Assembly: GCF_000025965.1 (NCBI RefSeq)
Contig: NC_006513.1
Location: forward strand, 558,001 to 622,000
DNA: 64,000 nt
Origin: Aromatoleum aromaticum EbN1
Lineage (GTDB): Bacteria > Pseudomonadota > Gammaproteobacteria > Burkholderiales > Rhodocyclaceae
Reading direction: 5' to 3'
Shown: positions 1 to 64,000 of the stretch, one piece after another
How positions within the stretch are numbered: the stretch's first letter is position 1
Layout of the letters: every line of letters begins with the position of its first letter
Program-made: the position numbers and the translations under genes
The notes under the pieces: model-generated
Told to the model about the DNA's origin: nothing
Seen by the model: the letters and a program-made list of their open reading frames with translations, nothing else
The model's database searches: none

Positions 1-11
1 GCGGGTCCGGG

Positions 12-42
12 TCGCTGAAAAGACCGGCGCAAGCTGCGCCGG
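12..42 (-). terminator. Possible intrinsic terminator (minus strand)
   Basis: An 8-bp perfect stem (24-31 pairing with 35-42, loop AGC) is followed on the minus strand by a short T-rich run (TCTTTT). It lies just beyond the end of the DUF3501 remnant. The T run is short, so the call is tentative. Confidence 0.35.
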
Positions 43-93
43 AAAAGAACACGAGAGCTGCCACCCCCGCTTGGACGACGGTTTGGAACGGTT

Positions 94-372
94 TCAAGCT
101 TGCAGGTCTCCGCACAGGAACAAACGAATCCTCTCGGGCAGCGTATCCACCGCCGCAGAGGGCGCCGGCTGATCGATCCCGATTGCGCACGCTCCACCGG
201 CCTTTAACGACCGAATCGTGTCCGGTGGCAACTGGAATCGGAGGAAATGCAGCACAGAGGTTTTTTCGGCATTGTCACGTTCCGGACCGTCGTCGGCAAT
301 CGAAAAAGCAAAAACCAGCCTCATGTCCGCTCGACGCGTGGACCGGCGGCCCCTACGGCTCGAGGTTTTCAA
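94..372 (-). pseudogene. Truncated DUF3501 family protein, C-terminal remnant
   Basis: The reading frame opens with a TTG and has a stop 11 codons upstream. Its first ~18 residues are arginine/serine-rich and do not look native. From about residue 20 it matches, from memory of the family, the C-terminal third of DUF3501 proteins: the IADD..ER.N..KTS..HFLRFQL block, then LKAG and GIDQP. The N-terminal two thirds cannot be encoded nearby because the CBS gene ends only 88 bp upstream. DUF3501 genes usually sit beside rubrerythrin and an Fe-S oxidoreductase, neither of which is present. I infer a decayed fragment left by a deletion or rearrangement. A short real protein is the alternative. Confidence 0.5.
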
Positions 373-459
373 GATATCCGGTGCGCTTGCCCGGTCTCGC
401 CTTCAGCCTTCCCCCGAGGGAAAGCGCGATGAGACACGGTGGGAGCCGGGCTTATTGCC

Positions 460-1053
460 TCACGCGGAGATTGCCGCTTCGATCTCGGCGAAATTCCTCG
501 CGATCTCGGTGCTCACGGGCTGAGGCTCCCCGAGTTGGCGCGCGATCTGGGACGCCGAGAAAATTCCCCTGATCAGGCCCCGTCCGCCCTCGCAGCGTTC
601 CAGCACGAGGGCATGCTGCCGACCGGAGCGTTTCAGCGTCGCGAGGACATGTCCGACGTCCGCGCGCATCACTTCGCCGAGTTCGACGGCCTCAGTCCGC
701 TCGAGGGGCGTCATGACCGAATGGACGGTCAGTTCGCCAACCCGCGTGCCCCGTTCCTGTGCGGTCCGGACCGGGCCTTCGCCCAGCAGGTCCGCAACCG
801 AAATCACGCCCATCACCTGGTGACGCGAATCGGTCACCAGCAACAGTCGCACGCCGCGCAGAATCATGGCGCGGTTGGCATCGGCCAGCGAGGTTTCGGC
901 CGCGATCGTCGCCGCGGGAATTCTCGTGAGGTCGGTCATGACCTCTATCGCCGGGGAGTTGCGGGAGACCCTGCGGCTGTTATCGGTTCTTGCGACTTCG
1001 CAATGCAGCCCCGCCAGGCGCGCTTGCGGAAGCGGATCGAATTCCCGGTTCAT
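460..1053 (-). CDS. CBS-domain pair protein
   Basis: This is a 197-residue cytoplasmic protein with two tandem CBS motifs. The first covers about residues 45-95 (ILRGVRLLLVTD, then VMGVISVADLL). The second covers about 105-180 (VMTPLERTEAVELG, then GRQHALVLE and GIFSASQIARQL). CBS pairs usually bind adenine nucleotides and act as regulatory modules. There is no attached catalytic domain, so the partner is unknown. The ATG was chosen over an in-frame GTG two codons upstream because GGGAGG lies 5 bases ahead of it. It is a single-gene unit with no obvious operon partner. Confidence 0.8.
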   Translation of the reverse strand: MNREFDPLPQARLAGLHCEVARTDNSRRVSRNSPAIEVMTDLTRIPAATIAAETSLADANRAMILRGVRLLLVTDSRHQVMGVISVADLLGEGPVRTAQERGTRVGELTVHSVMTPLERTEAVELGEVMRADVGHVLATLKRSGRQHALVLERCEGGRGLIRGIFSASQIARQLGEPQPVSTEIARNFAEIEAAISA

Positions 1054-1261
1054 GGACACCTCCCATTACAGAATATCGACAAGCGTGCCAACTCCATGCA
1101 GCCGGTCTTTTCAGCCTGCCGCAAGCGCATCTTTTTCATGTCCGAGAAGCTTGGCAGAGGCCGCGGCTGCAAACAGCCCGGACGCATCCGTTCGACCCGA
1201 TCGTTTCCCGGAAGTTCATCGCGCTGAACCGACGGAATTCCGCAAGACGAATGAGTCAGCT

Positions 1262-1302
1262 CAAAGAAAACGCCCCGCATGCCGGATATCGACATGCGGG
1301 GC
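1262..1302 (-). terminator. Intrinsic terminator of rppH
   Basis: A perfect 10-bp stem (1272-1281 pairs with 1293-1302, 11-nt loop) is followed on the minus strand by GTTTTCTTTG. It lies 16 bp past the rppH stop codon, as expected for a rho-independent terminator. Confidence 0.75.
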
Positions 1303-1317
1303 AACGAGGAACGGCAC

Positions 1318-1848
1318 TCAAGGCTCACGTACTTCGGCCAGTGCCTTGTAGGCCTCGGGTGGATCGCAAGGTCGCGTCCGGAACAACGTTTTCGACAGTT
1401 CGAACAACGCCTGCTGGTACACCTGCCGCTTGAACTCAATCACGGCTTCCAGCGGCACCCAATAGTCACTCCAGCGCCAGGCATCGAACTCCGGATGAGT
1501 GCTGGCTCGCAGACAGACGTCCGAATCACGCCCCACCAAACGCAACAGAAACCAGATTTGTTTCTGTCCCCGGTAGGTATTGCGCCATTCCCGCTTGATC
1601 CAGTGCTTCGGAACGTCATACCGCAACCAGCCACGCGTGCGGCCGAGAATCTTCACATGCTCGGGACGCAGACCCACTTCCTCGAACAGTTCACGGAACA
1701 TGGCCTGCTCCGGCGATTCGCCGTGCTTGATGCCACCTTGCGGGAACTGCCACGAATGCTCACGGATCCGCTTGCCCCAGAAAACCTCATTGCGCGTGTT
1801 GACCAGAATGATGCCGACGTTCGGGCGATAGCCTTCACGATCGAGCAT
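1318..1848 (-). CDS. rppH: RNA pyrophosphohydrolase RppH
   Basis: This is a 176-residue Nudix hydrolase that removes pyrophosphate from the 5' end of triphosphorylated RNA and so starts mRNA decay. The N-terminus [12 protein letters not shown] is typical of RppH. The Nudix box (GGIKHGE..., RELFEEVGL) is at about residues 38-60. The length matches the family. Start: the ORF could begin at a TTG two codons upstream, but the ATG gives the family N-terminus and has GAAGG upstream. It is divergent from proS, and rppH/proS adjacency is common in betaproteobacteria. Confidence 0.93.
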
Positions 1849-2003
1849 GATCAAACCTTCAATTCAAGAACTGTCACAATTTTTCCACATTTACAGAGAC
1901 TTGGAAAGGCGAACCACCGGAAGCGTTCCCGTTCGGCCGCTTCGTGCCGGTATGCGGCAGGCCGAGCGACGTACCGCGATCTGCATATCGGCTGTCGACA
2001 CGG

Positions 2004-2009
2004 TAAAAT
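2004..2009 (+). promoter_or_regulatory. Candidate -10 element for proS
   Basis: TAAAAT lies 38 bp ahead of the proS ATG. The hexamer 17 bp upstream (CTGCAT) matches the -35 consensus poorly. It is the best sigma70-like candidate in the rppH/proS divergent interval but remains weak. Confidence 0.35.
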
Positions 2010-2046
2010 CGCGTCTTTGCCCACCAGCCCGACCTCCGGATCCAGC

Positions 2047-3798
2047 ATGCGCGCCAGCCAGTATTTCATCTCCACCCTCAAGGAAGCCCCTTCGGACGCC
2101 GAGGTCGTCAGCCAGAAACTGATGCTGCGTGCGGGCTTTATCCGCAAGGTCGCAGCCGGAATCTACAGTTACCTTCCCATCGGCCTGCGCGTGATCCGCA
2201 AGGTCGAGGACATCGTGCGGGACGAAATGAACCGCGCCGGCGCCCTCGAACTGACGATGCCGCTCGTTCAGCCGGCCGAACTCTGGGACGAAACCGGCCG
2301 CTGGGAACAGATGGGCGCCGAGATGCTGCGCTTCAAGGATAGGCACCAGCGCGACTTCGCGCTGCAACCCACATCCGAGGAAGTGGTCACCGATATCGCT
2401 CGTCAGGAATTGAAGAGCTATCGTCAGCTGCCGAAGAATTTCTACCAGATCCAGACGAAGTTCCGCGACGAGCGCCGACCACGATTCGGCGTGATGCGTG
2501 GCCGCGAGTTCACGATGAAAGACGCCTATTCGTTCGACCGCGACGTGGCCGCCGCAGGCCGCAGCTACGACGCGATGTACGCTGCCTACTGCCGCATTTT
2601 CGACCGGCTCGGTCTGACGTACCGGGCTGTCGCCGCCGATACCGGAGCGATCGGCGGGGACCGCTCGCACGAATTCCAGGTCATCGCCGACACTGGCGAG
2701 GATGCAATCGTCTATTGCCCCGGTTCCGATTACGCGGCCAACATCGAACTTGCCGAAGCGCTGCCGTTGCTGGCGACGCGCGCCGCGCCGGCCCAGGCGC
2801 TCGAAAAGACCCCCACTCCGGGCAGGACGACCTGCGAAGAGGTCGCGAAGCTTCTCGGCGTGCCGCTCGAGACGACGGTGAAATCACTTGTCCTCGCGAC
2901 CGATGACGTCGATGACACGAACAAGCCGGCCGGCGTCACAGTGTGGCTGCTGCTCGTGCGCGGCGACCACGAACTGAACGAGGTCAAGGCGGGCAAGATC
3001 CCCGGCCTGAAGGCGGGGTTCCGCTTCGCGACGGAAACCGAGATCGCCGAGCGCTTCGGCTGCCAGCCCGGCTACCTCGGACCCGTGGGCGTGAACAAGG
3101 CCGTCAAGATTGTCGCCGACCGCACTGTCGCGAACATGGCCGACTTCATCTGCGGCGCCAACGAGGCGGACTTCCACTTGACCGGCACGAACTGGGGCCG
3201 CGACCTGCCGGAACCCGACCTCGTCGCCGACCTGCGCAACATCATCGAAGGCGACCCGAGCCCGGACGGCAGGGGACGGCTCGCGATCCAGCGCGGCATC
3301 GAGGTCGGCCACGTTTTCTACCTCGGCACCAAATACTCGCAGTCGATGAACGCGACCTTCCTCGACGAAAACGGCAAGCCGAAGCATTTCGAAATGGGCT
3401 GCTACGGCATCGGCGTCACGCGCATCCTCGGTGCGGCGATCGAGCAGAACCACGACGCCCGCGGCATCATCTGGCCGGATGCGATCGCGCCGTTCCGCGT
3501 CGTCGTCTGTCCGGTCGGCTGGGGCAAGTCCGACGCGGTGCGCACCGAAGCGACGAAGCTATATGAGACGCTGTGCGCCGGGGGCATCGACGTGATCCTC
3601 GACGACCGCGACGAGCGTCCCGGCGTGATGTTCGCCGACTGGGAACTGATCGGTGTTCCGCATCGCGTCGTCATCGGCGATCGCGGACTGAAGGACGGGA
3701 TGGCCGAATATCAGGGGCGGCGCGACGCCGAGGCGGCGAAGATTCCGCTTGCCGAACTCGCAGCTTTCGTCGGCTCGAAGCTCCGGCCGACTGCGTGA
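2047..3798 (+). CDS. proS: Prolyl-tRNA synthetase, bacterial type with editing domain
   Basis: This 583-residue class II aminoacyl-tRNA synthetase charges tRNA-Pro. Visible blocks are the N-terminal [15 protein letters not shown], motif 2 near residue 155 ([13 protein letters not shown]), a YbaK-like insertion domain at about 230-400 that edits mischarged alanine, and motif 3 ([13 protein letters not shown]) near 460. Length and domain order are those of the long bacterial form. The frame is open far upstream, but homology begins at this ATG. The lytic transglycosylase gene follows after 20 bp and may be co-transcribed. Confidence 0.96.
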
Positions 3799-3818
3799 GG
3801 AGCACCGATAGCGGCGGC

Positions 3819-4466
3819 ATGAGGGCCGCGTGCAGCCTCGTGCTGAGCGTCGTTCTGCTCACGGGTCTCGCCGGCGCTCCGCAGCAGGCGCTCGCCGGCC
3901 GCCAGCAGTACGAACCGATGGCGGCGAGCGTGCGCTCGACGCTGCACGCGGCCGTGAGCGACGCCGGTGCTCCGGAACTCCTGATTGCGAACGAGGGCGA
4001 GCGGGTCCGCTGGCTGCAGGACATGTCCCGCCGTCTCGAAAAACGCATCCCGGACCGCCATTACCGGGAAGAATTGCTGACTGCAGTGCACTACGAAGCG
4101 ACGCGGGCGGGACTCGATCCGCAACTCGTGCTCGGCCTGATCCAGGTCGAGAGCGGCTTCCGGAAATACGCAGTCTCGAGTGCCGGAGCGCGCGGCTTCA
4201 TGCAGGTGATGCCGTTCTGGATCAAGACAATCGGCCTGCCGCAAGACAACCTCTTCCACCTGCGTACGAACCTGCGCTACGGCTGCACGATCCTGCGCCA
4301 TTACCTCGACATCGAAAAAGGCGATCTGTACCGGGCGCTGGGGCGATACAACGGCAGCCTCGGCAAACCCGAGTACCCGACCCTGGTGCGGGCAGCGTGG
4401 GAGAAGCACTGGAGCTACCAGTCGCTGCGACTCGCGTCCGATGACCGCGGGAGTCGCGCGAACTGA
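3819..4466 (+). CDS. Soluble lytic transglycosylase-like protein (SLT domain)
   Basis: This 215-residue exported protein probably cleaves peptidoglycan glycan strands. Residues 1-27 form a signal peptide ending near ALAG. The SLT domain is at about 95-200: catalytic Glu in QVESGFRKYAVSSAGARG, then FMQVMPFW, NLRYGCTILRHYL and ALGRYNGS, the normal family blocks. The ATG was chosen because it opens the signal peptide. It lies 20 bp after proS on the same strand, so an operon is likely. Confidence 0.88.
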   Translation: MRAACSLVLSVVLLTGLAGAPQQALAGRQQYEPMAASVRSTLHAAVSDAGAPELLIANEGERVRWLQDMSRRLEKRIPDRHYREELLTAVHYEATRAGLDPQLVLGLIQVESGFRKYAVSSAGARGFMQVMPFWIKTIGLPQDNLFHLRTNLRYGCTILRHYLDIEKGDLYRALGRYNGSLGKPEYPTLVRAAWEKHWSYQSLRLASDDRGSRAN

Positions 4467-4544
4467 ACCGAAAAGCGGCGTGGCGGGGGCGACCTGCCTC
4501 TCGCGAGCCGCCTCCTGGCGCGTGTCGCTGGGACACGACAGTCG

Positions 4545-5174
4545 TCAGCTGGCGCCCACCACTGCGACTTTCGGCATCGGCTCCTCGCGCGGCACGGCTC
4601 TCCCCGCCTCCTTCGCCGAAGCCAGCGACTGAACGTCACCGGACAGCTCGCCGCCTTCCTCGATCAGGATCTTGCCGTAGCGGATCTTGCCGCTGACACG
4701 ACCCGTTGCGTGGATCACGAGTTGGGTGCGCGCAGTAAGTTCGCCATCGAACCGGCCGCGGATTTCAGCAATGTCGATGCCGACCGTCCCTGCGAACGAG
4801 CCGCTTTCGGCGATGCGAATGACGCGGCTGTCCATCGTCGCTTCGACGCGGCCTTCGACGATCAGCGTATCGCAATCCAGGATTTCCGCGCCTTTGAGCT
4901 TGACTTCGGGCCCGACGATGAGGCGGCTGCCCGAAGCATAGCCCGCATCCTCGGCGGCCTCGTTGGCGCGAGGAAGGGAGGTCGAAGCGGCTGCCCCTCC
5001 TCCCATGCTGCTCGTTCCGACATCGCGCCCCACCGGGGATGCCTCGGCAGAAGTGTTGGAACTGTTGACCGGCCCCGCCGGTTGGGCACCTGCGAAATTG
5101 CCCGGCCCGATACGCGGTCCACGCGCGGCCTGTGGATCGGCAGCTTTCGGGAACACTGGGGATTTGCTGAACAT
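4545..5174 (-). CDS. Bactofilin family cytoskeletal protein
   Basis: A 209-residue polymer-forming protein. The bactofilin (DUF583) beta-helix core is at about residues 85-190 (SRLIVGPEVKLKGAEI, GRVEATMDSRVIRI, GTVGIDIAEIRGRFDGEL, GRVSGKIRYGKILIEEGGEL). It is flanked by a disordered Pro/Ser/Gly-rich N-terminus and a short C-tail. The ATG was chosen for its AGGAGA ribosome binding site; the ORF extends further upstream without homology. Bactofilins scaffold envelope proteins and peptidoglycan enzymes. A strong sigma54-type promoter and GlrR-type sites lie upstream, which suggests control by the neighbouring two-component system. Confidence 0.88.
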   Translation of the reverse strand: MFSKSPVFPKAADPQAARGPRIGPGNFAGAQPAGPVNSSNTSAEASPVGRDVGTSSMGGGAAASTSLPRANEAAEDAGYASGSRLIVGPEVKLKGAEILDCDTLIVEGRVEATMDSRVIRIAESGSFAGTVGIDIAEIRGRFDGELTARTQLVIHATGRVSGKIRYGKILIEEGGELSGDVQSLASAKEAGRAVPREEPMPKVAVVGAS

Positions 5175-5219
5175 GATCTCTCCTGGAGTGAATTCGCGTC
5201 GGACGACCAGGGACGCGAG

Positions 5220-5235
5220 TGCAAAATCCAGGCCA
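5220..5235 (-). promoter_or_regulatory. Sigma54 (-24/-12) promoter for the bactofilin gene
   Basis: Read on the minus strand the sequence is TGGCCTGGATTTTGCA, matching TGGCACG-N4-TTGCW at all but two fixed positions with exact GG/GC spacing. Transcription would start near 5209, about 35 bp ahead of the bactofilin ATG. An AT-rich tract (5242-5277) lies upstream, followed by TGTC-N10-GACA-type sites. Confidence 0.72.
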
Positions 5236-5310
5236 TGCGGATTTACTCTTTTATATTCATATTCCTGGAAATATAAGCTGGAGCGGTACAGGAGATTTTT
5301 AGCCATCTTC

Positions 5311-5328
5311 TGTTGCCCATGAGCGACG
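5311..5328. promoter_or_regulatory. Degenerate GlrR-type site (proximal)
   Basis: TGTT-N10-GACG, two mismatches from TGTC-N10-GACA. Its centre is 98 bp upstream of the -12 element of the bactofilin sigma54 promoter and 67 bp from the perfect distal site. Confidence 0.45.
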
Positions 5329-5377
5329 CTTTGCACGGCAATTGATCACAACAACTTGAATACTATCGAGTTGTGTG

Positions 5378-5395
5378 TGTCGCTCCACAGCGACA
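5378..5395. promoter_or_regulatory. GlrR-type enhancer site, perfect TGTC-N10-GACA
   Basis: A perfect match to the palindrome known for enterobacterial GlrR. It is centred 165 bp upstream of the -12 element of the bactofilin sigma54 promoter and 110 bp ahead of the glrK ATG, so it may serve both divergent genes. Confidence 0.65.
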
Positions 5396-5496
5396 TAGGT
5401 GTAGCCAAAAAGCGCCAACTTGCATTTCCTTACGGACCCCGACCCCGCCCCACCCTAAACTGCGACGCCGGACTTCGAGCTATTCGCCGGCCGTCC

Positions 5497-6906
5497 ATGT
5501 CCCGCCTGTCCTTCAGTTCCACGCTGCTTGCGAGCTTTCTGCTCATCGCCGCGATCCTCGGCACCGCTGCGCTCGGCGGACTGCTGACCCTGGAAGACTT
5601 AGCGGCGCGCAGTCGGGAAGGTGCAAAGCACGCGCTCGGTTTTTCCAGCGCGCTCCAGGAACTGGGCGAACGCACGGTGGATCTGGAACGCAGCGCCCGC
5701 CAGTTTCTGGTTCTCGGCGATCCCGTCCTGCTCGAGCGGTTCGAGCAGGCGCGCGACGATTCGATGACGGCGCTGGTATGGATTGCCGGTCTTGGAAGCA
5801 CGAAATCGCAAAGACTCGTCAACCAGTGGAGCGACGCCGCTGAGCGGGTGGCCGCAGCATTGAACACTCGCGCAGGAGCCGACGTCGCGCTCCAGGCACT
5901 CGGGGAGTTGCCGGTCCTCAATGAGCAGCTCGCCGCGGAACTCCGGCTGCAGCTGGAGGCGGAGTCGAAACGGCTGCTCGACGAACTCGACGGCAATCGG
6001 GAACAGCTGGCGTGGCATCTGTTGGTCGCAGTGACAGCGGCCTTCCTGCTCGCGGCGCTCACCGGATGGTGGGTGCTGCGTCCGCTGACCAGGGTCGAAG
6101 GCGCGATCGAAGCCCTCGGCGAGAGCCGCTTCGACGAACCGGTCATCATTGGCGGGCCGGCCGACTTGCGCCGGGTCGGGCGACGACTGGACTGGCTGCG
6201 GGTACGCCTCGCCGACCTGGAAGCAAACCGCACGCGAGTCTTGCGCCATGTCTCGCACGAACTGAAAACTCCGCTCGCATCCTTGCGCGAAGGCATCGCG
6301 CTGCTCAAGGACGGCGTCGTTGGCGAGCTCACGGCCGGGCAGCACGAAGTGGTGGGCATTCTCGAACACAATACCCGCGCGCTGCAGTTGCGCATCGAAG
6401 GATTGCTGGGCTACAACGCGGCGGTGTTCGACGCCCGCAGCCTCAAGCGGCGGAAAGTGGCATTGCGACCGCTGGTCGAGGCAGTGGTCGCGGAACAGCA
6501 ATTGCAGATACAAAGCCGGAATCTTCACGTCGACATCGACGTGAACGGCAATATCCCGCCGTTGAGCGCCGACCCCGACAAGCTTCGCATCGCGCTCGCG
6601 AACCTGGTCGCGAACGCGATCTCATTCAGTCCGCACGGAGGCAAGGTCCGGCTGAAAATCGCCCGCCAGCTGCGCGACGTGACGATCGACTGCATCGATG
6701 AGGGCCCCGGCGTGCCTGAAAACGAATCCGAGCGCATCTTCGAACCTTTTTATCAAGGCAGCCGGCAGCCGGCCGCGCCGCGTCATGGCAGTGGCCTGGG
6801 GCTTTCGATCGTGCGCGAATTCATCGACGCGCACGGCGGGAAAATCGAGCTGCTGCCGACTTCCACGGGCGCCCATTTCAGGATCGCGCTTCCCAATGAA
6901 AGCTGA
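5497..6906 (+). CDS. glrK: Two-component sensor histidine kinase GlrK (QseE family)
   Basis: A 469-residue inner-membrane kinase. TM1 is about residues 8-30, followed by a helical periplasmic domain (30-165) and TM2 (about 168-192). A HAMP-like linker precedes the H box (VSHELKTPLASLREGIALL), N box (LANLVANAISFSPHGG), D/F boxes (DEGPGVPE, IFEPFYQG) and G2 box (GSGLGLSIVREF). The order kinase-lipoprotein-sigma54 regulator is diagnostic of glrK-qseG-glrR. The ATG gives a TM1-proximal start; the frame stays open 47 codons further without family similarity. In enterobacteria the system responds to envelope signals. Confidence 0.85.
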   Translation: MSRLSFSSTLLASFLLIAAILGTAALGGLLTLEDLAARSREGAKHALGFSSALQELGERTVDLERSARQFLVLGDPVLLERFEQARDDSMTALVWIAGLGSTKSQRLVNQWSDAAERVAAALNTRAGADVALQALGELPVLNEQLAAELRLQLEAESKRLLDELDGNREQLAWHLLVAVTAAFLLAALTGWWVLRPLTRVEGAIEALGESRFDEPVIIGGPADLRRVGRRLDWLRVRLADLEANRTRVLRHVSHELKTPLASLREGIALLKDGVVGELTAGQHEVVGILEHNTRALQLRIEGLLGYNAAVFDARSLKRRKVALRPLVEAVVAEQQLQIQSRNLHVDIDVNGNIPPLSADPDKLRIALANLVANAISFSPHGGKVRLKIARQLRDVTIDCIDEGPGVPENESERIFEPFYQGSRQPAAPRHGSGLGLSIVREFIDAHGGKIELLPTSTGAHFRIALPNES

Positions 6907-7548
6907 AACTGAAACGGGTCGCTCAGCCTGGTCGGTCCCGGCAACTTCTGCGGCATGGCGACCGGGGTTCGTCGCAAGGACGTTCGTGGCCTTGCTGGCC
7001 GCCGTCCTGCTGGGGGCGTGCGCGAACCTGGCTGCGCCGGGGCCGGGCGACGCCGAGCGCGCCGACCCGTCGAAGGACGGCGGCCGACGCGCAGTCGAGA
7101 GTGCGATCGAGTACTACCATTTCGTCCGCCAGCTCGAACCGGCCGAGCTGGAACGGGAACGGGACGCTCTTGCGGTCGGGGTGGGCGACCCGCTCAATCA
7201 GCTGCTCCAGGCGATGGCGCTCGCCCGCCCGCCCGGAAGCAATATTCCGCGCGCGCTGGCGCTGCTGGGAGTCGTCGACGCCTCGACACGACCCGAAGCG
7301 GTCGCGTTGCGTCCGCTGGCGTGCCTGCTCGCCGATCAGTTTGCCGAGCAGCAACGTCTCGATGCGGCGGCGCAATCCCTCACCCGGCAACTCGAACGCA
7401 CCGGCCAGCATCTCAAGGAAAGCCGCCGGCACGCCCGGCAGCTCGAGGAAAAGATCGAGGCGCTGACCGAGATCGAACGCACGCTGCCGGAGCGCCCGGC
7501 CGCCCATGCGGCACCGCCGCCGCCCCCGACGGAACGGAGGATCACGCG

Positions 7549-7552
<4 letters not shown>
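6896..7552 (+). CDS. qseG: QseG-like outer-membrane lipoprotein
   Basis: A 218-residue protein with a long basic N-region, a hydrophobic stretch and lipobox LLGAC at about residues 33-37, so it is probably lipidated and periplasm-facing. The mature part is helical and ends in a predicted coiled coil (about 150-200, Q/E/R-rich) and a proline-rich tail. It overlaps glrK by 11 nt and the glrR start codon by 4 nt (ATGA), so the three genes form one operon. In enterobacteria QseG modulates the kinase. Sequence similarity is low in this family, and the assignment rests mainly on position and lipobox. Confidence 0.7.
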
Positions 7553-8952
<1,400 letters not shown>

Positions 8953-8991
8953 CACCTTCGATACAACGTCCTGGCTCGAGCCCTGCGCTTT

Positions 8992-9009
8992 GGTCGCCGC
9001 TGCCCGACG
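8992..9009. promoter_or_regulatory. Near-consensus GlrR-type site (proximal)
   Basis: GGTC-N10-GACG keeps the GTC-N10-GAC core. It is centred 64 bp from the distal perfect site and 108 bp upstream of the -12 element. Confidence 0.5.
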
Positions 9010-9062
9010 AATTCGGTCGGGTCGCGGGCGAACGTGCACCGTCCGCCCCTGCCCCGCCCCGG

Positions 9063-9075
9063 CAACCTGTTGATT
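9063..9075 (-). promoter_or_regulatory. IHF-binding consensus between enhancer and sigma54 promoter
   Basis: CAACCTGTTGATT is a full match to the reverse complement of WATCAA-N4-TTR. Its centre is about 40 bp upstream of the -12 element, the usual place for a bend bringing the activator to sigma54 polymerase. Confidence 0.6.
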
Positions 9076-9094
9076 GAACCCGCCATTCGGCAGC

Positions 9095-9110
9095 TGGCAT
9101 GAAGCCTGCT
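9095..9110 (+). promoter_or_regulatory. Sigma54 (-24/-12) promoter for the BON-domain gene
   Basis: TGGCATGAAGCCTGCT matches TGGCACG-N4-TTGCW at all but two fixed positions with exact spacing. Predicted start is near 9121, about 48 bp ahead of the BON gene ATG. Confidence 0.75.
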
Positions 9111-9168
9111 GTAAGGCAGGGACCAGCCTTCGCCTTTTCAGCCTGTTTATTGCACAAGGAGTTCGCGC

Positions 9169-9498
9169 ATGATCAGACGGAAGACTATTGCCTCCGTGCT
9201 CACCACCACTGCAATCGCTTTCTGCATTGCCCACACTCCCGCCCAGGCAGCGGACATGGCTTCCGCAGCCGCCCCGCCCGACGAGCGCGACCGTGGGCTG
9301 CAGCGCGACGTCAAGAATGCGCTCGTCGCCGATCCGGCGCTGCAGCAGACCCATATTGCGGTCTCCGCAGAAGGGGGGCAGGTGACGCTTGCCGGCGTCG
9401 TCACCACCGCAGCGCAGCGGGACCGCGCACAGCGCAATGCGATGGCGGTCCGCGGCGTGCGCCAGGTGGAGAACGCGATCGAGGTCACCGAACCCTGA
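9169..9498 (+). CDS. Periplasmic BON-domain protein
   Basis: A 109-residue exported protein. The signal peptide is residues 1-27 (cleavage near PAQA/AD). The remainder is one BON domain (LQRDVKNALVADPAL, IAVSAEGGQVTLAGVV, AMAVRGVRQVENAIEV). BON domains contact phospholipid or the outer membrane and are found in OsmY-like stress proteins. The ATG has AAGGAG upstream. It stands alone behind a sigma54 promoter next to glrR, so a role in the GlrKR envelope response is inferred. Confidence 0.87.
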   Translation: MIRRKTIASVLTTTAIAFCIAHTPAQAADMASAAAPPDERDRGLQRDVKNALVADPALQQTHIAVSAEGGQVTLAGVVTTAAQRDRAQRNAMAVRGVRQVENAIEVTEP

Positions 9499-9511
9499 AC
9501 CGCACCGCGCG

Positions 9512-9529
9512 GGCCGCGGCAACGCGGCC
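9512..9529. terminator. GC-rich hairpin between convergent BON gene and tldD
   Basis: A perfect 7-bp stem closes a GCAA tetraloop between two convergent genes. No T run follows on either strand, so terminator function is uncertain. Confidence 0.35.
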
Positions 9530-9580
9530 GGGAGGGGCTACGCGTCCCGGCGCTTGGGACGGACGGGGCGTCGGCGATCT

Positions 9581-11026
9581 TCAGCCGGTCCCGCCGACGG
9601 TCAAGCCGTCGATGCGCAGCGTCGGCTGGCCGACCCCGACCGGCACGCTCTGGCCATCCTTCCCGCACGTGCCGACGCCCGGATCCAGTGCCATGTCGTT
9701 ACCGATCATCGATACGCGCGTCAGCGCGTCCGGGCCGTTGCCGATCAGCGTCGCGCCCTTGACCGGGCGTGTGACCTTGCCGTTCTCGATCAGGTAGGCC
9801 TCGGCGGTCGAGAAGACGAACTTGCCCGACGTGATGTCGACCTGTCCGCCACCGAAATTGGCGGCGTACAGGCCTTTTTTCACCGACTTGATGATCTCCT
9901 CATGCGACTTGTCGCCGTTCAGCATGTAGGTGTTCGTCATGCGCGGCAGCGGCAGGTGCGCGAACGACTCGCGGCGGCCGTTGCCGGTCGGCTTCACGCC
10001 CATGAGGCGCGCGTTCATCGTGTCCTGCATGTAGCCGGTGAGGATGCCGTCCTCGATCAGCACCGTGCATTCGGTCGGATTGCCCTCGTCGTCGATCGTC
10101 AGCGAGCCGCGGCGATCCGGCAGCGTGCCGTCGTCGACGACCGTGACGCCTTTCGCCGCCACCTGCTGCCCCATGCGCCCGGAGAACGCGGAGCTGCCCT
10201 TGCGGTTGAAGTCGCCTTCCAGGCCGTGGCCGATCGCCTCGTGCAGCAGGATGCCGGGCCAGCCCGGTCCCAGCACGACGCTCATCGTACCGGCCGGCGC
10301 CGGCCCGGCACCGAGATTCGTGCGCGCCTGATGCACCGCGGCGAGCGCATATTCGCGCAGCCGGTCGTCGTCGAAATAACCGTAGTCGAAGCGTCCGCCG
10401 CCGCCGCCGCTGCCTTGCTCCCGGTCGCCGTTGTCTTCCATGATCACGGTGACCGAAACCCGCACCAGCGGACGCACGTCGGCCGCCATGTGGCCGTCGC
10501 TGCGCATCACCATGACGACTTCCCACGAGCCGGAGATGTGCGCCATCACCTGCGTGACGCGCGGATCCTCGTCGCGCGCGAAGCGTTCGAGCCGTTCGAG
10601 CAGCTTCACCTTCGCGGTGTCATCGAGCGACGCGAGCGGATCGTCGCCGCGGTACAGGCGCGGCAGGCCGGCATGCGGCCGGACCGCGACGCTGTGCTGG
10701 CCGCCCGCGTCGGCAATCGCCCGCGTGGCTTCGGCCGCCGCCGTCAGCGCCGGCAGGGAAATGTCATCGGAGTAGGCGAAAGCGGTCTTCTCGCCGCAGA
10801 TCGCACGCACCCCGACGCCCTGCTCGATATTGAAGCTGCCGGACTTGACGATGCCTTCCTCGAGGCTCCAGCCTTCGGAACGGTGATACTGGAAATACAG
10901 GTCGGCGTAGTCGAGCTGGTGGCTCAACAGCTTGCTGAACACTTTCTCGAGTTCCGGATGGCCCAGATCGTAGGGGTTCAGCAGGTAGCGGTCGGCCACC
11001 TTAAGCGAGTTTTGTGTGGGGCTCAT
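9581..11026 (-). CDS. tldD: Metalloprotease subunit TldD
   Basis: A 481-residue TldD-type zinc protease. The metal motif HEAIGHGLEGD is near residue 262 in the conserved block VVLGPGWPGILLHEAIGHG. TldD pairs with PmbA (TldE), also encoded in this window at 45.0-46.4 kb, to form a heterodimer that degrades unfolded peptides and matures modified peptides. The ATG at 11026 opens the MSPTQNSLKVAD family N-terminus; an apparently longer frame upstream is an artefact. It is the last gene of the yhdP-nitrilase-tldD block. Confidence 0.94.
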   Translation of the reverse strand: MSPTQNSLKVADRYLLNPYDLGHPELEKVFSKLLSHQLDYADLYFQYHRSEGWSLEEGIVKSGSFNIEQGVGVRAICGEKTAFAYSDDISLPALTAAAEATRAIADAGGQHSVAVRPHAGLPRLYRGDDPLASLDDTAKVKLLERLERFARDEDPRVTQVMAHISGSWEVVMVMRSDGHMAADVRPLVRVSVTVIMEDNGDREQGSGGGGGRFDYGYFDDDRLREYALAAVHQARTNLGAGPAPAGTMSVVLGPGWPGILLHEAIGHGLEGDFNRKGSSAFSGRMGQQVAAKGVTVVDDGTLPDRRGSLTIDDEGNPTECTVLIEDGILTGYMQDTMNARLMGVKPTGNGRRESFAHLPLPRMTNTYMLNGDKSHEEIIKSVKKGLYAANFGGGQVDITSGKFVFSTAEAYLIENGKVTRPVKGATLIGNGPDALTRVSMIGNDMALDPGVGTCGKDGQSVPVGVGQPTLRIDGLTVGGTG

Positions 11027-11106
11027 TGTTTGTCCAGTCGTTGGGTCGCCCCGTTCGACAGGGCCGACCCGATAAAGGTCACCGGAGTCTCGTCCGGCCC
11101 CCCGGT

Positions 11107-11949
11107 TCAGGTTGCGAGGCAGCGGTGCCGCAGCGCCGGCAGGCTCTCGCGCACCGCCGCGATACGGTCCGGGTCGAGGTCCGCGGCGACGACGCCGGGC
11201 CCTTCGTCCCGGCATGCGAGCACCTCGCCCCACGGGTCGACGATCAGGCTGTGTCCCCAGGTCACGCGCCCACCCGGGTGGCGCCCGCCTTGCGCAGGAG
11301 CCATCACGTAGCACTGGTTCTCGATCGCGCGCGCACGCAGCAGCACTTCCCAATGGTCGCGGCCGGTCGTCCACGTGAAGGCTGCCGGCAGCACGATCAG
11401 ATCGACCTTGCCCATCGCGCGGAAGAGTTCGGGAAAACGCAGGTCGTAGCACACCGACAACCCGACGCGACCGCACGGGCCGTCGAACGTGACGACCTCG
11501 CGCCCGGCCTCGATCGTCGCGGCCTCGTCGTACTGTTCGCTGCCCTTGCGAAAGCCGAACAGATGGATCTTGTCGTAGCGGGCGACCTGGACTCCGTCGG
11601 GGTCATACACCAGCATGCTGTTGCGGACCTTGCCGTCGGCGTCGGCGACGAGCGGAATCGTGCCGCCGACGAGCCACACGCGATGACGCGTGGCCACCTC
11701 GCGCAGGAAGTCCTGCAGCGGGCCGTGGCCTTCGGTCTCGCGGATCGCGACCTTCGCCGTCTCGTCCGGCGTGATCAGCGGGAAATACTCCGGCAGCGCG
11801 ACGAGCTGCGCGCCGTCGGCTGCCGCTTCGGCAACCAGCGCCGCGGCGACGCGCAGGTTCTCCGCGACGTCCGCGCCGGACACGGTCTGGATTGCCGCGA
11901 TCCGGCACGCTTCGGGCGAAGGGTCTGGGGACACGCTCACGTTCATCAT
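11107..11949 (-). CDS. Carbon-nitrogen hydrolase (nitrilase superfamily)
   Basis: A 280-residue cytoplasmic amidase/nitrilase-fold enzyme. The Glu-Lys-Cys catalytic set is visible: Glu in LPEYFPL (about residue 53), Lys in RYDKIHLFGF (about 125) and Cys in GLSVCYDLRFPELFR (about 167). The pattern fits NIT/omega-amidase or deaminated glutathione amidase, but the substrate cannot be fixed by motif. It overlaps the yhdP stop codon by 4 nt, indicating translational coupling in a yhdP-nitrilase-tldD operon. Confidence 0.85.
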   Translation of the reverse strand: MMNVSVSPDPSPEACRIAAIQTVSGADVAENLRVAAALVAEAAADGAQLVALPEYFPLITPDETAKVAIRETEGHGPLQDFLREVATRHRVWLVGGTIPLVADADGKVRNSMLVYDPDGVQVARYDKIHLFGFRKGSEQYDEAATIEAGREVVTFDGPCGRVGLSVCYDLRFPELFRAMGKVDLIVLPAAFTWTTGRDHWEVLLRARAIENQCYVMAPAQGGRHPGGRVTWGHSLIVDPWGEVLACRDEGPGVVAADLDPDRIAAVRESLPALRHRCLAT

Positions 11950-14900
11950 TCCTGGTCAGGTTGCGGATTCGCCGTGGCCGAACGGCCGGCGAGCTTCTCG
12001 ACTTTCGGGTCCGCCCAGCTGCCGGTGATCGCGTAATTGAAAGCGAACAGCTTTTCGATCGGGTCGCTGAGCGCTTTCTGGGCGACGTAGGCGACGACGC
12101 CGGCGACCGGATTGATCAGTCCGGCCGCCGTGCCGATCGCGACCGATTCGGACAGCGTCGGCTGAACGGTGACTTTCAGATCCTGGGTTTCCCTTTCGAC
12201 GTCCGCCGAGCCGCTCATGAGGATCCGGGCCGCCGGGCCGCGGATCAGCAGATCATCGGTCCGCATGACGCCGGCGCTGACGTCGATGCTACCGGAAATG
12301 CGATCGAACGCGAATCCTTCGCTGAGGACGTCGCGAAAATCCAGCGTCAGCCGTCGCGGCAGCGCTTGCAGACTGAGGACGCCGAGCAGGCGGCCCATGC
12401 CCGGCTCGAGCTTGCGGAACTGGCCGTTGCCCGCTTCCACGAGCATTCCGCCCGACAGCGACGGGTAGTGGATGCGCGTCGGCGCGCCGCTCCAGCCGAG
12501 CTTGCCGCTGAGGACCGCCTGTCCGCCGCGCACCGCCTCCTCGTAGCCCATGCGCGTCGCGAAGCGGCCGATGTCGTTCGCTTCGAGACGGAAATCGAGC
12601 GTGGTACTGGCGCGGGCGCCAGGACGCCACTCGCCGCGCCCTCTGAGCGTCGCGTCGGCATTGGCAATCGCGAGGGCATCGAGATGCCAGACATCACCGC
12701 GATTGCGCGCCTGCAGCTCGAGGCGCCCGAGGTCGATGCCGCGCAGCACGAAGCGCTCGGCGACGACATTCAATCCGGGCAGCCGGCGCGGCGGTTCGTA
12801 TGCTTCGAGGGGATCCGCGCCGCCCTCGCCCTCGTTCACGGCACCGACGACAAGCCGCTTCAGACGCGCCTCGAGCGCGCCTTCACCACGCTCGCGCCAG
12901 TCGAACTCGCCCTCGACTTCGGTGCTCGCGATGCGTCCCTTCCAGCCGCCGGCATCGGTTTGGGCAGCGATCCGCACCCCCGACAGGTTCTGACCGAATG
13001 CCGTTGCGCGCTTCACCTGCAGCTCGATGCCCGCCAGTGGCGGCATCTGCGCGTCAGCGCCCACACCCGCTGGCTCATCGGCAGCGTCCTCGCTATCGAA
13101 GACCGCGCGCCACGCATCGACGTCGAGCTCATCGAGCTCGGCGACCACCATCACGCCGCGGTCGGCCTGGCGCAGCGGCGCAAACAGCGCCAGGCCGCCA
13201 CGTTCGATCTCCCATCCCTGCTCGCTGCGGCGTCGCATGAGCTCGAGTTCGGCGCGCCCGTCGAGCACGACGCGGATGTCCTCACGCGCGCCGCCGGGAA
13301 AGGCGAGCGCGACGTGCAGCGGCCAGCGCACCGTCGCACTCTTGTTCATCGGCGCCGGCAGGCTGGACGCCACGCCCGACAGGTCGGACTGCACGACGAC
13401 GCGGGTCTGCTGCGCGCGCAGGTCGATGCTCGCCTGCCAGGGCAACGTCCCCGACAGGTGCGCGAGCACCGGCCAGTCGTGCGCCTGGCGCAACGCCTGG
13501 ATGCTTGCCGCACCCGTCGCCGTGAAGCTCACGCCGCCGTCCTTCGCGGCATCGGCAACCAGTTGCATCGGTTCGCCGAAAAGCCGTCCGTGCGCCTCCG
13601 GGATCGCGAGATCCTTTTCGGTGAAACGCACCCTGCCCCCGGCTTCGGTCACCGGTGGCAACGCGTCGACCAGCCACAGGCGATTGTCGGCAAAGCGGAA
13701 TTCCCCTTTCACGGTGCTGTCGGCGATGTCGCGCAGCGGCATCACCAGCTTCAGGTCGAGCGTTCCACGCCCCTCGGCGCGCATGCCGTCGGTGAAACCG
13801 TCGATCCGCCCGCTGACCGGGCTCGCCGAGACGAAGCGGAGAAACTCCGCAGTGGGACCGCCTGCGCGCCCGTCGATCGTCATCACCTCGCCTGCAGGGG
13901 CGTCGAGCTCCGGCACTTCCGCGACGACGCGGCCCAGCGTCGCGCCGAAGATGCGCGCCCGCTCGGCAACGATTCGCATCCCGGGCCCATCGAAACGCAC
14001 TTCGCCGTGGATGTCGGTGATCGCCGGCCAGCCTTCGGCATAGTCGAGACTCGCTCCGGCGACGCGCGTCGTCACCAGGAACTGGCCCGATGCGCCGTCG
14101 CGAAACGGAAAGTCGTCGAGCTTGCCCCGCAGCCGCAACCGCGCCTCCGGTACCGTTCCGCCACTGAGGGCGCGGCGCAGCCAGTCGCGCGTCGCGTCGT
14201 TGACGACTTTCGGCAGGTAGCGCCATACCGCCTTGCTTTCGGCGCGCGTCAGATGCGCGGCGAGGTCGATTTCCCCGCGCCCTTCAGCCGCAGGCCGGTA
14301 CCAGCCGGACGCACTGCCGGCGGCATCCGCGTTGTCGAAATTCGCGCGGTCGAGCGCGATTTCCAGTTGTCCGTCCTTCCGCATCCAGCCGCCATCAGCG
14401 TGCAGCACCGAAAACGCGAGGCGCGACCCCGGGAAGACCGCGGGCAGGTCGAGCGCCATGTCCTGCCCGACGAGACCGAAACGGCCGCGCTGTTCGTCGC
14501 CTTCGATCTCGCCCGACAGCCCCGCGAGGCCCGGCAGGACCCCTTGCGGACGTAGCCCGATATCGTGGAAGCGGGTCTTCAGGCTCCAGCTGTCCGGTTG
14601 CACGACCTCGCCGCGCCAGGCGAGCTGCAACGCTTCCAGCCGCCCCTGCGGATCGGCCGCCGCAAGGCGCGCACGCACCGCTTCATCGAACGGCAGATGC
14701 GCCGCCAGGCGCGCGAGCACACCGAAATCGAGGCGGTTCGCACTGAACTGTCCTCCGTCGGGCTTGCCATCGATCGCCTCGCGCAGCGTGAAATCCAAAT
14801 CGACGGGTTCGACATGCAGGCCGTCGCTGGTGACGAGTTGCAGCGCCCGCGCTGATAAGCTCAGCCCCGCCGGCGAACGCCGCCCGGACAGGCGGCCGCG

Positions 14901-15830
14901 TGCGCTGGCGAGCTGCAGTTCGGGCAGGTCCGCAGCGAGGCGCGTCGCGATCTCATCGGCGGCGAAGTTCGCCGTGAATGCTTCCGGTTGCCCGTGCGTG
15001 AGTTCCAGCCACGCCCGCATACCGCCGTTGCCGGCAAGTTCGATCGGGTAGTCGATCCACGCCCGCCATCCGCCCAAATCGGCCTGTGCGAGGGCCAGGT
15101 AAAGCTCGCCGCTCCACGTGCCGGGCTCGGCAGGCTGTGCGCTGGTGATGTCCCCGCGCAAGTCGAGTGTCGAAGCGAGCGCAGCGGGAGGCGCGGCCTG
15201 CAGGCCGAAGCGGTAACGCCCTCCGGCGTGGGCGAGACGGAAATTCACCTGTTCGAGCCGCAGCTCGGGCGCGGCACGCCGGGCATCGTGCCAGCTCACC
15301 GCTGCGTCGCGGATCACGATCTCGCGCTGCCCGAACAGCCAATCGGATAGCCCCCCGGAAGGGCCGCCCGAGGCGACCGGAATCCCGGCAACGAAGAGCT
15401 GCCCGCCGGCGTCGCGCCGCAACGCCAGTTGCGGCGCATGCAGGACGAGCCGGTGAAAGTGCGGCTGCCCGCGCAGCAGCGACCACCACGCGAGCGTCGC
15501 ATCGACGGTGTCGAGCCGCAGCGCGGGACGGCCTTCACGGTCGCGCAGTTCGACGCCCGACAGATGCAGGCGCGGGCGCAGCCCCGACACGTCGGCCGAC
15601 AATGCGTCGATCGAAACCGGCAGGCCGACGGCGTCGCCGATCAGCGCGGCGAGGTGGCCGCGGTACTGGTCGGCACGCGGCAGCAGCACGTCGCGCACGA
15701 GCAGGAACGACAGCGCCGCGACGAAGAATGCGACCGCGAGTCCGATCGCCACGGGACGCCATGCGGAGCGGCGGCGCGTTGTCATGCTGGCGGCATTGGT
15801 TGCGGCAGGAAGGACGGAAGGAGCGTTCAT
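11946..15830 (-). CDS. yhdP: YhdP family AsmA-like lipid-transfer protein
   Basis: A 1294-residue envelope-spanning protein. A single N-terminal membrane anchor lies at about residues 26-46, followed by a long beta-rich periplasmic region ending in an AsmA-like C-terminal domain (LSLQALPRRLTLDFRDVLSEGFAFD). YhdP, TamB and YdbH are thought to carry phospholipid between inner and outer membranes. Length matches the family. The yhdP-tldD neighbourhood is conserved with enterobacteria. It is divergent from glnE, with 139 bp between the start codons. Confidence 0.9.
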   Translation of the reverse strand: MNAPSVLPAATNAASMTTRRRSAWRPVAIGLAVAFFVAALSFLLVRDVLLPRADQYRGHLAALIGDAVGLPVSIDALSADVSGLRPRLHLSGVELRDREGRPALRLDTVDATLAWWSLLRGQPHFHRLVLHAPQLALRRDAGGQLFVAGIPVASGGPSGGLSDWLFGQREIVIRDAAVSWHDARRAAPELRLEQVNFRLAHAGGRYRFGLQAAPPAALASTLDLRGDITSAQPAEPGTWSGELYLALAQADLGGWRAWIDYPIELAGNGGMRAWLELTHGQPEAFTANFAADEIATRLAADLPELQLASARGRLSGRRSPAGLSLSARALQLVTSDGLHVEPVDLDFTLREAIDGKPDGGQFSANRLDFGVLARLAAHLPFDEAVRARLAAADPQGRLEALQLAWRGEVVQPDSWSLKTRFHDIGLRPQGVLPGLAGLSGEIEGDEQRGRFGLVGQDMALDLPAVFPGSRLAFSVLHADGGWMRKDGQLEIALDRANFDNADAAGSASGWYRPAAEGRGEIDLAAHLTRAESKAVWRYLPKVVNDATRDWLRRALSGGTVPEARLRLRGKLDDFPFRDGASGQFLVTTRVAGASLDYAEGWPAITDIHGEVRFDGPGMRIVAERARIFGATLGRVVAEVPELDAPAGEVMTIDGRAGGPTAEFLRFVSASPVSGRIDGFTDGMRAEGRGTLDLKLVMPLRDIADSTVKGEFRFADNRLWLVDALPPVTEAGGRVRFTEKDLAIPEAHGRLFGEPMQLVADAAKDGGVSFTATGAASIQALRQAHDWPVLAHLSGTLPWQASIDLRAQQTRVVVQSDLSGVASSLPAPMNKSATVRWPLHVALAFPGGAREDIRVVLDGRAELELMRRRSEQGWEIERGGLALFAPLRQADRGVMVVAELDELDVDAWRAVFDSEDAADEPAGVGADAQMPPLAGIELQVKRATAFGQNLSGVRIAAQTDAGGWKGRIASTEVEGEFDWRERGEGALEARLKRLVVGAVNEGEGGADPLEAYEPPRRLPGLNVVAERFVLRGIDLGRLELQARNRGDVWHLDALAIANADATLRGRGEWRPGARASTTLDFRLEANDIGRFATRMGYEEAVRGGQAVLSGKLGWSGAPTRIHYPSLSGGMLVEAGNGQFRKLEPGMGRLLGVLSLQALPRRLTLDFRDVLSEGFAFDRISGSIDVSAGVMRTDDLLIRGPAARILMSGSADVERETQDLKVTVQPTLSESVAIGTAAGLINPVAGVVAYVAQKALSDPIEKLFAFNYAITGSWADPKVEKLAGRSATANPQPDQE

Positions 15831-15882
15831 CTCGATAATGCTTGAGGCCGATGCTGCACGACTGAAAACGGACAGGCTTGGC

Positions 15883-15888
15883 TACAAT
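15883..15888 (+). promoter_or_regulatory. Candidate -10 element for glnE
   Basis: TACAAT lies about 80 bp ahead of the chosen glnE start, in the 139-bp interval shared with yhdP. No convincing -35 partner is seen. Confidence 0.35.
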
Positions 15889-15969
15889 CCGCTCCACGTC
15901 CTCCGCGCCGACGCCGCCACGCGGCGTCAGGAGCCCGCCATTCTAACAATGATCCGGAGCTCGCCTCCC

Positions 15970-18654
15970 ATGTCCGTCGACTCCTCGCCGCTGCCCGAAG
16001 CGCTCCGCCACGCCGCGTCCATTTCCCGATTCATGCGCCGCATGCTCGACAGCCGGCCGTGGCTCGCCGCGCAGCTCGCGGGTTCGCTCGGACAACCGCT
16101 CGACAGCGAAGCGATGTCGTCGTTCCTCGCGAACCGCGGCGTCGACGAAGCGAGGCTGCGGGCGAGCCTGCGCCACTTGCGCAGCTGGGTCGTCTGCCAC
16201 GTGCTGACACGCGACCTGAACGGCTTCGCGGACCTCGCCGAAGTCACCGAAACGATGACGGTGCTCGCCGAAGTGACGGTCCGCGCCACGTACGAGGTGC
16301 TGCGCGAAGGGCTGGTTGCGCGCTATGGCGCGCCGCTGTCGCCGACCGGCTGGGAGCAGGAGCTGCTGGTCATCGGCATGGGCAAGCTGGGCGGGCGCGA
16401 ACTCAACGTGTCGTCGGACATCGACCTGATCTTCGTCTACCCCGAGGACGGCGACACCGGCGGCAACAAGGTGATCAGCAACTTCGAATTCTTCGAACGG
16501 CTCGGCAAACAGATGATCCAGGCGCTCGCCGACGTCACCGAGCACGGCCAGGTGTTCCGCGTCGACATGCGCCTGCGACCGAACGGCGATTCGGGGCCGC
16601 TGGTGTGCTCGTTCGACATGCTCGAGAACTATTTCATCACGCAGGGCCGCGAGTGGGAGCGCTACGCGTGGATCAAGGCGCGAGTGCTGGCCGGCGAGCG
16701 CTATCACGAACTGGAACAGATCGCGCGCCCGTTCGTGTTCCGCAAATACCTGGATTTTGGCTCGATCAACGCGATGCGCGCGCTGCACGCGCAGATCCGG
16801 CGCGAAGTCACGCGGCGCGACCGCGTGAACAACATCAAGCTCGGGCCCGGCGGCATCCGCGAGATCGAATTCACCGCGCAGGTGTTCCAGCTGATCCGCG
16901 GCGGGCGCGAACCGGGATTGCAGGTGCGCGCGACGCTCGACGTGCTCGCGGTGCTCGGCGAGCGCGGCATCCTCACGCCGCAAACGGTGGGCGAACTTGC
17001 CGAAGCCTACGACTTCCTGCGCCGCCTCGAGCATCGGCTGCAGTACCTCGACGACGCGCAGACGCACGACCTGCCCGGCAACGACGAAGACTGCGAGTGC
17101 ATTGCGCGGGCGATGGACTTTCCCGACTACACGTCGTTCCTCGGCGTGCTCGACCACCATCGCGCCGCGGTGAGCCGCCATTTCGACCACGTGTTCGGCG
17201 ATCCGAGCGAGGAAGCCCACACGCTCGACAGCATGTGGGCGGCCGCACGGGACGTCGAGCAGGCCGAACCGATCCTCTCGCGCCTCGGCTACGGCGACCC
17301 GTCCGGCGCCGCACATCGGCTTGCGGCGCTGCACGGCAGCGCGCGCTACCAGCAGTTGCCGAACCACATCCGCAGCCGGCTTGACGCGCTGATGCCGCGC
17401 GTCGTCGAAGTCGCTGCGGCGACCCCGGGCCCAGATGAAACGCTTGCGCGCTGCATCGACCTGATCGAGGCGATCAGCCGCCGCGGCGCCTACCTCGCGC
17501 TGCTGCAGCAATACCCGCAGGCGCTGCGGCGCGTTGCCGACCTCGTCGGCGCGTCGCGCTGGGCGGCGCAGTACCTGACGCGCCACCCGATCTTGCTCGA
17601 CGAACTGCTCGACGACCGCAATCTCGAACCGGCTCCCGACTGGGACGCGCTGCGCGCGCAGATGCGCGACACGCTAGACACGCTCGAGCCCGACATGGAG
17701 CGCCAGATGGACGTCATGCGCGAGCAGCACCACGCACAAGTGTTCCGGCTGCTGACGCAGGACATCGCCGGACTGCTGACGGTCGAGAAGCTCGCCGACC
17801 ACCTGTCGGCGCTCGCCGACCTGATGCTCGAACTCGCGCTGCCGCTGGTGTGGCGCAAGATCAAGATCCGCCACCGCGACGACCCCGCATTCGCCGTCAT
17901 CGCCTACGGCAAGCTCGGCGGCAAGGAACTCGGCTACGCCTCGGATCTCGACATCGTGTTCCTGTTCGACGACCCGGCACCCGAAGCGCTCGAGGTCTAC
18001 ACCCGGCTCGCGCAGCGCATCAACACCTGGCTGTCGAGCCAGACCGCCGCGGGCATCCTGTTCGAGACCGACCTGCGGCTGCGCCCGAACGGCGAGTCCG
18101 GCCTGCTCGTGACGTCGATCGAGTCGTTCCGCAAGTACCAGCTCGAATCGGCGTGGGTTTGGGAACACCAAGCGCTGACGCGCGCCCGCTTCGCCGCCGG
18201 CGACGCGACGATCGGCGCCGCCTTCGAGCGCATCCGCTGCGAAGTGCTGCGCCTGCCGCGCGATATCGCCGCGCTGCGTGCCGAAGTGCTGGCGATGCGC
18301 CGCAAAATGAGCGACGCGCACGCCGGAAAAAGCGAACGGTTCAACCTCAAGCACGACGCCGGCGGCCTCGTGGACGTCGAATTCCTGATCCAGTACCTCG
18401 TGCTCGGCCACGCGCACCGCTACCCGGAACTCACCGGCAACCTCGGCAACATCGCGCTGCTGCGCATCGCCGGCGAACTCGGCCTGATTCCCGCCGAGCT
18501 GGCTGCGCGCTGCGGCGACAGCTATCGCCTGTTCCGTCGCCTGCAGCACCGCCAGCGCCTCAACGGCCTCCTGTCGCTGGTCGCTCCGGACGAGGTCGCA
18601 GCCGCTCGGGAACCGGTCCGGGCACTCTGGACAATCGTGTTCGGCAGCGCCTGA
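15970..18654 (+). CDS. glnE: Bifunctional glutamine synthetase adenylyltransferase/adenylyl-removase
   Basis: An 894-residue enzyme that adenylylates or deadenylylates glutamine synthetase according to PII state. Two nucleotidyltransferase domains are clear: the N-terminal removase (GMGKLGGRELNVSSDIDLIF, about residue 137) and the C-terminal transferase (YGKLGGKELGYASDLDIVF, about 645), each followed by a GlnD-PII-like helical region. The start at 15970 was chosen; an in-frame ATG at 15949 is possible. It is followed by the CYTH-CHAD gene, an adjacency also seen in enterobacteria. Confidence 0.95.
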   Translation: MSVDSSPLPEALRHAASISRFMRRMLDSRPWLAAQLAGSLGQPLDSEAMSSFLANRGVDEARLRASLRHLRSWVVCHVLTRDLNGFADLAEVTETMTVLAEVTVRATYEVLREGLVARYGAPLSPTGWEQELLVIGMGKLGGRELNVSSDIDLIFVYPEDGDTGGNKVISNFEFFERLGKQMIQALADVTEHGQVFRVDMRLRPNGDSGPLVCSFDMLENYFITQGREWERYAWIKARVLAGERYHELEQIARPFVFRKYLDFGSINAMRALHAQIRREVTRRDRVNNIKLGPGGIREIEFTAQVFQLIRGGREPGLQVRATLDVLAVLGERGILTPQTVGELAEAYDFLRRLEHRLQYLDDAQTHDLPGNDEDCECIARAMDFPDYTSFLGVLDHHRAAVSRHFDHVFGDPSEEAHTLDSMWAAARDVEQAEPILSRLGYGDPSGAAHRLAALHGSARYQQLPNHIRSRLDALMPRVVEVAAATPGPDETLARCIDLIEAISRRGAYLALLQQYPQALRRVADLVGASRWAAQYLTRHPILLDELLDDRNLEPAPDWDALRAQMRDTLDTLEPDMERQMDVMREQHHAQVFRLLTQDIAGLLTVEKLADHLSALADLMLELALPLVWRKIKIRHRDDPAFAVIAYGKLGGKELGYASDLDIVFLFDDPAPEALEVYTRLAQRINTWLSSQTAAGILFETDLRLRPNGESGLLVTSIESFRKYQLESAWVWEHQALTRARFAAGDATIGAAFERIRCEVLRLPRDIAALRAEVLAMRRKMSDAHAGKSERFNLKHDAGGLVDVEFLIQYLVLGHAHRYPELTGNLGNIALLRIAGELGLIPAELAARCGDSYRLFRRLQHRQRLNGLLSLVAPDEVAAAREPVRALWTIVFGSA

Positions 18655-18767
18655 GCCACGGCGCCCCCGAACTCCCCCGGCGCGCGCATCGCATCGCCAT
18701 ACATCTGCCGGTAACGGCACGAGGACTACAATCGGCCACTTCTTCACCCGTGGCCCGCCACCTTCCA

Positions 18768-20276
18768 ATGAGCCAGGAAATCGAACTCAAACTCAACTTG
18801 CCCACGAAAGCGGTGCCTGCGCTGCGCCGCCATCCGATCTTCAGCAGTGCCGCCCGGCAGGGCAACGCGGTGACGCTCGACAACACTTACTTCGACACTC
18901 CGGGCCTCGCGCTGAAGCAGCGCAAAGTGGCGCTTCGCATTCGCCGCCATGGGCGGGTACGGTTGCAGACGGTCAAATGCTCGGCCGTTTCCGCCGGCGG
19001 CCTGACCCAGCGACCGGAATGGGAACATCCGTACTCCGGCGCCTTCGATTTCTCCGCCGTCGATGCGCCGAAGGTGCTGAAGCTGCTGAAGCGGCACGAA
19101 GCGGCGCTGCAGCCGGTGTTCTCGACACGCTTTCGCCGCGAAACGCGCCTCTACGCGCCGCGCGAAGGCGTGCGCATCCTGATGATGATCGACACCGGAG
19201 AGGTGATCGCCGGCGAACAGCGCGAACCGATCTGCGAGCTCGAACTGGAGCTCGTCGAAGGGTGTCCGCTCGACCTGTTGCTGCTCGCGTGTGAGCTCGC
19301 CGCCGACCTCCCGCTGCTGCCGAACGACGTCAGCAAGGCCGAACGTGGCTACCGGCTGCACCTGGGCTACGAGCCGGAAGCACTGCGCGCCGAACTGTCG
19401 ACGATCAACCTGGAAGAGACGCCGGTCGAAGCGTTTCGGACGCTGGCATTCTCGTGCCTGCGGCAGTGGCAGGCGAACGCGAGCGCCGCGACGCACAGCA
19501 CCAAACCGGAATTCATCCATCAGTTGCGCGTTGCGTTGCGGCGCCTGCGCTCGCTGCTCGCGCTGTTCGCGCCCGCCCTGCCCGCAGATTTCGTCGCCGA
19601 CTGGCGCGAACGGCTGAAGCACAATGCCGATCGCTTCGGCGACATGCGCGACCTCGACGTGCTCTACGACGAAGTGCTCGCTCCCGTCGTCGCTGCCGCG
19701 ACGGGTGTGGAGGAGCCGTCGCTCACGCGGCTGACCGGATTGGCCGTCGCCGCCCGCGATGAAGCGCGCGACGCGGCGGTCCATGACCTCGACCTTGCTA
19801 CCCAGGGCCGCCTGCTGATCGAATTCACCGCCGCACTCCATGCGGTGCCGACGAGCGACCTGATCGAAGCGGTCGATCTGCGCAGTTTCGCGCGCCTCCA
19901 GCTCACCCGCCTGCGCAAGAAAGTGCGGCGGCGCTTCGAGGCCGCGGCCGACCTCGTGCCGGCGCATCTGCACGCATTGCGGATCGCGCTCAAGCGCCTG
20001 CGCTACGGCGTCGAGTTCTTCGCTCCGCTGTTCCGCGCCAAGGCCGGCAAGCGTTATCTCCAGTGCATCGTCCGGGCGCAGGATGCGCTGGGCTTCGTCA
20101 ATGACGTCGATGTCGCCCGCGGGCGGCTGCTCGGCTGGGCTGGCGAGGACGCCGAACTGCGCGCCGCAGCGGCTTTCGTCAGCGGCTGGCACAGTCCGAG
20201 ATATGCGCGCCTGGCGCGGCGCGCGCTGCGCGAGCTCGATCCGCTGCTGTGGGGCAAGACCCCCTGGAGCCGTTGA
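18768..20276 (+). CDS. CYTH and CHAD domain protein (inorganic triphosphatase, YgiF-like)
   Basis: A 502-residue cytoplasmic protein. The N-terminal CYTH domain (about 1-200) begins with the metal-binding EIELKL signature and holds the basic tunnel residues (ALRIRRHG, LQTVK, TRFRRETR). The C-terminal CHAD domain (about 215-495) has the conserved histidine helices HQLRVALRRLRS and HALRIALKRLRY, which bind polyphosphate. E. coli YgiF, also next to glnE, hydrolyses tripolyphosphate; the same reaction is inferred. It starts 113 bp after glnE. Confidence 0.88.
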   Translation: MSQEIELKLNLPTKAVPALRRHPIFSSAARQGNAVTLDNTYFDTPGLALKQRKVALRIRRHGRVRLQTVKCSAVSAGGLTQRPEWEHPYSGAFDFSAVDAPKVLKLLKRHEAALQPVFSTRFRRETRLYAPREGVRILMMIDTGEVIAGEQREPICELELELVEGCPLDLLLLACELAADLPLLPNDVSKAERGYRLHLGYEPEALRAELSTINLEETPVEAFRTLAFSCLRQWQANASAATHSTKPEFIHQLRVALRRLRSLLALFAPALPADFVADWRERLKHNADRFGDMRDLDVLYDEVLAPVVAAATGVEEPSLTRLTGLAVAARDEARDAAVHDLDLATQGRLLIEFTAALHAVPTSDLIEAVDLRSFARLQLTRLRKKVRRRFEAAADLVPAHLHALRIALKRLRYGVEFFAPLFRAKAGKRYLQCIVRAQDALGFVNDVDVARGRLLGWAGEDAELRAAAAFVSGWHSPRYARLARRALRELDPLLWGKTPWSR

Positions 20277-20373
20277 GTGTGCAAGGGCACTCGAACCTGG
20301 CGTGACGGTCGACCCGTCATCGAGGCGTAACCGGCTCCATTCAGGCTGGCGTCCTTTTGACCGGGAGCAAGCG

Positions 20374-20826
20374 ATGGATTTGTTGTTGTGGCGTCACGCA
20401 GAGGCCGTCGAAGGCAGTCCGGACCGGGCTCGCGAACTGAGCGCGCGCGGGCGCGAGCAGGCGCGGCGCATGGCGGGCTGGATCGATGAGCATCGCCCGA
20501 AAGCACTGCGGATACTCGTCAGCCCGACGATGCGCACGCGCCAGACGGCGCTCGCATTCACGCGGGACTTCGAGATCGTGCCATCGATCGGGCCGGAGGC
20601 CAGCGTCGCGGACCTCATCGCCGCAGCCCGCTGGCCGGAGGCGCGCGGTGCGTGTCTCATCGTCGGCCATCAGCCCACCCTCGGACGGCTCGCGGCGCTG
20701 CTGTTGTGCGGTGCGGAAACCGACTGGACGATCAAGAAAGGGGCGTTGTGGTGGGTCAATAATCGCATCCGCGAAGGCGAGCCGCAGACAGTGCTGCGGG
20801 CCGCGATCCCTGCCGATTTCACGTAA
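20374..20826 (+). CDS. sixA: SixA-like phosphohistidine phosphatase
   Basis: A 150-residue histidine phosphatase. The RHA catalytic motif is at the N-terminus (LLLWRHAEA), with a substrate Arg in SPTMRTRQTA and the second His in IVGHQPTLGRLAALLL. The short length and the RHA-E motif fit the SixA branch, which dephosphorylates phosphohistidine in HPt or PTS proteins. The target here is unknown. It stands 97 bp after the CYTH-CHAD gene on the same strand. Confidence 0.82.
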   Translation: MDLLLWRHAEAVEGSPDRARELSARGREQARRMAGWIDEHRPKALRILVSPTMRTRQTALAFTRDFEIVPSIGPEASVADLIAAARWPEARGACLIVGHQPTLGRLAALLLCGAETDWTIKKGALWWVNNRIREGEPQTVLRAAIPADFT

Positions 20827-20903
20827 CTCCATCCTGGCGGGGACAACAGGAAGCGCCCGGACTGCCCAACCTGAGGCGCGCCGCATACGGGATCACGGCA
20901 AAA

Positions 20904-20940
20904 CATGATTTCGTGCAGTGCACAATGCATGATTTCATGC
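20904..20940. repeat. Pair of direct repeats CATGATTTC(G/A)TGC
   Basis: Two 13-bp copies (20904-20916 and 20928-20940) differ at one base and are spaced 24 bp apart, about 2.3 helical turns. GTGCAC and ATGCAT palindromes sit between and within them. The pair lies 37 bp ahead of the ATG of an unrecognised gene, in an otherwise featureless 150-bp interval, and may be an operator. Confidence 0.45.
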
Positions 20941-20976
20941 CTACACTGTCAGCCACACGAACCGAAATGGGCCGCC

Positions 20977-21906
20977 ATGAACACATTGATCGCCAATGGC
21001 ACTGTCCGCGTCATCGGAAACATCGAGCGCGTCTACTACGACGGGTACTGGATCAAGGCTTACGATCCGCCCGCTGACTCGCTGCGGGCAAAGAAGCAAC
21101 TGATCGAAGCCCTGACGCGCCGACTGTTCAATCATGTCGAACACGGAATCAACATCCCGGGACGCCGGCTGAATGAAGCGCGACAGGCCTTCGAGTCGGA
21201 GACCGAGCCGGCACGCAAGCGCGTCAAGGGAGCGATGCTCGCGGGGGCGCTGTTCAACCGCGCGACTGACATCTTCACGAAACTCATGGAGCTGCAGGAA
21301 CTCGGCATCGAGATCGACGAGGAAAACGCATTGATGCGCGAGTGCGGCTTCTGTCTGCAGGAAGCGCTGACTTTCGGCAAAATGGTGTTGCACCGCAGCG
21401 GCGAAGAGGGCATCGACGAACTGTGGGGCGAGCCGTTCCGTGCATTCTCGATCCCGGTCGAAGCCTTCTATGACAGCCGCTACATCAAGATCGCCCAGAC
21501 GCTGCGCGACATCGACCGCATTGCGCAGGTGATCGTCAGCACTTTCGGCGGAACGCGGCTGTTCGAAGGCATCGAAAGCCTGGTGCTGCGGTTCACCGAG
21601 GCCGCCAAGATCAAATGCGAAACGCTGCGCACCGACCCGGCGATCTTCGACGTGTGGGCGGATTTCGCAGTGGCCGGCGAGGAACTCGCCGCGTTCGCGC
21701 CGCGGCTCGTCGGCGCGACGTCGGCGGAGGACCTGCAGCTTGTGGCCGACGGGCTACAGTTGATCGTCCAGGGCCGCGATCTGGTCGGCCACATCACCCG
21801 GGCGCGGGTGCCGATGCCCAAGAGCACACACGAATACATCGAGCGCTGCGAACATTACAGTGCGAGAATCCACCGCCATGTCCAGGGCTGCATGAAGCTG
21901 CCCTGA
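20977..21906 (+). CDS. Conserved hypothetical protein, family not recognised
   Basis: A 309-residue soluble, mostly helical protein with no signal peptide or membrane segment. It has a basic RRLFNHVEHG segment, charged helices, and Cys pairs in RECGFCLQEA and near the C-terminus (ERCEHY, QGCMKL). I cannot name a family or motif. Codon use resembles its neighbours, and the frame is intact. The ATG was chosen because homology-like amphipathic composition starts there; an upstream extension is cysteine-rich and unlikely. A 57-residue ORF follows after 47 bp and may be co-transcribed. Confidence 0.6.
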   Translation: MNTLIANGTVRVIGNIERVYYDGYWIKAYDPPADSLRAKKQLIEALTRRLFNHVEHGINIPGRRLNEARQAFESETEPARKRVKGAMLAGALFNRATDIFTKLMELQELGIEIDEENALMRECGFCLQEALTFGKMVLHRSGEEGIDELWGEPFRAFSIPVEAFYDSRYIKIAQTLRDIDRIAQVIVSTFGGTRLFEGIESLVLRFTEAAKIKCETLRTDPAIFDVWADFAVAGEELAAFAPRLVGATSAEDLQLVADGLQLIVQGRDLVGHITRARVPMPKSTHEYIERCEHYSARIHRHVQGCMKLP

Positions 21907-21953
21907 ACCCACACCGGCCCGCCAGCGCGGCCGCTTCTACCAGGACAAAGTCG

Positions 21954-22127
21954 ATGAAACGCACCGATCTCGAGAAACTCAACGGACTGAAAATCCAGGG
22001 CCGGATGAAGCGCGGCGGTACGCCCGAGCGGTTCCGCTCGGGGGCCGAAAACGAGGCCAAGGCGCCGCTCAATCCGCTCATCGAAAAACTGCTGCGCAAG
22101 AGCCTCGGAACCAAGAACGGGAACTGA
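21954..22127 (+). CDS. Small basic hypothetical protein (57 aa)
   Basis: A 57-residue lysine/arginine-rich protein (MKRTDLEKLNGLKIQGRMKR start, PLNPLIEKLLRKSLG near the end). It shows no cysteines, signal peptide or recognised domain. It follows the preceding unrecognised gene closely on the same strand and runs up to the convergent mnmA. It may be a nucleic-acid-associated or ribosome-associated small protein, but that is a guess from composition. Confidence 0.5.
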   Translation: MKRTDLEKLNGLKIQGRMKRGGTPERFRSGAENEAKAPLNPLIEKLLRKSLGTKNGN

Positions 22128-22160
22128 GCATCCCGGCCAGCGGTGGCGGGAGCAGCGCAG

Positions 22161-23285
22161 TCAGGCGATCACGCCACCGCCGAGGCACACCTTCGATTCA
22201 TACACGACGACGCTCTGCCCCGGCGTCAGCGCCCACTGCGGTTCCGCGAACACGATCTCGGCGCCTCCGTCGACGAGCGCCTCGATCTCGCACGGCATGT
22301 CCGGCGTGCGGTAGCGCGGTTTCGCGGTGTACACCCAGTGCGTATGCGGGTCGCGGCCGGCGATCCAGTGCAGGTCGGTCGCGCTCAGGCGGGTCTTCAG
22401 CAAGGCCGGATGTTCGTGCCCCTGGACCGCGTACAGCACGTTGGCCTTGACGTCCTTGCCCGCGACATACCACGCATCGTGCTCGCCCGCGCCGTCCTGG
22501 CGGCCCTTGATGCCGCCGATGTGCAACCCTTTGCGCTGGCCGATCGTGTGGTACATCAGGCCCTGGTGCTCGCCGATGACGCGGCCGTCGTCGAGGTTGC
22601 GGATCTCGCCCGGGCGCATTGGCAGGTAGCGCATCAGGAATTCGCGGAACGGCCGTTCGCCGATGAAGCAGATGCCGGTCGAATCCTTCTTCTCGGCGAC
22701 ATGCAGCCCGGCCTCGGCCGCGATGCGGCGCACGTCGCGCTTGTAGAGGGCGCCGAGGGGAAACAGCGTCTTCGCGAGCTGCGCCTGGTTCAGCCGGTAC
22801 AGGAAATAGCTCTGGTCCTTCGTGCCGTCCTCGGCCTTCAGCAGCTGGTATTCGCTGCGCCCGTCATTGGCCCATTCGCGCACCTGCGCATAGTGACCGG
22901 TAGCGATACGGTCCGCGCCGAGCGCCATCGCGTGATCGAGAAAGCAGCGGAACTTGATCTCGGAGTTGCACAGGACGTCCGGGTTCGGCGTGCGCCCGGC
23001 TTCGTATTCGCGCAAGAAATCGGCGAACACCCGGTCCTTGTACTCGGCCGAAAAATTGACCACCTCGAGGTCGATGCCGATGACGTCGCAGACCGACGCG
23101 ACATCGACGAGATCCTGGCGCGTCGAGCAGTATTCGTCGTCGTCATCGTCCTCCCAGTTCTTCATGAACAGGCCGGTCACATCGAAACCCTGCTGCTTGA
23201 GCAGCAGCGCGGTCACCGAGGAGTCGACGCCGCCGGACATGCCGACGACGACCTTCATCCCGTTGGGATCGGTATTACTGGACAT
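22161..23285 (-). CDS. mnmA: tRNA 2-thiouridylase MnmA
   Basis: A 374-residue enzyme that thiolates U34 of tRNA-Lys, -Glu and -Gln. The PP-loop [10 protein letters not shown] is near residue 15. The first catalytic Cys is in [12 protein letters not shown] (about 113) and the second in [12 protein letters not shown] (about 212). The ATG at 23285 has AGAAGGA upstream; an ATG nine codons later is possible. The gene overlaps the preceding secreted-protein gene by 11 nt, and nudJ lies just upstream. The nudJ-mnmA neighbourhood is also conserved in E. coli. Confidence 0.95.
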
Positions 23286-23982
23286 TCGGTCCTTCTCCAT
23301 TGAGCCATTCGGCCAGCGGCAGCACGACTGCCGGCTCGCCATGATTTCCGAACCAGCTATCGACGACGAAACGCCCGCCCGGGGCCGCGATCTCTGCAGC
23401 ACCGGGCGGGGACGCATCGGGATCGCGCGCTCGCGGGATGTCGTCGACGACATTCTGGCAGTCGCACAGCGCGAGCAACAGCGGCACGTGATCGGGAACA
23501 CTGCCCGGCGCAGCGACGGCCGGTGCGGCGGGCCGCGGTGGCGGCGCGACCTCCTCGATCAGCGCGGAAAAATGCTGGAAGATCACGCGCGAGCGGCGCG
23601 CCGGCTCGAGCACACGGTGAAAGCGCAGCCAGCCGCGGCTTGCCATCAGCGCGAGCAGGCGCGTCGTCGTCGTCGCGTGATCGATGCAGTCCATTCGCCC
23701 GTTGACGCCGTCATCGAGAAAATTGCCGGCACGGTCGGCTGCGATCGGCGATTGTTCCCCGGCGATCCGGTGCAACGCGGCGACCGCGAGCGATATCGCC
23801 GCCCGCTCCCGCTCGGCATCGCCCGCGTCGGAAAACAGCCGCCCGACCTCGTCGAGCCGCTCGTCGGCGAAGCGGACTTCCGCACTCGCCGCACAGCCGT
23901 AGTTGAAGCAGACGTCGACGGAAGCGGCCGCCTGCACGACACTGCAGACGGACAGCGCGAACACGAGCGGCCAATGATGCAT
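23275..23982 (-). CDS. Secreted protein of unknown function with transglutaminase-like Cys-His-Asp pattern
   Basis: A 235-residue protein with a signal peptide (residues 1-20, ending AAA/SVD). I do not recognise a named family. The arrangement Cys99 (GRMDCIDHA), His137 (VIFQHFSAL) and Asp208 ([12 protein letters not shown]) resembles the triad order of papain/transglutaminase-fold enzymes. A Pro/Ala-rich insertion covers about residues 145-200. Extra cysteines at 25 and 30 could form a disulfide. It sits between nudJ and mnmA in one operon and overlaps the latter by 11 nt. The triad is inferred from spacing alone. Confidence 0.6.
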
Positions 23983-23992
23983 CGGCTCGCAG

Positions 23993-24448
23993 TCAGCCGG
24001 AGTAGTGCGTGATGAACTCGAGCGGGTAGCGGCGCCCGGCAATCCAGTCGTCGACGCAGCGCATCACGAGCGGGCTGCGGTGACGCGGAGTGCAGTCGCG
24101 CAGCTCGTCCGCCGTCAGCCACACTGCCCTGACGATGCCGTCGTCGAGCTGCGCGCCGGTCGACTCGCCGAGCACCTGACCGCCGAAGGCGAAGCGCAGG
24201 TAGGTGATGTCGCCATCCGGCACGGGCCACTGGTAGACGCCGACGAGGAACTCCGGCACGAAACGGTACGCGGTCTCCTCGAGCACTTCACGCGTCGCCG
24301 CCGCGACGAGCGACTCCCCTTCCTCGAGATGGCCCGCCGGCTGGTTGAAACGCAATCCGTCGGCGGTCTCTTCCTCGACGACGAGGAAGCGTCCGCCGCG
24401 CTCGATGACTGCCGCGACGGTGACATTGGGTTTCCAGGATCTGTTCAT
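23993..24448 (-). CDS. nudJ: Nudix phosphohydrolase NudJ-like
   Basis: A 151-residue Nudix enzyme. The Nudix box (GHLEEGE..., REVLEETAY) is at about residues 38-60, preceded by FNQPAGHLE as in NudJ, which acts on thiamin pyrophosphates and nucleoside triphosphates. The ATG opening MNRSWKPNVTVAAV was preferred over one five codons upstream. It is the first gene of the operon leading into the secreted hydrolase-like gene and mnmA. The E. coli nudJ-mnmA order supports the name. Confidence 0.83.
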   Translation of the reverse strand: MNRSWKPNVTVAAVIERGGRFLVVEEETADGLRFNQPAGHLEEGESLVAAATREVLEETAYRFVPEFLVGVYQWPVPDGDITYLRFAFGGQVLGESTGAQLDDGIVRAVWLTADELRDCTPRHRSPLVMRCVDDWIAGRRYPLEFITHYSG

Positions 24449-24738
24449 CGTTTTGCCGGGCAAAGGCGCGATTTTAGCGCCTCGGGCGCTGCCCTTGAAG
24501 GTTGCGTCGCGACGGGACGCGCTGGCACGCAGACCCCCACGGCTTTTCGTCGTCCGCCGTTTTGTTTCACCAAACCGTCCGGCGATTTCCCGGGAGCATG
24601 ATCAGGCACGCCTCGGCACCTGGCGCGAACGCGCCACAGCCCGGCAAAGACACCGGACTTTGCGCTAGAATCGCCCGCTTGCTCCGCTTCGCCGCGGATG
24701 CCTACATCAACCTGATTTTTCGCTGGAGAACACGCACC

Positions 24739-25659
24739 ATGTCCATGGCTGACCGCGACGGTTTCATCTGGCAGGACGGCAAACTCGTGCCGTGGCGTGA
24801 AGCCACGACTCACGTCCTGACCCACTCCCTGCATTACGGCCTGGCCGTCTTCGAGGGCGTGCGCGCGTACAACACCGCCAAGGGCACTGCGATCTTCCGC
24901 CTCGCCGAGCACACGCAGCGCCTGATCAACTCGGGCAAGATCTACCGGATGGAGATCCCGTTCTCGAAGGAAGAGCTGATGGAAGCGCAGAAGGAAGTCG
25001 TGCGCGCCAACAAGCTGGAATCCTGCTACCTCCGCCCGCTCGCATTCTACGGTTCGGAAAAAATGGGCATCTCGACGCGCGGCGCGACCGTGCACGTCGC
25101 CATCGCCGCGTGGCCGTGGGGCGCATACCTCGGCGAGGAAGGCCTCGAGAAAGGCATCCGCATCAAGACGTCGTCCTACTCCCGCCACCACGTCAACGTC
25201 ACGATGCCGCGCGCGAAGATGTCCGGCAGCTATGCGAACTCGATCCTCGCGAACCTCGAAGCGACCGAAGACGGCTACGACGAGGCGCTGCTGCTCGACA
25301 CCCAGGGCTTCGTCGCCGAAGGCTCGGGCGAGAACCTCTTCGTCATCAAGGACGGCAAGATCTACGAACCCGAGATTGCATCGGCGCTGACGGGCATCAC
25401 GCGCGACTCGGTGATCCAGGTCGCGCACGAATTCGGCTACACGGTCGAGTCGCGCCGCATGACGCGTGACGACATCTACATCGCCGACGAAGCCTTCTTC
25501 ACTGGCACGGCTGCCGAAGTGACCCCGATCCGCGAGCTCGACAACCGCACGATCGGCGAAGGCCGTCGCGGCCCGATCACCGCGAAGATCCAGGCCCGTT
25601 TCTTCGATATCGTCAATGGCCGCGCACCCGAATACGAGCGCTGGCTCACCCACGTCTGA
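24739..25659 (+). CDS. ilvE: Branched-chain amino acid aminotransferase
   Basis: A 306-residue fold-IV PLP enzyme catalysing the last step of valine, leucine and isoleucine synthesis. Visible blocks are HSLHYGLAVFEGVRAY, the PLP lysine region NVTMPRAKMSGSYANS (about residue 160), EGSGENLFVIKDG and FFTGTAAEVTPIREL. Length matches E. coli IlvE. The ATG was chosen over an upstream-open frame because it gives the family N-terminus and has GGAG about 10 bases ahead. The zinc-finger gene follows after 10 bp. Confidence 0.95.
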   Translation: MSMADRDGFIWQDGKLVPWREATTHVLTHSLHYGLAVFEGVRAYNTAKGTAIFRLAEHTQRLINSGKIYRMEIPFSKEELMEAQKEVVRANKLESCYLRPLAFYGSEKMGISTRGATVHVAIAAWPWGAYLGEEGLEKGIRIKTSSYSRHHVNVTMPRAKMSGSYANSILANLEATEDGYDEALLLDTQGFVAEGSGENLFVIKDGKIYEPEIASALTGITRDSVIQVAHEFGYTVESRRMTRDDIYIADEAFFTGTAAEVTPIRELDNRTIGEGRRGPITAKIQARFFDIVNGRAPEYERWLTHV

Positions 25660-25669
25660 GGATTCCTCC

Positions 25670-25870
25670 ATGGTTGAAACTCGCGACAAGATCCCATCGA
25701 TCGCCGTCACCGCAGCCGACCTGCCGCTCGCCTGCCCACGCCCCGACGCCCCGCTGTGGGCGCGACACCCGCGGGTATTTCTCGACGTGCTGAAGGAAGG
25801 CGAAGCGGTGTGCCCGTACTGCAGCGCGAAGTACGTGTTCACCGGCGAACATCCGAAAGGCCACCACTGA
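25670..25870 (+). CDS. Small zinc-finger (zf-CHCC) protein
   Basis: A 66-residue protein whose C-terminal half has the CHCC zinc-finger pattern: Cys in LACPRPDAPLW, His in RHPRVFLDV and the pair VCPYCSAKYVF. This is the fold of the mitochondrial complex I NDUFS6 homologue and its bacterial relatives. It is tightly linked to ilvE (10 bp) in what is a common betaproteobacterial arrangement. Function beyond zinc binding is unknown. Confidence 0.85.
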   Translation: MVETRDKIPSIAVTAADLPLACPRPDAPLWARHPRVFLDVLKEGEAVCPYCSAKYVFTGEHPKGHH

Positions 25871-25979
25871 ACGGCCTCGCCGCGCGCCGGCCTCTTCCCG
25901 GCGGTCCGTTCCATCATCAATGGGGGGCGAAGATGCTTCCGCGCAGTTTCGCCCGGTTGCGGGCGTGGATTGAACCATT

Positions 25980-26411
25980 GTGAGCAAACCCATCTACACT
26001 TCGGTCGCCGAAGCGGAAGCGGCGTTCTACGATGCGCTGGCGCGCTCGGATCTCGATGCAATGATGACGGTCTGGTCGGAAGACGACGAAGTCGTCTGCG
26101 TGCACCCGGACACGCCGCGCCTGGTCGGGCTCGCCGCGGTGCGCGAGTCGTGGCGGCAACTGTTCGCCAGCGGCACGCGGCTGCAGGTGCGCACGTCCCA
26201 CCACGTGGTGTGCCAGAACATGCTGCTGACGATCCACAACGTGATCGAACACGTCACGGTCGAAGGCGAGGACCGGCTGCCGCCGCCGATGATCGCGACC
26301 AACGTTTATACGCGCGGAGCGCTCGGCTGGCGCCTCGTCATGCACCACGCGTCCCCGGCGCCGGAAAACCCGCACGCGCCGGCTCACGGCACATCGCACG
26401 TCATGCACTGA
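25980..26411 (+). CDS. SnoaL-like / NTF2-fold protein
   Basis: A 143-residue protein with the cone-shaped NTF2-like pattern: helical AEAAFYDALARSDLDAMMTVWSEDD, then VVCVHPDTPRLVG, ESWRQLFAS and a WRLVMHHASP strand with the family's terminal histidines. Relatives are annotated as ketosteroid-isomerase-like, mostly without a known reaction. Translation likely starts at the GTG (VSKPIYTS). It is separated by about 110 bp from the zinc-finger gene. Confidence 0.75.
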   Translation: MSKPIYTSVAEAEAAFYDALARSDLDAMMTVWSEDDEVVCVHPDTPRLVGLAAVRESWRQLFASGTRLQVRTSHHVVCQNMLLTIHNVIEHVTVEGEDRLPPPMIATNVYTRGALGWRLVMHHASPAPENPHAPAHGTSHVMH

Positions 26412-26501
26412 ACGGGCTGTAACAGCCCGGACAGGGCGCCCGCTGGCAGGTCTGCGATAATGCCGCCCGTCATTCACCCCCACCTTCGACCGGCCTGCGC
26501 C

Positions 26502-27914
26502 ATGACTCCTACTCCGAACTCCGCGACGCCCTCCTCCTACGCTCCGCCCGCTGCCGAGATCTTCAAGGCCTACGACATCCGCGGCATCGTCGACAAGACG
26601 CTCACCGCCGAGGCCGTCGGCGCGATCGGGCATGCACTGGGTTCCGAGGCGCGCAAACGCTCGCAGCGCGCGATCGCGATCGGCCGTGACGGGCGCCTGT
26701 CGGGCCCCGAGCTGGCGGGCGCGCTCGCCGACGGCATCCGCGCTGCCGGCGTCGATGTCATCGACATCGGCTGCGTGCCGACGCCGCTGACGTACTTCGC
26801 CGCCTATCATCTCGGCACCGATTCCTGCGTCAGCGTCACCGGCAGCCACAATCCGCCCGACTACAACGGCCTGAAGATGGTGCTCGGCGGCGAGACCCTC
26901 CACGGCGAACTGATCCAGGACCTGCGCCGGCGCATCGTCGCCAACGACCTCACCCACGGCGCAGGCGAACTGCGCGAAGCCCCGGTCATCGACGCCTATC
27001 TCGACCGCGTCACCGCCGACGTGAAACTCGCCCGGCCGATGAAGATCGTCATCGACTGCGGCAACGGCGTCGCCGGCGCAGTCGCCCCGCAGCTCTTCCG
27101 CCGCCTCGGCTGCGAACTCGTCGAGCTCTTCTGCGACGTCGACGGCACGTTCCCGAACCACCATCCCGATCCGTCCAAGCCCGAGAACCTGCAGGACGTC
27201 ATCCGCGCGCTGCGCGACACGGACGCCGAACTGGGCCTCGCGTTCGACGGCGACGGCGACCGCCTCGGCATCGTCACGAAAGCCGGCCAGATCATCTACC
27301 CCGACCGCCAGCTGATGCTGTTTGCCGCCGACGTGCTGTCGCGCGTGCCGGGCGGCGAGATCATCTACGACGTCAAATGCACGCGCAACCTCGCCGGCTG
27401 GATCCGCAAGCACGGCGGCAAGCCGACGATGTGGAACACCGGCCACGCGCTCGTGAAGGCGAAGCTCAGGGAAACCGGCGCGCCGCTCGCCGGCGAGATG
27501 AGCGGCCACGTGTTCTTCAAGGAGCGCTGGTTCGGCTTCGACGACGGCCTGTACGCCGGCGCACGCCTGCTCGAGATCCTGTCGCGCGCAGCCGATCCCA
27601 GCGCGGTGCTCGACGCGCTGCCCGATGCGGTGAGCACGCCCGAGCTCAATATCAAGATGGCCGAAGGCGAGCCGTTCGAGCTCGTGCGCCGGCTGAAGGA
27701 GTCCGCGCGCTTCGGCGGCGCCACCGAGGTGATCACGATCGACGGCGTGCGTGTCGAATACACCGACGGCTTCGGCCTCGCGCGGCCGTCGAACACGACA
27801 CCGGTCGTCGTGCTGCGCTTCGAAGCCGACTCGCAGCAAGCGATCGAGCGCATCCAGGCGGATTTCAGGCGCGCGATCGAAGGCGTCTGGCCGGGCGTGC
27901 AGCTGCCGTTCTGA
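26502..27914 (+). CDS. algC: Phosphomannomutase/phosphoglucomutase (AlgC type)
   Basis: A 470-residue alpha-D-phosphohexomutase interconverting hexose 1- and 6-phosphates for LPS and exopolysaccharide precursors. The active phosphoserine loop is TGSHNPPDYNGLK (about residue 118), the metal loop is DGDGDRLG (about 252), and the sugar-binding loop GEMSGHVFF is about 335. The C-terminal phosphate loop is RPSNTTPVVVLRFE. The start MTPTPNS was preferred over an ATG 14 codons upstream. It ends just before a strong hairpin. Confidence 0.93.
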   Translation: MTPTPNSATPSSYAPPAAEIFKAYDIRGIVDKTLTAEAVGAIGHALGSEARKRSQRAIAIGRDGRLSGPELAGALADGIRAAGVDVIDIGCVPTPLTYFAAYHLGTDSCVSVTGSHNPPDYNGLKMVLGGETLHGELIQDLRRRIVANDLTHGAGELREAPVIDAYLDRVTADVKLARPMKIVIDCGNGVAGAVAPQLFRRLGCELVELFCDVDGTFPNHHPDPSKPENLQDVIRALRDTDAELGLAFDGDGDRLGIVTKAGQIIYPDRQLMLFAADVLSRVPGGEIIYDVKCTRNLAGWIRKHGGKPTMWNTGHALVKAKLRETGAPLAGEMSGHVFFKERWFGFDDGLYAGARLLEILSRAADPSAVLDALPDAVSTPELNIKMAEGEPFELVRRLKESARFGGATEVITIDGVRVEYTDGFGLARPSNTTPVVVLRFEADSQQAIERIQADFRRAIEGVWPGVQLPF

Positions 27915-27944
27915 GCGGCCCGGCCGATCGTCTTACCGCGCAAA

Positions 27945-27968
27945 AGGCCCACTCCCCGGAGTGGGCCT
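27945..27968. terminator. Strong hairpin behind algC, probable terminator
   Basis: A perfect 11-bp stem (27945-27955 pairs with 27958-27968) closes on two bases, preceded by AAA and with TTTTGCG on the opposite strand. It lies 31 bp past algC and 94 bp ahead of the sensor-kinase gene, separating housekeeping from the respiratory module. Confidence 0.6.
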
Positions 27969-28061
27969 GGTGGCCGGAGGCACGCCCGGAGGTGCCGCTG
28001 ATTTTCCTGTTCGTCATGCTCCATCGATTGCTGTCCGCCCCACACCGGGGCACACTTCGGC

Positions 28062-29840
28062 ATGAAATCCACGTCCGACCGCAAGCAACCCCGGCGCCTC
28101 AAAGCGGCCTTCATCGGCCCATTCGCGATCGTGCTCACCTTCATCATGGGCGTGTTCCTCGTCTCCACCTACATGGTCAAGGTACGCATCCTCGACCGGG
28201 ATCTGGCCGAGCGATCGGAGGCGGTCGCCAAGCTGCTCGCCCAGAAGCTGGACAAGGAGGCAAGCCTGATGCGCGCGGTGCTGCGCGCGATGATGGGCAA
28301 CCGTGTCGTCGAATCCGCCTTCACCGCTCGGGACCGCAATGCGTTGACGCAGGAAGCAGGATCCTTGTTCCAGGTTCTGCGCGCCGACCATCTGATCACC
28401 CATTTGTATTTCATCGGCCACGACCTCGTGACCCTGCTCCGCCTGCATAGTCCCAACGAATTCGGCGACGAGATCCACCGCGCCACGATGCTGATGGCCC
28501 GTGACCGAGAGCAGACGGTGAGGGGGCTCGAACTCGGTCCGATGGGCACGCTCACGCTGAGGCTGGTCATGCCGTGGCGACAAGGCGAGCGCGTCCTCGG
28601 CTATCTCGAGATCGGGCAGGAAATCGAGCATCTGCTCGGCGAGATACGCGCCAGCCTGTCGGTGGACCTGCTCGTGCTGGTCGACAAGCGCTACCTGCTG
28701 CCGGCGCAGTGGGCGCGTGGCCTCACGCTGATGGACCGGAGCGGAGACTGGGAGCGGTTTGGCAGTCACGTGCCCATTGCGCAAACCGTCGACCAGGTTC
28801 CGCAGGCGTTGACAGCGGCACTCGCCGACGACCTGCGCTCCGGGCGGCAGGCGGAGATCGAAGACGGCGGCCGTGCGCTGCACCTGGCCATGCTGCCCCT
28901 CGAGGATGCCGGCGGAAGGCGCATTGGCGACGTGCTCGTGGTGCGCGACATCACCGAGCTGCAATCGACCTTCCGCTCGTCGATGGCGTTGGTCACCCTG
29001 CTTTGCCTGCTGGCGGCCGCCGGCGTCCTCGGCCTGTTCTATTATTCGCTCGAACGAGTCGAGCGCGACTACCGGCGGCAACACGATCTGGAGCGCCAGT
29101 TGCTGCGCATCGGCAGCGAGCATCAGCGCATGCTCCAGATCGAGAAGCTTTCGGCCCTGGGGACGATGGTGGGGGGCGTTGCCCACCAATTGAACAATCC
29201 GCTCGTCGGTGTGGTGAACATGGCCCAGCTGGCCACGCGCGAAGTGGAAGACCCGGAGCGTACGCGCGAACTGCTGGGCGAGATTCGCCGCGCCGGGGAA
29301 GATTGCCGGACTCTCGTCCGCCGCATGCTGGAGTTTTCCAAAGTCTCATCGTTCGAAAGCAAGCGCGTCCCGATGGCGCCGCTCATCGAGGAGACGGTCC
29401 TGCTCTTCCGCCAGACGGGAAGTCACCGCATGCCGGTCGACATCGAGCTTCCCGATCAGTCGGTGGTGCTGCGGGTCGACCCGATCCTGATCCGTCACGC
29501 GTTGTTCAACCTCCTGCTCAATGCCGCGCAGGCCACCGCCAATGATGCCGCCATCACCATTGCGCTCGAACGCGAGACCAACACGGCCAGCGGGGCGCCG
29601 GGCTGGTCCTTGTCGGTCAGCGACCGGGGCACGGGTATCGCTCGCGAGCTCATTGACAAGGTCTTCGAGCCCTTCTTCACGACGCGTGCCGAAGGCACGG
29701 GCCTCGGTTTGCCGGTGGTGCAGCACGTGGCCTTGATGCATGAGGGACAGGTGACCGTCAGCGCACGGGAGGGTGGTGGCACGCGTTTTGCGCTCTGGCT
29801 GCACGAACCCGAGGTGGAGAGTGCCAGTGATGTTGCCTAA
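28062..29840 (+). CDS. Sensor histidine kinase with dCache-type periplasmic domain
   Basis: A 592-residue membrane kinase. TM1 is about residues 14-38. The periplasmic sensor (about 40-305) has the dCache_3 pattern (THLYFIGHDLVTLLRLH, then RGLELGPMGTLTLRLV and GYLEIGQEIEHL). TM2 is about 307-328. The H box GGVAHQLNNPLVG carries His375, followed by NLLLNAAQA, DRGTGIA, FEPFFTT and GTGLGLPVVQHV. The NtrB-like transmitter pairs with the overlapping sigma54 regulator (11-nt overlap). The ligand is unknown; position suggests it senses the substrate of the downstream molybdoenzyme. Confidence 0.87.
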   Translation: MKSTSDRKQPRRLKAAFIGPFAIVLTFIMGVFLVSTYMVKVRILDRDLAERSEAVAKLLAQKLDKEASLMRAVLRAMMGNRVVESAFTARDRNALTQEAGSLFQVLRADHLITHLYFIGHDLVTLLRLHSPNEFGDEIHRATMLMARDREQTVRGLELGPMGTLTLRLVMPWRQGERVLGYLEIGQEIEHLLGEIRASLSVDLLVLVDKRYLLPAQWARGLTLMDRSGDWERFGSHVPIAQTVDQVPQALTAALADDLRSGRQAEIEDGGRALHLAMLPLEDAGGRRIGDVLVVRDITELQSTFRSSMALVTLLCLLAAAGVLGLFYYSLERVERDYRRQHDLERQLLRIGSEHQRMLQIEKLSALGTMVGGVAHQLNNPLVGVVNMAQLATREVEDPERTRELLGEIRRAGEDCRTLVRRMLEFSKVSSFESKRVPMAPLIEETVLLFRQTGSHRMPVDIELPDQSVVLRVDPILIRHALFNLLLNAAQATANDAAITIALERETNTASGAPGWSLSVSDRGTGIARELIDKVFEPFFTTRAEGTGLGLPVVQHVALMHEGQVTVSAREGGGTRFALWLHEPEVESASDVA

Positions 29841-31209
29841 ACTCCTCGTGGTCGATGACGACCACTACACGCGCACGCTCATCAGGCGCCTGCTGGACAA
29901 GTCGGCGGAAGTGCACGTGGCCGCCGACGGTGCCGAGGCGCGCCGTCGATTCGCCGCGGAGGACTTCAACCTGGTGTTGATGGACCAGTGCCTGCCTGCG
30001 GACAACGGCCTCGAGCTGCTGCGGGAGTTCCGCGCGCAGCGGCCGAAGATGGTCGCGATCCTCATCACCGGCTTCGCCGACGTGCGCGACGCGGTGGCGG
30101 CGGTACGCGAGGGTCTGTTCGACTACCTGACCAAGCCCTTCGAGGATCTCGAAGCCCTCGAGGCGGTGATCGGCAAGGCCCTCGAGATGGACGGCGCCTA
30201 CCGCGAGATCGACGTCCTGCGGACTCGCCTGGCGGCGGAAGCCGGCGCTCCGGTGATTGTCGGCGGGTCGCCGGCGATGGAGCGGCTGCTCGCTCAAGTC
30301 CGCCAGGTGGCGGGGCTCGACACCACGGTCTTGCTGGAGGGAGAAAGCGGAACCGGCAAGGACGTCATCGCCAAGCTCATGCATGCCTGGAGCGGTCGAA
30401 GCGCACGACCGTTTCTCGAGCTCAATTGCGGCGGGCTGCCGGAGACCTTGCTGGAGAGCCTGCTCTTCGGCTACGAGAAAGGGGCCTTCACCGGCGCCAC
30501 CCAGGCCACCACCGGCTACTTCGAGAAGGCCCATGGCGGCAACCTGTTTCTCGACGAGATTGCCGACATGAGCCCCAAGCTGCAGAGCAGCCTGTTGCGC
30601 GTGCTGCAGGACCACACCTTCACCCGCATCGGCAGCACCCAGCCGCGCCCCACCGATTTTCGCCTCATCTGTGCCACCAACCGCCCCCTCGCCGCCGAAG
30701 TCAAGGCCGGCCGCTTCCGCGAGGACCTGTATTTCCGCATCAACGTGATACCGGTACGGCTGCCTCCGCTGCGCGAGCGCGACGGCGACGTCATTCGCCT
30801 CGCCGTCCATTTTCTCGATCATTTCAACGCCAAGTTCGGCAAGCAGTGCGGCCCCTTTTCGCCGGCGGCGGTGCGGGCGATGGAAACCTGCAGCTGGCGG
30901 GGCAACGTGCGCCAACTGCAGCATTGCGTCGAGCGTCTCGTCGCACTGCATCCCGGCGGGCCGATCGACTTCCTGCACCTTTGCCCGGGCTGCGACCAAG
31001 GGGGCGACCGCCGCGCGTCCAACTGCACCGCTTCCGGTAAAGCGATACCGCTGGGCTACCAGGACGCTCGCGCCGAGTTCGAGCGCGATTATCTGCGCAG
31101 CCTGTTCGATTCGGCGGGCGGCAACATGTCCGAAGCGGCTCGCCTGAGCGGTATCCCGCGGCAGAATCTGTATGTGCGCATGAAGCGCTGGGGCTATGTC
31201 ACTGAATAA
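29830..31209 (+). CDS. Sigma54-dependent response regulator of the respiratory module
   Basis: A 459-residue NtrC-family activator. The receiver has acceptor Asp52 (VLMDQCLPADNG). The AAA+ domain has Walker A GESGTGKD at 171-178 and GAFTGA at 218-223, so sigma54 contact is intact. The C-terminal Fis-type HTH is GNMSEAARLSGIPRQNLYVRMKRW. Between the AAA+ domain and the HTH lies a cysteine trio, Cys385-x2-Cys388-x10-Cys399, unusual for the family. It is translationally coupled to the kinase. A TGTC-N10-GACA palindrome covers its stop codon, and a sigma54 promoter lies just downstream. Confidence 0.88.
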   Translation: MLPKLLVVDDDHYTRTLIRRLLDKSAEVHVAADGAEARRRFAAEDFNLVLMDQCLPADNGLELLREFRAQRPKMVAILITGFADVRDAVAAVREGLFDYLTKPFEDLEALEAVIGKALEMDGAYREIDVLRTRLAAEAGAPVIVGGSPAMERLLAQVRQVAGLDTTVLLEGESGTGKDVIAKLMHAWSGRSARPFLELNCGGLPETLLESLLFGYEKGAFTGATQATTGYFEKAHGGNLFLDEIADMSPKLQSSLLRVLQDHTFTRIGSTQPRPTDFRLICATNRPLAAEVKAGRFREDLYFRINVIPVRLPPLRERDGDVIRLAVHFLDHFNAKFGKQCGPFSPAAVRAMETCSWRGNVRQLQHCVERLVALHPGGPIDFLHLCPGCDQGGDRRASNCTASGKAIPLGYQDARAEFERDYLRSLFDSAGGNMSEAARLSGIPRQNLYVRMKRWGYVTE

Positions 31210-31214
31210 CGACA
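31197..31214. promoter_or_regulatory. Enhancer-type palindrome TGTC-N10-GACA ahead of the respiratory genes
   Basis: A perfect palindrome straddling the stop codon of the sigma54 regulator, centred 97 bp upstream of the -12 element of the downstream promoter. It is the same motif as the GlrR-type sites elsewhere in the window. The bound protein could be the adjacent regulator or GlrR. Confidence 0.6.
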
Positions 31215-31255
31215 GCTGACTTATTCCAATGACACGGCACCTGCCGATGTAAAGC

Positions 31256-31268
31256 CATCAAACCTTTG
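31256..31268 (+). promoter_or_regulatory. IHF-like site between enhancer and sigma54 promoter
   Basis: CATCAAACCTTTG matches WATCAA-N4-TTR at every position but the first. Its centre is about 40 bp upstream of the -12 element, the same spacing as the IHF site ahead of the BON gene. Confidence 0.55.
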
Positions 31269-31288
31269 AACAACAAGGCATTGCACTT

Positions 31289-31304
31289 TGGCATGAGGCT
31301 TGCT
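31289..31304 (+). promoter_or_regulatory. Sigma54 (-24/-12) promoter of the respiratory operon
   Basis: TGGCATGAGGCTTGCT differs from TGGCACG-N4-TTGCW at a single fixed position and keeps exact spacing. Predicted start is about 31315, some 27 bp ahead of the haem-protein ATG, which is preceded by GAGGGAGAA. Confidence 0.82.
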
Positions 31305-31341
31305 GTTCTCTCGATACTACATTCCGTCGAGGGAGAACTTC

Positions 31342-32631
31342 ATGAACAAGAGTGCGTTGATTCTCAGCTGTGCCGTGCTGGTTGCCGGTGCTGCTTCCGC
31401 TGCCGATCCCGCCACCATCGACTGGTCCAAGATTCCCGCGGTCAAGGTGCCGCTGTTCTATCCCGGCCAGTCCTCATATGAGTGGCTGCGCAGCGCCGAT
31501 CACAAGAAGGCGCAAAAGGAAACCATCGAGGGTCAGGCCTGTATCTCCTGTCACAAGAACGAAGAGAAGGCCCTGGGCGAGAAACTGGTCAAGGGCGGCG
31601 ATCTCGAGCCGATGCCGGTCAAGGGCAAGAACGGTTTCCTGGAGCTCTCCGTCCAAGCCGCCTACGACGCCAAGAACGCGTACTTCCGCTACCAGTGGAA
31701 GACCAACGGCAAGGCCGGCATCGAATATCCCTACTACCGCTTCGACGGCAAGGCATGGAAGGTTCACGGCGGACCGCGCCTCGACCAAGCCGTTCAGGAC
31801 GGCCAGCAGCCGGCCATCTATGAAGACCGCCTGTCGATGATGGTGGACGACGGCAAGGTGCCGATGTTCGCCCAGCAGGGTTGCTGGCTGAGCTGCCACG
31901 AAGGCGAGCGCGACCTGAATGCCGCCACCAAGGAAGAAGCGGCGGACAACGGTCTCCTGAAGGCGATCAAGAAGACCGACGTGCGCAAGTATCTGCCGGC
32001 CAGCCGCAGCGATCCGCAGGATTGGACGACCGGCAAGTCGCCCGACGAAATCGCCAGGATCAAGACCGCGGGCGGCTTCGTCGATCTCATCCAGTGGCGT
32101 GCCCACCGCACCAATCCGGTCAGCATGGCCGACGACGGCTACGTGCTCGAATACCGCAACTTCGACGCCGGCAAGAACGCGTTCGCCTCCAACATGGACG
32201 GCACCACGAAGCAACCCAAGTTCATGTTCGACACAGCAAAGTTCGGTGCCCGGGCAGTGGCCGTGGCCGACCTCGGCAAGAAGGACCACTTCCTGATCAA
32301 GGGGGCGAATGCCGTTCCCTTCGATCCGAACGCGGGCTGGAAAGAGGGTGACCTGCTGCCGCGCTATGTGCTGAGCGCAGCCGAAGCCGCCGGTTCGGGC
32401 GCCGACAACAAGGCCAGCGGGAGCTGGAACAACGGCGTGTGGACGGTGGTGCTGGTGCGGCCGTTGAACCTCGCCAACGACGACGACAAGGCCTTCGCCG
32501 AGGGCAAGGTGTACAACGTCGGCTTTGCCGTCCATGACGACAACATCACGACGCGTGGCCACCAGGTCTCCTTCGTCAGGACCGTCGGCATCGGCACCAA
32601 GGCCGACATCCAGGCCGTCAAGCTTCCGTAA
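31342..32631 (+). CDS. Periplasmic haem-binding protein, ethylbenzene-dehydrogenase gamma-type domain
   Basis: A 429-residue exported protein (signal peptide 1-20, ASA/ADP). The body resembles the cytochrome c-552/DMSO-reductase-like haem-binding (EB_dh) family: FRYQWKT...GIEYPYYRFDGKAW, and the C-terminal WTVVLVRPLN plus NVGFAVHDDN block. It has one canonical haem c motif, Cys67-x2-Cys70-His71 (CISCH), and an atypical Cys181-x3-Cys185-His186 (CWLSCH). It is therefore likely an electron carrier or docking subunit in the periplasm. It is the first gene after the sigma54 promoter and precedes the NapC-type cytochrome. Family membership is by pattern recall; a redox role is inferred. Confidence 0.8.
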   Translation: MNKSALILSCAVLVAGAASAADPATIDWSKIPAVKVPLFYPGQSSYEWLRSADHKKAQKETIEGQACISCHKNEEKALGEKLVKGGDLEPMPVKGKNGFLELSVQAAYDAKNAYFRYQWKTNGKAGIEYPYYRFDGKAWKVHGGPRLDQAVQDGQQPAIYEDRLSMMVDDGKVPMFAQQGCWLSCHEGERDLNAATKEEAADNGLLKAIKKTDVRKYLPASRSDPQDWTTGKSPDEIARIKTAGGFVDLIQWRAHRTNPVSMADDGYVLEYRNFDAGKNAFASNMDGTTKQPKFMFDTAKFGARAVAVADLGKKDHFLIKGANAVPFDPNAGWKEGDLLPRYVLSAAEAAGSGADNKASGSWNNGVWTVVLVRPLNLANDDDKAFAEGKVYNVGFAVHDDNITTRGHQVSFVRTVGIGTKADIQAVKLP

Positions 32632-32638
32632 CCCGAGC

Positions 32639-32667
32639 GCGCCCGACCGTCCGACGCGGTCGGGCGC
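32639..32667 (+). terminator. Strong intra-operon hairpin after the haem-protein gene
   Basis: A perfect 11-bp GC-rich stem (32639-32649 pairs with 32657-32667, 7-nt loop) starts 8 bp past the stop codon and is followed only by ATTCCG. It could attenuate transcription or protect the upstream mRNA 3' end, giving more haem protein than downstream subunits. Confidence 0.55.
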
Positions 32668-32680
32668 ATTCCGTGGCCCT

Positions 32681-32715
32681 GAGTAACCGTCGCGGCCACC
32701 CCAAGACGGTTACTC
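32681..32715 (+). repeat. Hairpin repeat, copy A
   Basis: A perfect 11-bp stem (32681-32691 pairs with 32705-32715) encloses a 13-nt loop containing GGCCACCCCAA. The same loop core recurs in copies B and C. Copy B keeps the stem with different bases, so the structure is conserved. Further GC-rich inverted repeats fill the rest of the 206-bp gap to the NapC gene. Confidence 0.6.
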
Positions 32716-32837
32716 GCCTCCGCCGGGGCGAGGCGGGGGTTCCCGGAGCACCGCTCCGTGCCAGCCGAACGGGCTGGCTGCGCAAGGCCAGCCCTCCAGA
32801 GCATAGCGATGGGGCACACACGACGGGGAGATCTACC

Positions 32838-33446
32838 GTGCAGCTTTCGAAATACATGACGCCCCGCAACCTGAAGATTGCAGGCGCGATCGCCGTGGTG
32901 GCGGTGCTGGGCTGGTGCTTGGCATTCGAAACCGTGACGCGCAAGGTCGTGGCGGTCGATGCGGTCTGCACCGCGTGCCATCTGCCGTGGGAATTCGCCT
33001 CGACGGCACGCTTGTCGGCGACCAAACCGCACCCCGCGACGCCGGAGGGCGGGCAGGCCGCCTGTGTCGATTGCCACCTGCCCGCGGGATTCCTCAACTC
33101 CGCCAACGCCTGGTTTCATTTCGTCAGCCTGACCGATCTCTTCGGCCACTTCCGGGACATCGACGGCGAGCGCAAGGGCGAGTACGTCACGATGCGCGCC
33201 AAGACCGCCTATCGGGTGCGCGACCGGTTGCATGAGTCGGACAGCAGTACCTGTCGCAACTGCCATGTCGAAAGCGAGATCAAGCCCAAGCGCGAGCGCG
33301 GCATCAACGCCCACCAACTTGCGCTCGACGAGAAGAAAACCTGTATCGAGTGTCACTACAACCTGGTCCACCGCAGCGTCGATCTGAAGAAGAGCGCCGC
33401 GGCCGGCGGCGAGGCGGACGCGCCCGAGGCGAGGAGCGAAAAATGA
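32838..33446 (+). CDS. NapC/NirT-type membrane-anchored tetrahaem cytochrome c
   Basis: A 202-residue quinol-oxidising cytochrome. A single N-terminal anchor lies at about residues 12-30. Four CxxCH motifs are at Cys44 (CTACH), Cys76 (CVDCH), Cys139 (CRNCH) and Cys169 (CIECH), matching the family's four haems and length. The GTG start has GGGGAG 8 bases upstream; an ATG six codons later is the alternative. It normally passes electrons from quinol to a periplasmic reductase. The last codons overlap the Fe-S subunit start (ATGA), so the two are co-translated. Confidence 0.9.
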   Translation: MQLSKYMTPRNLKIAGAIAVVAVLGWCLAFETVTRKVVAVDAVCTACHLPWEFASTARLSATKPHPATPEGGQAACVDCHLPAGFLNSANAWFHFVSLTDLFGHFRDIDGERKGEYVTMRAKTAYRVRDRLHESDSSTCRNCHVESEIKPKRERGINAHQLALDEKKTCIECHYNLVHRSVDLKKSAAAGGEADAPEARSEK

Positions 33447-34210
33447 GCGACGCACACGACGACCAACCTAACGGACGCCGCAAGTTCGTCACGGCCCTGG
33501 CCGCAGGCGCGACAGCGACCGCGGTGGCTTTGACGGCCAGGGCCAAGCCCGAGGACCGGGGCGCGGCCAGCGAAGGAAAGGCCATCCAGTACGGCATGCT
33601 GATCGATGTGCGTCGCTGCATCGGTTGCCATTCCTGCACCGTCGCCTGCAAGAGCGAGCACGACGTGCCGGCCGGGGTGAACCGCAGCTGGGTCGAGTAC
33701 GTGGAGAAGGGCGAATATCCGAACGTCGCCCGCAGTTTCCTGCCGCGGCTGTGCAACCACTGCTCGGTCCCGCAGTGCGTTAGCGTGTGCCCGACGGGCG
33801 CCACTTACAAGCGCCCGGAGGATGGCGTGGTGGTCGTCGACTCCGGGGTCTGCATCGGCTGCAAGTACTGCATCCAGGCCTGCCCTTACGACGCGCGCTT
33901 TCTCAATCCTCATACCGGCTTTGCCGACAAGTGCGATTTCTGTATCGGCCGCGTGACCAACGGGCTGGTACCGGCCTGCGTCGAGACCTGCATCGGCGGC
34001 GCGCGCATCTTCGGCGAAGTGAGTGACCCTGACAGCACGATCTCCCGGCTGATCGCGAAAAATCCCGTCACCGTGTTGCGGCGGGAGATGGGAACCATGC
34101 CCAACGTGTATTACATCGGCGCGGACCACTCCGACGAGAGCGACGCCCGTCGCCCGGAGGTGCGCTATGTCCGCGTCACGACCCACCGCCCGCAGCTCAA
34201 GAGGAGATGA
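33443..34210 (+). CDS. Tat-exported four-[4Fe-4S] ferredoxin subunit (TtrB/PhsB/PsrB type)
   Basis: A 255-residue electron-transfer subunit. The Tat signal GRRKFVTALAAGAT is at residues 11-24. Sixteen cysteines form four clusters: 59/62/65/69, 104/107/112/116, 137/140/143/147 and 164/167/179/183. This is the beta subunit of molybdopterin oxidoreductases that pair with an NrfD-type membrane protein; TtrB of tetrathionate reductase also carries a Tat signal. It lies between the NapC gene (4-nt overlap) and the NrfD gene (4-bp gap). Confidence 0.92.
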   Translation: MSDAHDDQPNGRRKFVTALAAGATATAVALTARAKPEDRGAASEGKAIQYGMLIDVRRCIGCHSCTVACKSEHDVPAGVNRSWVEYVEKGEYPNVARSFLPRLCNHCSVPQCVSVCPTGATYKRPEDGVVVVDSGVCIGCKYCIQACPYDARFLNPHTGFADKCDFCIGRVTNGLVPACVETCIGGARIFGEVSDPDSTISRLIAKNPVTVLRREMGTMPNVYYIGADHSDESDARRPEVRYVRVTTHRPQLKRR

Positions 34211-34214
34211 GGCC

Positions 34215-35153
34215 ATGGAAGCGGAACTGACCTGGGGTTTGCCCGTCATCGCCTATCTCTTCATGGCGGGCGCGGGAGCCGGCGCGGTGGTGGTATCGGC
34301 GTCGGTGTTGTTGCGCGGCGGCGGTTTCGGCCCGTCGCGGGAGGCGGTGGCCCGCTACGGGGCGCTCATCGGCCCCTTGCCGGTGATCCTCGGCACCGCG
34401 CTGATCGTGTTCGAGCTCGGTGCGCCGTTTCGCGCGTTCAATCTGTTCAAGGTGATCAACCTGTCGCCGATGTCGATCGGCTCGTGGCTGCTCGGCCTGT
34501 TCATGGTGCTGAGCACACTCTATGCCGCGACCTTTCTCACCCCCGAACGCTGGCGCTGGGCGCGAACGGCCAAGATCGCGCTCGCCTGGATCTGCGTGCC
34601 CATCGGAATCGGCGTGGCGGTCTATACCGGGGTGATGATCGGCGCCATGCCGTCGCGGCCGTTCTGGAATTCACCCATCATCGCCTTCCTGTTCCTGCTG
34701 TCGGCGCTGTCGGCCGGGGTGGCGGCGATCGTGCTGACGATGACCTTGGCGCGCCGGCGCAGCGACGATCACGAGGTGGAACGCGATTTCGAGAACACCT
34801 CCTACCTGCTGACCGCTTCGGATGCCGTCCTGCTCGCCGGCGAACTGATCATCATCTTCCTGTTCATCATGTTCGCCCACCTGACCATCGGCAGCACCAA
34901 GGAGGCGGTGAAAGTCATCCTCTCCGGCGGCCCGCTCGCCACGGCATTCTGGGGCATCGTGGTGGCGCTGGGCATCGTCCTGCCGCTGCTCGTGGAACTG
35001 AAGCTCGTCATGCCGCGGCTGCTGTACAGCCAGGAATTCCGCTCCCATCGCGCATTCGATGTGGCCTTGCCGGTGGCGATCCTCGTCGGCGGTTTCTCGC
35101 TGCGCTACATCGTCGTCGTCGCCGGTCAGATCACCGGCCCGGTCGGACTCTGA
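34215..35153 (+). CDS. NrfD/PsrC-type polytopic membrane subunit
   Basis: A 312-residue integral membrane protein with about eight hydrophobic helices, beginning WGLPVIAYLFMAGAGAGAVV, the usual NrfD start, with FELGAPFRAFNLF and AEL/ELIIIF helices that carry quinone-site acidic residues in relatives. It anchors the Fe-S and catalytic subunits and exchanges electrons with the quinone pool. The ATG has GAGGAGATGA upstream. Hairpin repeat B begins at its stop codon. Direction of electron flow cannot be read. Confidence 0.9.
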   Translation: MEAELTWGLPVIAYLFMAGAGAGAVVVSASVLLRGGGFGPSREAVARYGALIGPLPVILGTALIVFELGAPFRAFNLFKVINLSPMSIGSWLLGLFMVLSTLYAATFLTPERWRWARTAKIALAWICVPIGIGVAVYTGVMIGAMPSRPFWNSPIIAFLFLLSALSAGVAAIVLTMTLARRRSDDHEVERDFENTSYLLTASDAVLLAGELIIIFLFIMFAHLTIGSTKEAVKVILSGGPLATAFWGIVVALGIVLPLLVELKLVMPRLLYSQEFRSHRAFDVALPVAILVGGFSLRYIVVVAGQITGPVGL

Positions 35154-35188
35154 GCAGCTGTCGCCGGGCCGCCCCAAGACAGATGCTC
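35152..35188 (+). repeat. Hairpin repeat, copy B
   Basis: An 11-bp stem with one mismatch (35152-35162 with 35178-35188) encloses GCCGGGCCGCCCCAA. The stem bases differ from copy A but still pair. It starts within the stop codon of the NrfD gene and is followed by a GC-rich CCCCC/GGGGG inverted repeat in the 93-bp gap to the catalytic-subunit gene. Confidence 0.6.
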
Positions 35189-35246
35189 GCCCCCGCGGGG
35201 GGTGGGCGCGGAGCGACGGGGGGCTCGCCTATATGAGGGGTAAGTC

Positions 35247-37769
35247 ATGATCAGCCGTAGAAACTTCTTCCGTGCTGGCGCCGGCCTGGCCGCGTCGCTC
35301 GCCGCCGCGCCGGGGGTCCACGCCCACGACGCCGAACTCAAGCCGGGAGGCGCTGCCTACTCGGCCTGGAGCGGTGTCCAGTACAAGGGCGTGCCCACCG
35401 TGTGCACGCTGTGTGTCAGCCGCTGCCCAGCCATCGCCTACACCGACGACGGTCGCCTCGCCAAGATGGGTGGCAACCCGCAGTCGATCCGCACCGGCGG
35501 CCGCCTGTGCGCCCGCGGCCAAGCGGCGGTCGAACAGGTCTACGATCCCGATCGCATCCTCTATCCGATGAAGCGCAGCGGTCCGCGGGGCTCGGGCCAG
35601 TGGCAGCGCGTCAGCTGGGACGTGGCGATGGGCGAACTGGCCGGGCTGCTCAAGAGCCTGCGCGATGAGGGTGTGCCGGAGCGCTTCGTGGTGCAGCACG
35701 GCTGGCTGTCGGCCGGCACCCGGCGCCTGCTCGAAGAGGTGTTCATGCCGGCCTACGGCTCCGCCTCCCTGGCCGGGCCCGAATCCTTGGGTCGCCGCGC
35801 GCGGCTGGCGGCGCACCGTCTGACCTGGGGTGGCGCCCCCGACCATTGGGATCTGGAAAACGCGCGCTACATCCTGAACTTCGGCAGCAACCTCCTCGAG
35901 GCGCACACCAATTACGTCGCGTTGGCCCGACGGTTCTCCGACAACGCGGTGGACAACCGCGTCAAGATGGTGACCTTCGACGTGCGCCTGTCGAATACCG
36001 CGGCCCGCTCCGATGAATGGCTGCCCATCCGGCCCGGCACCGATCTGGCCGTGGCGCTGGCGATGTGCCATGTCGTGATGGAAAAGGATCTCTACCGCGG
36101 CGAAGGCGAACGCTTCCTCGAATATTGCCGGGTGACGCCGCAGGTCGATGCGTCGGTCGCCGACAAGGTGGCCGCGCTCAAGGCGCACCTCGCTGACTTC
36201 ACCCCCGAGTGGGCGGAGGGTATCAGCGGCGTCCCGGCCGCCCGCATCGAAGCGACTGCAGTCGCCTTTGCCTCCACCCGGCCGGCGTGCGTGATCAGTC
36301 AGCGCGGCGCCTCGGCCCATCACAACGGGGTCGATGCTGAACGCGCCCTGCAGATGTTGGCGGCCCTGACCGGAAATGTGGACGTGGCCGGCAGCCGAGC
36401 CCAGGGCGTGATGCCCCGCTGGGTAACGCCGCGCGTCGATCCTGAGACGCTGCCCAGGCGGCTGGCCGCGCTCGACGGACCCGCCGGCGCTGCCGTGTTG
36501 CCCTTCGACGGCGTCGGCCATCTGGCCCTCGGTGCCGCCAAGGACCAGGCCGGCCCGGCCGTGCTGATGTGGATCGGGCACAATCCGGCCTATGCCAACG
36601 GCAATACGGCGGAGACCGTCGCGCTGCTCAAGGATGAAAAGGCCTTGCCCCACACCGTGGCGGTCACGCCCTTCTACGACGAGACCGCGGCGCTGGCCGA
36701 CCTCATCCTGCCGGATACCACCTTCCTCGAAAGCTGGGACATCGAAGAGGGCGTGTCGGCGAACCAGATCGCGGAGTTCGCGATCCGCCAGCCCGCCATC
36801 GAGCCCATGGGGGAGGCGCGGGACGTCAAGGACGTGCTGTGCGAACTGGCGGCAATGATGGGGATCAGCCTGCCGGTGCGCTCCGGCGCCAAATTCGTCG
36901 AAGAAGCATGCAGGCAGACTCCCGATGTCAAGACCAAGGCCCGGGGCCTGGCCGGCATGAAGAAGGCTGGCGTGTGGAGCGACAAGAGCGCCACTCCCGC
37001 TTTCGGCGCCTACCTCGTCCCTGTGGCCGAAGAGGAACTCGGCCAGCCCGCGGTGCTGCTGGACGACGCCAGCGGCGTGTACTGGAACTGGCGGCTGGCA
37101 GGCGCGGCGAGCGAAGCAGAGGCGCGAAGCAACGGCTATTCGGGTACCGCCGGCGCGTGGCGCGGCTACGCCGCGCAGAAGCTCGGCGGCGCGGCAGTGG
37201 CGGGCTTTCGCCCCTACGGCGTCAACAAGTCCGGCCTGTTCGAGCTCTATTCGACCGTACTGGCAGCCAAGGGGCTGCCGCCGCTACCTGTCTGGAGCGC
37301 CATTCCGGAGCATCAGGAATTGGGCGACGACAAGCTGGTGTTGGTCACCTTCAAGGTCAACGTCCACGCCCAGGGGCGCAGTCAGAACGCCCGCTGGCTC
37401 GACGAGATCCAGCACGACACTGCTGCCTGGCTCAATCCGGCGACCGCCGCCGTCCGTGACATCCGTGACGGCGATCGCATCCGCATCGGATCGGCGCTCG
37501 GCGACATTGTCGTCACCGCCCGTGTCACCCACTCCATCGCGCCGGGCGTGGTCGCCCTGCCGGCGCATGGCGGCCATCGCGAATACGGCCGCTTTGCGTC
37601 GGGCAAGCGCACGCCGACAGGGGTGGACGATGTCAAGCTCGACGGACAGCGTTGGTGGAAGAGCGCCGGGAGCAACGCCAACGACATCATTCCGAAAAGC
37701 GCCGAGCCGGTGTCCGGACAGCAGAGATGGATGGACACGGTCGTCACGGTCACCAAGGCGAGTGCTTGA
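35247..37769 (+). CDS. Tat-exported molybdopterin oxidoreductase, catalytic subunit of unknown specificity
   Basis: An 840-residue DMSO-reductase-superfamily enzyme. The Tat signal is MISRRNFFRAGAGLA. The N-terminal Fe-S motif is Cys53-x2-Cys56-x3-Cys60-x27-Cys88. Then come WDLENARYILNFGSN (about 201-215), RPGTDLAVALAM, and the C-terminal pterin-binding domain with the HAQGRSQNARWLDEI and GDRIRI blocks. In TtrA/PsrA/PhsA relatives the Mo ligand is a Cys after the SLC-like motif; here the corresponding stretch reads GPESLGRRARL (about 178-187), with Gly182 apparently in that place. It is the last gene of the order haem protein-NapC-B-C-A. Tetrathionate, thiosulfate, polysulfide, selenate or another substrate are all possible. 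Confidence 0.88.
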   Translation: MISRRNFFRAGAGLAASLAAAPGVHAHDAELKPGGAAYSAWSGVQYKGVPTVCTLCVSRCPAIAYTDDGRLAKMGGNPQSIRTGGRLCARGQAAVEQVYDPDRILYPMKRSGPRGSGQWQRVSWDVAMGELAGLLKSLRDEGVPERFVVQHGWLSAGTRRLLEEVFMPAYGSASLAGPESLGRRARLAAHRLTWGGAPDHWDLENARYILNFGSNLLEAHTNYVALARRFSDNAVDNRVKMVTFDVRLSNTAARSDEWLPIRPGTDLAVALAMCHVVMEKDLYRGEGERFLEYCRVTPQVDASVADKVAALKAHLADFTPEWAEGISGVPAARIEATAVAFASTRPACVISQRGASAHHNGVDAERALQMLAALTGNVDVAGSRAQGVMPRWVTPRVDPETLPRRLAALDGPAGAAVLPFDGVGHLALGAAKDQAGPAVLMWIGHNPAYANGNTAETVALLKDEKALPHTVAVTPFYDETAALADLILPDTTFLESWDIEEGVSANQIAEFAIRQPAIEPMGEARDVKDVLCELAAMMGISLPVRSGAKFVEEACRQTPDVKTKARGLAGMKKAGVWSDKSATPAFGAYLVPVAEEELGQPAVLLDDASGVYWNWRLAGAASEAEARSNGYSGTAGAWRGYAAQKLGGAAVAGFRPYGVNKSGLFELYSTVLAAKGLPPLPVWSAIPEHQELGDDKLVLVTFKVNVHAQGRSQNARWLDEIQHDTAAWLNPATAAVRDIRDGDRIRIGSALGDIVVTARVTHSIAPGVVALPAHGGHREYGRFASGKRTPTGVDDVKLDGQRWWKSAGSNANDIIPKSAEPVSGQQRWMDTVVTVTKASA

Positions 37770-37954
37770 CGGACAGCACAAGGATTGCCGAGATGCGCCG
37801 CGGCGTCTCCTTCGCTTCGGTCACGCGCACACGCAAAACGGGCAAGGCGTGGGCACTGCGAACACTGTCGGGCATGCTGCGATAGCGCGAACAGCCCGCC
37901 GCGCTGCGCGGGGATTCTCCGGCCTTATGACGTTTTTCGCGGACGCGAAGGTTT
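37770..37954. other. Non-coding interval after the catalytic subunit
   Basis: I see no convincing gene. It holds a small CCGCG/CGCGG hairpin near 37890 and runs into repeat copy C. Short frames on either strand lack a ribosome binding site or any recognisable domain. Confidence 0.4.
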
Positions 37955-37970
37955 GCCGGGCCGCCCCAAG
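37955..37970 (+). repeat. Repeat loop core, copy C (degenerate stem)
   Basis: GCCGGGCCGCCCCAAG is identical to the loop of copy B plus one base. The flanking stem is not preserved, but GC-rich inverted repeats follow to about 38010. It marks the end of the respiratory module, ahead of alaS. Confidence 0.5.
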
Positions 37971-38023
37971 TTCCCCTGACCCTGGGGGGCGGGCCGCCGC
38001 ATAGCGGCAACCCTTGGGGGCGA

Positions 38024-40645
<2,622 letters not shown>

Positions 40646-40735
40646 GGGGAGGTTCGCCTGGACAGATCGGATCGACACAGCGGAATTCGTAAAACGGCGA
40701 TTCTAACGGATGAAAGGAGGCCGAGAGGCTTCGCC

Positions 40736-40741
40736 TATAAT
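40736..40741 (+). promoter_or_regulatory. -10 element TATAAT ahead of the adenosyltransferase gene
   Basis: A perfect TATAAT 33 bp ahead of the ATG in the alaS divergent interval. The -35 region (near 40713) is weak, so the promoter may rely on an activator or on the -10 alone. Confidence 0.5.
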
Positions 40742-40774
40742 CGGCCGACCCCAACTGCACAGGAAGACGAGGAA

Positions 40775-41326
40775 ATGGGACATCGGCTCTCGAAGATCTA
40801 CACTCGCACCGGCGACGCCGGGACGACCGGGCTCGGCGACGGCAAGCGTGTAGCGAAGAACAGCCTGCGCATCGACACGCTCGGCGAAGTCGACGAACTG
40901 AACGCGGTCGTCGGGCTGCTGCTGTGCGAGGACCTGCCGGACGACGTACAGGCGCTGCTGACCGACGTGCAGCACGATCTCTTCGACCTCGGCGGCGAAA
41001 TCTGCATCCCCGGCATGAGCATGATCAGCCAGAAACATGTCGACAAGCTCGAGACCGAACTCGACCGGCTCAACGAACCGCTCGAACCGCTGAAGGACTT
41101 CATCCTGCCCGGCGGCAGCCGCGCCGCAGCGCTCGCGCACCTCGCCCGCACGGTCTGCCGCCGCGCGGAACGCGCGATCGTCGCGCTGGGACAGGAAGAA
41201 GCGATCAACGACGGGCCGCGCCAGTATCTGAACCGGTTCTCCGACCTGCTGTTCGTGCTGGGCCGCGTGCTCAACCGTGCCGCAGGCCGCGGCGACGTGC
41301 TGTGGCAGAAGGGCAAGAACGCCTGA
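40775..41326 (+). CDS. Cob(I)alamin adenosyltransferase, PduO type
   Basis: A 183-residue trimeric enzyme converting cob(I)alamin to adenosylcobalamin with ATP. The N-terminal ATP loop is KIYTRTGDAGTTGLGDGKRV. Then come DELNAVVGLL, ILPGGSRAAALAHLARTVCRRAER and LNRFSDLLFVLGRVLN, all family signatures. The ATG has AAGACGAGG upstream. It is convergent with dinB, with 12 bp between stops. Confidence 0.93.
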   Translation: MGHRLSKIYTRTGDAGTTGLGDGKRVAKNSLRIDTLGEVDELNAVVGLLLCEDLPDDVQALLTDVQHDLFDLGGEICIPGMSMISQKHVDKLETELDRLNEPLEPLKDFILPGGSRAAALAHLARTVCRRAERAIVALGQEEAINDGPRQYLNRFSDLLFVLGRVLNRAAGRGDVLWQKGKNA

Positions 41327-41338
41327 GCTCGGCCGGCG

Positions 41339-42424
41339 TCACGGTGGGCCGTCGCCGTGCGGAGCGAGGCCTGCGAACAGCGAAAGCTGCAGGTCCGGCG
41401 CCGCAGGGGCGGCGAAGCGCACGCCGACACCGAGCAGGCGCACCGGCAGCGCGCGGCGCCGATACCCTTCCGTCAGGAGCTTGATCCATGTCTCGGGGCC
41501 CGGACGCGGATTGACGCATTCAACAGTGGTCCGCGTGAAATCGGAGAACCGCACTTTGACGAAAACCTTGTGGACTGTCTCGCCGTCGTGCAGCCGCGCC
41601 ATCCGGCGCGAGAACTGCTCGACTAGCGCCGGCAACGCGTCGAGGCAGGACTGCAGGTCGGGAAGATCACGGTTGTAGGTCGTCTCCACCGACAGCGATT
41701 TGCGCTCGCGGTCGGGCGCGACCGGCCGCTCGTCGATGCCGCGGCACAGCCGATGCAGTTTCGCACCGAAGCTGCCGAATTCGCGCGTCAGATCGGCGAG
41801 ACTCCAGCCACGCAGATCGCCGCACGTCTCCACTCCCAGCTGCAGCAGGTGGTCGGCAGTGACCTTGCCGACGCCGAAGATCTTCTTCACCGGCAGTTCG
41901 GCGACGAAGCGGTCGACCTCTTGCGGAGGCACGACGAACTGGCCGTTCGGCTTCCTCCAGTCGCTTGCGACTTTCGCGACGAACTTGTTCGGCGCGATCC
42001 CGGCCGACGCAGTGATGCCGACTTCGTCATGGATGCGGCTGCGGATCTCCTGCGCCAGCAGCGTCGCGCTGCCGCGGCAGCGGTCAACGGCAGTGACGTC
42101 GAGATAGGCCTCGTCGAGCGACAGCGGTTCAACGAGCGCGGTGTATTCCCGGTAGATCGCGAGGATCTGGCGCGACGCCGTACGGTAGCGGATGAAGTCC
42201 GGCGGCAGCAGCAGCAAGTGCGGGCACAGCCGCAGCGCGTGCGCCGTCGACATCGCCGAGCGCACGCCGAAAGCGCGCGCTTCGTAGTTGCAGGTGGCGA
42301 TCACCCCGCGCTCGTCGGCGCGCCCGCCCACTGCCAGCGGCCGCCCACGCAGCGAGGGGTTGTCGCGCATCTCGACCGCGGCGTAGAAGCAGTCGCAGTC
42401 GCAATGGATGATCTTGCGCGACAC
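41339..42424 (-). CDS. dinB: DNA polymerase IV
   Basis: A 361-residue Y-family translesion polymerase. The metal and catalytic residues are in HCDCDCFYAAVE (N-terminus) and PLSLDEAYLDVT (about residue 105). Fingers YEARAFGVRSAMS and the helix-hairpin-helix region KIFGVGKVTADHLLQLG are present, with a little-finger domain to the end. Length fits the family. No LexA-type box was recognised in the 158-bp gap towards aroG. Confidence 0.94.
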   Translation of the reverse strand: MSRKIIHCDCDCFYAAVEMRDNPSLRGRPLAVGGRADERGVIATCNYEARAFGVRSAMSTAHALRLCPHLLLLPPDFIRYRTASRQILAIYREYTALVEPLSLDEAYLDVTAVDRCRGSATLLAQEIRSRIHDEVGITASAGIAPNKFVAKVASDWRKPNGQFVVPPQEVDRFVAELPVKKIFGVGKVTADHLLQLGVETCGDLRGWSLADLTREFGSFGAKLHRLCRGIDERPVAPDRERKSLSVETTYNRDLPDLQSCLDALPALVEQFSRRMARLHDGETVHKVFVKVRFSDFTRTTVECVNPRPGPETWIKLLTEGYRRRALPVRLLGVGVRFAAPAAPDLQLSLFAGLAPHGDGPP

Positions 42425-42582
42425 GTGCAGTGTCCGATGCGGAGGATCGACGCTACGGATTCAGGTGCCGGACCCGGCATCCATCGCGGGAGGACCGGAA
42501 AGGCGCAGCGTTTTGCGGCAGATCAGTGCATTCATGATCCCGGCCCCTCACCACCGGCGCGGCAGCTACCCGGGCCGCCGCG

Positions 42583-43665
42583 TCACTCCAGGTCGGCGCG
42601 TTTGACGCGCCGCTGGCGTACCGCCTCGGCAAGGATTTCGAGCACGGTGACGCTGTCTTCCCAGCCCAGGCACGCGTCGGTGATGCTCTTGCCGTACTCG
42701 AGCTCCTTGCCCGGGATCAGGTCCTGGCGGCCTTCCTTCAGGTGCGACTCGACCATCACGCCGATGAGGCGGTCGTCGCCGTTCGCCATCTGCGCGCCGA
42801 CATCGCGCGCGACCTCGATCTGCAGGCGATGTTGCTTGCGGCTGTTGGCATGCGAGAAATCGATCATCACCTTGCCCGGCACGCCCGAAGCAGCGAGCTC
42901 CTTGCAAGCCGCATCGACGCTGGCGGCATCGTAGTTGGTGCTCTTGCCGCCGCGCAGGATGACGTGGCAGTCCTCGTTGCCGAGCGTCGTGACGATCGCC
43001 GAATGCCCCGCCTTGGTGACGGAGAGGAAATGATGCGGCGACTGCGCAGCCTTGATCGCGTCGACGGCGATCCTGACATTGCCGTCGGTGCCGTTCTTGA
43101 AGCCGACCGGGCACGACAGCCCGGACGCGAGTTCGCGGTGCACCTGGCTTTCGGTGGTGCGGGCGCCGATCGCGCCCCACGCGATCAGGTCGGCGATGTA
43201 CTGCGGCGTGATCATGTCGAGGAACTCCGTGCCCGCCGCCAGCCCCATCTCGCTGATCTCCCACAGCAGCTTGCGCGCGAGCCGCACGCCTTCGTTGATG
43301 CGGAAGCTGTTGTCGAGGTAGGGATCGTTGATCAGGCCTTTCCAGCCGACCGTCGTGCGCGGTTTCTCGAAATACACCCGCATCACGACGAGCAGATCGT
43401 CCTTGTGGCGCACCGCCTCGGCCTTGAGCTTGCGCGCGTATTCGAGCGCCGCGTCCAGATCGTGGATCGAGCATGGTCCGATGACGACCAGCAGGCGGTC
43501 GTCCGCGCCGAACAGGATGCGGTGGATCCCCTGCCTCGCCTCGTACGCCACTTCGGCGGCCTTCGGCGTCGCCGGAAATTCGCGCAGCACGTGGGCGGGC
43601 GGAATCAGTTCCTTGATCTCCTGGATGCGGACATCATCGATGTGAATCTTGACTGAGGCGGACAT
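42583..43665 (-). CDS. aroG: 3-deoxy-7-phosphoheptulonate (DAHP) synthase, class I
   Basis: A 360-residue enzyme joining phosphoenolpyruvate and erythrose 4-phosphate at the head of the shikimate pathway. Visible are IGPCSIHDL, RVYFEKPRTTVGWKGLINDP, GARTTESQVHRELASGLSCPVGFKNGT, and MIDFSHANSRKQH with catalytic/metal residues. The N-terminal extension VRIQEIKELIPPAHVL is typical of the feedback-inhibited AroFGH group. The start MSASVKIHID was preferred over an ATG 11 codons upstream. Confidence 0.95.
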   Translation of the reverse strand: MSASVKIHIDDVRIQEIKELIPPAHVLREFPATPKAAEVAYEARQGIHRILFGADDRLLVVIGPCSIHDLDAALEYARKLKAEAVRHKDDLLVVMRVYFEKPRTTVGWKGLINDPYLDNSFRINEGVRLARKLLWEISEMGLAAGTEFLDMITPQYIADLIAWGAIGARTTESQVHRELASGLSCPVGFKNGTDGNVRIAVDAIKAAQSPHHFLSVTKAGHSAIVTTLGNEDCHVILRGGKSTNYDAASVDAACKELAASGVPGKVMIDFSHANSRKQHRLQIEVARDVGAQMANGDDRLIGVMVESHLKEGRQDLIPGKELEYGKSITDACLGWEDSVTVLEILAEAVRQRRVKRADLE

Positions 43666-43757
43666 GACGAAACTCTGTTGGGCAGCGTTGGCAAGCAAAC
43701 AATTCTAGCTGAAGATCGCCCGTTTCTGCGCCCGCAGCGTCCTGCCGGGGTTCCAAT

Positions 43758-44348
43758 TCAGGTCTTTTTCGGCCGGATCGCCTGCTTTGGACGAAAGGCC
43801 TTGATGACTTCGTCATCGGTTTCGAGGTACGGCCCGCCGATCAGGTCGAGGCAGTACGGAATCGCGGCGAAGATGCCGACGTGACTCACCGAGCCGTCGG
43901 CGGCGCGCAGTCCTTCGAGGGTTTCACGGATCGATTTCGGCTGTCCGGGCAGGTTGACGATCAGGCTCTTGCCGCGGATCACGGCGACCTGCCGCGACAG
44001 GATCGCGGTCGGCACGAAGTTGAGGCTGATCCGGCGCATCTCTTCGCCGAAGCCGGGCATCTCCTTTTCGCCGACGGCAAGGGTCGCTTCCGGCGTGACA
44101 TCGCGCGGCGCGGGGCCGGTACCGCCGGTGGTCAGGATCAGCGCACAGCCGGCGGTGTCGGCAAGCTCGATCAGCGTGCGCTCGATCGTCGGCCGGTCGT
44201 CCGGGATCAGCCGCATTTCGGCGCGCCACGGTGAAGTCAGCGCGCGATCGAGCCACTCGCGCAGTGCCGGAATGCCTTGGTCCTGGTACGTGCCGTCGGA
44301 GGCGCGGTCGCTGATCGACACCAGGCCGATCGTGATTTCTTCACTCAT
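43758..44348 (-). CDS. mogA: Molybdopterin adenylyltransferase MogA
   Basis: A 196-residue enzyme that adenylates molybdopterin before metal insertion. Visible are GLVSISDRASDGTYQDQGIPAL, the nucleotide loop LTTGGTGPAPRDVTPEAT and NLPGQPKSI. The ATG starting MSEEITIG was preferred over one nine codons upstream. Its product would be needed for the molybdoenzyme encoded at 35.2-37.8 kb, although it is not linked to it. It lies 48 bp after darP on the same strand. Confidence 0.93.
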   Translation of the reverse strand: MSEEITIGLVSISDRASDGTYQDQGIPALREWLDRALTSPWRAEMRLIPDDRPTIERTLIELADTAGCALILTTGGTGPAPRDVTPEATLAVGEKEMPGFGEEMRRISLNFVPTAILSRQVAVIRGKSLIVNLPGQPKSIRETLEGLRAADGSVSHVGIFAAIPYCLDLIGGPYLETDDEVIKAFRPKQAIRPKKT

Positions 44349-44396
44349 GAGAATCCCCTTTCGATCATCGGGCACTGCCGGAACGCCCGGCCGCGC

Positions 44397-44969
44397 TCAC
44401 TCTTCGTCGTCATCCCGAGGCTCGTCCGCCGGCGGTGCGGCAGCGCCGACGTCGAGGTCGCGCAGCACGCGGAACAGCTCGCGGAACGCGCGCGGCGGCT
44501 TGTTCTGCTCGCGCTCCTTCAACGCGTTGCGGCGCAAGGTGCGCAGCTGCTGGAAATCCGCCTCCGGCCAGGTCTCGACAATCCTCTGCAGTACCTTCTC
44601 GTCGTCGAGCACCTCGGAGCGCAGGCGCTCGAGCCGGTGCTGGCGCGCGATCTCGGCTTTCGACAGGCCGTTGAACACGTCGAGCTGCGCCTGGATCGGT
44701 TCGGGATCGATGTGGCGCATCAGCTTGCCGACATACTGCATCTGGCGGCGCCGCGCTTCGTGCTTCGTCATGCGCTTGGCCTCGCGCACCGCGTCGGCGA
44801 GCGCCTCGGGCATCGGCACTTTCTTCAGCTGATCGACGGACAGCGCGACCAGCTGCTCGCCGAGATCCTGCAGCGCGTGCATGTCGCGCTTGCGCTGGCT
44901 CTTGCTTGGCGGCAGCGGCAGCCCTTCCTCGTCGTCGGGGAGGTTGTCGTCGTGGTCGGCGTGGATCAT
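44397..44969 (-). CDS. darP: Ribosome-associated protein DarP (YjgA)
   Basis: A 190-residue helical protein involved in 50S subunit assembly. Family blocks are PLPPSKSQRKRDMHALQDLGEQLV, LADAVREAKRMTKHEARRRQMQYVGKLMRHID and LRTLRRNALKE, with an acidic C-terminal tail. The ATG MIHADHDDN was chosen; an upstream frame extension lacks similarity. It is divergent from pmbA, with the same darP/pmbA neighbourhood as in E. coli. Confidence 0.93.
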   Translation of the reverse strand: MIHADHDDNLPDDEEGLPLPPSKSQRKRDMHALQDLGEQLVALSVDQLKKVPMPEALADAVREAKRMTKHEARRRQMQYVGKLMRHIDPEPIQAQLDVFNGLSKAEIARQHRLERLRSEVLDDEKVLQRIVETWPEADFQQLRTLRRNALKEREQNKPPRAFRELFRVLRDLDVGAAAPPADEPRDDDEE

Positions 44970-45030
44970 GAAAAGTACAGTGCGCGGGAACGGGGTAAGA
45001 TTATAGCCTTTGCTCCCTGGTCTCCCGCTC

Positions 45031-46371
45031 ATGTCCGCTCAAGGCTTCTCGTTCTCCCCCGACCGGCTGCACGAAATCGCCGCCGACGTGCTGAAATTCG
45101 CAAAAAAGCGCGGCGCGACGGCATGCGAAACCGATGTTTCAGAAGGGTTCGGCCAGTCGGCGACGGTGCGCAAAGGCGAAGTCGACACGATCGAATACAA
45201 CCGCGACAAGGGCATCGGCGTCACGATCTATGTCGGCCAGCAGCGCGGTCATGCAAGCACTTCGGATTTTTCCAAGGCGGCGCTGAAGGCGACCGTCGAA
45301 GCGGCCGTCTCGATCGCCCGCTTCACCGCGCCCGACCCGTGCGCCGGCCTCGCCGACCCGGAGCTGATGGCGAAAGACTGCCCCGATCTCGACCTTCACC
45401 ACCCGTGGCAGCTCAGCGTCGAGGACGCGATCACCGCGGCGCGCGAGTGCGAGGAAGCGGCGTTCGCCGTCAGCCCGAAGATCACGAATTCCGAAGGGGC
45501 GAGCGTCTCGACGCAGCAATCGCACTTCGTCTCGGCGAACAGCGCCGGCTTCATCGGCGGCTACGCCAGTTCGCGCCACAGCATCTCGTGCTCGGTCATC
45601 GCCGGCGAAGGCGACGCCATGCAGCGCGAATACTGGTACGACTCGCGCCGCGACGCGGCCGACCTGATGGCGAGCGATCTGGTCGGGCGGCGTGCCGCCG
45701 AACGGGCTCTGGCCCGCCTCGGCGCGCGCAAGATCAAGACCTGCGAGGCGCCGGTGCTGTTCGAAGCGCCGCTGGCGGTCGCGCTGGTCGGCAATTTCGT
45801 CCACGCCGTCAGCGGCGGCTCGCTGTACCGCAAGTCGTCGTTCCTGCTCGACAGCCTCGGCCAGCCGGTGTTCTCGCCGATCGTGAACATCTCGGAGCGC
45901 CCGCACGTTCCGAAAGGCTTCGGCTCGAGCCCGTTCGACAGCGACGGTGTGGCGACACGCGACCGCGAAGTCGTCAGCGACGGCGTTCTGCAAGGCTATT
46001 TCCTGTCGACCTATTCGGCGCGCAAGCTCGGGCTTCAGACGACCGGCAACGCCGGCGGCTCGCACAACCTCATCGTCGGCGCCGGCGACATGGACTTCCC
46101 GGCACTCGTCAAGCACATGGACCGCGGCCTCGTCGTCACCGAACTCCTCGGCCATGGCGTCAATTACGTCACCGGCGACTACTCGCGCGGCGCGGCCGGC
46201 TACTGGGTCGAAAAAGGCAAGATCAAGCACGCGGTCGAGGAAATCACGATCGCCGGCAACCTGCGCGACATGTTCCGCAGCATCGTCGCGATCGGCAACG
46301 ACGCGCTGCCGCGCGGCGCGAAGCATTGCGGCTCGGTCCTCATCGAGCGCATGAAGATCGCGGGCCGCTGA
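45031..46371 (+). CDS. pmbA: Metalloprotease subunit PmbA (TldE)
   Basis: A 446-residue partner of TldD; it lacks the HExxxH motif itself. Typical blocks are TACETDVSEGFGQSATVRKGEVDTIEYNR (in part), VSGGSLYRKSSFLLDSLG, TGNAGGSHNLIV and RGLVVTELLGHGVN with GDYSRGAAGYWVE. Start MSAQGFSFS was chosen; a GTG/ATG extension of seven codons is possible. It is divergent from darP. Together with tldD at 9.6-11.0 kb the window encodes the complete TldD/E protease. Confidence 0.94.
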   Translation: MSAQGFSFSPDRLHEIAADVLKFAKKRGATACETDVSEGFGQSATVRKGEVDTIEYNRDKGIGVTIYVGQQRGHASTSDFSKAALKATVEAAVSIARFTAPDPCAGLADPELMAKDCPDLDLHHPWQLSVEDAITAARECEEAAFAVSPKITNSEGASVSTQQSHFVSANSAGFIGGYASSRHSISCSVIAGEGDAMQREYWYDSRRDAADLMASDLVGRRAAERALARLGARKIKTCEAPVLFEAPLAVALVGNFVHAVSGGSLYRKSSFLLDSLGQPVFSPIVNISERPHVPKGFGSSPFDSDGVATRDREVVSDGVLQGYFLSTYSARKLGLQTTGNAGGSHNLIVGAGDMDFPALVKHMDRGLVVTELLGHGVNYVTGDYSRGAAGYWVEKGKIKHAVEEITIAGNLRDMFRSIVAIGNDALPRGAKHCGSVLIERMKIAGR

Positions 46372-46373
46372 AA

Positions 46374-46397
46374 GCCCCGCACCTCCATCGCCGGGGC
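46374..46397 (+). terminator. Weak hairpin after pmbA
   Basis: A 6-bp GCCCCG/CGGGGC stem with a 12-nt loop lies directly behind the pmbA stop codon, without a T run. It may be a weak terminator ahead of the TRAP cluster. Confidence 0.3.
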
Positions 46398-46512
46398 GTG
46401 GCGCTACCGACGGCCTGTGGTCCTGAAGGAACGCCTCTGCCCTGCGCCCCTACCACCCCCGGGGATCTCGCGGGCATTGCCGGAAATTCGTAAAGCACAA
46501 CAAGGAGAGGTC

Positions 46513-47595
46513 GTGGAACGTCGAAAATTTCTCAGAAGCGCAGGCCTCGCCGGAGTGCTCGCCGGAGGCAGCGCACCGGCGATCGTCCATGCGCAGGAGA
46601 ACATCCGCTGGCGCCTCGCGTCGAGCTTCCCGAAGTCGCTCGACACGCTGATCGGCGCCGCCGAAACTTTCGCGAAGAACGTCGCCGAATCGACCGGCGG
46701 CAAGTTCACCGTCACGGTGCATGCCGCCGGCGAACTGGTGCCCGCTTTCGGCGTCGTCGATGCGCTGCAGCAGGGCTCGATCGAGTGCGCCAACACCGCG
46801 CCCTATTATTTCTTCGGCAAGGACGAAGCGTTCGCGTTCGATTGTGCGATCCCGTTCGGCATGAACGCGCGCCAGCTCACGGCATGGATGTATGAGGGCA
46901 ATGGCCAGAAGCTGCTGCGCGAGTTCTATGCACCCTACAACATCGTCAGCCTGCCGATGGGCAACACCGGCGCGCAGATGGGCGGCTGGTATCGCAAGGA
47001 AATCAAGTCCGTCGCCGACTTCGACGGCATGAAGATCCGCATCGGTGGCTTCGGCGGGCGCGTGCTGGCAAAACTCGGCGTGGTGTCGCAGAACATTCCG
47101 GCCGGCGAGATCTACTCGGCGCTGGAAAAAGGCACGATCGACGCAACCGAGTTCGTCGGCCCGCACGACGACCTCAAACTCGGCCTGCACCGGGTCGCAC
47201 CGTATTACTACTACCCGGCGTGGTGGGAAGGCAGCGCACAGACCACGCTGTACATCAACGCGAAGGCCTTCAACGGGCTGTCGAACGAGTACAAGTCGAT
47301 CGTGCGCCAGGCGGCATCGGATTCGCACGTGGTGACTCAGGCCCGTTACGATGCCCGCAACCCCGCAGCGCTCAAGCAGCTGATTGCGGAAGGCGCCAAG
47401 CTCAAGCGGCTGCCCAAGGATGTCATGGACGCCGCGTTCAAGGCGTCGCGCGAAGTCTATGCCGAGTTGAACGACAAGAACCCGGCGTGGAAGAAGATCT
47501 ACGCGGACTACTCGCGCTTCATGCAGGCGCAGTACCAATGGACGCCGCTCGCCGAAGGCAGCTACGACCAGTACATGGCCGCGCAGAAGCTGTAA
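46513..47595 (+). CDS. TRAP transporter periplasmic substrate-binding protein (DctP family), copy 1
   Basis: A 360-residue solute-binding protein with a Tat-like signal (ERRKFLRSAGLAGVLA) rather than a Sec signal. The DctP fold has WRLASSFPKSLDTL, the ligand-contact arginine block GGWYRKEIKSVADFDGMKIRIGG (in part), and PAWWEGSA. Tat-dependent TRAP proteins of this group (TakP-like) bind 2-oxo or aromatic carboxylates; the ligand here is unknown. The GTG start has AAGGAGAGG just upstream. It is followed by a second, closely similar gene. Confidence 0.88.
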   Translation: MERRKFLRSAGLAGVLAGGSAPAIVHAQENIRWRLASSFPKSLDTLIGAAETFAKNVAESTGGKFTVTVHAAGELVPAFGVVDALQQGSIECANTAPYYFFGKDEAFAFDCAIPFGMNARQLTAWMYEGNGQKLLREFYAPYNIVSLPMGNTGAQMGGWYRKEIKSVADFDGMKIRIGGFGGRVLAKLGVVSQNIPAGEIYSALEKGTIDATEFVGPHDDLKLGLHRVAPYYYYPAWWEGSAQTTLYINAKAFNGLSNEYKSIVRQAASDSHVVTQARYDARNPAALKQLIAEGAKLKRLPKDVMDAAFKASREVYAELNDKNPAWKKIYADYSRFMQAQYQWTPLAEGSYDQYMAAQKL

Positions 47596-47827
47596 CGAGC
47601 CCGTGGGAGCGCCCGCCGGCAGCAACACCGGGGCCGCTTCCGGAAAGTCCCTTTCCGCCCACCCACAGTCCGGCGGACAGCACTGTCGCACTTGCGCAGC
47701 CGCAGCCGTACGCTCCCTTCCGGCCCGGCAGAAACACCGCATATTAGGGTTTCCCGCGAATTTCGCCGCCGCGCGAACCCTTGTACTCTCAGCGCCATTC
47801 CAACAACGGAAGGCCAAGGGAGACATC

Positions 47828-48910
47828 GTGGAACGTCGTTCATTTCTCAAGAATGCAGGTATCGCCGGAGTCCTCGCTGCCGGTTCCGCCCCCGCCATCA
47901 TCCACGCGCAGCAGAACCTGCGCTGGCGCCTGGCGTCGAGTTTCCCGAAGTCGCTGGAAACGCTCTTCGGCGGGGCCGAGACTTTTGCGAAGAACGTCAC
48001 CGAAGCCACCGGTGGAAAATTCACGGTGAGCGTTCATGCGGCGGGCGAACTCGTCCCCGCTTTCGGCGTCGTCGATGCGATCCAGCAGGACACGATCGAA
48101 TGCGCACACACGGCCCCGTATTACTTCTTTGGCAAGGACGAAGCTTTCGCGCTCGACTGCGCTATCCCGTTCGGCATGAACTCCCGGCAACAGACCGCGT
48201 GGATGTACGAAGGCAACGGCCTGAAGCTGATGCGGGAATTCTATGCCAACTACAACATCATCAATTTCCCGATGGGCAATTCGGGCGCGCAGATGGGCGG
48301 CTGGTACCGCAAGGAAATCAAGTCGCTAGCCGACGTGAACGGTCTGAAGATGCGCATCGGGGGTTTCGGCGGGCGCGTGCTGGCAAAGCTCGGCGCAGTG
48401 CCGCAGAACATTCCCGCAGCGGAAATCTACCAGTCGCTCGAGAAAGGCACCGTGGATGCCGCGGAATGGATCGGACCGTATGACGACCTGAAGCTGGGCC
48501 TGCACAAGGTCGCCAAGAACTACTATTACCCGGCGTGGTGGGAAGGCAGCACGCAGTTCTCGGTGCTGATCAATACGAAAGCGTTCAACGGACTGTCGAA
48601 CGAATACAAGTCGATCGTGCGCCAGGCCGCCTCCGATGCGCACGTCAAGGTTCAGGCGACTTACGACGGGCGCAACCCGACGGCGCTCAAGCAACTGATC
48701 GCCGAAGGCGCGAAGCTCAGCCGCCTGCCGAAGGAAGTGATGGACGCGGCGTTCAAGGCGTCGCGCGAAGTCTATGCCGAGCTGAACGACAAGAACCCGA
48801 ACTGGAAGAAAATCTACGCCGACTACTCGCGCTTCGAGGCCGACGCGTATCAGTGGGAAGGCATCGCCGAAGGCAGCTACGACCAGTACATGTCCGCACA
48901 GAAACTCTGA
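47828..48910 (+). CDS. TRAP transporter periplasmic substrate-binding protein (DctP family), copy 2
   Basis: A 360-residue paralogue of copy 1, identical in length and alignable by eye without gaps through nearly the whole sequence. It again has a GTG start, a Tat-like ERRSFLKNAGIAGVLA signal and an AAGGGAGA ribosome binding site. Differences cluster around positions lining the binding cleft (for example DATEFVGPHDD versus DAAEWIGPYDD). The two copies therefore arose by tandem duplication and may bind different ligands for one shared permease. A 232-bp gap separates them. Confidence 0.88.
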   Translation: MERRSFLKNAGIAGVLAAGSAPAIIHAQQNLRWRLASSFPKSLETLFGGAETFAKNVTEATGGKFTVSVHAAGELVPAFGVVDAIQQDTIECAHTAPYYFFGKDEAFALDCAIPFGMNSRQQTAWMYEGNGLKLMREFYANYNIINFPMGNSGAQMGGWYRKEIKSLADVNGLKMRIGGFGGRVLAKLGAVPQNIPAAEIYQSLEKGTVDAAEWIGPYDDLKLGLHKVAKNYYYPAWWEGSTQFSVLINTKAFNGLSNEYKSIVRQAASDAHVKVQATYDGRNPTALKQLIAEGAKLSRLPKEVMDAAFKASREVYAELNDKNPNWKKIYADYSRFEADAYQWEGIAEGSYDQYMSAQKL

Positions 48911-49066
48911 TCTGCATCAGGCACGGCCCCCGCCGGGGCCCTGCCGCTTCCCCCCGCCGAAGGCGGCGCTGTAGCATCCCGCTGGAAGCATCCAATTGTC
49001 GCGCCAGACGCGGTCCCCTGCAGGGTGCCGCTCGCGCCACCTCCCTCCGTTCAGGCGAATTACCCG

Positions 49067-49675
49067 ATGGGAACTCTGCTCAAGTTGTCGCACCTCATCG
49101 ACGCGTTCAGCCGCTTCATCGGCAAGTCGATCATCTGGCTGGTGCTGGCCGCAACGCTGATCAGCGCCGCCAACGCCGTCGCCCGCAAGGCTTTCAGCAT
49201 CGGCTCGAACGCGTTTCTCGAAATCCAGTGGTACCTGTTCGCCGCAGTGTTCATGCTCGGCGCCGGCTATGCATTTCTGCAGAACGCGCATGTGCGCATC
49301 GACGTCATCGCGAACAAGATGAGCAGTCGAATGCGCAACTACGTGGACGTCTTCGGAATCATCGTCTTCCTGCTGCCGCTGTGCTACTTCATGATCAGCT
49401 TCTCGTGGCCGGTCGTGCACGGCGCCTACGTGTCCGGCGAGATGTCCTCCAACGCCGGCGGCCTGATCCGCTGGCCCGTCTACGCGCTGGTTCCCGTCGG
49501 CTTCGCGCTGCTCGGGCTGCAGGCCGTCTCCGAACTGATCAAGCGCGTCGCCTTTCTGACCGGCCGCGGCCCGGACCCGCTGGCCACCGCCGGACATGAC
49601 GAAACGAAGAACCACATCCACGCCGCCGTCGGCGACACCTCCGAGGCCAACGCTGCCGGCGAGTCCCAAAAATGA
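49067..49675 (+). CDS. TRAP transporter small permease (DctQ family)
   Basis: A 202-residue membrane protein with four helices (about 25-45, 60-80, 103-123, 140-165), including EIQWYLFAAVFMLGAGYAF and HVRIDVIANKMSSRMRNYVD, the normal DctQ blocks. A longer hydrophilic C-tail is present. The ATG MGTLLKLSHLI was chosen; an upstream GTG is possible. Its stop overlaps the dctM ATG (ATGA), so the two permease subunits are translationally coupled. Confidence 0.9.
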   Translation: MGTLLKLSHLIDAFSRFIGKSIIWLVLAATLISAANAVARKAFSIGSNAFLEIQWYLFAAVFMLGAGYAFLQNAHVRIDVIANKMSSRMRNYVDVFGIIVFLLPLCYFMISFSWPVVHGAYVSGEMSSNAGGLIRWPVYALVPVGFALLGLQAVSELIKRVAFLTGRGPDPLATAGHDETKNHIHAAVGDTSEANAAGESQK

Positions 49676-51363
49676 TTGAATTCGTCTCCGCCAACATCGC
49701 CCCGATCATGTTCGGGGTCATCATCTTCTTCCTGCTTTCCGGCTTCCCGGTCGCATTTTCCCTTTCGGCTTGCGGGCTGTTCTTCGGCTTCGTCGGCCTC
49801 GAACTCGGCCTGATTCCCGCCGCCCTGTTCCAGGCGCTGCCGCTGCGGGTGTTCGGCATCATGCAGAACGACACGCTGCTGGCGATCCCGTTCTTCACGC
49901 TGATGGGCCTGATCCTCGAACGAAGCGGCATGGCCGAGGATCTGCTCGAGACGGTCGGACAGGTGTTCGGCCCGATCCGCGGCGGCCTCGCCTTCGCGGT
50001 GATCTTCGTCGGCGCGCTGCTCGCGGCGACGACTGGCGTCGTCGCCGCGTCGGTGATCTCGATGGGCCTGATTTCGCTGCCGATCATGCTGCGCTACGGT
50101 TACAGCCGCCCGGTCGCGGCCGGAGTCATCACCGCCTCCGGCACACTCGCGCAGGCGATTCCGCCGTCGCTGGTGCTGATCGTCATGGCCGACCAGCTTG
50201 GCCGCAGCGTCGGCGACATGTACAAGGGGGCGATGATCCCGGCGCTGATGCTCGTCGGGCTCTACGCACTGTTCATCGTCGGGCTGGCGATCTTCAAGCC
50301 CAAAATGGTGCCCGCCCTGCCGCCCGAGGCGCTCACCTACCGGGAGCCCAACGGCAGTTCCGGCATGCCCTCGCTCGGCGTCCTGCTCGTCCTGGTCACC
50401 GGCATTTCAGTCGCGCTGGGCAAGTACTATGGCGAAGTCCTGAGCTTCATGGAGGGCCAGCCGGTGCCGCAGCCGGCTCTCGACGAAACAATCGTCGTCG
50501 CGATGACTTTCGGCACCCTCTTGGCGCTGCTTCTCGCCGTCCTGAACCGCATCTTCCGGCTCGGCCTGCTGTCGCGCATCGCCGAACGCGTGACCTTCGT
50601 GCTGATCCCGCCGCTGACGCTGATCTTCCTCGTGCTCGGCACGATCTTCCTCGGGGTCGCGACGCCGACCGAAGGCGGCGCGATGGGGGCAGTCGGCGCG
50701 CTGGCGATGGCAGTGTCGCGTCGCCGGCTCGATTTCAGGACGCTGCTTCAGGCGCTCGAAGCGACCTCGCGGCTGTCGATCTTCGTACTCTTCATCCTCG
50801 TCGGGTCGACGATCTTCAGCTTTGTGTTCACCGCGGTCGACGGCCAGATCTGGGTCGAACACCTGTTCGACCGGCTACCCGGCGGGCAGCTCGGCTTCCT
50901 GCTGTTTGTCAACACGGTGATCTTCTTCCTCGGTTGCTTCATCGACTTCTTCGAGATCGCGTTCATCCTGCTGCCGCTGCTCGGACCTGTCGCCGAAAAC
51001 ATGGGCATCGACCTGATCTGGTTCGGCGTGATCATCGCGATCAACCTGCAGACCTCGTTCCTGACGCCGCCGTTCGGCTTCGCGCTGTTCTACCTGCGCA
51101 GCGTCGCGCCGGTCGCCTCGTACCCCGATCGCGTCACCGGCAAGCGCATCGAGGGCGTCAAGACCGGCGACATCTATCGCGGATCGATTGCGTTCGTCAT
51201 CATCCAGCTGATCATGGTGGGCCTCATCATCGGCTTCCCGCAGCTGGTGACCGGCGGTCTCGATGACGCCGTCAAGATCGATCTCGACACCATCCAGATC
51301 CAGCAACCACCGGGCGGTGCCGGCGGCTGGGGCGACAACGGGGGCGGCGACGCATGGAAATGA
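49672..51363 (+). CDS. TRAP transporter large permease (DctM family), extended form
   Basis: A 563-residue permease with a dozen or more helices. Typical DctM blocks are IPFFTLMGLILERSGMAEDLLE, GGLAFAVIFVGALLAATTGVVAA, GTLAQAIPPSLVLIVMAD and ATPTEGGAMGAVGAL. It is about 130 residues longer than the common 425-residue form because of extra loops in the middle and a glycine-rich C-tail. Transport is driven by a sodium or proton gradient. It overlaps dctQ by 4 nt and the following phosphatase gene by 10 nt. Confidence 0.9.
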   Translation: MIEFVSANIAPIMFGVIIFFLLSGFPVAFSLSACGLFFGFVGLELGLIPAALFQALPLRVFGIMQNDTLLAIPFFTLMGLILERSGMAEDLLETVGQVFGPIRGGLAFAVIFVGALLAATTGVVAASVISMGLISLPIMLRYGYSRPVAAGVITASGTLAQAIPPSLVLIVMADQLGRSVGDMYKGAMIPALMLVGLYALFIVGLAIFKPKMVPALPPEALTYREPNGSSGMPSLGVLLVLVTGISVALGKYYGEVLSFMEGQPVPQPALDETIVVAMTFGTLLALLLAVLNRIFRLGLLSRIAERVTFVLIPPLTLIFLVLGTIFLGVATPTEGGAMGAVGALAMAVSRRRLDFRTLLQALEATSRLSIFVLFILVGSTIFSFVFTAVDGQIWVEHLFDRLPGGQLGFLLFVNTVIFFLGCFIDFFEIAFILLPLLGPVAENMGIDLIWFGVIIAINLQTSFLTPPFGFALFYLRSVAPVASYPDRVTGKRIEGVKTGDIYRGSIAFVIIQLIMVGLIIGFPQLVTGGLDDAVKIDLDTIQIQQPPGGAGGWGDNGGGDAWK

Positions 51364-52004
51364 CGACTCCGACGCGGCTATGCCTGGTCCGACACGGCGA
51401 GACCGCGTGGAACGCGGAAAGACGTCTGCAGGGACACCTGGACGTGCCGCTCAATGAAATCGGTCACATCCAGGCCGAAGCGACTGCCGCAAGCCTCGCC
51501 GGACACCGCTTCACCGCGCTCTACTGCAGCGACCTGCGTCGCGCGCAGCAAACCGCGGCGGCGGCGGGCCGCACGCTCGGGTTCGAGGCGACGCTCGAAC
51601 CCGAACTGCGCGAACGGCACTACGGGGTATTCCAGGGCCTCACCTACGACGAAGCCCGCGAGCGGTTCCCGCAGGACTACGCGCGCTTCCACGCCCGCGA
51701 CCCCGACTTCGCCTTTTGCGGCGACGGCGAGAGCCTCCGCGCTTTCGCGGCGCGCGTCCACCGCGCCCTCGAACGTATCGTCGTCCGTCATGCAGGCCGG
51801 CAGGCGCTGGTCGTCACGCACGGCGGCGTGCTCGACATCGCCCATCGCCTTGCGGCGGGCAAGGCGCTCGACGCGCCGCGCGACTTCACGATTCCGAACG
51901 CCGCGCTCAACTGGATCGAGTTCGACGGCCGCCGCTGGCACCTTCTCGCGTGGGCCGATCAGGCTCACCTGGCAGCCGCCCGCGACGAACTGCCGAACAC
52001 CTGA
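51354..52004 (+). CDS. Histidine phosphatase family protein (GpmB/CobC-like)
   Basis: A 216-residue enzyme of the phosphoglycerate-mutase-like branch. The RHGE motif is in CLVRHGETAWNAERRLQGHLDVPL; the second Arg is in SDLRRAQQTA, with ERHYGVFQGLTYDEA and the second His in LVVTHGGVLDIAHRL. Candidates are broad-specificity phosphatase or alpha-ribazole phosphatase; the substrate is not fixed by motif. It overlaps the dctM 3' end by 10 nt, so it is probably expressed with the transporter. Confidence 0.83.
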   Translation: MEMTTPTRLCLVRHGETAWNAERRLQGHLDVPLNEIGHIQAEATAASLAGHRFTALYCSDLRRAQQTAAAAGRTLGFEATLEPELRERHYGVFQGLTYDEARERFPQDYARFHARDPDFAFCGDGESLRAFAARVHRALERIVVRHAGRQALVVTHGGVLDIAHRLAAGKALDAPRDFTIPNAALNWIEFDGRRWHLLAWADQAHLAAARDELPNT

Positions 52005-52131
52005 CGTCACGTTCGGCACACGCGTCTGCAAGAGATGTCCGCGCCGCTGCGGGCGAACGCTTGCCCCACCATGGCCGCTTGCGGTGCGTGCTAATATCCG
52101 CTTTTAAAACCAATCGCTTCGAGTCCGTCTC

Positions 52132-53382
<1,251 letters not shown>

Positions 53383-53475
53383 GCGATTGCGCCTGGGCCG
53401 CGAGCACGTGCCGGCGCATGACAGCGGCTTTTCGCCGGCTGTTCGGACCGGCGCCGCAGTGTCCCGGCGCCGATC

Positions 53476-53991
53476 GTGAAGTGCCCTTTCTGTGGCGACC
53501 CGAACACCCAGGTCGCCGACACGCGTGAGAACGAAGGCGGCGAAGTGGTTCGCCGCCGGCGACGGTGTCCGAAGTGCGACAAGCGCTTCACGACGTACGA
53601 GCGCATCGACCTGAAGATGCCGCACATCGTCAAACGCAATGGCAACCGCAGCGAGTTCGAGCACGACAAGCTTGCCGGCAGCATGAAACTCGCGTTGCGC
53701 AAGCGCCCGGTCACGCTCGAAGCGCTGGACGCGGCGGTCGACCGCATCGAGGCGAAACTGCTGGCTCTCGGCGAACAGGAAGTGCCGAGCGAGAAAGTCG
53801 GCGAACTCGTCATGCGTGAACTCAAGAAGCTCGACAAGGTCGCCTACATCCGTTTTGCCTCGGTTTATCGCAACTTCGCCGACGTCGACGAGTTCGCTGA
53901 GGTGATTCGCGAAGTCAAGGCGCGCCCCAAACGCAATCGTCCCGCAGAACCCCCGGAACCGACCTCCGAGAATGACCTATTCCGAAGCTGA
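53476..53991 (+). CDS. nrdR: Transcriptional repressor NrdR
   Basis: A 171-residue nucleotide-sensing repressor of ribonucleotide reductase genes. The zinc ribbon has [13 protein letters not shown] and [10 protein letters not shown], followed by an ATP-cone ([19 protein letters not shown], then [17 protein letters not shown]). The GTG start is required to include the first zinc cysteines. It overlaps ribD by 20 nt. Confidence 0.95.
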
Positions 53992-55072
53992 CCATGTCGC
54001 GATGGCCCGCGCACTGCAACTGGCCGAGCGCGGACTCGAGACAACGACGCCGAACCCGCGGGTCGGCTGCGTCCTGATGAAGGAAGGCAGCATTGTCGGC
54101 GAAGGCTGGCATCGGCGCGCCGGCGAACCGCACGCCGAAGTCATCGCGCTGCGCGCCGCCGGCGACACGGCGCGCGGCGCGACCGCCTACGTGACGCTCG
54201 AACCCTGCACCCATCACGGGCGCACTCCCCCGTGTGCCGACGCGCTGATCGCCGCCGGCGTCACGCGCGTCGTCGCGGCGATGGAAGATCCGAATCCGCT
54301 CGTCGCCGGCACCGGAGTGGGCCGCCTTCGCGCGGCGGGCCTCGCCGTCACCACGGGCCTGCTCGCGAGCGACGCGCACGAACTCAATATCGGCTTCGTG
54401 TCCCGCATGACACGGGGACGCCCGTGGGTGCGGCTGAAAACCGCGAGCACCCTCGACGGCAAGACCGCGCTGAACAATGGCGTCAGCCAGTGGATCACCG
54501 CGGACGCGGCGCGGCGCGACGGACATCGCTGGCGCGCGCGCGCGTGCGCGGTGCTCACCGGCATCGGCACCGTGCGGGAGGACGATCCGCAGCTTACCGT
54601 GCGAGCGGTGCCGTGCGAGCGCCAGCCGCTGCGGGTGCTCGTCGACGCGCGGCTCGACATCCCCCTGTCGGCGAAACTGCTGCAGGGAGGGGGCTGCCTG
54701 ATCGCTACTGCCATCGAGGACTGCGAGAAAAGCGCGGCGCTGGCGGCACTCGGTGCCGAAGTCGTCGTGCTGCCGAATGGCCGGGGGAAAGTCGATCTGC
54801 CGAGCCTGATGCGCGAACTCGGTGACCGCGGCATCAACGAAGTGCATGTCGAAGCGGGACTCAAGCTCAACGGTTCGTTGCTGCGCGAGAACTGCGTCGA
54901 CGAACTGTTGCTCTACGTCGCGCCAATGCTGGTCGGCGACGCCGCCCAGGGACTGTTCAACCTGCCTGAACTCGTGCAACTCGACCGCGCGATACGGCTG
55001 CAATGGCGCGACGTCCGCTTCATCGGCGGAGATCTTCGCGTGCTCGCTCGTCCACTGAAAGCCGGAACCTGA
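53972..55072 (+). CDS. ribD: Riboflavin biosynthesis deaminase/reductase RibD
   Basis: A 366-residue bifunctional enzyme. The N-terminal deaminase (about 1-145) has HAEVIAL and the zinc site [12 protein letters not shown]. The C-terminal reductase (about 150-366) starts [18 protein letters not shown] and ends in [12 protein letters not shown] and YVAPMLVGD. It carries out the second and third steps of flavin synthesis. It overlaps nrdR by 20 nt in another frame. Confidence 0.95.
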
Positions 55073-55090
55073 AGCGGGTCGCCCGGGAAC

Positions 55091-55846
55091 TCAGTCATCC
55101 CGGCCGGCGCACACTTCACAGGCCGGATCGCGACCGAGCAGGACGCTGCGCCATTCCATCGCGAGGCCGTCGAGCAGCAGCAGGCGGCCGTCGAGCGAAG
55201 TGCCGCAGCCGATCAGAAGCTTCAGCGCCTCGGCCGCTTGCGTCGCACCGATGATGCCGGTGAGCGGTGCGAACACGCCCATCACGGCGCAACGCACTTC
55301 GTCCACATCCTGGCCTTCGGGAAACAGGCAATGGTAGCAGGGGCTGTCGGATTGGCGCAGGTCGAAGACTGAAACCTGCCCGTCGAAGCGGATCGCCGCG
55401 CCCGAGACGAGCGGCTTGCGAAAGCGGACGCAGGCACGATTGATCGCGTGCCGGGTGGCGAAATTGTCGGAACAGTCGAGCACCAGGTCCGCCGCAGCGA
55501 CCTGTTCGTCGAGCGCAGCTCCATCGAGGCGCACCGCGAGCGGCTCGATCCGCGCCTGCGGGTTGAGCCGGAGCAGCGTGTCGCGCCCCGACTCGACCTT
55601 CAGGCGTCCCACCCCTTCGGCGGTGTGCAGGATCTGGCGCTGCAGATTCGTCAGATCGACGGTATCCCCATCGCACAGCACCACGGTCCCGACTCCGGCT
55701 GCGGCAAGATACATCGCCGCCGGCGAGCCGAGCCCTCCGGCCCCGATCACCAGCACTCGCGACGCGAGAATCGCCTCCTGCCCCTCGACGCCGATTTCGG
55801 GCAGCAGGATATGCCGGCTGTAGCGCAAAAGCTGGTCGTCATTCAT
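55091..55846 (-). CDS. moeB: HesA/MoeB/ThiF family sulfur-carrier adenylyltransferase
   Basis: A 251-residue E1-like enzyme that adenylates the C-terminal glycine of MoaD- or ThiS-type proteins. The nucleotide motif is VLVIGAGGLGSPAAMYLAAAGVG (in part), then D..DLTNLQRQIL and LDCSDNFATRHAINRAC. The zinc cysteines are in CYHCLF and CEVCAG. Whether it serves molybdopterin (MoeB) or thiazole (ThiF) synthesis is not resolved. It is convergent with ribD. Confidence 0.88.
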   Translation of the reverse strand: MNDDQLLRYSRHILLPEIGVEGQEAILASRVLVIGAGGLGSPAAMYLAAAGVGTVVLCDGDTVDLTNLQRQILHTAEGVGRLKVESGRDTLLRLNPQARIEPLAVRLDGAALDEQVAAADLVLDCSDNFATRHAINRACVRFRKPLVSGAAIRFDGQVSVFDLRQSDSPCYHCLFPEGQDVDEVRCAVMGVFAPLTGIIGATQAAEALKLLIGCGTSLDGRLLLLDGLAMEWRSVLLGRDPACEVCAGRDD

Positions 55847-55926
55847 CGGAGAGAAAAACCCGGGAGAGGCGGAAGCGCCGGCATGGAAAAGGAAAGGGCC
55901 TGGGGAAGGAACCTGGGGAACCCGGC

Positions 55927-56376
55927 CTACTTGTATTCACGGAATTCCAGCGGTGTGTCGTCGTGGTCGCCGTGGAGGTGATGGTCATACGCCGTCACGT
56001 AGACTTCGTTCGATTTCTTGATCAGCCGCTCAGGCGAGCCGAGATTGTGCCGCTGCGTTTCCTCGCAAAAATAAACGAAAGTCCGCACCAGCCGCCAGTA
56101 AAGCGCGCCGTCGAGGTGAAAACCGGCCTCGGACAACGCGCTCTCGACCATTTCGAGCGAAAACTCGAGCACCGAATAGGAGACCACCAGCGACAGCGGA
56201 TGTTCACCGGACGAAACCCGCAACCCCTTGAACATCTGCAGCGAGCGCATCGCCTGCGCGACCTGGCCGGGGGGCAGGGATGCGAAACGGATTTCCCGCT
56301 GCTTCTCCAGCCCGGTTCCGGCAACCGGGTGGTCATGATGCCTGCCGGCCAGCTTGTAGGCAGTCTCCCGACGCAT
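55927..56376 (-). CDS. Conserved hypothetical protein (149 aa), not recognised
   Basis: A 149-residue soluble protein starting MRRETAYKLAGRHHDHP and ending in a histidine/aspartate-rich tail (AYDHHLHGDHDDTPL). It has no signal peptide or membrane segment. The histidine clusters at both ends could bind metal. The ATG was chosen over an adjacent GTG because AAGGAG is correctly spaced. It lies 20 bp behind ctpA on the same strand and may share its transcript. Confidence 0.6.
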   Translation of the reverse strand: MRRETAYKLAGRHHDHPVAGTGLEKQREIRFASLPPGQVAQAMRSLQMFKGLRVSSGEHPLSLVVSYSVLEFSLEMVESALSEAGFHLDGALYWRLVRTFVYFCEETQRHNLGSPERLIKKSNEVYVTAYDHHLHGDHDDTPLEFREYK

Positions 56377-56396
56377 CACCTCTCCTTATTGCGCTT

Positions 56397-57782
56397 TTAT
56401 TCCTTCTTATTCTGGACGATCTGCAGCCCCTTGAGAAGGTTGATCGCCTGGTTCAGCTGGTAGTCGTCCTTGCTCGCGAGTTCCGGACGCGGCAGCGCTT
56501 CGGCCTCGTCGTCGGCAGGCGACTGGTCGCCCGCTTTCGGTTCGTCGGCCTTCTTCGGCTCTGCCTCGGGATCGCGGTCATTGCCGAGGTGACGCTCCAG
56601 GTCGGCCTCGCGCAGGCGACGCGAGGAGCCGTTTGCCGTTTCCTCGACGATGATGTCGGGCTCGATGCCTTTCGCCTGGATCGAGCGGCCGCTCGGCGTG
56701 TAGTACCTGGCTGTCGTCAGCTTGATCGCGGTGTTGCTGTTGAGCGGCAGGATCGTCTGGACCGAGCCCTTGCCGAACGTCTGCGTTCCCATCACGACCG
56801 CGCGTCGGTGGTCCTGCAACGCGCCTGCTACGATTTCGGAAGCCGAGGCCGAACCGGCATTGACGAGCACGACCATCGGGAGCGTCCGCGCGCCCGCCGG
56901 CAAGTCCTTGAGGAAATCCTCACGGCTGCCGCGCAGGTAGTCGTCCGCCCGCGCGCGATATTCACGCTTCGCGTCATCGGTCCGTCCGTCCGTCGACACC
57001 ACCAGCGCATTCGCCGGCAGGAACGCCGAAGCGACGCCGACGGCGCCGTGCAGCAAGCCACCCGGATCGTTGCGCAGGTCGAGCACCAGGCCTTTCATGT
57101 CTCCTTCCTTGGCGAGCTTGGCAAGGTGCTCGGCGACGGCTTGCGAAGTGTTTTCCTGGAACTGCGCGACGCGCAGGTAACCATAGCCGGGCTCGACCAT
57201 CTTCGACTTGACGCTCTGCACCTTGATCACTTCGCGCGTCAGCGTCACCACCACCGGGCGGTCCTCGCCCTTGCGCACGATGGTCAGCGTGATGTCGGTC
57301 TTCGGCTTGCCGCGCATCCGCTTGACCGCGTCGCTGAGCGTCATGCCCTTGACCGGCGTTTCGTCGAGCTTGACGATCAGGTCGCCGGCCTTGACGCCGG
57401 AGCGGAACGCGGGCGTATCCTCGATCGGCGAAATGACCTTGACGAACCCGTCTTCCATGCCAACTTCGATGCCGAGCCCGCCGAACTCGCCGTGCGTGCC
57501 GACCTGCAGCTCCTTGTACGCTTCCACGTCGAGGTACGCGGAGTGGGGATCGAGCCCGCTCAGCATGCCGCTGATCGCGTGGTTGATGAGTTTCTTGTCC
57601 TCGACGGGTTCGACGTAGCCCTGCTTGATCGCGTTGAACACGTCGGCAAATGCGCGCAGCTCCTCGACCGGCAGCGGGGCAGCTGAAACTTTGTCGGCAC
57701 TGGCGGGGAAATTGAGACTGATCAGCACCCCGGCGAACACGCCGGTCATGATCAAACCCGCTTTCTGAAGCTTGTTACGCAT
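56397..57782 (-). CDS. ctpA: Carboxy-terminal processing protease (S41 family)
   Basis: A 461-residue periplasmic serine protease. The signal/anchor is residues 8-30. A PDZ domain follows (about 95-165, FGGLGIEVGMEDG, GVKAGDLIVKLD). The catalytic core has Ser in NAGSASASEIVAGAL (about 315) and Lys in TFGKGSVQTILPL (about 340), then YYTPSGRSIQAKGIEPD. The C-tail is charged and linker-like. It follows envC by 42 bp; the gpmA-envC-ctpA order is common in proteobacteria, where the products act in cell separation and envelope maintenance. Confidence 0.94.
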   Translation of the reverse strand: MRNKLQKAGLIMTGVFAGVLISLNFPASADKVSAAPLPVEELRAFADVFNAIKQGYVEPVEDKKLINHAISGMLSGLDPHSAYLDVEAYKELQVGTHGEFGGLGIEVGMEDGFVKVISPIEDTPAFRSGVKAGDLIVKLDETPVKGMTLSDAVKRMRGKPKTDITLTIVRKGEDRPVVVTLTREVIKVQSVKSKMVEPGYGYLRVAQFQENTSQAVAEHLAKLAKEGDMKGLVLDLRNDPGGLLHGAVGVASAFLPANALVVSTDGRTDDAKREYRARADDYLRGSREDFLKDLPAGARTLPMVVLVNAGSASASEIVAGALQDHRRAVVMGTQTFGKGSVQTILPLNSNTAIKLTTARYYTPSGRSIQAKGIEPDIIVEETANGSSRRLREADLERHLGNDRDPEAEPKKADEPKAGDQSPADDEAEALPRPELASKDDYQLNQAINLLKGLQIVQNKKE

Positions 57783-57824
57783 GACTACTCCATCGAGGAA
57801 AAAACGCCGGGAATCCCGGAAAAG

Positions 57825-59150
57825 CTAATTGAGCCGCACCCACTGCAGGGGATCGACCGGCTGCCCGCGGTAGCGGATCTCAAAGTATAAACCCGATTCG
57901 GAGGCGCCTCCGCTCGCCCCAACGCTGGCGATCGGTTCCCCTCCGGCAATTACGTCGCCAAGCTGTTTCAGCAAGGCATCGTTGTTGCCGTATATCGACA
58001 GATAGTCACTGCCGTGGTCGACGATGATGAGGTTGCCGTAGCCGCGCAGCCAGTCGGAGAACACGATCTCGCCCCCCGCCACTGCCCGCACCTCCGCACC
58101 GCCGGAGGCGCGTATGAAAACGCCCCGCCACGTCGTGCCACCTTCCGCCCTTGGAGCACCGAAACGTCCAACCAGTTCGCCACGGACCGGAAATCGCATC
58201 TTGCCGCGCAACTGCGCAAAGCTCACGCCCGTCGGCGTCGCTCCCGCGGCCTGGCGGACTTCACCGACGACCGCTTCCGAGCGGGAGCGCGGCGTCGAGC
58301 GCACCGCTCCCGCCGCGTCCGCCCGCCTCTCCGCCGCCGCCTTTGCTGCCGCGCGGGCCGCAGCTTCGCGCGCGCGGGCAGCCGTCGCGATACGCGCAGC
58401 TTCCCGTTCCGCCGCCCGCTTGGCGAGGACCGCCACCAGGCGACCGAGCCGCTGCTGATCCTGGTGCAGCGTTTCCTCTTCCTTGCGCTGGCTGAGCAGT
58501 TGCCGGGATATCCCGTCGAGGGCCTGCTTGCGCCTGGCCTGCATCGATTCGAGCGTCGCATGCTGAGCGCGCTGTTGCGCTTCGAGCGCCACGAGGCGGT
58601 CGCGCCGCCCGGCAATCGACTCGCCGAGCTCGGCTTTCTGCCGCAGATCCCCGCGCAGCGACTCAATCAGCGCCAGGCGGGCCCTGCCGAGGTGTTCGAG
58701 ATAATGAGCGTCGCGGGCGAACTGATTCGCGTCGCGGGTCGACAGGAACGGCGCGACCCCGCCGCCCGCGCCATGGACATAGTGCCGGCGCAGCCACTCG
58801 CCCAGTTCCGCCTGCCGCCCCGCAATCCGGGCTTCCACCGCTTCCTGCTCGGCCTCGAGGATCGCAAGCGACTTCTCGGTCGTCGCCCGCTCCGCGGCGA
58901 GCGCGTGCAGCCGGCGCTGCACCTGCGAAACCGCCCGTTCCGCCGCGGCGAGTTCGGCGGCAGCGCTCGAGCGGGTTTCCTCGGTATCGGCAATTTCCTT
59001 GCGCAGATCCGCGATGCGGCGTTTCACCTCTTCGAGGTCGGAACGCTTCTGCACGACCTCGGCCGGCTCGCTCGCCTGCGCGGCAGCGCCCAGCAGGAGC
59101 GCCAGCGCCAGCGCAGGGACAAGAGACCGCAACCCGAGCCGGACCATCAT
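57825..59150 (-). CDS. envC: EnvC-like murein hydrolase activator
   Basis: A 441-residue periplasmic protein. The signal peptide is residues 1-26, then long Glu/Arg/Ala-rich coiled coils (about 30-290) and a C-terminal LytM/M23 fold (about 320-441, GGEIVFSDWLRGYGNLIIVDHG). The family's usual catalytic H in the YGHN stretch is replaced (SIYGNNDALL), so the domain looks degenerate, as in EnvC, which activates amidases without cutting. The ATG at 59150 was chosen (a second ATG follows directly). It is placed between gpmA and ctpA. Confidence 0.88.
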   Translation of the reverse strand: MMVRLGLRSLVPALALALLLGAAAQASEPAEVVQKRSDLEEVKRRIADLRKEIADTEETRSSAAAELAAAERAVSQVQRRLHALAAERATTEKSLAILEAEQEAVEARIAGRQAELGEWLRRHYVHGAGGGVAPFLSTRDANQFARDAHYLEHLGRARLALIESLRGDLRQKAELGESIAGRRDRLVALEAQQRAQHATLESMQARRKQALDGISRQLLSQRKEEETLHQDQQRLGRLVAVLAKRAAEREAARIATAARAREAAARAAAKAAAERRADAAGAVRSTPRSRSEAVVGEVRQAAGATPTGVSFAQLRGKMRFPVRGELVGRFGAPRAEGGTTWRGVFIRASGGAEVRAVAGGEIVFSDWLRGYGNLIIVDHGSDYLSIYGNNDALLKQLGDVIAGGEPIASVGASGGASESGLYFEIRYRGQPVDPLQWVRLN

Positions 59151-59163
59151 TCTCGGGCGACTT

Positions 59164-59913
59164 TCAGCCCTTCGCCTTGCCCTGTCCCGCCACTGCAGCC
59201 TCGGCCGCGCGGATCGTGTCGGCATCCGCGAGGTAGTAGCTCCTGATCGGGCGCAGATTCGCGTCCAGCTCATAGACGAGCGGCTGCGCGGTCGGGATGT
59301 TCAGGCCGACGATTTCGCTGTCCGAGATGTTGTCGAGATACTTGATCAGCGCGCGCAGGCTGTTGCCGTGGGCCGCGATCAGGATGCGGCGACCGGCCAG
59401 GATGTTCGGCACGATCACCGTCTCCCAGTACGGCACGAAGCGCGCCACCGTATCCTTGAGGCATTCGGTGCGCGGGAACTGCGCGCGCGGCAGCGAAGCA
59501 TAGCGCGGGTCGCCGCTGGTGAGCCGTTCGTCGCCCTCCGGCAGCGGCGGCGGCGGCGTGTCATATGAACGGCGCCACACGAGCACCTGGTCGTCGCCGA
59601 ATTTCGCTGCGGTCTCGGCCTTGTTGAGCCCCTGCAAGTCGCCGTAATGCCGTTCGTTCAGGCGCCACGAATGCTCCACCGGCAGCCACAGCGAGTCGAG
59701 TTCCTCGAGGACGATGTTCAGCGTCTTGTTGGCACGCTTGAGTACCGACGTGTAGGCCAGGTCGAAAGTGTAGCCCTCTCGCTTCAGCAAGTGGCCAGCT
59801 CCCCGGGCCTCCTCGACACCTTTCTCGGTGAGATCGACGTCGGTCCAGCCGGTGAAGCGGTTGTCCTTGTTCCAGGTAGACTCGCCATGGCGAAGCAGAA
59901 CGATTTTGTACAT
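59164..59913 (-). CDS. gpmA: 2,3-bisphosphoglycerate-dependent phosphoglycerate mutase
   Basis: A 249-residue glycolytic enzyme. The catalytic histidines are in [10 protein letters not shown] and [15 protein letters not shown], with the substrate loop [11 protein letters not shown] and [12 protein letters not shown]. Length and motifs are exactly those of GpmA. The start at [10 protein letters not shown] was chosen; a long upstream-open frame has no similarity. The stop lies 13 bp ahead of envC. Confidence 0.96.
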
Positions 59914-60039
59914 GAACGCTCGGGAAAAAGTGATTGAAGTTGTGAAGCTGACGTATCGGACGACGGGACGAGACCGGCTCGAGAGCGCCCGGCGCAACAC
60001 AAAGACACCGGACTCGCCCTTAATCGGGCCGCGGTATTT

Positions 60040-60045
60040 TATACT
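60040..60045 (+). promoter_or_regulatory. Candidate -10 element TATACT ahead of the arsR-type gene
   Basis: TATACT lies 30 bp ahead of the GTG start of the ArsR-family gene in the 161-bp divergent interval with gpmA. It has no clear -35 partner at the usual distance. Confidence 0.4.
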
Positions 60046-60074
60046 AGTCGCCTGATCTGCACTTCACCGCCACA

Positions 60075-60404
60075 GTGAACAACAACGCCATCATCGACCT
60101 GATCGACAAGCACGAACACATCGAGACTGCCGCTCGTGCCCTCAAGGCGATTGCACACCCGCTGCGGCTCAAGATCCTGTGCGTCCTCGGCGAGAGCGAA
60201 ATCTGCGTCCAGGAAATCGTGGAGGCGGTCGGCACCTCGCAGAGCAACATCTCCCAGCACCTGGCGATCCTCCGGGACAAGGGGGTGCTGCAAACCCGAA
60301 AGGATGCGAATCGCGTCTATTACCGTGTCTGCGACCAGCGGACGCTGCAGCTGATCGTGCTGATGCGCGAAGTGTTCTGCGGCGTCGCGCGCGACAGGAT
60401 TTGA
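60075..60404 (+). CDS. ArsR/SmtB family transcriptional regulator
   Basis: A 109-residue winged-helix repressor (AARALKAIAHPLRLKILCVL, then SQSNISQHLAILRDKGVLQTRKDANRVYYRV). Few cysteines are present (LCVLGESEICVQE, VFCGV), so it may sense thiol or sulfane-sulfur state rather than a metal, like SqrR/BigR-type regulators. It is the first gene of a likely arsR-rhodanese-glutaredoxin unit. The GTG start lacks a strong ribosome binding site. Confidence 0.85.
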   Translation: MNNNAIIDLIDKHEHIETAARALKAIAHPLRLKILCVLGESEICVQEIVEAVGTSQSNISQHLAILRDKGVLQTRKDANRVYYRVCDQRTLQLIVLMREVFCGVARDRI

Positions 60405-60497
60405 GCCGGCAATCCCGGTTGCCATCTCGATTGGTACCGCAGTTGTCATCGCAGTTGTCATCATTCGCATCGAACCCCTAGAACGGAGCAAGATTTC

Positions 60498-60914
60498 GTG
60501 GAATTCCTCCAGCAAAACTGGTACTGGGCTGCGCTCGCGGTAGCGAGCGGCAGCTGGCTGCTGTTCGACTTCGCGCGCGCACAAGGCGACAAAAGCCAGG
60601 TCTCCCCGATCGAGGCGACGCTGCTGATCAACCGCGAAGAGGCGATCGTCATCGACATTCGCGACCAGGCCGAATACTCGCGCGGCCATATCCCGAACGC
60701 ACGCCATATTCCGCAGAGCGATCTCGAACGGCGCAGCGCGGAGCTCGCGAAGTTCAAGGATCGTCCGCTGATCGTTTATTGTTTCACCGGCGCTCGCTCG
60801 TCTGCGGCGGTTGCAACGCTGAGGAAAGCGGGATTCGAGAAACTCTTCAACCTGCGGGGCGGCCTCGTCGAATGGGAAAAAGCCGGGCAGCCGGTCAGCC
60901 GCAAGAGGAAATGA
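60498..60914 (+). CDS. Membrane-anchored rhodanese-like sulfurtransferase
   Basis: A 138-residue protein with one N-terminal membrane helix (about 8-25, WYWAALAVASGSWLLFDFA) and a single rhodanese domain facing the cytoplasm or periplasm. The active-site loop is YCFTGARSSAAVATL with the catalytic Cys at about 97. It has D-x-R of IDIRDQAEYSRGHIPNA. The GTG start has GGAGCAAG upstream. It is 2 bp ahead of the glutaredoxin gene; a role in sulfur transfer is inferred. Confidence 0.86.
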   Translation: MEFLQQNWYWAALAVASGSWLLFDFARAQGDKSQVSPIEATLLINREEAIVIDIRDQAEYSRGHIPNARHIPQSDLERRSAELAKFKDRPLIVYCFTGARSSAAVATLRKAGFEKLFNLRGGLVEWEKAGQPVSRKRK

Positions 60915-60916
60915 AC

Positions 60917-61177
60917 ATGGCAAAAATCAGAATGTATGCCACGAACGTGTGCCCCTACTGTGTGCGTGCCGAACAGCTCCTCAAGCGCAAAGGCGTGACC
61001 GACATCGAGAAGATCCGCGTCGATCAGGACCCGTCGTTGCGCGACGAGATGATCAGGCTCACCGGGCGCCGGACGGTACCGCAAATCTTCATCGGCGACC
61101 TGCATGTCGGCGGTTGCGACGATCTGTTCGATCTTGACCACGCCGGCAAACTCGATTCCTTGTTGGCCGCGCCCTGA
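60917..61177 (+). CDS. grxC: Glutaredoxin 3 (GrxC)
   Basis: An 86-residue glutaredoxin with active site CPYC (residues 12-15, YATNVCPYCVRAE), the TVPQIFI cis-proline loop and GGCDDLFDLDHAGKL. It reduces protein disulfides and glutathione mixed disulfides in the cytoplasm. It is translationally close to the rhodanese gene and upstream of secB; grxC-secB adjacency is conserved in proteobacteria. Confidence 0.93.
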   Translation: MAKIRMYATNVCPYCVRAEQLLKRKGVTDIEKIRVDQDPSLRDEMIRLTGRRTVPQIFIGDLHVGGCDDLFDLDHAGKLDSLLAAP

Positions 61178-61309
61178 ACGTCCTGACCCGGGGGCCTGGC
61201 GCCGCGTTGAGGCGCACCACCACCAGCCGGGTCACTTCGCATTCTCCGCTTTCACCGATTTACTTCCCCGATCCACTTCCCCAAGTCACTTTCTTTTCCA
61301 GGCCTCTCC

Positions 61310-61789
61310 ATGACCGAAAACGCACAAGCCGCGCAACCCGTCTTCTCGATCGAAAAACTCTACGTCAAGGATCTCTCGCTCGAAGTACCCAACGCGCCGA
61401 AGATTTTCCTCGACCGTGAGAACCCGCAGATCAATGTTCAGCTGCGCACCGAGGCCAGCAACGTCGACGAAGGCGTTTTCGAAGTTACGCTGACGGTGAC
61501 CGTATCGTCGAAACTGCCCGAAGACCGGACGGTGTTTCTCGTCGAGGTTGCGCAGGCAGGTATTTTCCAGATCCGCAACATTCCGGAAGGCGATCTCGAG
61601 GCGGTGATGATGATCGGCTGCCCGAACATCCTTTTCCCGTATGCGCGCGAATCGGTGTCGGATGCGATCACCCGCGCCGGCTTCCAGCCGGTGGTGCTTG
61701 CCCCGGTGAACTTCGAATCGCTGTACCAGGCCCAGCAACAACAGCAGGCCGCGGCGGCCGCGCAGGCCGGCGAGCTCCCGATCCAGTGA
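61310..61789 (+). CDS. secB: Protein-export chaperone SecB
   Basis: A 159-residue tetrameric chaperone that holds preproteins unfolded for SecA. Visible are FSIEKLYVKDLSLEVPNAPKIF (in part), NVDEGVFEVTLTVTV, CPNILFPYARESVSDAITRAGF and PVNFESLYQAQQQ. Full family length. The stop overlaps a possible GTG start of the next gene. Confidence 0.96.
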   Translation: MTENAQAAQPVFSIEKLYVKDLSLEVPNAPKIFLDRENPQINVQLRTEASNVDEGVFEVTLTVTVSSKLPEDRTVFLVEVAQAGIFQIRNIPEGDLEAVMMIGCPNILFPYARESVSDAITRAGFQPVVLAPVNFESLYQAQQQQQAAAAAQAGELPIQ

Positions 61790-61794
61790 GACGA

Positions 61795-62244
61795 ATGCGC
61801 GCGAACATTCGCTTCTCGCTGTCCCTTGCCGCCGCGCTGGCCCTGTCGGCCGGCGCCGCCGATGCGATCGAATTCCGTTCGGTCGGCGAACCCGCCGTGC
61901 TGTTCGACGCGCCTTCCGAGAAGGGCAAGCGTCTGTACATCGTAGCCCCGGGAACCCCTGTCGAAGTCGTCGTGACGCTCGACAAGTGGGTCAAGGTGCG
62001 CGATGCGGGCGGAGCGCTGACCTGGATCGAACGGCGCGCGTTGTCGGAAAAACGCACCGTGATGGTCGCCGTGCCGCGGGCCGTGGTGCGCCAGCACCCG
62101 GCAGACGAGGCGTCGGCGGCATTCGAGACCGTCAAGGATGCAGTCCTCGAATTCGTCGCGCAATCGGGCGATGGCTGGATCCAGGTCCGCCACAAGGACG
62201 GCACGCAGGGCTACCTCAAGATCAGCGAAGTGTGGGGGCTTTGA
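61795..62244 (+). CDS. Exported SH3-domain protein
   Basis: A 149-residue protein with a signal peptide (about residues 1-24, ending ADA/IEF) and two bacterial SH3-like repeats (IVAPGTPVEVVVTLDKWVKVRDAGG and FVAQSGDGWIQVRHKDGTQGYLKISE, each in part). Such domains bind peptidoglycan or act as scaffolds. The ATG was chosen; a GTG at 61786 overlapping the secB stop is equally possible. It is placed between secB and gpsA, a recurring betaproteobacterial order. Confidence 0.82.
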   Translation: MRANIRFSLSLAAALALSAGAADAIEFRSVGEPAVLFDAPSEKGKRLYIVAPGTPVEVVVTLDKWVKVRDAGGALTWIERRALSEKRTVMVAVPRAVVRQHPADEASAAFETVKDAVLEFVAQSGDGWIQVRHKDGTQGYLKISEVWGL

Positions 62245-62249
62245 CTCGG

Positions 62250-63236
62250 ATGCGCATCGCCGTCTTCGGCGCCGGTGCCTGGGGCACCGCCTTGGCGCTC
62301 GCGTTCAGCGCGCGCCACGACGTCGTGCTGTGGGGTCGCGATGCAGGCCACATCGACACCCTCGCCGCGACGCGGCACAACGAGCGTTACCTGCCCGGCG
62401 TGCCCTTTCCGGAAGAACTGGCCCTGACGGCCGACTTCGCCGCCGCTGCCCGCGCCGCCGACCTGCACCTCGTCGTCACGCCGCTCGCTGGCCTTCGCGC
62501 CGCCGTGGGCGAACTCAACACACTGCAGCCCGACACGCCGTTGATCTGGGCATGCAAGGGTCTCGAAGCGGGGACCGGCAAGCTGCCGCATGAAATCGTC
62601 GCCGAGGAGCTCGGGCCCGCAGCCCGCTGCGGCGTATTGACCGGCCCCAGCTTCGCCGCCGAAGTCGCCCGCGCAATGCCGACCGCGGTGACGCTGGCAG
62701 CGACCGATCCGGCTTTCGCCCGTCGCTGGGTTCCTGCACTGCACCAGCCGCGCTTGCGCATTTACGCGAACTCCGACCTCGTCGGCGCCGAGATCGGCGG
62801 CGCGATCAAGAACGTGCTCGCGATCGCCGCAGGTGTCTCCGACGGCATGGGATTCGGCCTCAATGCGCGCGCAGCACTGATCACCCGCGGACTCGCCGAA
62901 ATCGCGCGGCTCGCCGAAGCCCTTGGCGGGCGCCCCGAAACCCTGATGGGCCTCGCCGGCATGGGGGACCTGATCCTGACCTGCACCGGCGACCTGTCGC
63001 GCAACCGACGCGTCGGACTCGCACTCGCCCAAGGCAAGACCCTCGCCGAGATCCTCGGCGAACTCGGCCATGTCGCCGAAGGCGTGTCCACCGCCCGCGA
63101 AGTCGTCAAGCTCGCTGCCCGCCACGACGTCGAGATGCCGCTGTGCGAAGCCGTCGACACCCTGCTCCACGACGCCCGCCTCGGCCCGCGCGAAGTTGTC
63201 GAGCAACTGCTGTCGCGCGAGCCGCGCCGCGAGTGA
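62250..63236 (+). CDS. gpsA: Glycerol-3-phosphate dehydrogenase [NAD(P)+]
   Basis: A 328-residue enzyme making sn-glycerol 3-phosphate for phospholipids. Visible are the dinucleotide loop AVFGAGAWGTALA, ACKGLEAGTG, LTGPSFAAEVA, the catalytic lysine region GAIKNVLAIAAGVSDGMGFG and LAGMGDLILTCTGDLSRNRRVG. The ATG at 62250 lies 6 bp after the SH3 gene. Full length. Confidence 0.96.
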   Translation: MRIAVFGAGAWGTALALAFSARHDVVLWGRDAGHIDTLAATRHNERYLPGVPFPEELALTADFAAAARAADLHLVVTPLAGLRAAVGELNTLQPDTPLIWACKGLEAGTGKLPHEIVAEELGPAARCGVLTGPSFAAEVARAMPTAVTLAATDPAFARRWVPALHQPRLRIYANSDLVGAEIGGAIKNVLAIAAGVSDGMGFGLNARAALITRGLAEIARLAEALGGRPETLMGLAGMGDLILTCTGDLSRNRRVGLALAQGKTLAEILGELGHVAEGVSTAREVVKLAARHDVEMPLCEAVDTLLHDARLGPREVVEQLLSREPRRE

Positions 63237-63322
63237 GCCGCAAGGCGTTCGCGCCTGTTGCAGCACCGCAGCGTTCCTCCGTCCGCCCCCGTCGCTTCCC
63301 CCCGGGGCAGACGCGCCCGAGC

Positions 63323-63787
63323 TCAAGTCGCGCCGGCAAATCCCAGTTGGCGCCACGCTTCGAAAACGACGACCGCGACCGCGTTCGACAGGTTGACGCT
63401 GCGGTTGGCCGGGCACATCGGGATGCGCAGCGTCTGCATGTCCGGCACCGAATCGAGGACTTCGGCCGGCAGCCCGCTGGTTTCGCGGCCGAAAAGCAGC
63501 ACGTCGTCAGCCCGGTAGTCGACCAGATCGTAGCGTGTCCGGCCCTTTGTGCTCAGCGCCAGCAGGCGCCGGCCGGCGAGCGCGGACAGACAGGCGTTCC
63601 AGTCGTCGTGAACGGTGAGCGTCGTCAGATCGTGGTAATCGAGGCCGGCGCGCGCGAGTTGCCGGTCGGAGAGATCGAAGCCGAGCGGGCGCACGAGATG
63701 CAGGCGTGCGCCGGTGTTGGCCGCGAGCCGGATCGTGTTGCCGGTGTTCGGCGGGATTTCGGGCTGGAAGAGAACGATATCGAGCAT
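63323..63787 (-). CDS. trmL: tRNA (cytidine/uridine-2'-O-)-methyltransferase TrmL
   Basis: A 154-residue SPOUT methyltransferase acting on the wobble nucleotide of tRNA-Leu isoacceptors. Visible are FQPEIPPNTGNTIRLAANTGA (in part), LVRPLGFDL, LLFGRETSGLP and RIPMCPANRSVNLSNAVAVVVFEAWRQLGF (in part), the knot motifs. The start MLDIVLFQPEI was chosen, giving the family length. It is separated by one base from the comF stop. Confidence 0.94.
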   Translation of the reverse strand: MLDIVLFQPEIPPNTGNTIRLAANTGARLHLVRPLGFDLSDRQLARAGLDYHDLTTLTVHDDWNACLSALAGRRLLALSTKGRTRYDLVDYRADDVLLFGRETSGLPAEVLDSVPDMQTLRIPMCPANRSVNLSNAVAVVVFEAWRQLGFAGAT

Positions 63788-63788
63788 G

Positions 63789-64000
63789 TCAGTGGGGGGA
63801 AGGTGTGCGCGCGACGACGAGGTTTTCGACGCGCGCGGCGCCATGCATCTTGAGCGTGCGGGCGAGCTCGTCGAGCGTCGCGCCGGTCGTCATGACGTCG
63901 TCGACGACGATCACTGTGCGGCCGGCAAACGAGGCCTCGCAACGGAAGGCGCCCCGCATATTGACGCTTCGCTCCTTCCACGGCAAGGACACCTGCGGCA
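63789..64000 (-). CDS. comF: ComF family phosphoribosyltransferase-like protein (partial)
   Basis: The C-terminal ~70 residues of a protein whose N-terminal part lies beyond the window edge; the frame is open to base 64000. The PRPP-binding motif VIVVDDVMTTGATLDELART and the upstream RSVNMRGAF block are those of ComF/GntX proteins, implicated in DNA uptake and recombination. An apparent start inside the window is not the true one. Confidence 0.85.
   Translation of the reverse strand, partial: PQVSLPWKERSVNMRGAFRCEASFAGRTVIVVDDVMTTGATLDELARTLKMHGAARVENLVVARTPSPH

Follow-up and report, generated by a model that had tools for sequence, protein, structure and literature searches.

Several of the closest described systems belong to the chalcogen and arsenic oxyanion branch of the Mo-bisPGD oxidoreductases, in which Mo is ligated by a Cys residue. 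The ttr genes follow the order BCA (PMC2500031), namely Fe-S subunit, NrfD subunit and Mo subunit. According to the same publication, ArrAB is coupled by CymA, a NapC family protein, in Shewanella and by the PsrC-like ArrC in a proposal made for other organisms; couplers of the NapC and NrfD types are thus known alternatives for one enzyme class. That publication also described, in 2008, the 'Unk' clade (unkBCA), which lies outside both the Arr/Arx and the Psr/Phs groups, has the gene order FeS-NrfD-Mo and a Tat start on its A protein and, as stated in a figure legend, contains a conserved Mo-ligand Cys. AioA and IdrA have no amino acid ligand to Mo (PMC10100899; PMC3758308), the Mo of AioA not being coordinated by the protein (PMC3758308), and the reactions reported in these sources for ligand-free Mo enzymes are arsenite oxidation and iodate reduction. 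QrcABCD and alternative complex III combine cytochromes with Fe-S, NrfD and Mo-like proteins, the last of these (QrcB, ActB) being cofactor-free and devoid of the ligand Cys. The portions of the open-licence literature accessible to us describe neither a ligand-less relative of the protein presented below nor its gene combination; PMC6620896 and PMC10654088, in their accessible parts, deal with Soe-like and Fe(II)-oxidation proteins and not with this operon.

The locus analyzed here lies in the window, by which we mean the whole 64,000-nucleotide stretch of Aromatoleum aromaticum EbN1 DNA under study, and consists of seven co-directional plus-strand genes at 28062-37769, all intact and without internal stops, exactly the consecutive genes and protein types that the initial annotation had listed. 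Their content also agrees with its reading of a sigma54-linked respiratory module having two quinone-linked parts (NapC and NrfD) plus a haem carrier. Four features described below went beyond that annotation: the second haem motif of the EB_dh protein, the sigma54 site, the absence of the Mo-ligand Cys and the limits of the cassette. A membrane histidine kinase (HK, 28062-29840) carries a dCache_3 sensor domain (Pfam, 52 bits), HisKA and HATPase_c, and its gene overlaps by a few bases that of an NtrC-type, sigma54-dependent response regulator (RR, about 29830-31209) with Response_reg, Sigma54_activat (223 bits) and HTH_8 domains. The dCache_3 domain suggests that the kinase responds to a small external signal; its relatives in loci L076, L086 and L099, which give 996, 1000 and 965 bits with the kinase profile, also precede an RR gene. 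(Of note, the window contains a further HK/RR pair at 5356-8952, the RR open reading frame of which scores 515 bits with the profile of the cassette regulator). Then follow an EB_dh-domain cytochrome with a signal-like N-terminus (31342-32631; PF09459, 241 bits), a tetrahaem cytochrome of the NapC/NirT type (32838-33446; PF03264 or Cytochrom_NNT, 95 bits, four CXXCH motifs, GTG start) and, overlapping the latter gene by a few bases, a TtrB/PsrB/DsrO-like Fe-S subunit with exactly 16 Cys (33443-34210; Fer4_11, 106 bits, twin-arginine start). The last two genes encode an NrfD/PsrC-type membrane quinone subunit (34215-35153; PF03916, 152 bits) and a catalytic subunit of the Mo-bisPGD family (35247-37769), which has a twin-arginine start, an N-terminal 4Fe-4S Cys set, Molybdopterin and Molydop_binding domains and, where the Mo-ligating Cys would be expected, a Gly residue. 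For the cassette genes, those of RR and NapC included, start codons and Tat signals were assigned by inspection.

Because its two haem motifs, CXXCH and CX3CH, are invariant in the 13 aligned sequences, that of the window included, the EB_dh protein is probably a c-type cytochrome with two haems and not, like the gamma subunit of type II enzymes, a haem b protein. A phmmer search with this protein gave no PDB match at E<=1, and an AlphaFold model built from the 13-row alignment was discarded for its low pLDDT of 40.8.

The initial annotation had not recognized the combination as a named system, a view borne out for the systems tested: no NCBIfam score of the catalytic subunit reaches its cut-off, and this subunit does not fall inside a characterized clade with the same accessory genes, as evaluated with trees (PhsA, PsrA, ArrA and ArxA) and with profiles (PhsA, ArrA, TtrA, DmsA, the type II alpha subfamily, EbdA and QrcB). 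It is placed apart from both the ArrA/ArxA and the Psr/Phs branch and close to the 'Unk' group of BCA order, itself largely uncharacterized. With the NCBIfam PhsA model it scores 308.6 bits against a cut-off of 694, and PhsA/PsrA have the Mo-ligand Cys where the window protein has Gly182. The cassette shares with TtrBCA the order FeS-NrfD-Mo, and TtrB is the top NCBIfam model for its Fe-S subunit, but the scores remain at 241 of 416 bits for TtrB and 118 of 1750 for TtrA (compared by profile, the tree having no TtrA sequence), and the cassette adds NapC and EB_dh proteins. The difference from ArrA/ArxA lies in a score of 182 of 1600 bits with ArrA and in the absence of the ligand Cys; ArxA and ArrA pair with each other, apart from it, in the tree (SH-aLRT 100, with ArrA represented by a partial sequence and both on long branches). 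Searching 114 genomes with the ArrA profile NF041714 gave one weak locus with no useful alignment, which was set aside. From gene order and tree position, rather than shared accessions, we infer that the cassette enzyme belongs to the same clade as 'Unk', from which it differs by the Gly at the ligand position and the additional NapC and EB_dh genes.

Other systems share single features with the cassette. A lack of amino acid ligand to Mo would be common to AioA and IdrA, as judged for the cassette from sequence, but AioA works with a Rieske partner and contains a 3Fe-4S site (PMC3758308) whereas the cassette has a four-Cys set, the 16-Cys Fe-S subunit and NrfD. The seven cassette genes give no match to a Rieske family; the 25 families with a match to the window protein do not include arsenite_ox_L, which gives 32 of 359 bits with the related protein of L086. 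The Fe-S subunit exceeds the cut-off of DsrO (210 of 200 bits), though TtrB scores higher, but the DsrP score is only 51 of 350 bits and no match to DsrM, DsrK or DsrJ appears for the seven genes in the lists shown. None of the type II DMSO reductase models (EbdABC, SerABC, PcrAB) is passed, with 146 of 985 bits for alpha, 166 of 481 for beta and 35 of 170 for gamma, the last obtained by the EB_dh protein with TIGR03477. The tetrahaem protein, despite its Cytochrom_NNT domain, passes no NCBIfam cut-off for NapC, TorC or NrfH.

In all five PDB alignments printed (ArrA, PsrA, FdhA, acetylene hydratase and NapA), Gly182 of the window protein stands opposite the ligand Cys. The surrounding loop reads GPESLGRRARL, versus NHTS[IV]CEGGKW or a close variant in near relatives, and belongs to a rebuilt active-site segment encoded by codons 152-187 (35700-35807, plus strand), where W153, S155, P178, G182 and R186 replace the R, K, H, C and K of Cys-type relatives. 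Among 103 aligned Mo proteins, the ligand position is occupied by Cys in 81, Gly in 15 (12 distinct loci once three duplicates are removed), Ser in three and His, Gln, Met or a gap in one each; since the relatives were drawn from the best 80 of 355, these proportions apply to near relatives only. All Gly, His and Gln rows retained in the tree, 13 in number, group together as a single clade. Its SH-aLRT support is 99 in a quick tree of 98 rows and its bootstrap/SH-aLRT support 100/99 in a careful tree of 36 of these rows computed with a mixture model, the loop columns having been left out of both trees. The quick tree contains the 103 Mo proteins minus 12, plus seven references; the rows omitted were duplicates of one genome, partial, or distant or second copies (L038, L057, L059, L060, the second of L091, L119, L123, the first of L135, L138, L143, the second of L144, and L150). 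It has long branches for DmsA, ArrA, PhsA, PsrA, L053, L056 and ArxA, so that deep relations among families are unsure, and it has no named SrdA, SrrA, SerA or SoeA, its rows L158 and L159 being only Soe-like by their large B gene and lack of a twin-arginine start; the careful tree contains no named reference. The protein of L082, with Ser at the ligand position, is sister to the Cys-less clade (support 97 in the quick tree, 83/93 in the careful tree), of which the window protein is the most diverged member (end branch 0.92). The Cys is also missing in a partial protein of genome G583 (L060) and in a later-found protein of G776 (L185), giving a total of 14 genomes.

Ser at the ligand position was observed in three Mo subunits, namely L056:9941-12352, L082:9983-12523 and L122:1057-3534, of which those of L056 and L122 are placed away from the Cys-less clade. 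A stop codon or selenocysteine at this position was also considered and rejected, no stop being present there wherever a protein had its motif printed; for L029, which lacks such a printout, the flagged stop falls ahead of the N-terminal Cys region.

With its Mo-coordinating Cys missing and its pocket altered, the Mo subunit is unlikely to be plainly a thiosulfate, polysulfide, arsenate or tetrathionate reductase. We consider it very unlikely that the cassette encodes an ordinary quinol-linked reductase of chalcogen or arsenic oxyanions of the Ttr/Psr/Arr kind in which the sequence oddity is unimportant. The ttr-like BCA order (as given in PMC2500031) is consistent with such an enzyme. The same is true of the top score of the Fe-S subunit with TtrB, albeit below cut-off, and of the fold of the Mo subunit, which is closest to ArrA in a PDB comparison of 50 rows; these include no QrcB or ActB chain, an absence that we do not count against a resemblance to those two proteins. 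However, the loss of Cys is a clade character found in 14 genomes on a supported branch, and the window residues aligned to the Arg, His, Cys and Lys pocket positions of ArrA, which we take to be Arg165, His189, Cys193 and Lys198, are all changed. Could another residue then have taken over the coordination of Mo? A Cys lies two places ahead of the old ligand position in 11 of the 13 clade members, where the window protein has Ser180, and might make the protein an unusual Cys/Ser enzyme. Yet the loop in Cys-less proteins has the same length as in Cys-type relatives, so that such a shift would need a rearrangement, and the L099 protein has Gly at both places; this possibility thus appears to us quite unlikely.

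A different alternative is that the cofactor itself has been lost, the Mo-like subunit forming with the Fe-S and NrfD subunits a cytochrome c:quinone oxidoreductase fed by NapC and EB_dh, in the manner of Qrc or alternative complex III. The ligand Cys and the pocket residues have indeed been lost together, cofactor-free and ligand-less relatives do exist in QrcB and ActB, and cytochromes plus NrfD accompany every testable member of the clade, as they do in QrcABCD and alternative complex III (table in PMC8076601). The scores with the QrcB model point both ways: 204 of 440 bits for clade member L086, slightly above the 177 of the Cys-type L092, but 176 of 440 for the window protein, like that Cys-type relative. 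Among 69 Cys-type relatives, 173 columns show at least 97% conservation; the Cys-less majority retains 151 of them and the window protein 144, the latter with extra losses at residues 421-440 (5 of 6 columns). Nine of the 22 columns lost by the majority sit within residues 151-187 (in their commonest change Y151H, R153W, K155S, H178N/Q, T179S, C182G, E183Q, K186R and W187, the window protein differing at some), while the other 13 are scattered, which speaks against the relay. Moreover, 71 columns are conserved family-wide, that is, across nine distant references and twelve Cys-type relatives; 67 of these are kept in the window protein and 63 in at least 12 of the 13 Cys-less rows, versus 48, 55 and 55 in three QrcB proteins over the curated cut-off (39 in each of two QrcB-like proteins below it). 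Only His178 and Cys182 are lost in all 13 rows. Arg711 and Gly808 are each kept in seven of the 13, a point that for Arg711 favours the cofactor-less relay, even if this residue is present in the window protein; the predicted structure of the Mo subunit is weakest at 705-721, the N-terminus aside. The Fe-S Cys set is retained in the Cys-less clade. Given that nearly all family-wide columns are kept, compared with fewer in QrcB, the pattern would favour a bound cofactor with a rebuilt substrate site over a dead subunit, and we regard the cofactor-less relay as unlikely.

The accessory genes were counted in rows where the contig reaches far enough, which include several near-identical metagenome-assembled genomes and, for some loci, two Mo rows. 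By this count, an upstream NapC gene accompanies all 11 testable Cys-less rows but only 9 of the 48 Cys-type rows; for EB_dh the figures are 8 of 9 versus 14 of 38, and for NrfD 12 of 12 versus 34 of 61. No EB_dh gene was seen in the stretch of L099 that was read; G776, found afterwards, has its Cys-less protein in the arrangement EBdh-NapC-FeS-NrfD-Mo. The nine NapC-bearing Cys-type rows correspond to L083 and eight members of one gammaproteobacterial group with the order EBdh-NapC-FeS-NrfD-Mo followed by a second FeS(-Mo); since NapC also occurs with Cys-type proteins, the accessory genes either predate the loss of Cys or were exchanged. The clusters of this group (L089, L095, L100, L128, L131, L133 and L136, with that of L101 truncated) keep the Cys in the Mo subunits of both the first set and the second FeS-Mo pair, and five of them have HK and RR genes beyond that pair. 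Among other Cys-type relatives, those in Nitrospirae and delta-type metagenome-assembled genomes (L105, L108, L113, L115, L116, L120, L121, L132 and L134) lie near cytochromes with 8 and 10/11 haems, and L046 has a 10-haem protein with a NapC-type N-terminus and no NrfD detected.

Within the Cys-less clade, G528 and G566, two genomes of one genus, have an EB_dh gene followed by genes for a decahaem cytochrome and an MtrB_PioB porin (L077:2865-13696 and L161:1918-5182), the porin match in G528 reaching 424 bits against 23. The contig of G566 ends there, while in G528 (L077) the conduit genes lead directly to NapC-FeS-NrfD-Mo and to a further NapC-type gene, which has three CXXCH motifs, an arrangement that would link the Mo respiratory complex to an outer-membrane electron conduit. 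This resembles MtoAB-CymA and PioAB, from which the cassette differs in that MtrB turned up in just two of the 13 Cys-less genomes that were examined, neither of them the window genome, while G583, which is 88% complete, was also negative; extracellular electron transfer was consequently rejected as a general core function.

The seven genes form one unit of gain or loss, because two congeners lack exactly this block of 10.1 kb and the gene order recurs elsewhere. In blastn comparisons, the match of the window to the congeners G709 and G656 stops at 27925/27915 and resumes at 38016/38051, so that the segment 27926-38015 is absent between the same flanking genes (algC and alaS, from a reading of their translations), which in these genomes are 93 and 183 bp apart; the flanks in G709 are about 92-93% identical in DNA to the window. 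Other DNA occupies the place of the cassette in G643 and G679 of the same family, and the GC content of the cassette equals that of its surroundings. Gain of the cassette is likelier than repeated loss. The complete order HK-RR-EBdh-NapC-FeS-NrfD-Mo occurs in two other proteobacterial loci (L076 and L086) and EBdh-NapC-FeS-NrfD-Mo in five more loci of the same clade (L073, L074, L075, L139 and the later-found L190). The combination is thus not confined to the window genome and recurs in Alpha- and Gammaproteobacteria.

The Cys-less lineage is small, rare and scattered among proteobacteria. In a sample of 101 genomes of the family, 16 have any relative at 1e-60, only the window genome has the window-type protein, and the other matches listed are at most 40% identical to it. 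Seventeen of 369 genomes of the class have a relative at 1e-60, the Cys-less type being present in one besides the window genome (G528), while G293 has a Ser-type protein outside the Cys-less clade. In the class of L086, five of 385 genomes have a relative at 1e-150, of the Cys-less kind in two, G715 (holding L086) and G776. The window genome also contains a second FeS-NrfD-Mo cluster (L048:9830-18021, within C1:3804413-3824400) with divergent HK and sigma54 regulator genes, the Mo subunit of which is 39% identical to that of the cassette and keeps the Cys; a cluster of the same type lies near ars genes on a plasmid of Azoarcus KH32C (L037).

A near-consensus sigma54 -24/-12 promoter-like site, TGGCATGAGGCTTGCT (31289-31304, plus strand), scores 12/12 in the scheme applied and lies 37 bp ahead of the EB_dh start codon. 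Sites scoring 11-12/12 are present in all four loci having an adjacent regulator (window, L076, L086 and L099), versus a best score of at most 8/12 in all five loci without one; in L190, where no regulator was seen, the best upstream score is 9/12. The adjacent regulator is missing in five of nine testable Cys-less members. Control by sigma54 is proposed because of the position and recurrence of the site, assessed with mononucleotide shuffles, not because of pattern counts: the window has 64 two-mismatch matches to the plain pattern versus 68.6 expected, so that the pattern alone is not evidence, and three other sites in the window score 11 or 12. An exact match to TGGCAC-N5-TTGC is found at 29777-29791, inside the HK gene and just ahead of the RR start.

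The explanation we prefer, to which the sequence data would give about an even chance, is that the cassette encodes a sigma54-controlled respiratory module around a periplasmic Mo-bisPGD oxidoreductase with no protein ligand to Mo. The cofactor would still be bound and catalytic, with the two pterins as sole ligands of Mo, a situation like that of arsenite oxidase AioA but of separate origin. The Fe-S subunit would link Mo to quinone via NrfD, and NapC with the dihaem EB_dh cytochrome may provide a further electron path connecting the quinone pool to the periplasm, the cassette carrying both coupler types. Electrons from quinol could then enter by NrfD-FeS as well as by NapC-EB_dh to reduce, in the periplasm, an oxyanion or oxo substrate whose potential is fairly high, while a small molecule sensed by the dCache kinase would set expression. 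The initial annotation had allowed for electron entry by one route and exit by the other as well as for two routes that feed one acceptor. NrfD is compatible with either electron direction and the association with MtrAB could fit either; in our judgement, the reductase direction is somewhat more probable than the reverse, in which an oxidase would reduce quinone via NrfD and NapC/EB_dh would carry electrons on.

It may be, at slightly less than even probability, that Mo-bisPGD enzymes free of protein ligand arose a second time, independently and inside the Cys-ligated chalcogen/arsenic oxyanion branch, within a new respiratory complex wired twice to quinone (by NrfD and by NapC) through a dihaem EB_dh cytochrome and, in one genus, plugged into an MtrAB conduit. 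In its accessible part, the superfamily survey of PMC10100899 presents AioA and IdrA as the MopB enzymes in which the cofactor persists although no amino acid ligates it; this survey inspected sequences for the expected ligand, and the Cys-less group may thus have escaped notice. Provided that the cofactor is bound, the clade would form a naturally occurring comparison set of closely related proteins that have or lack the ligand (about 50% identity, on one branch), in which the role of the ligand in potential and substrate choice would be directly testable. The finding also brings to light a respiratory operon which related genomes either carry or lack as a whole.
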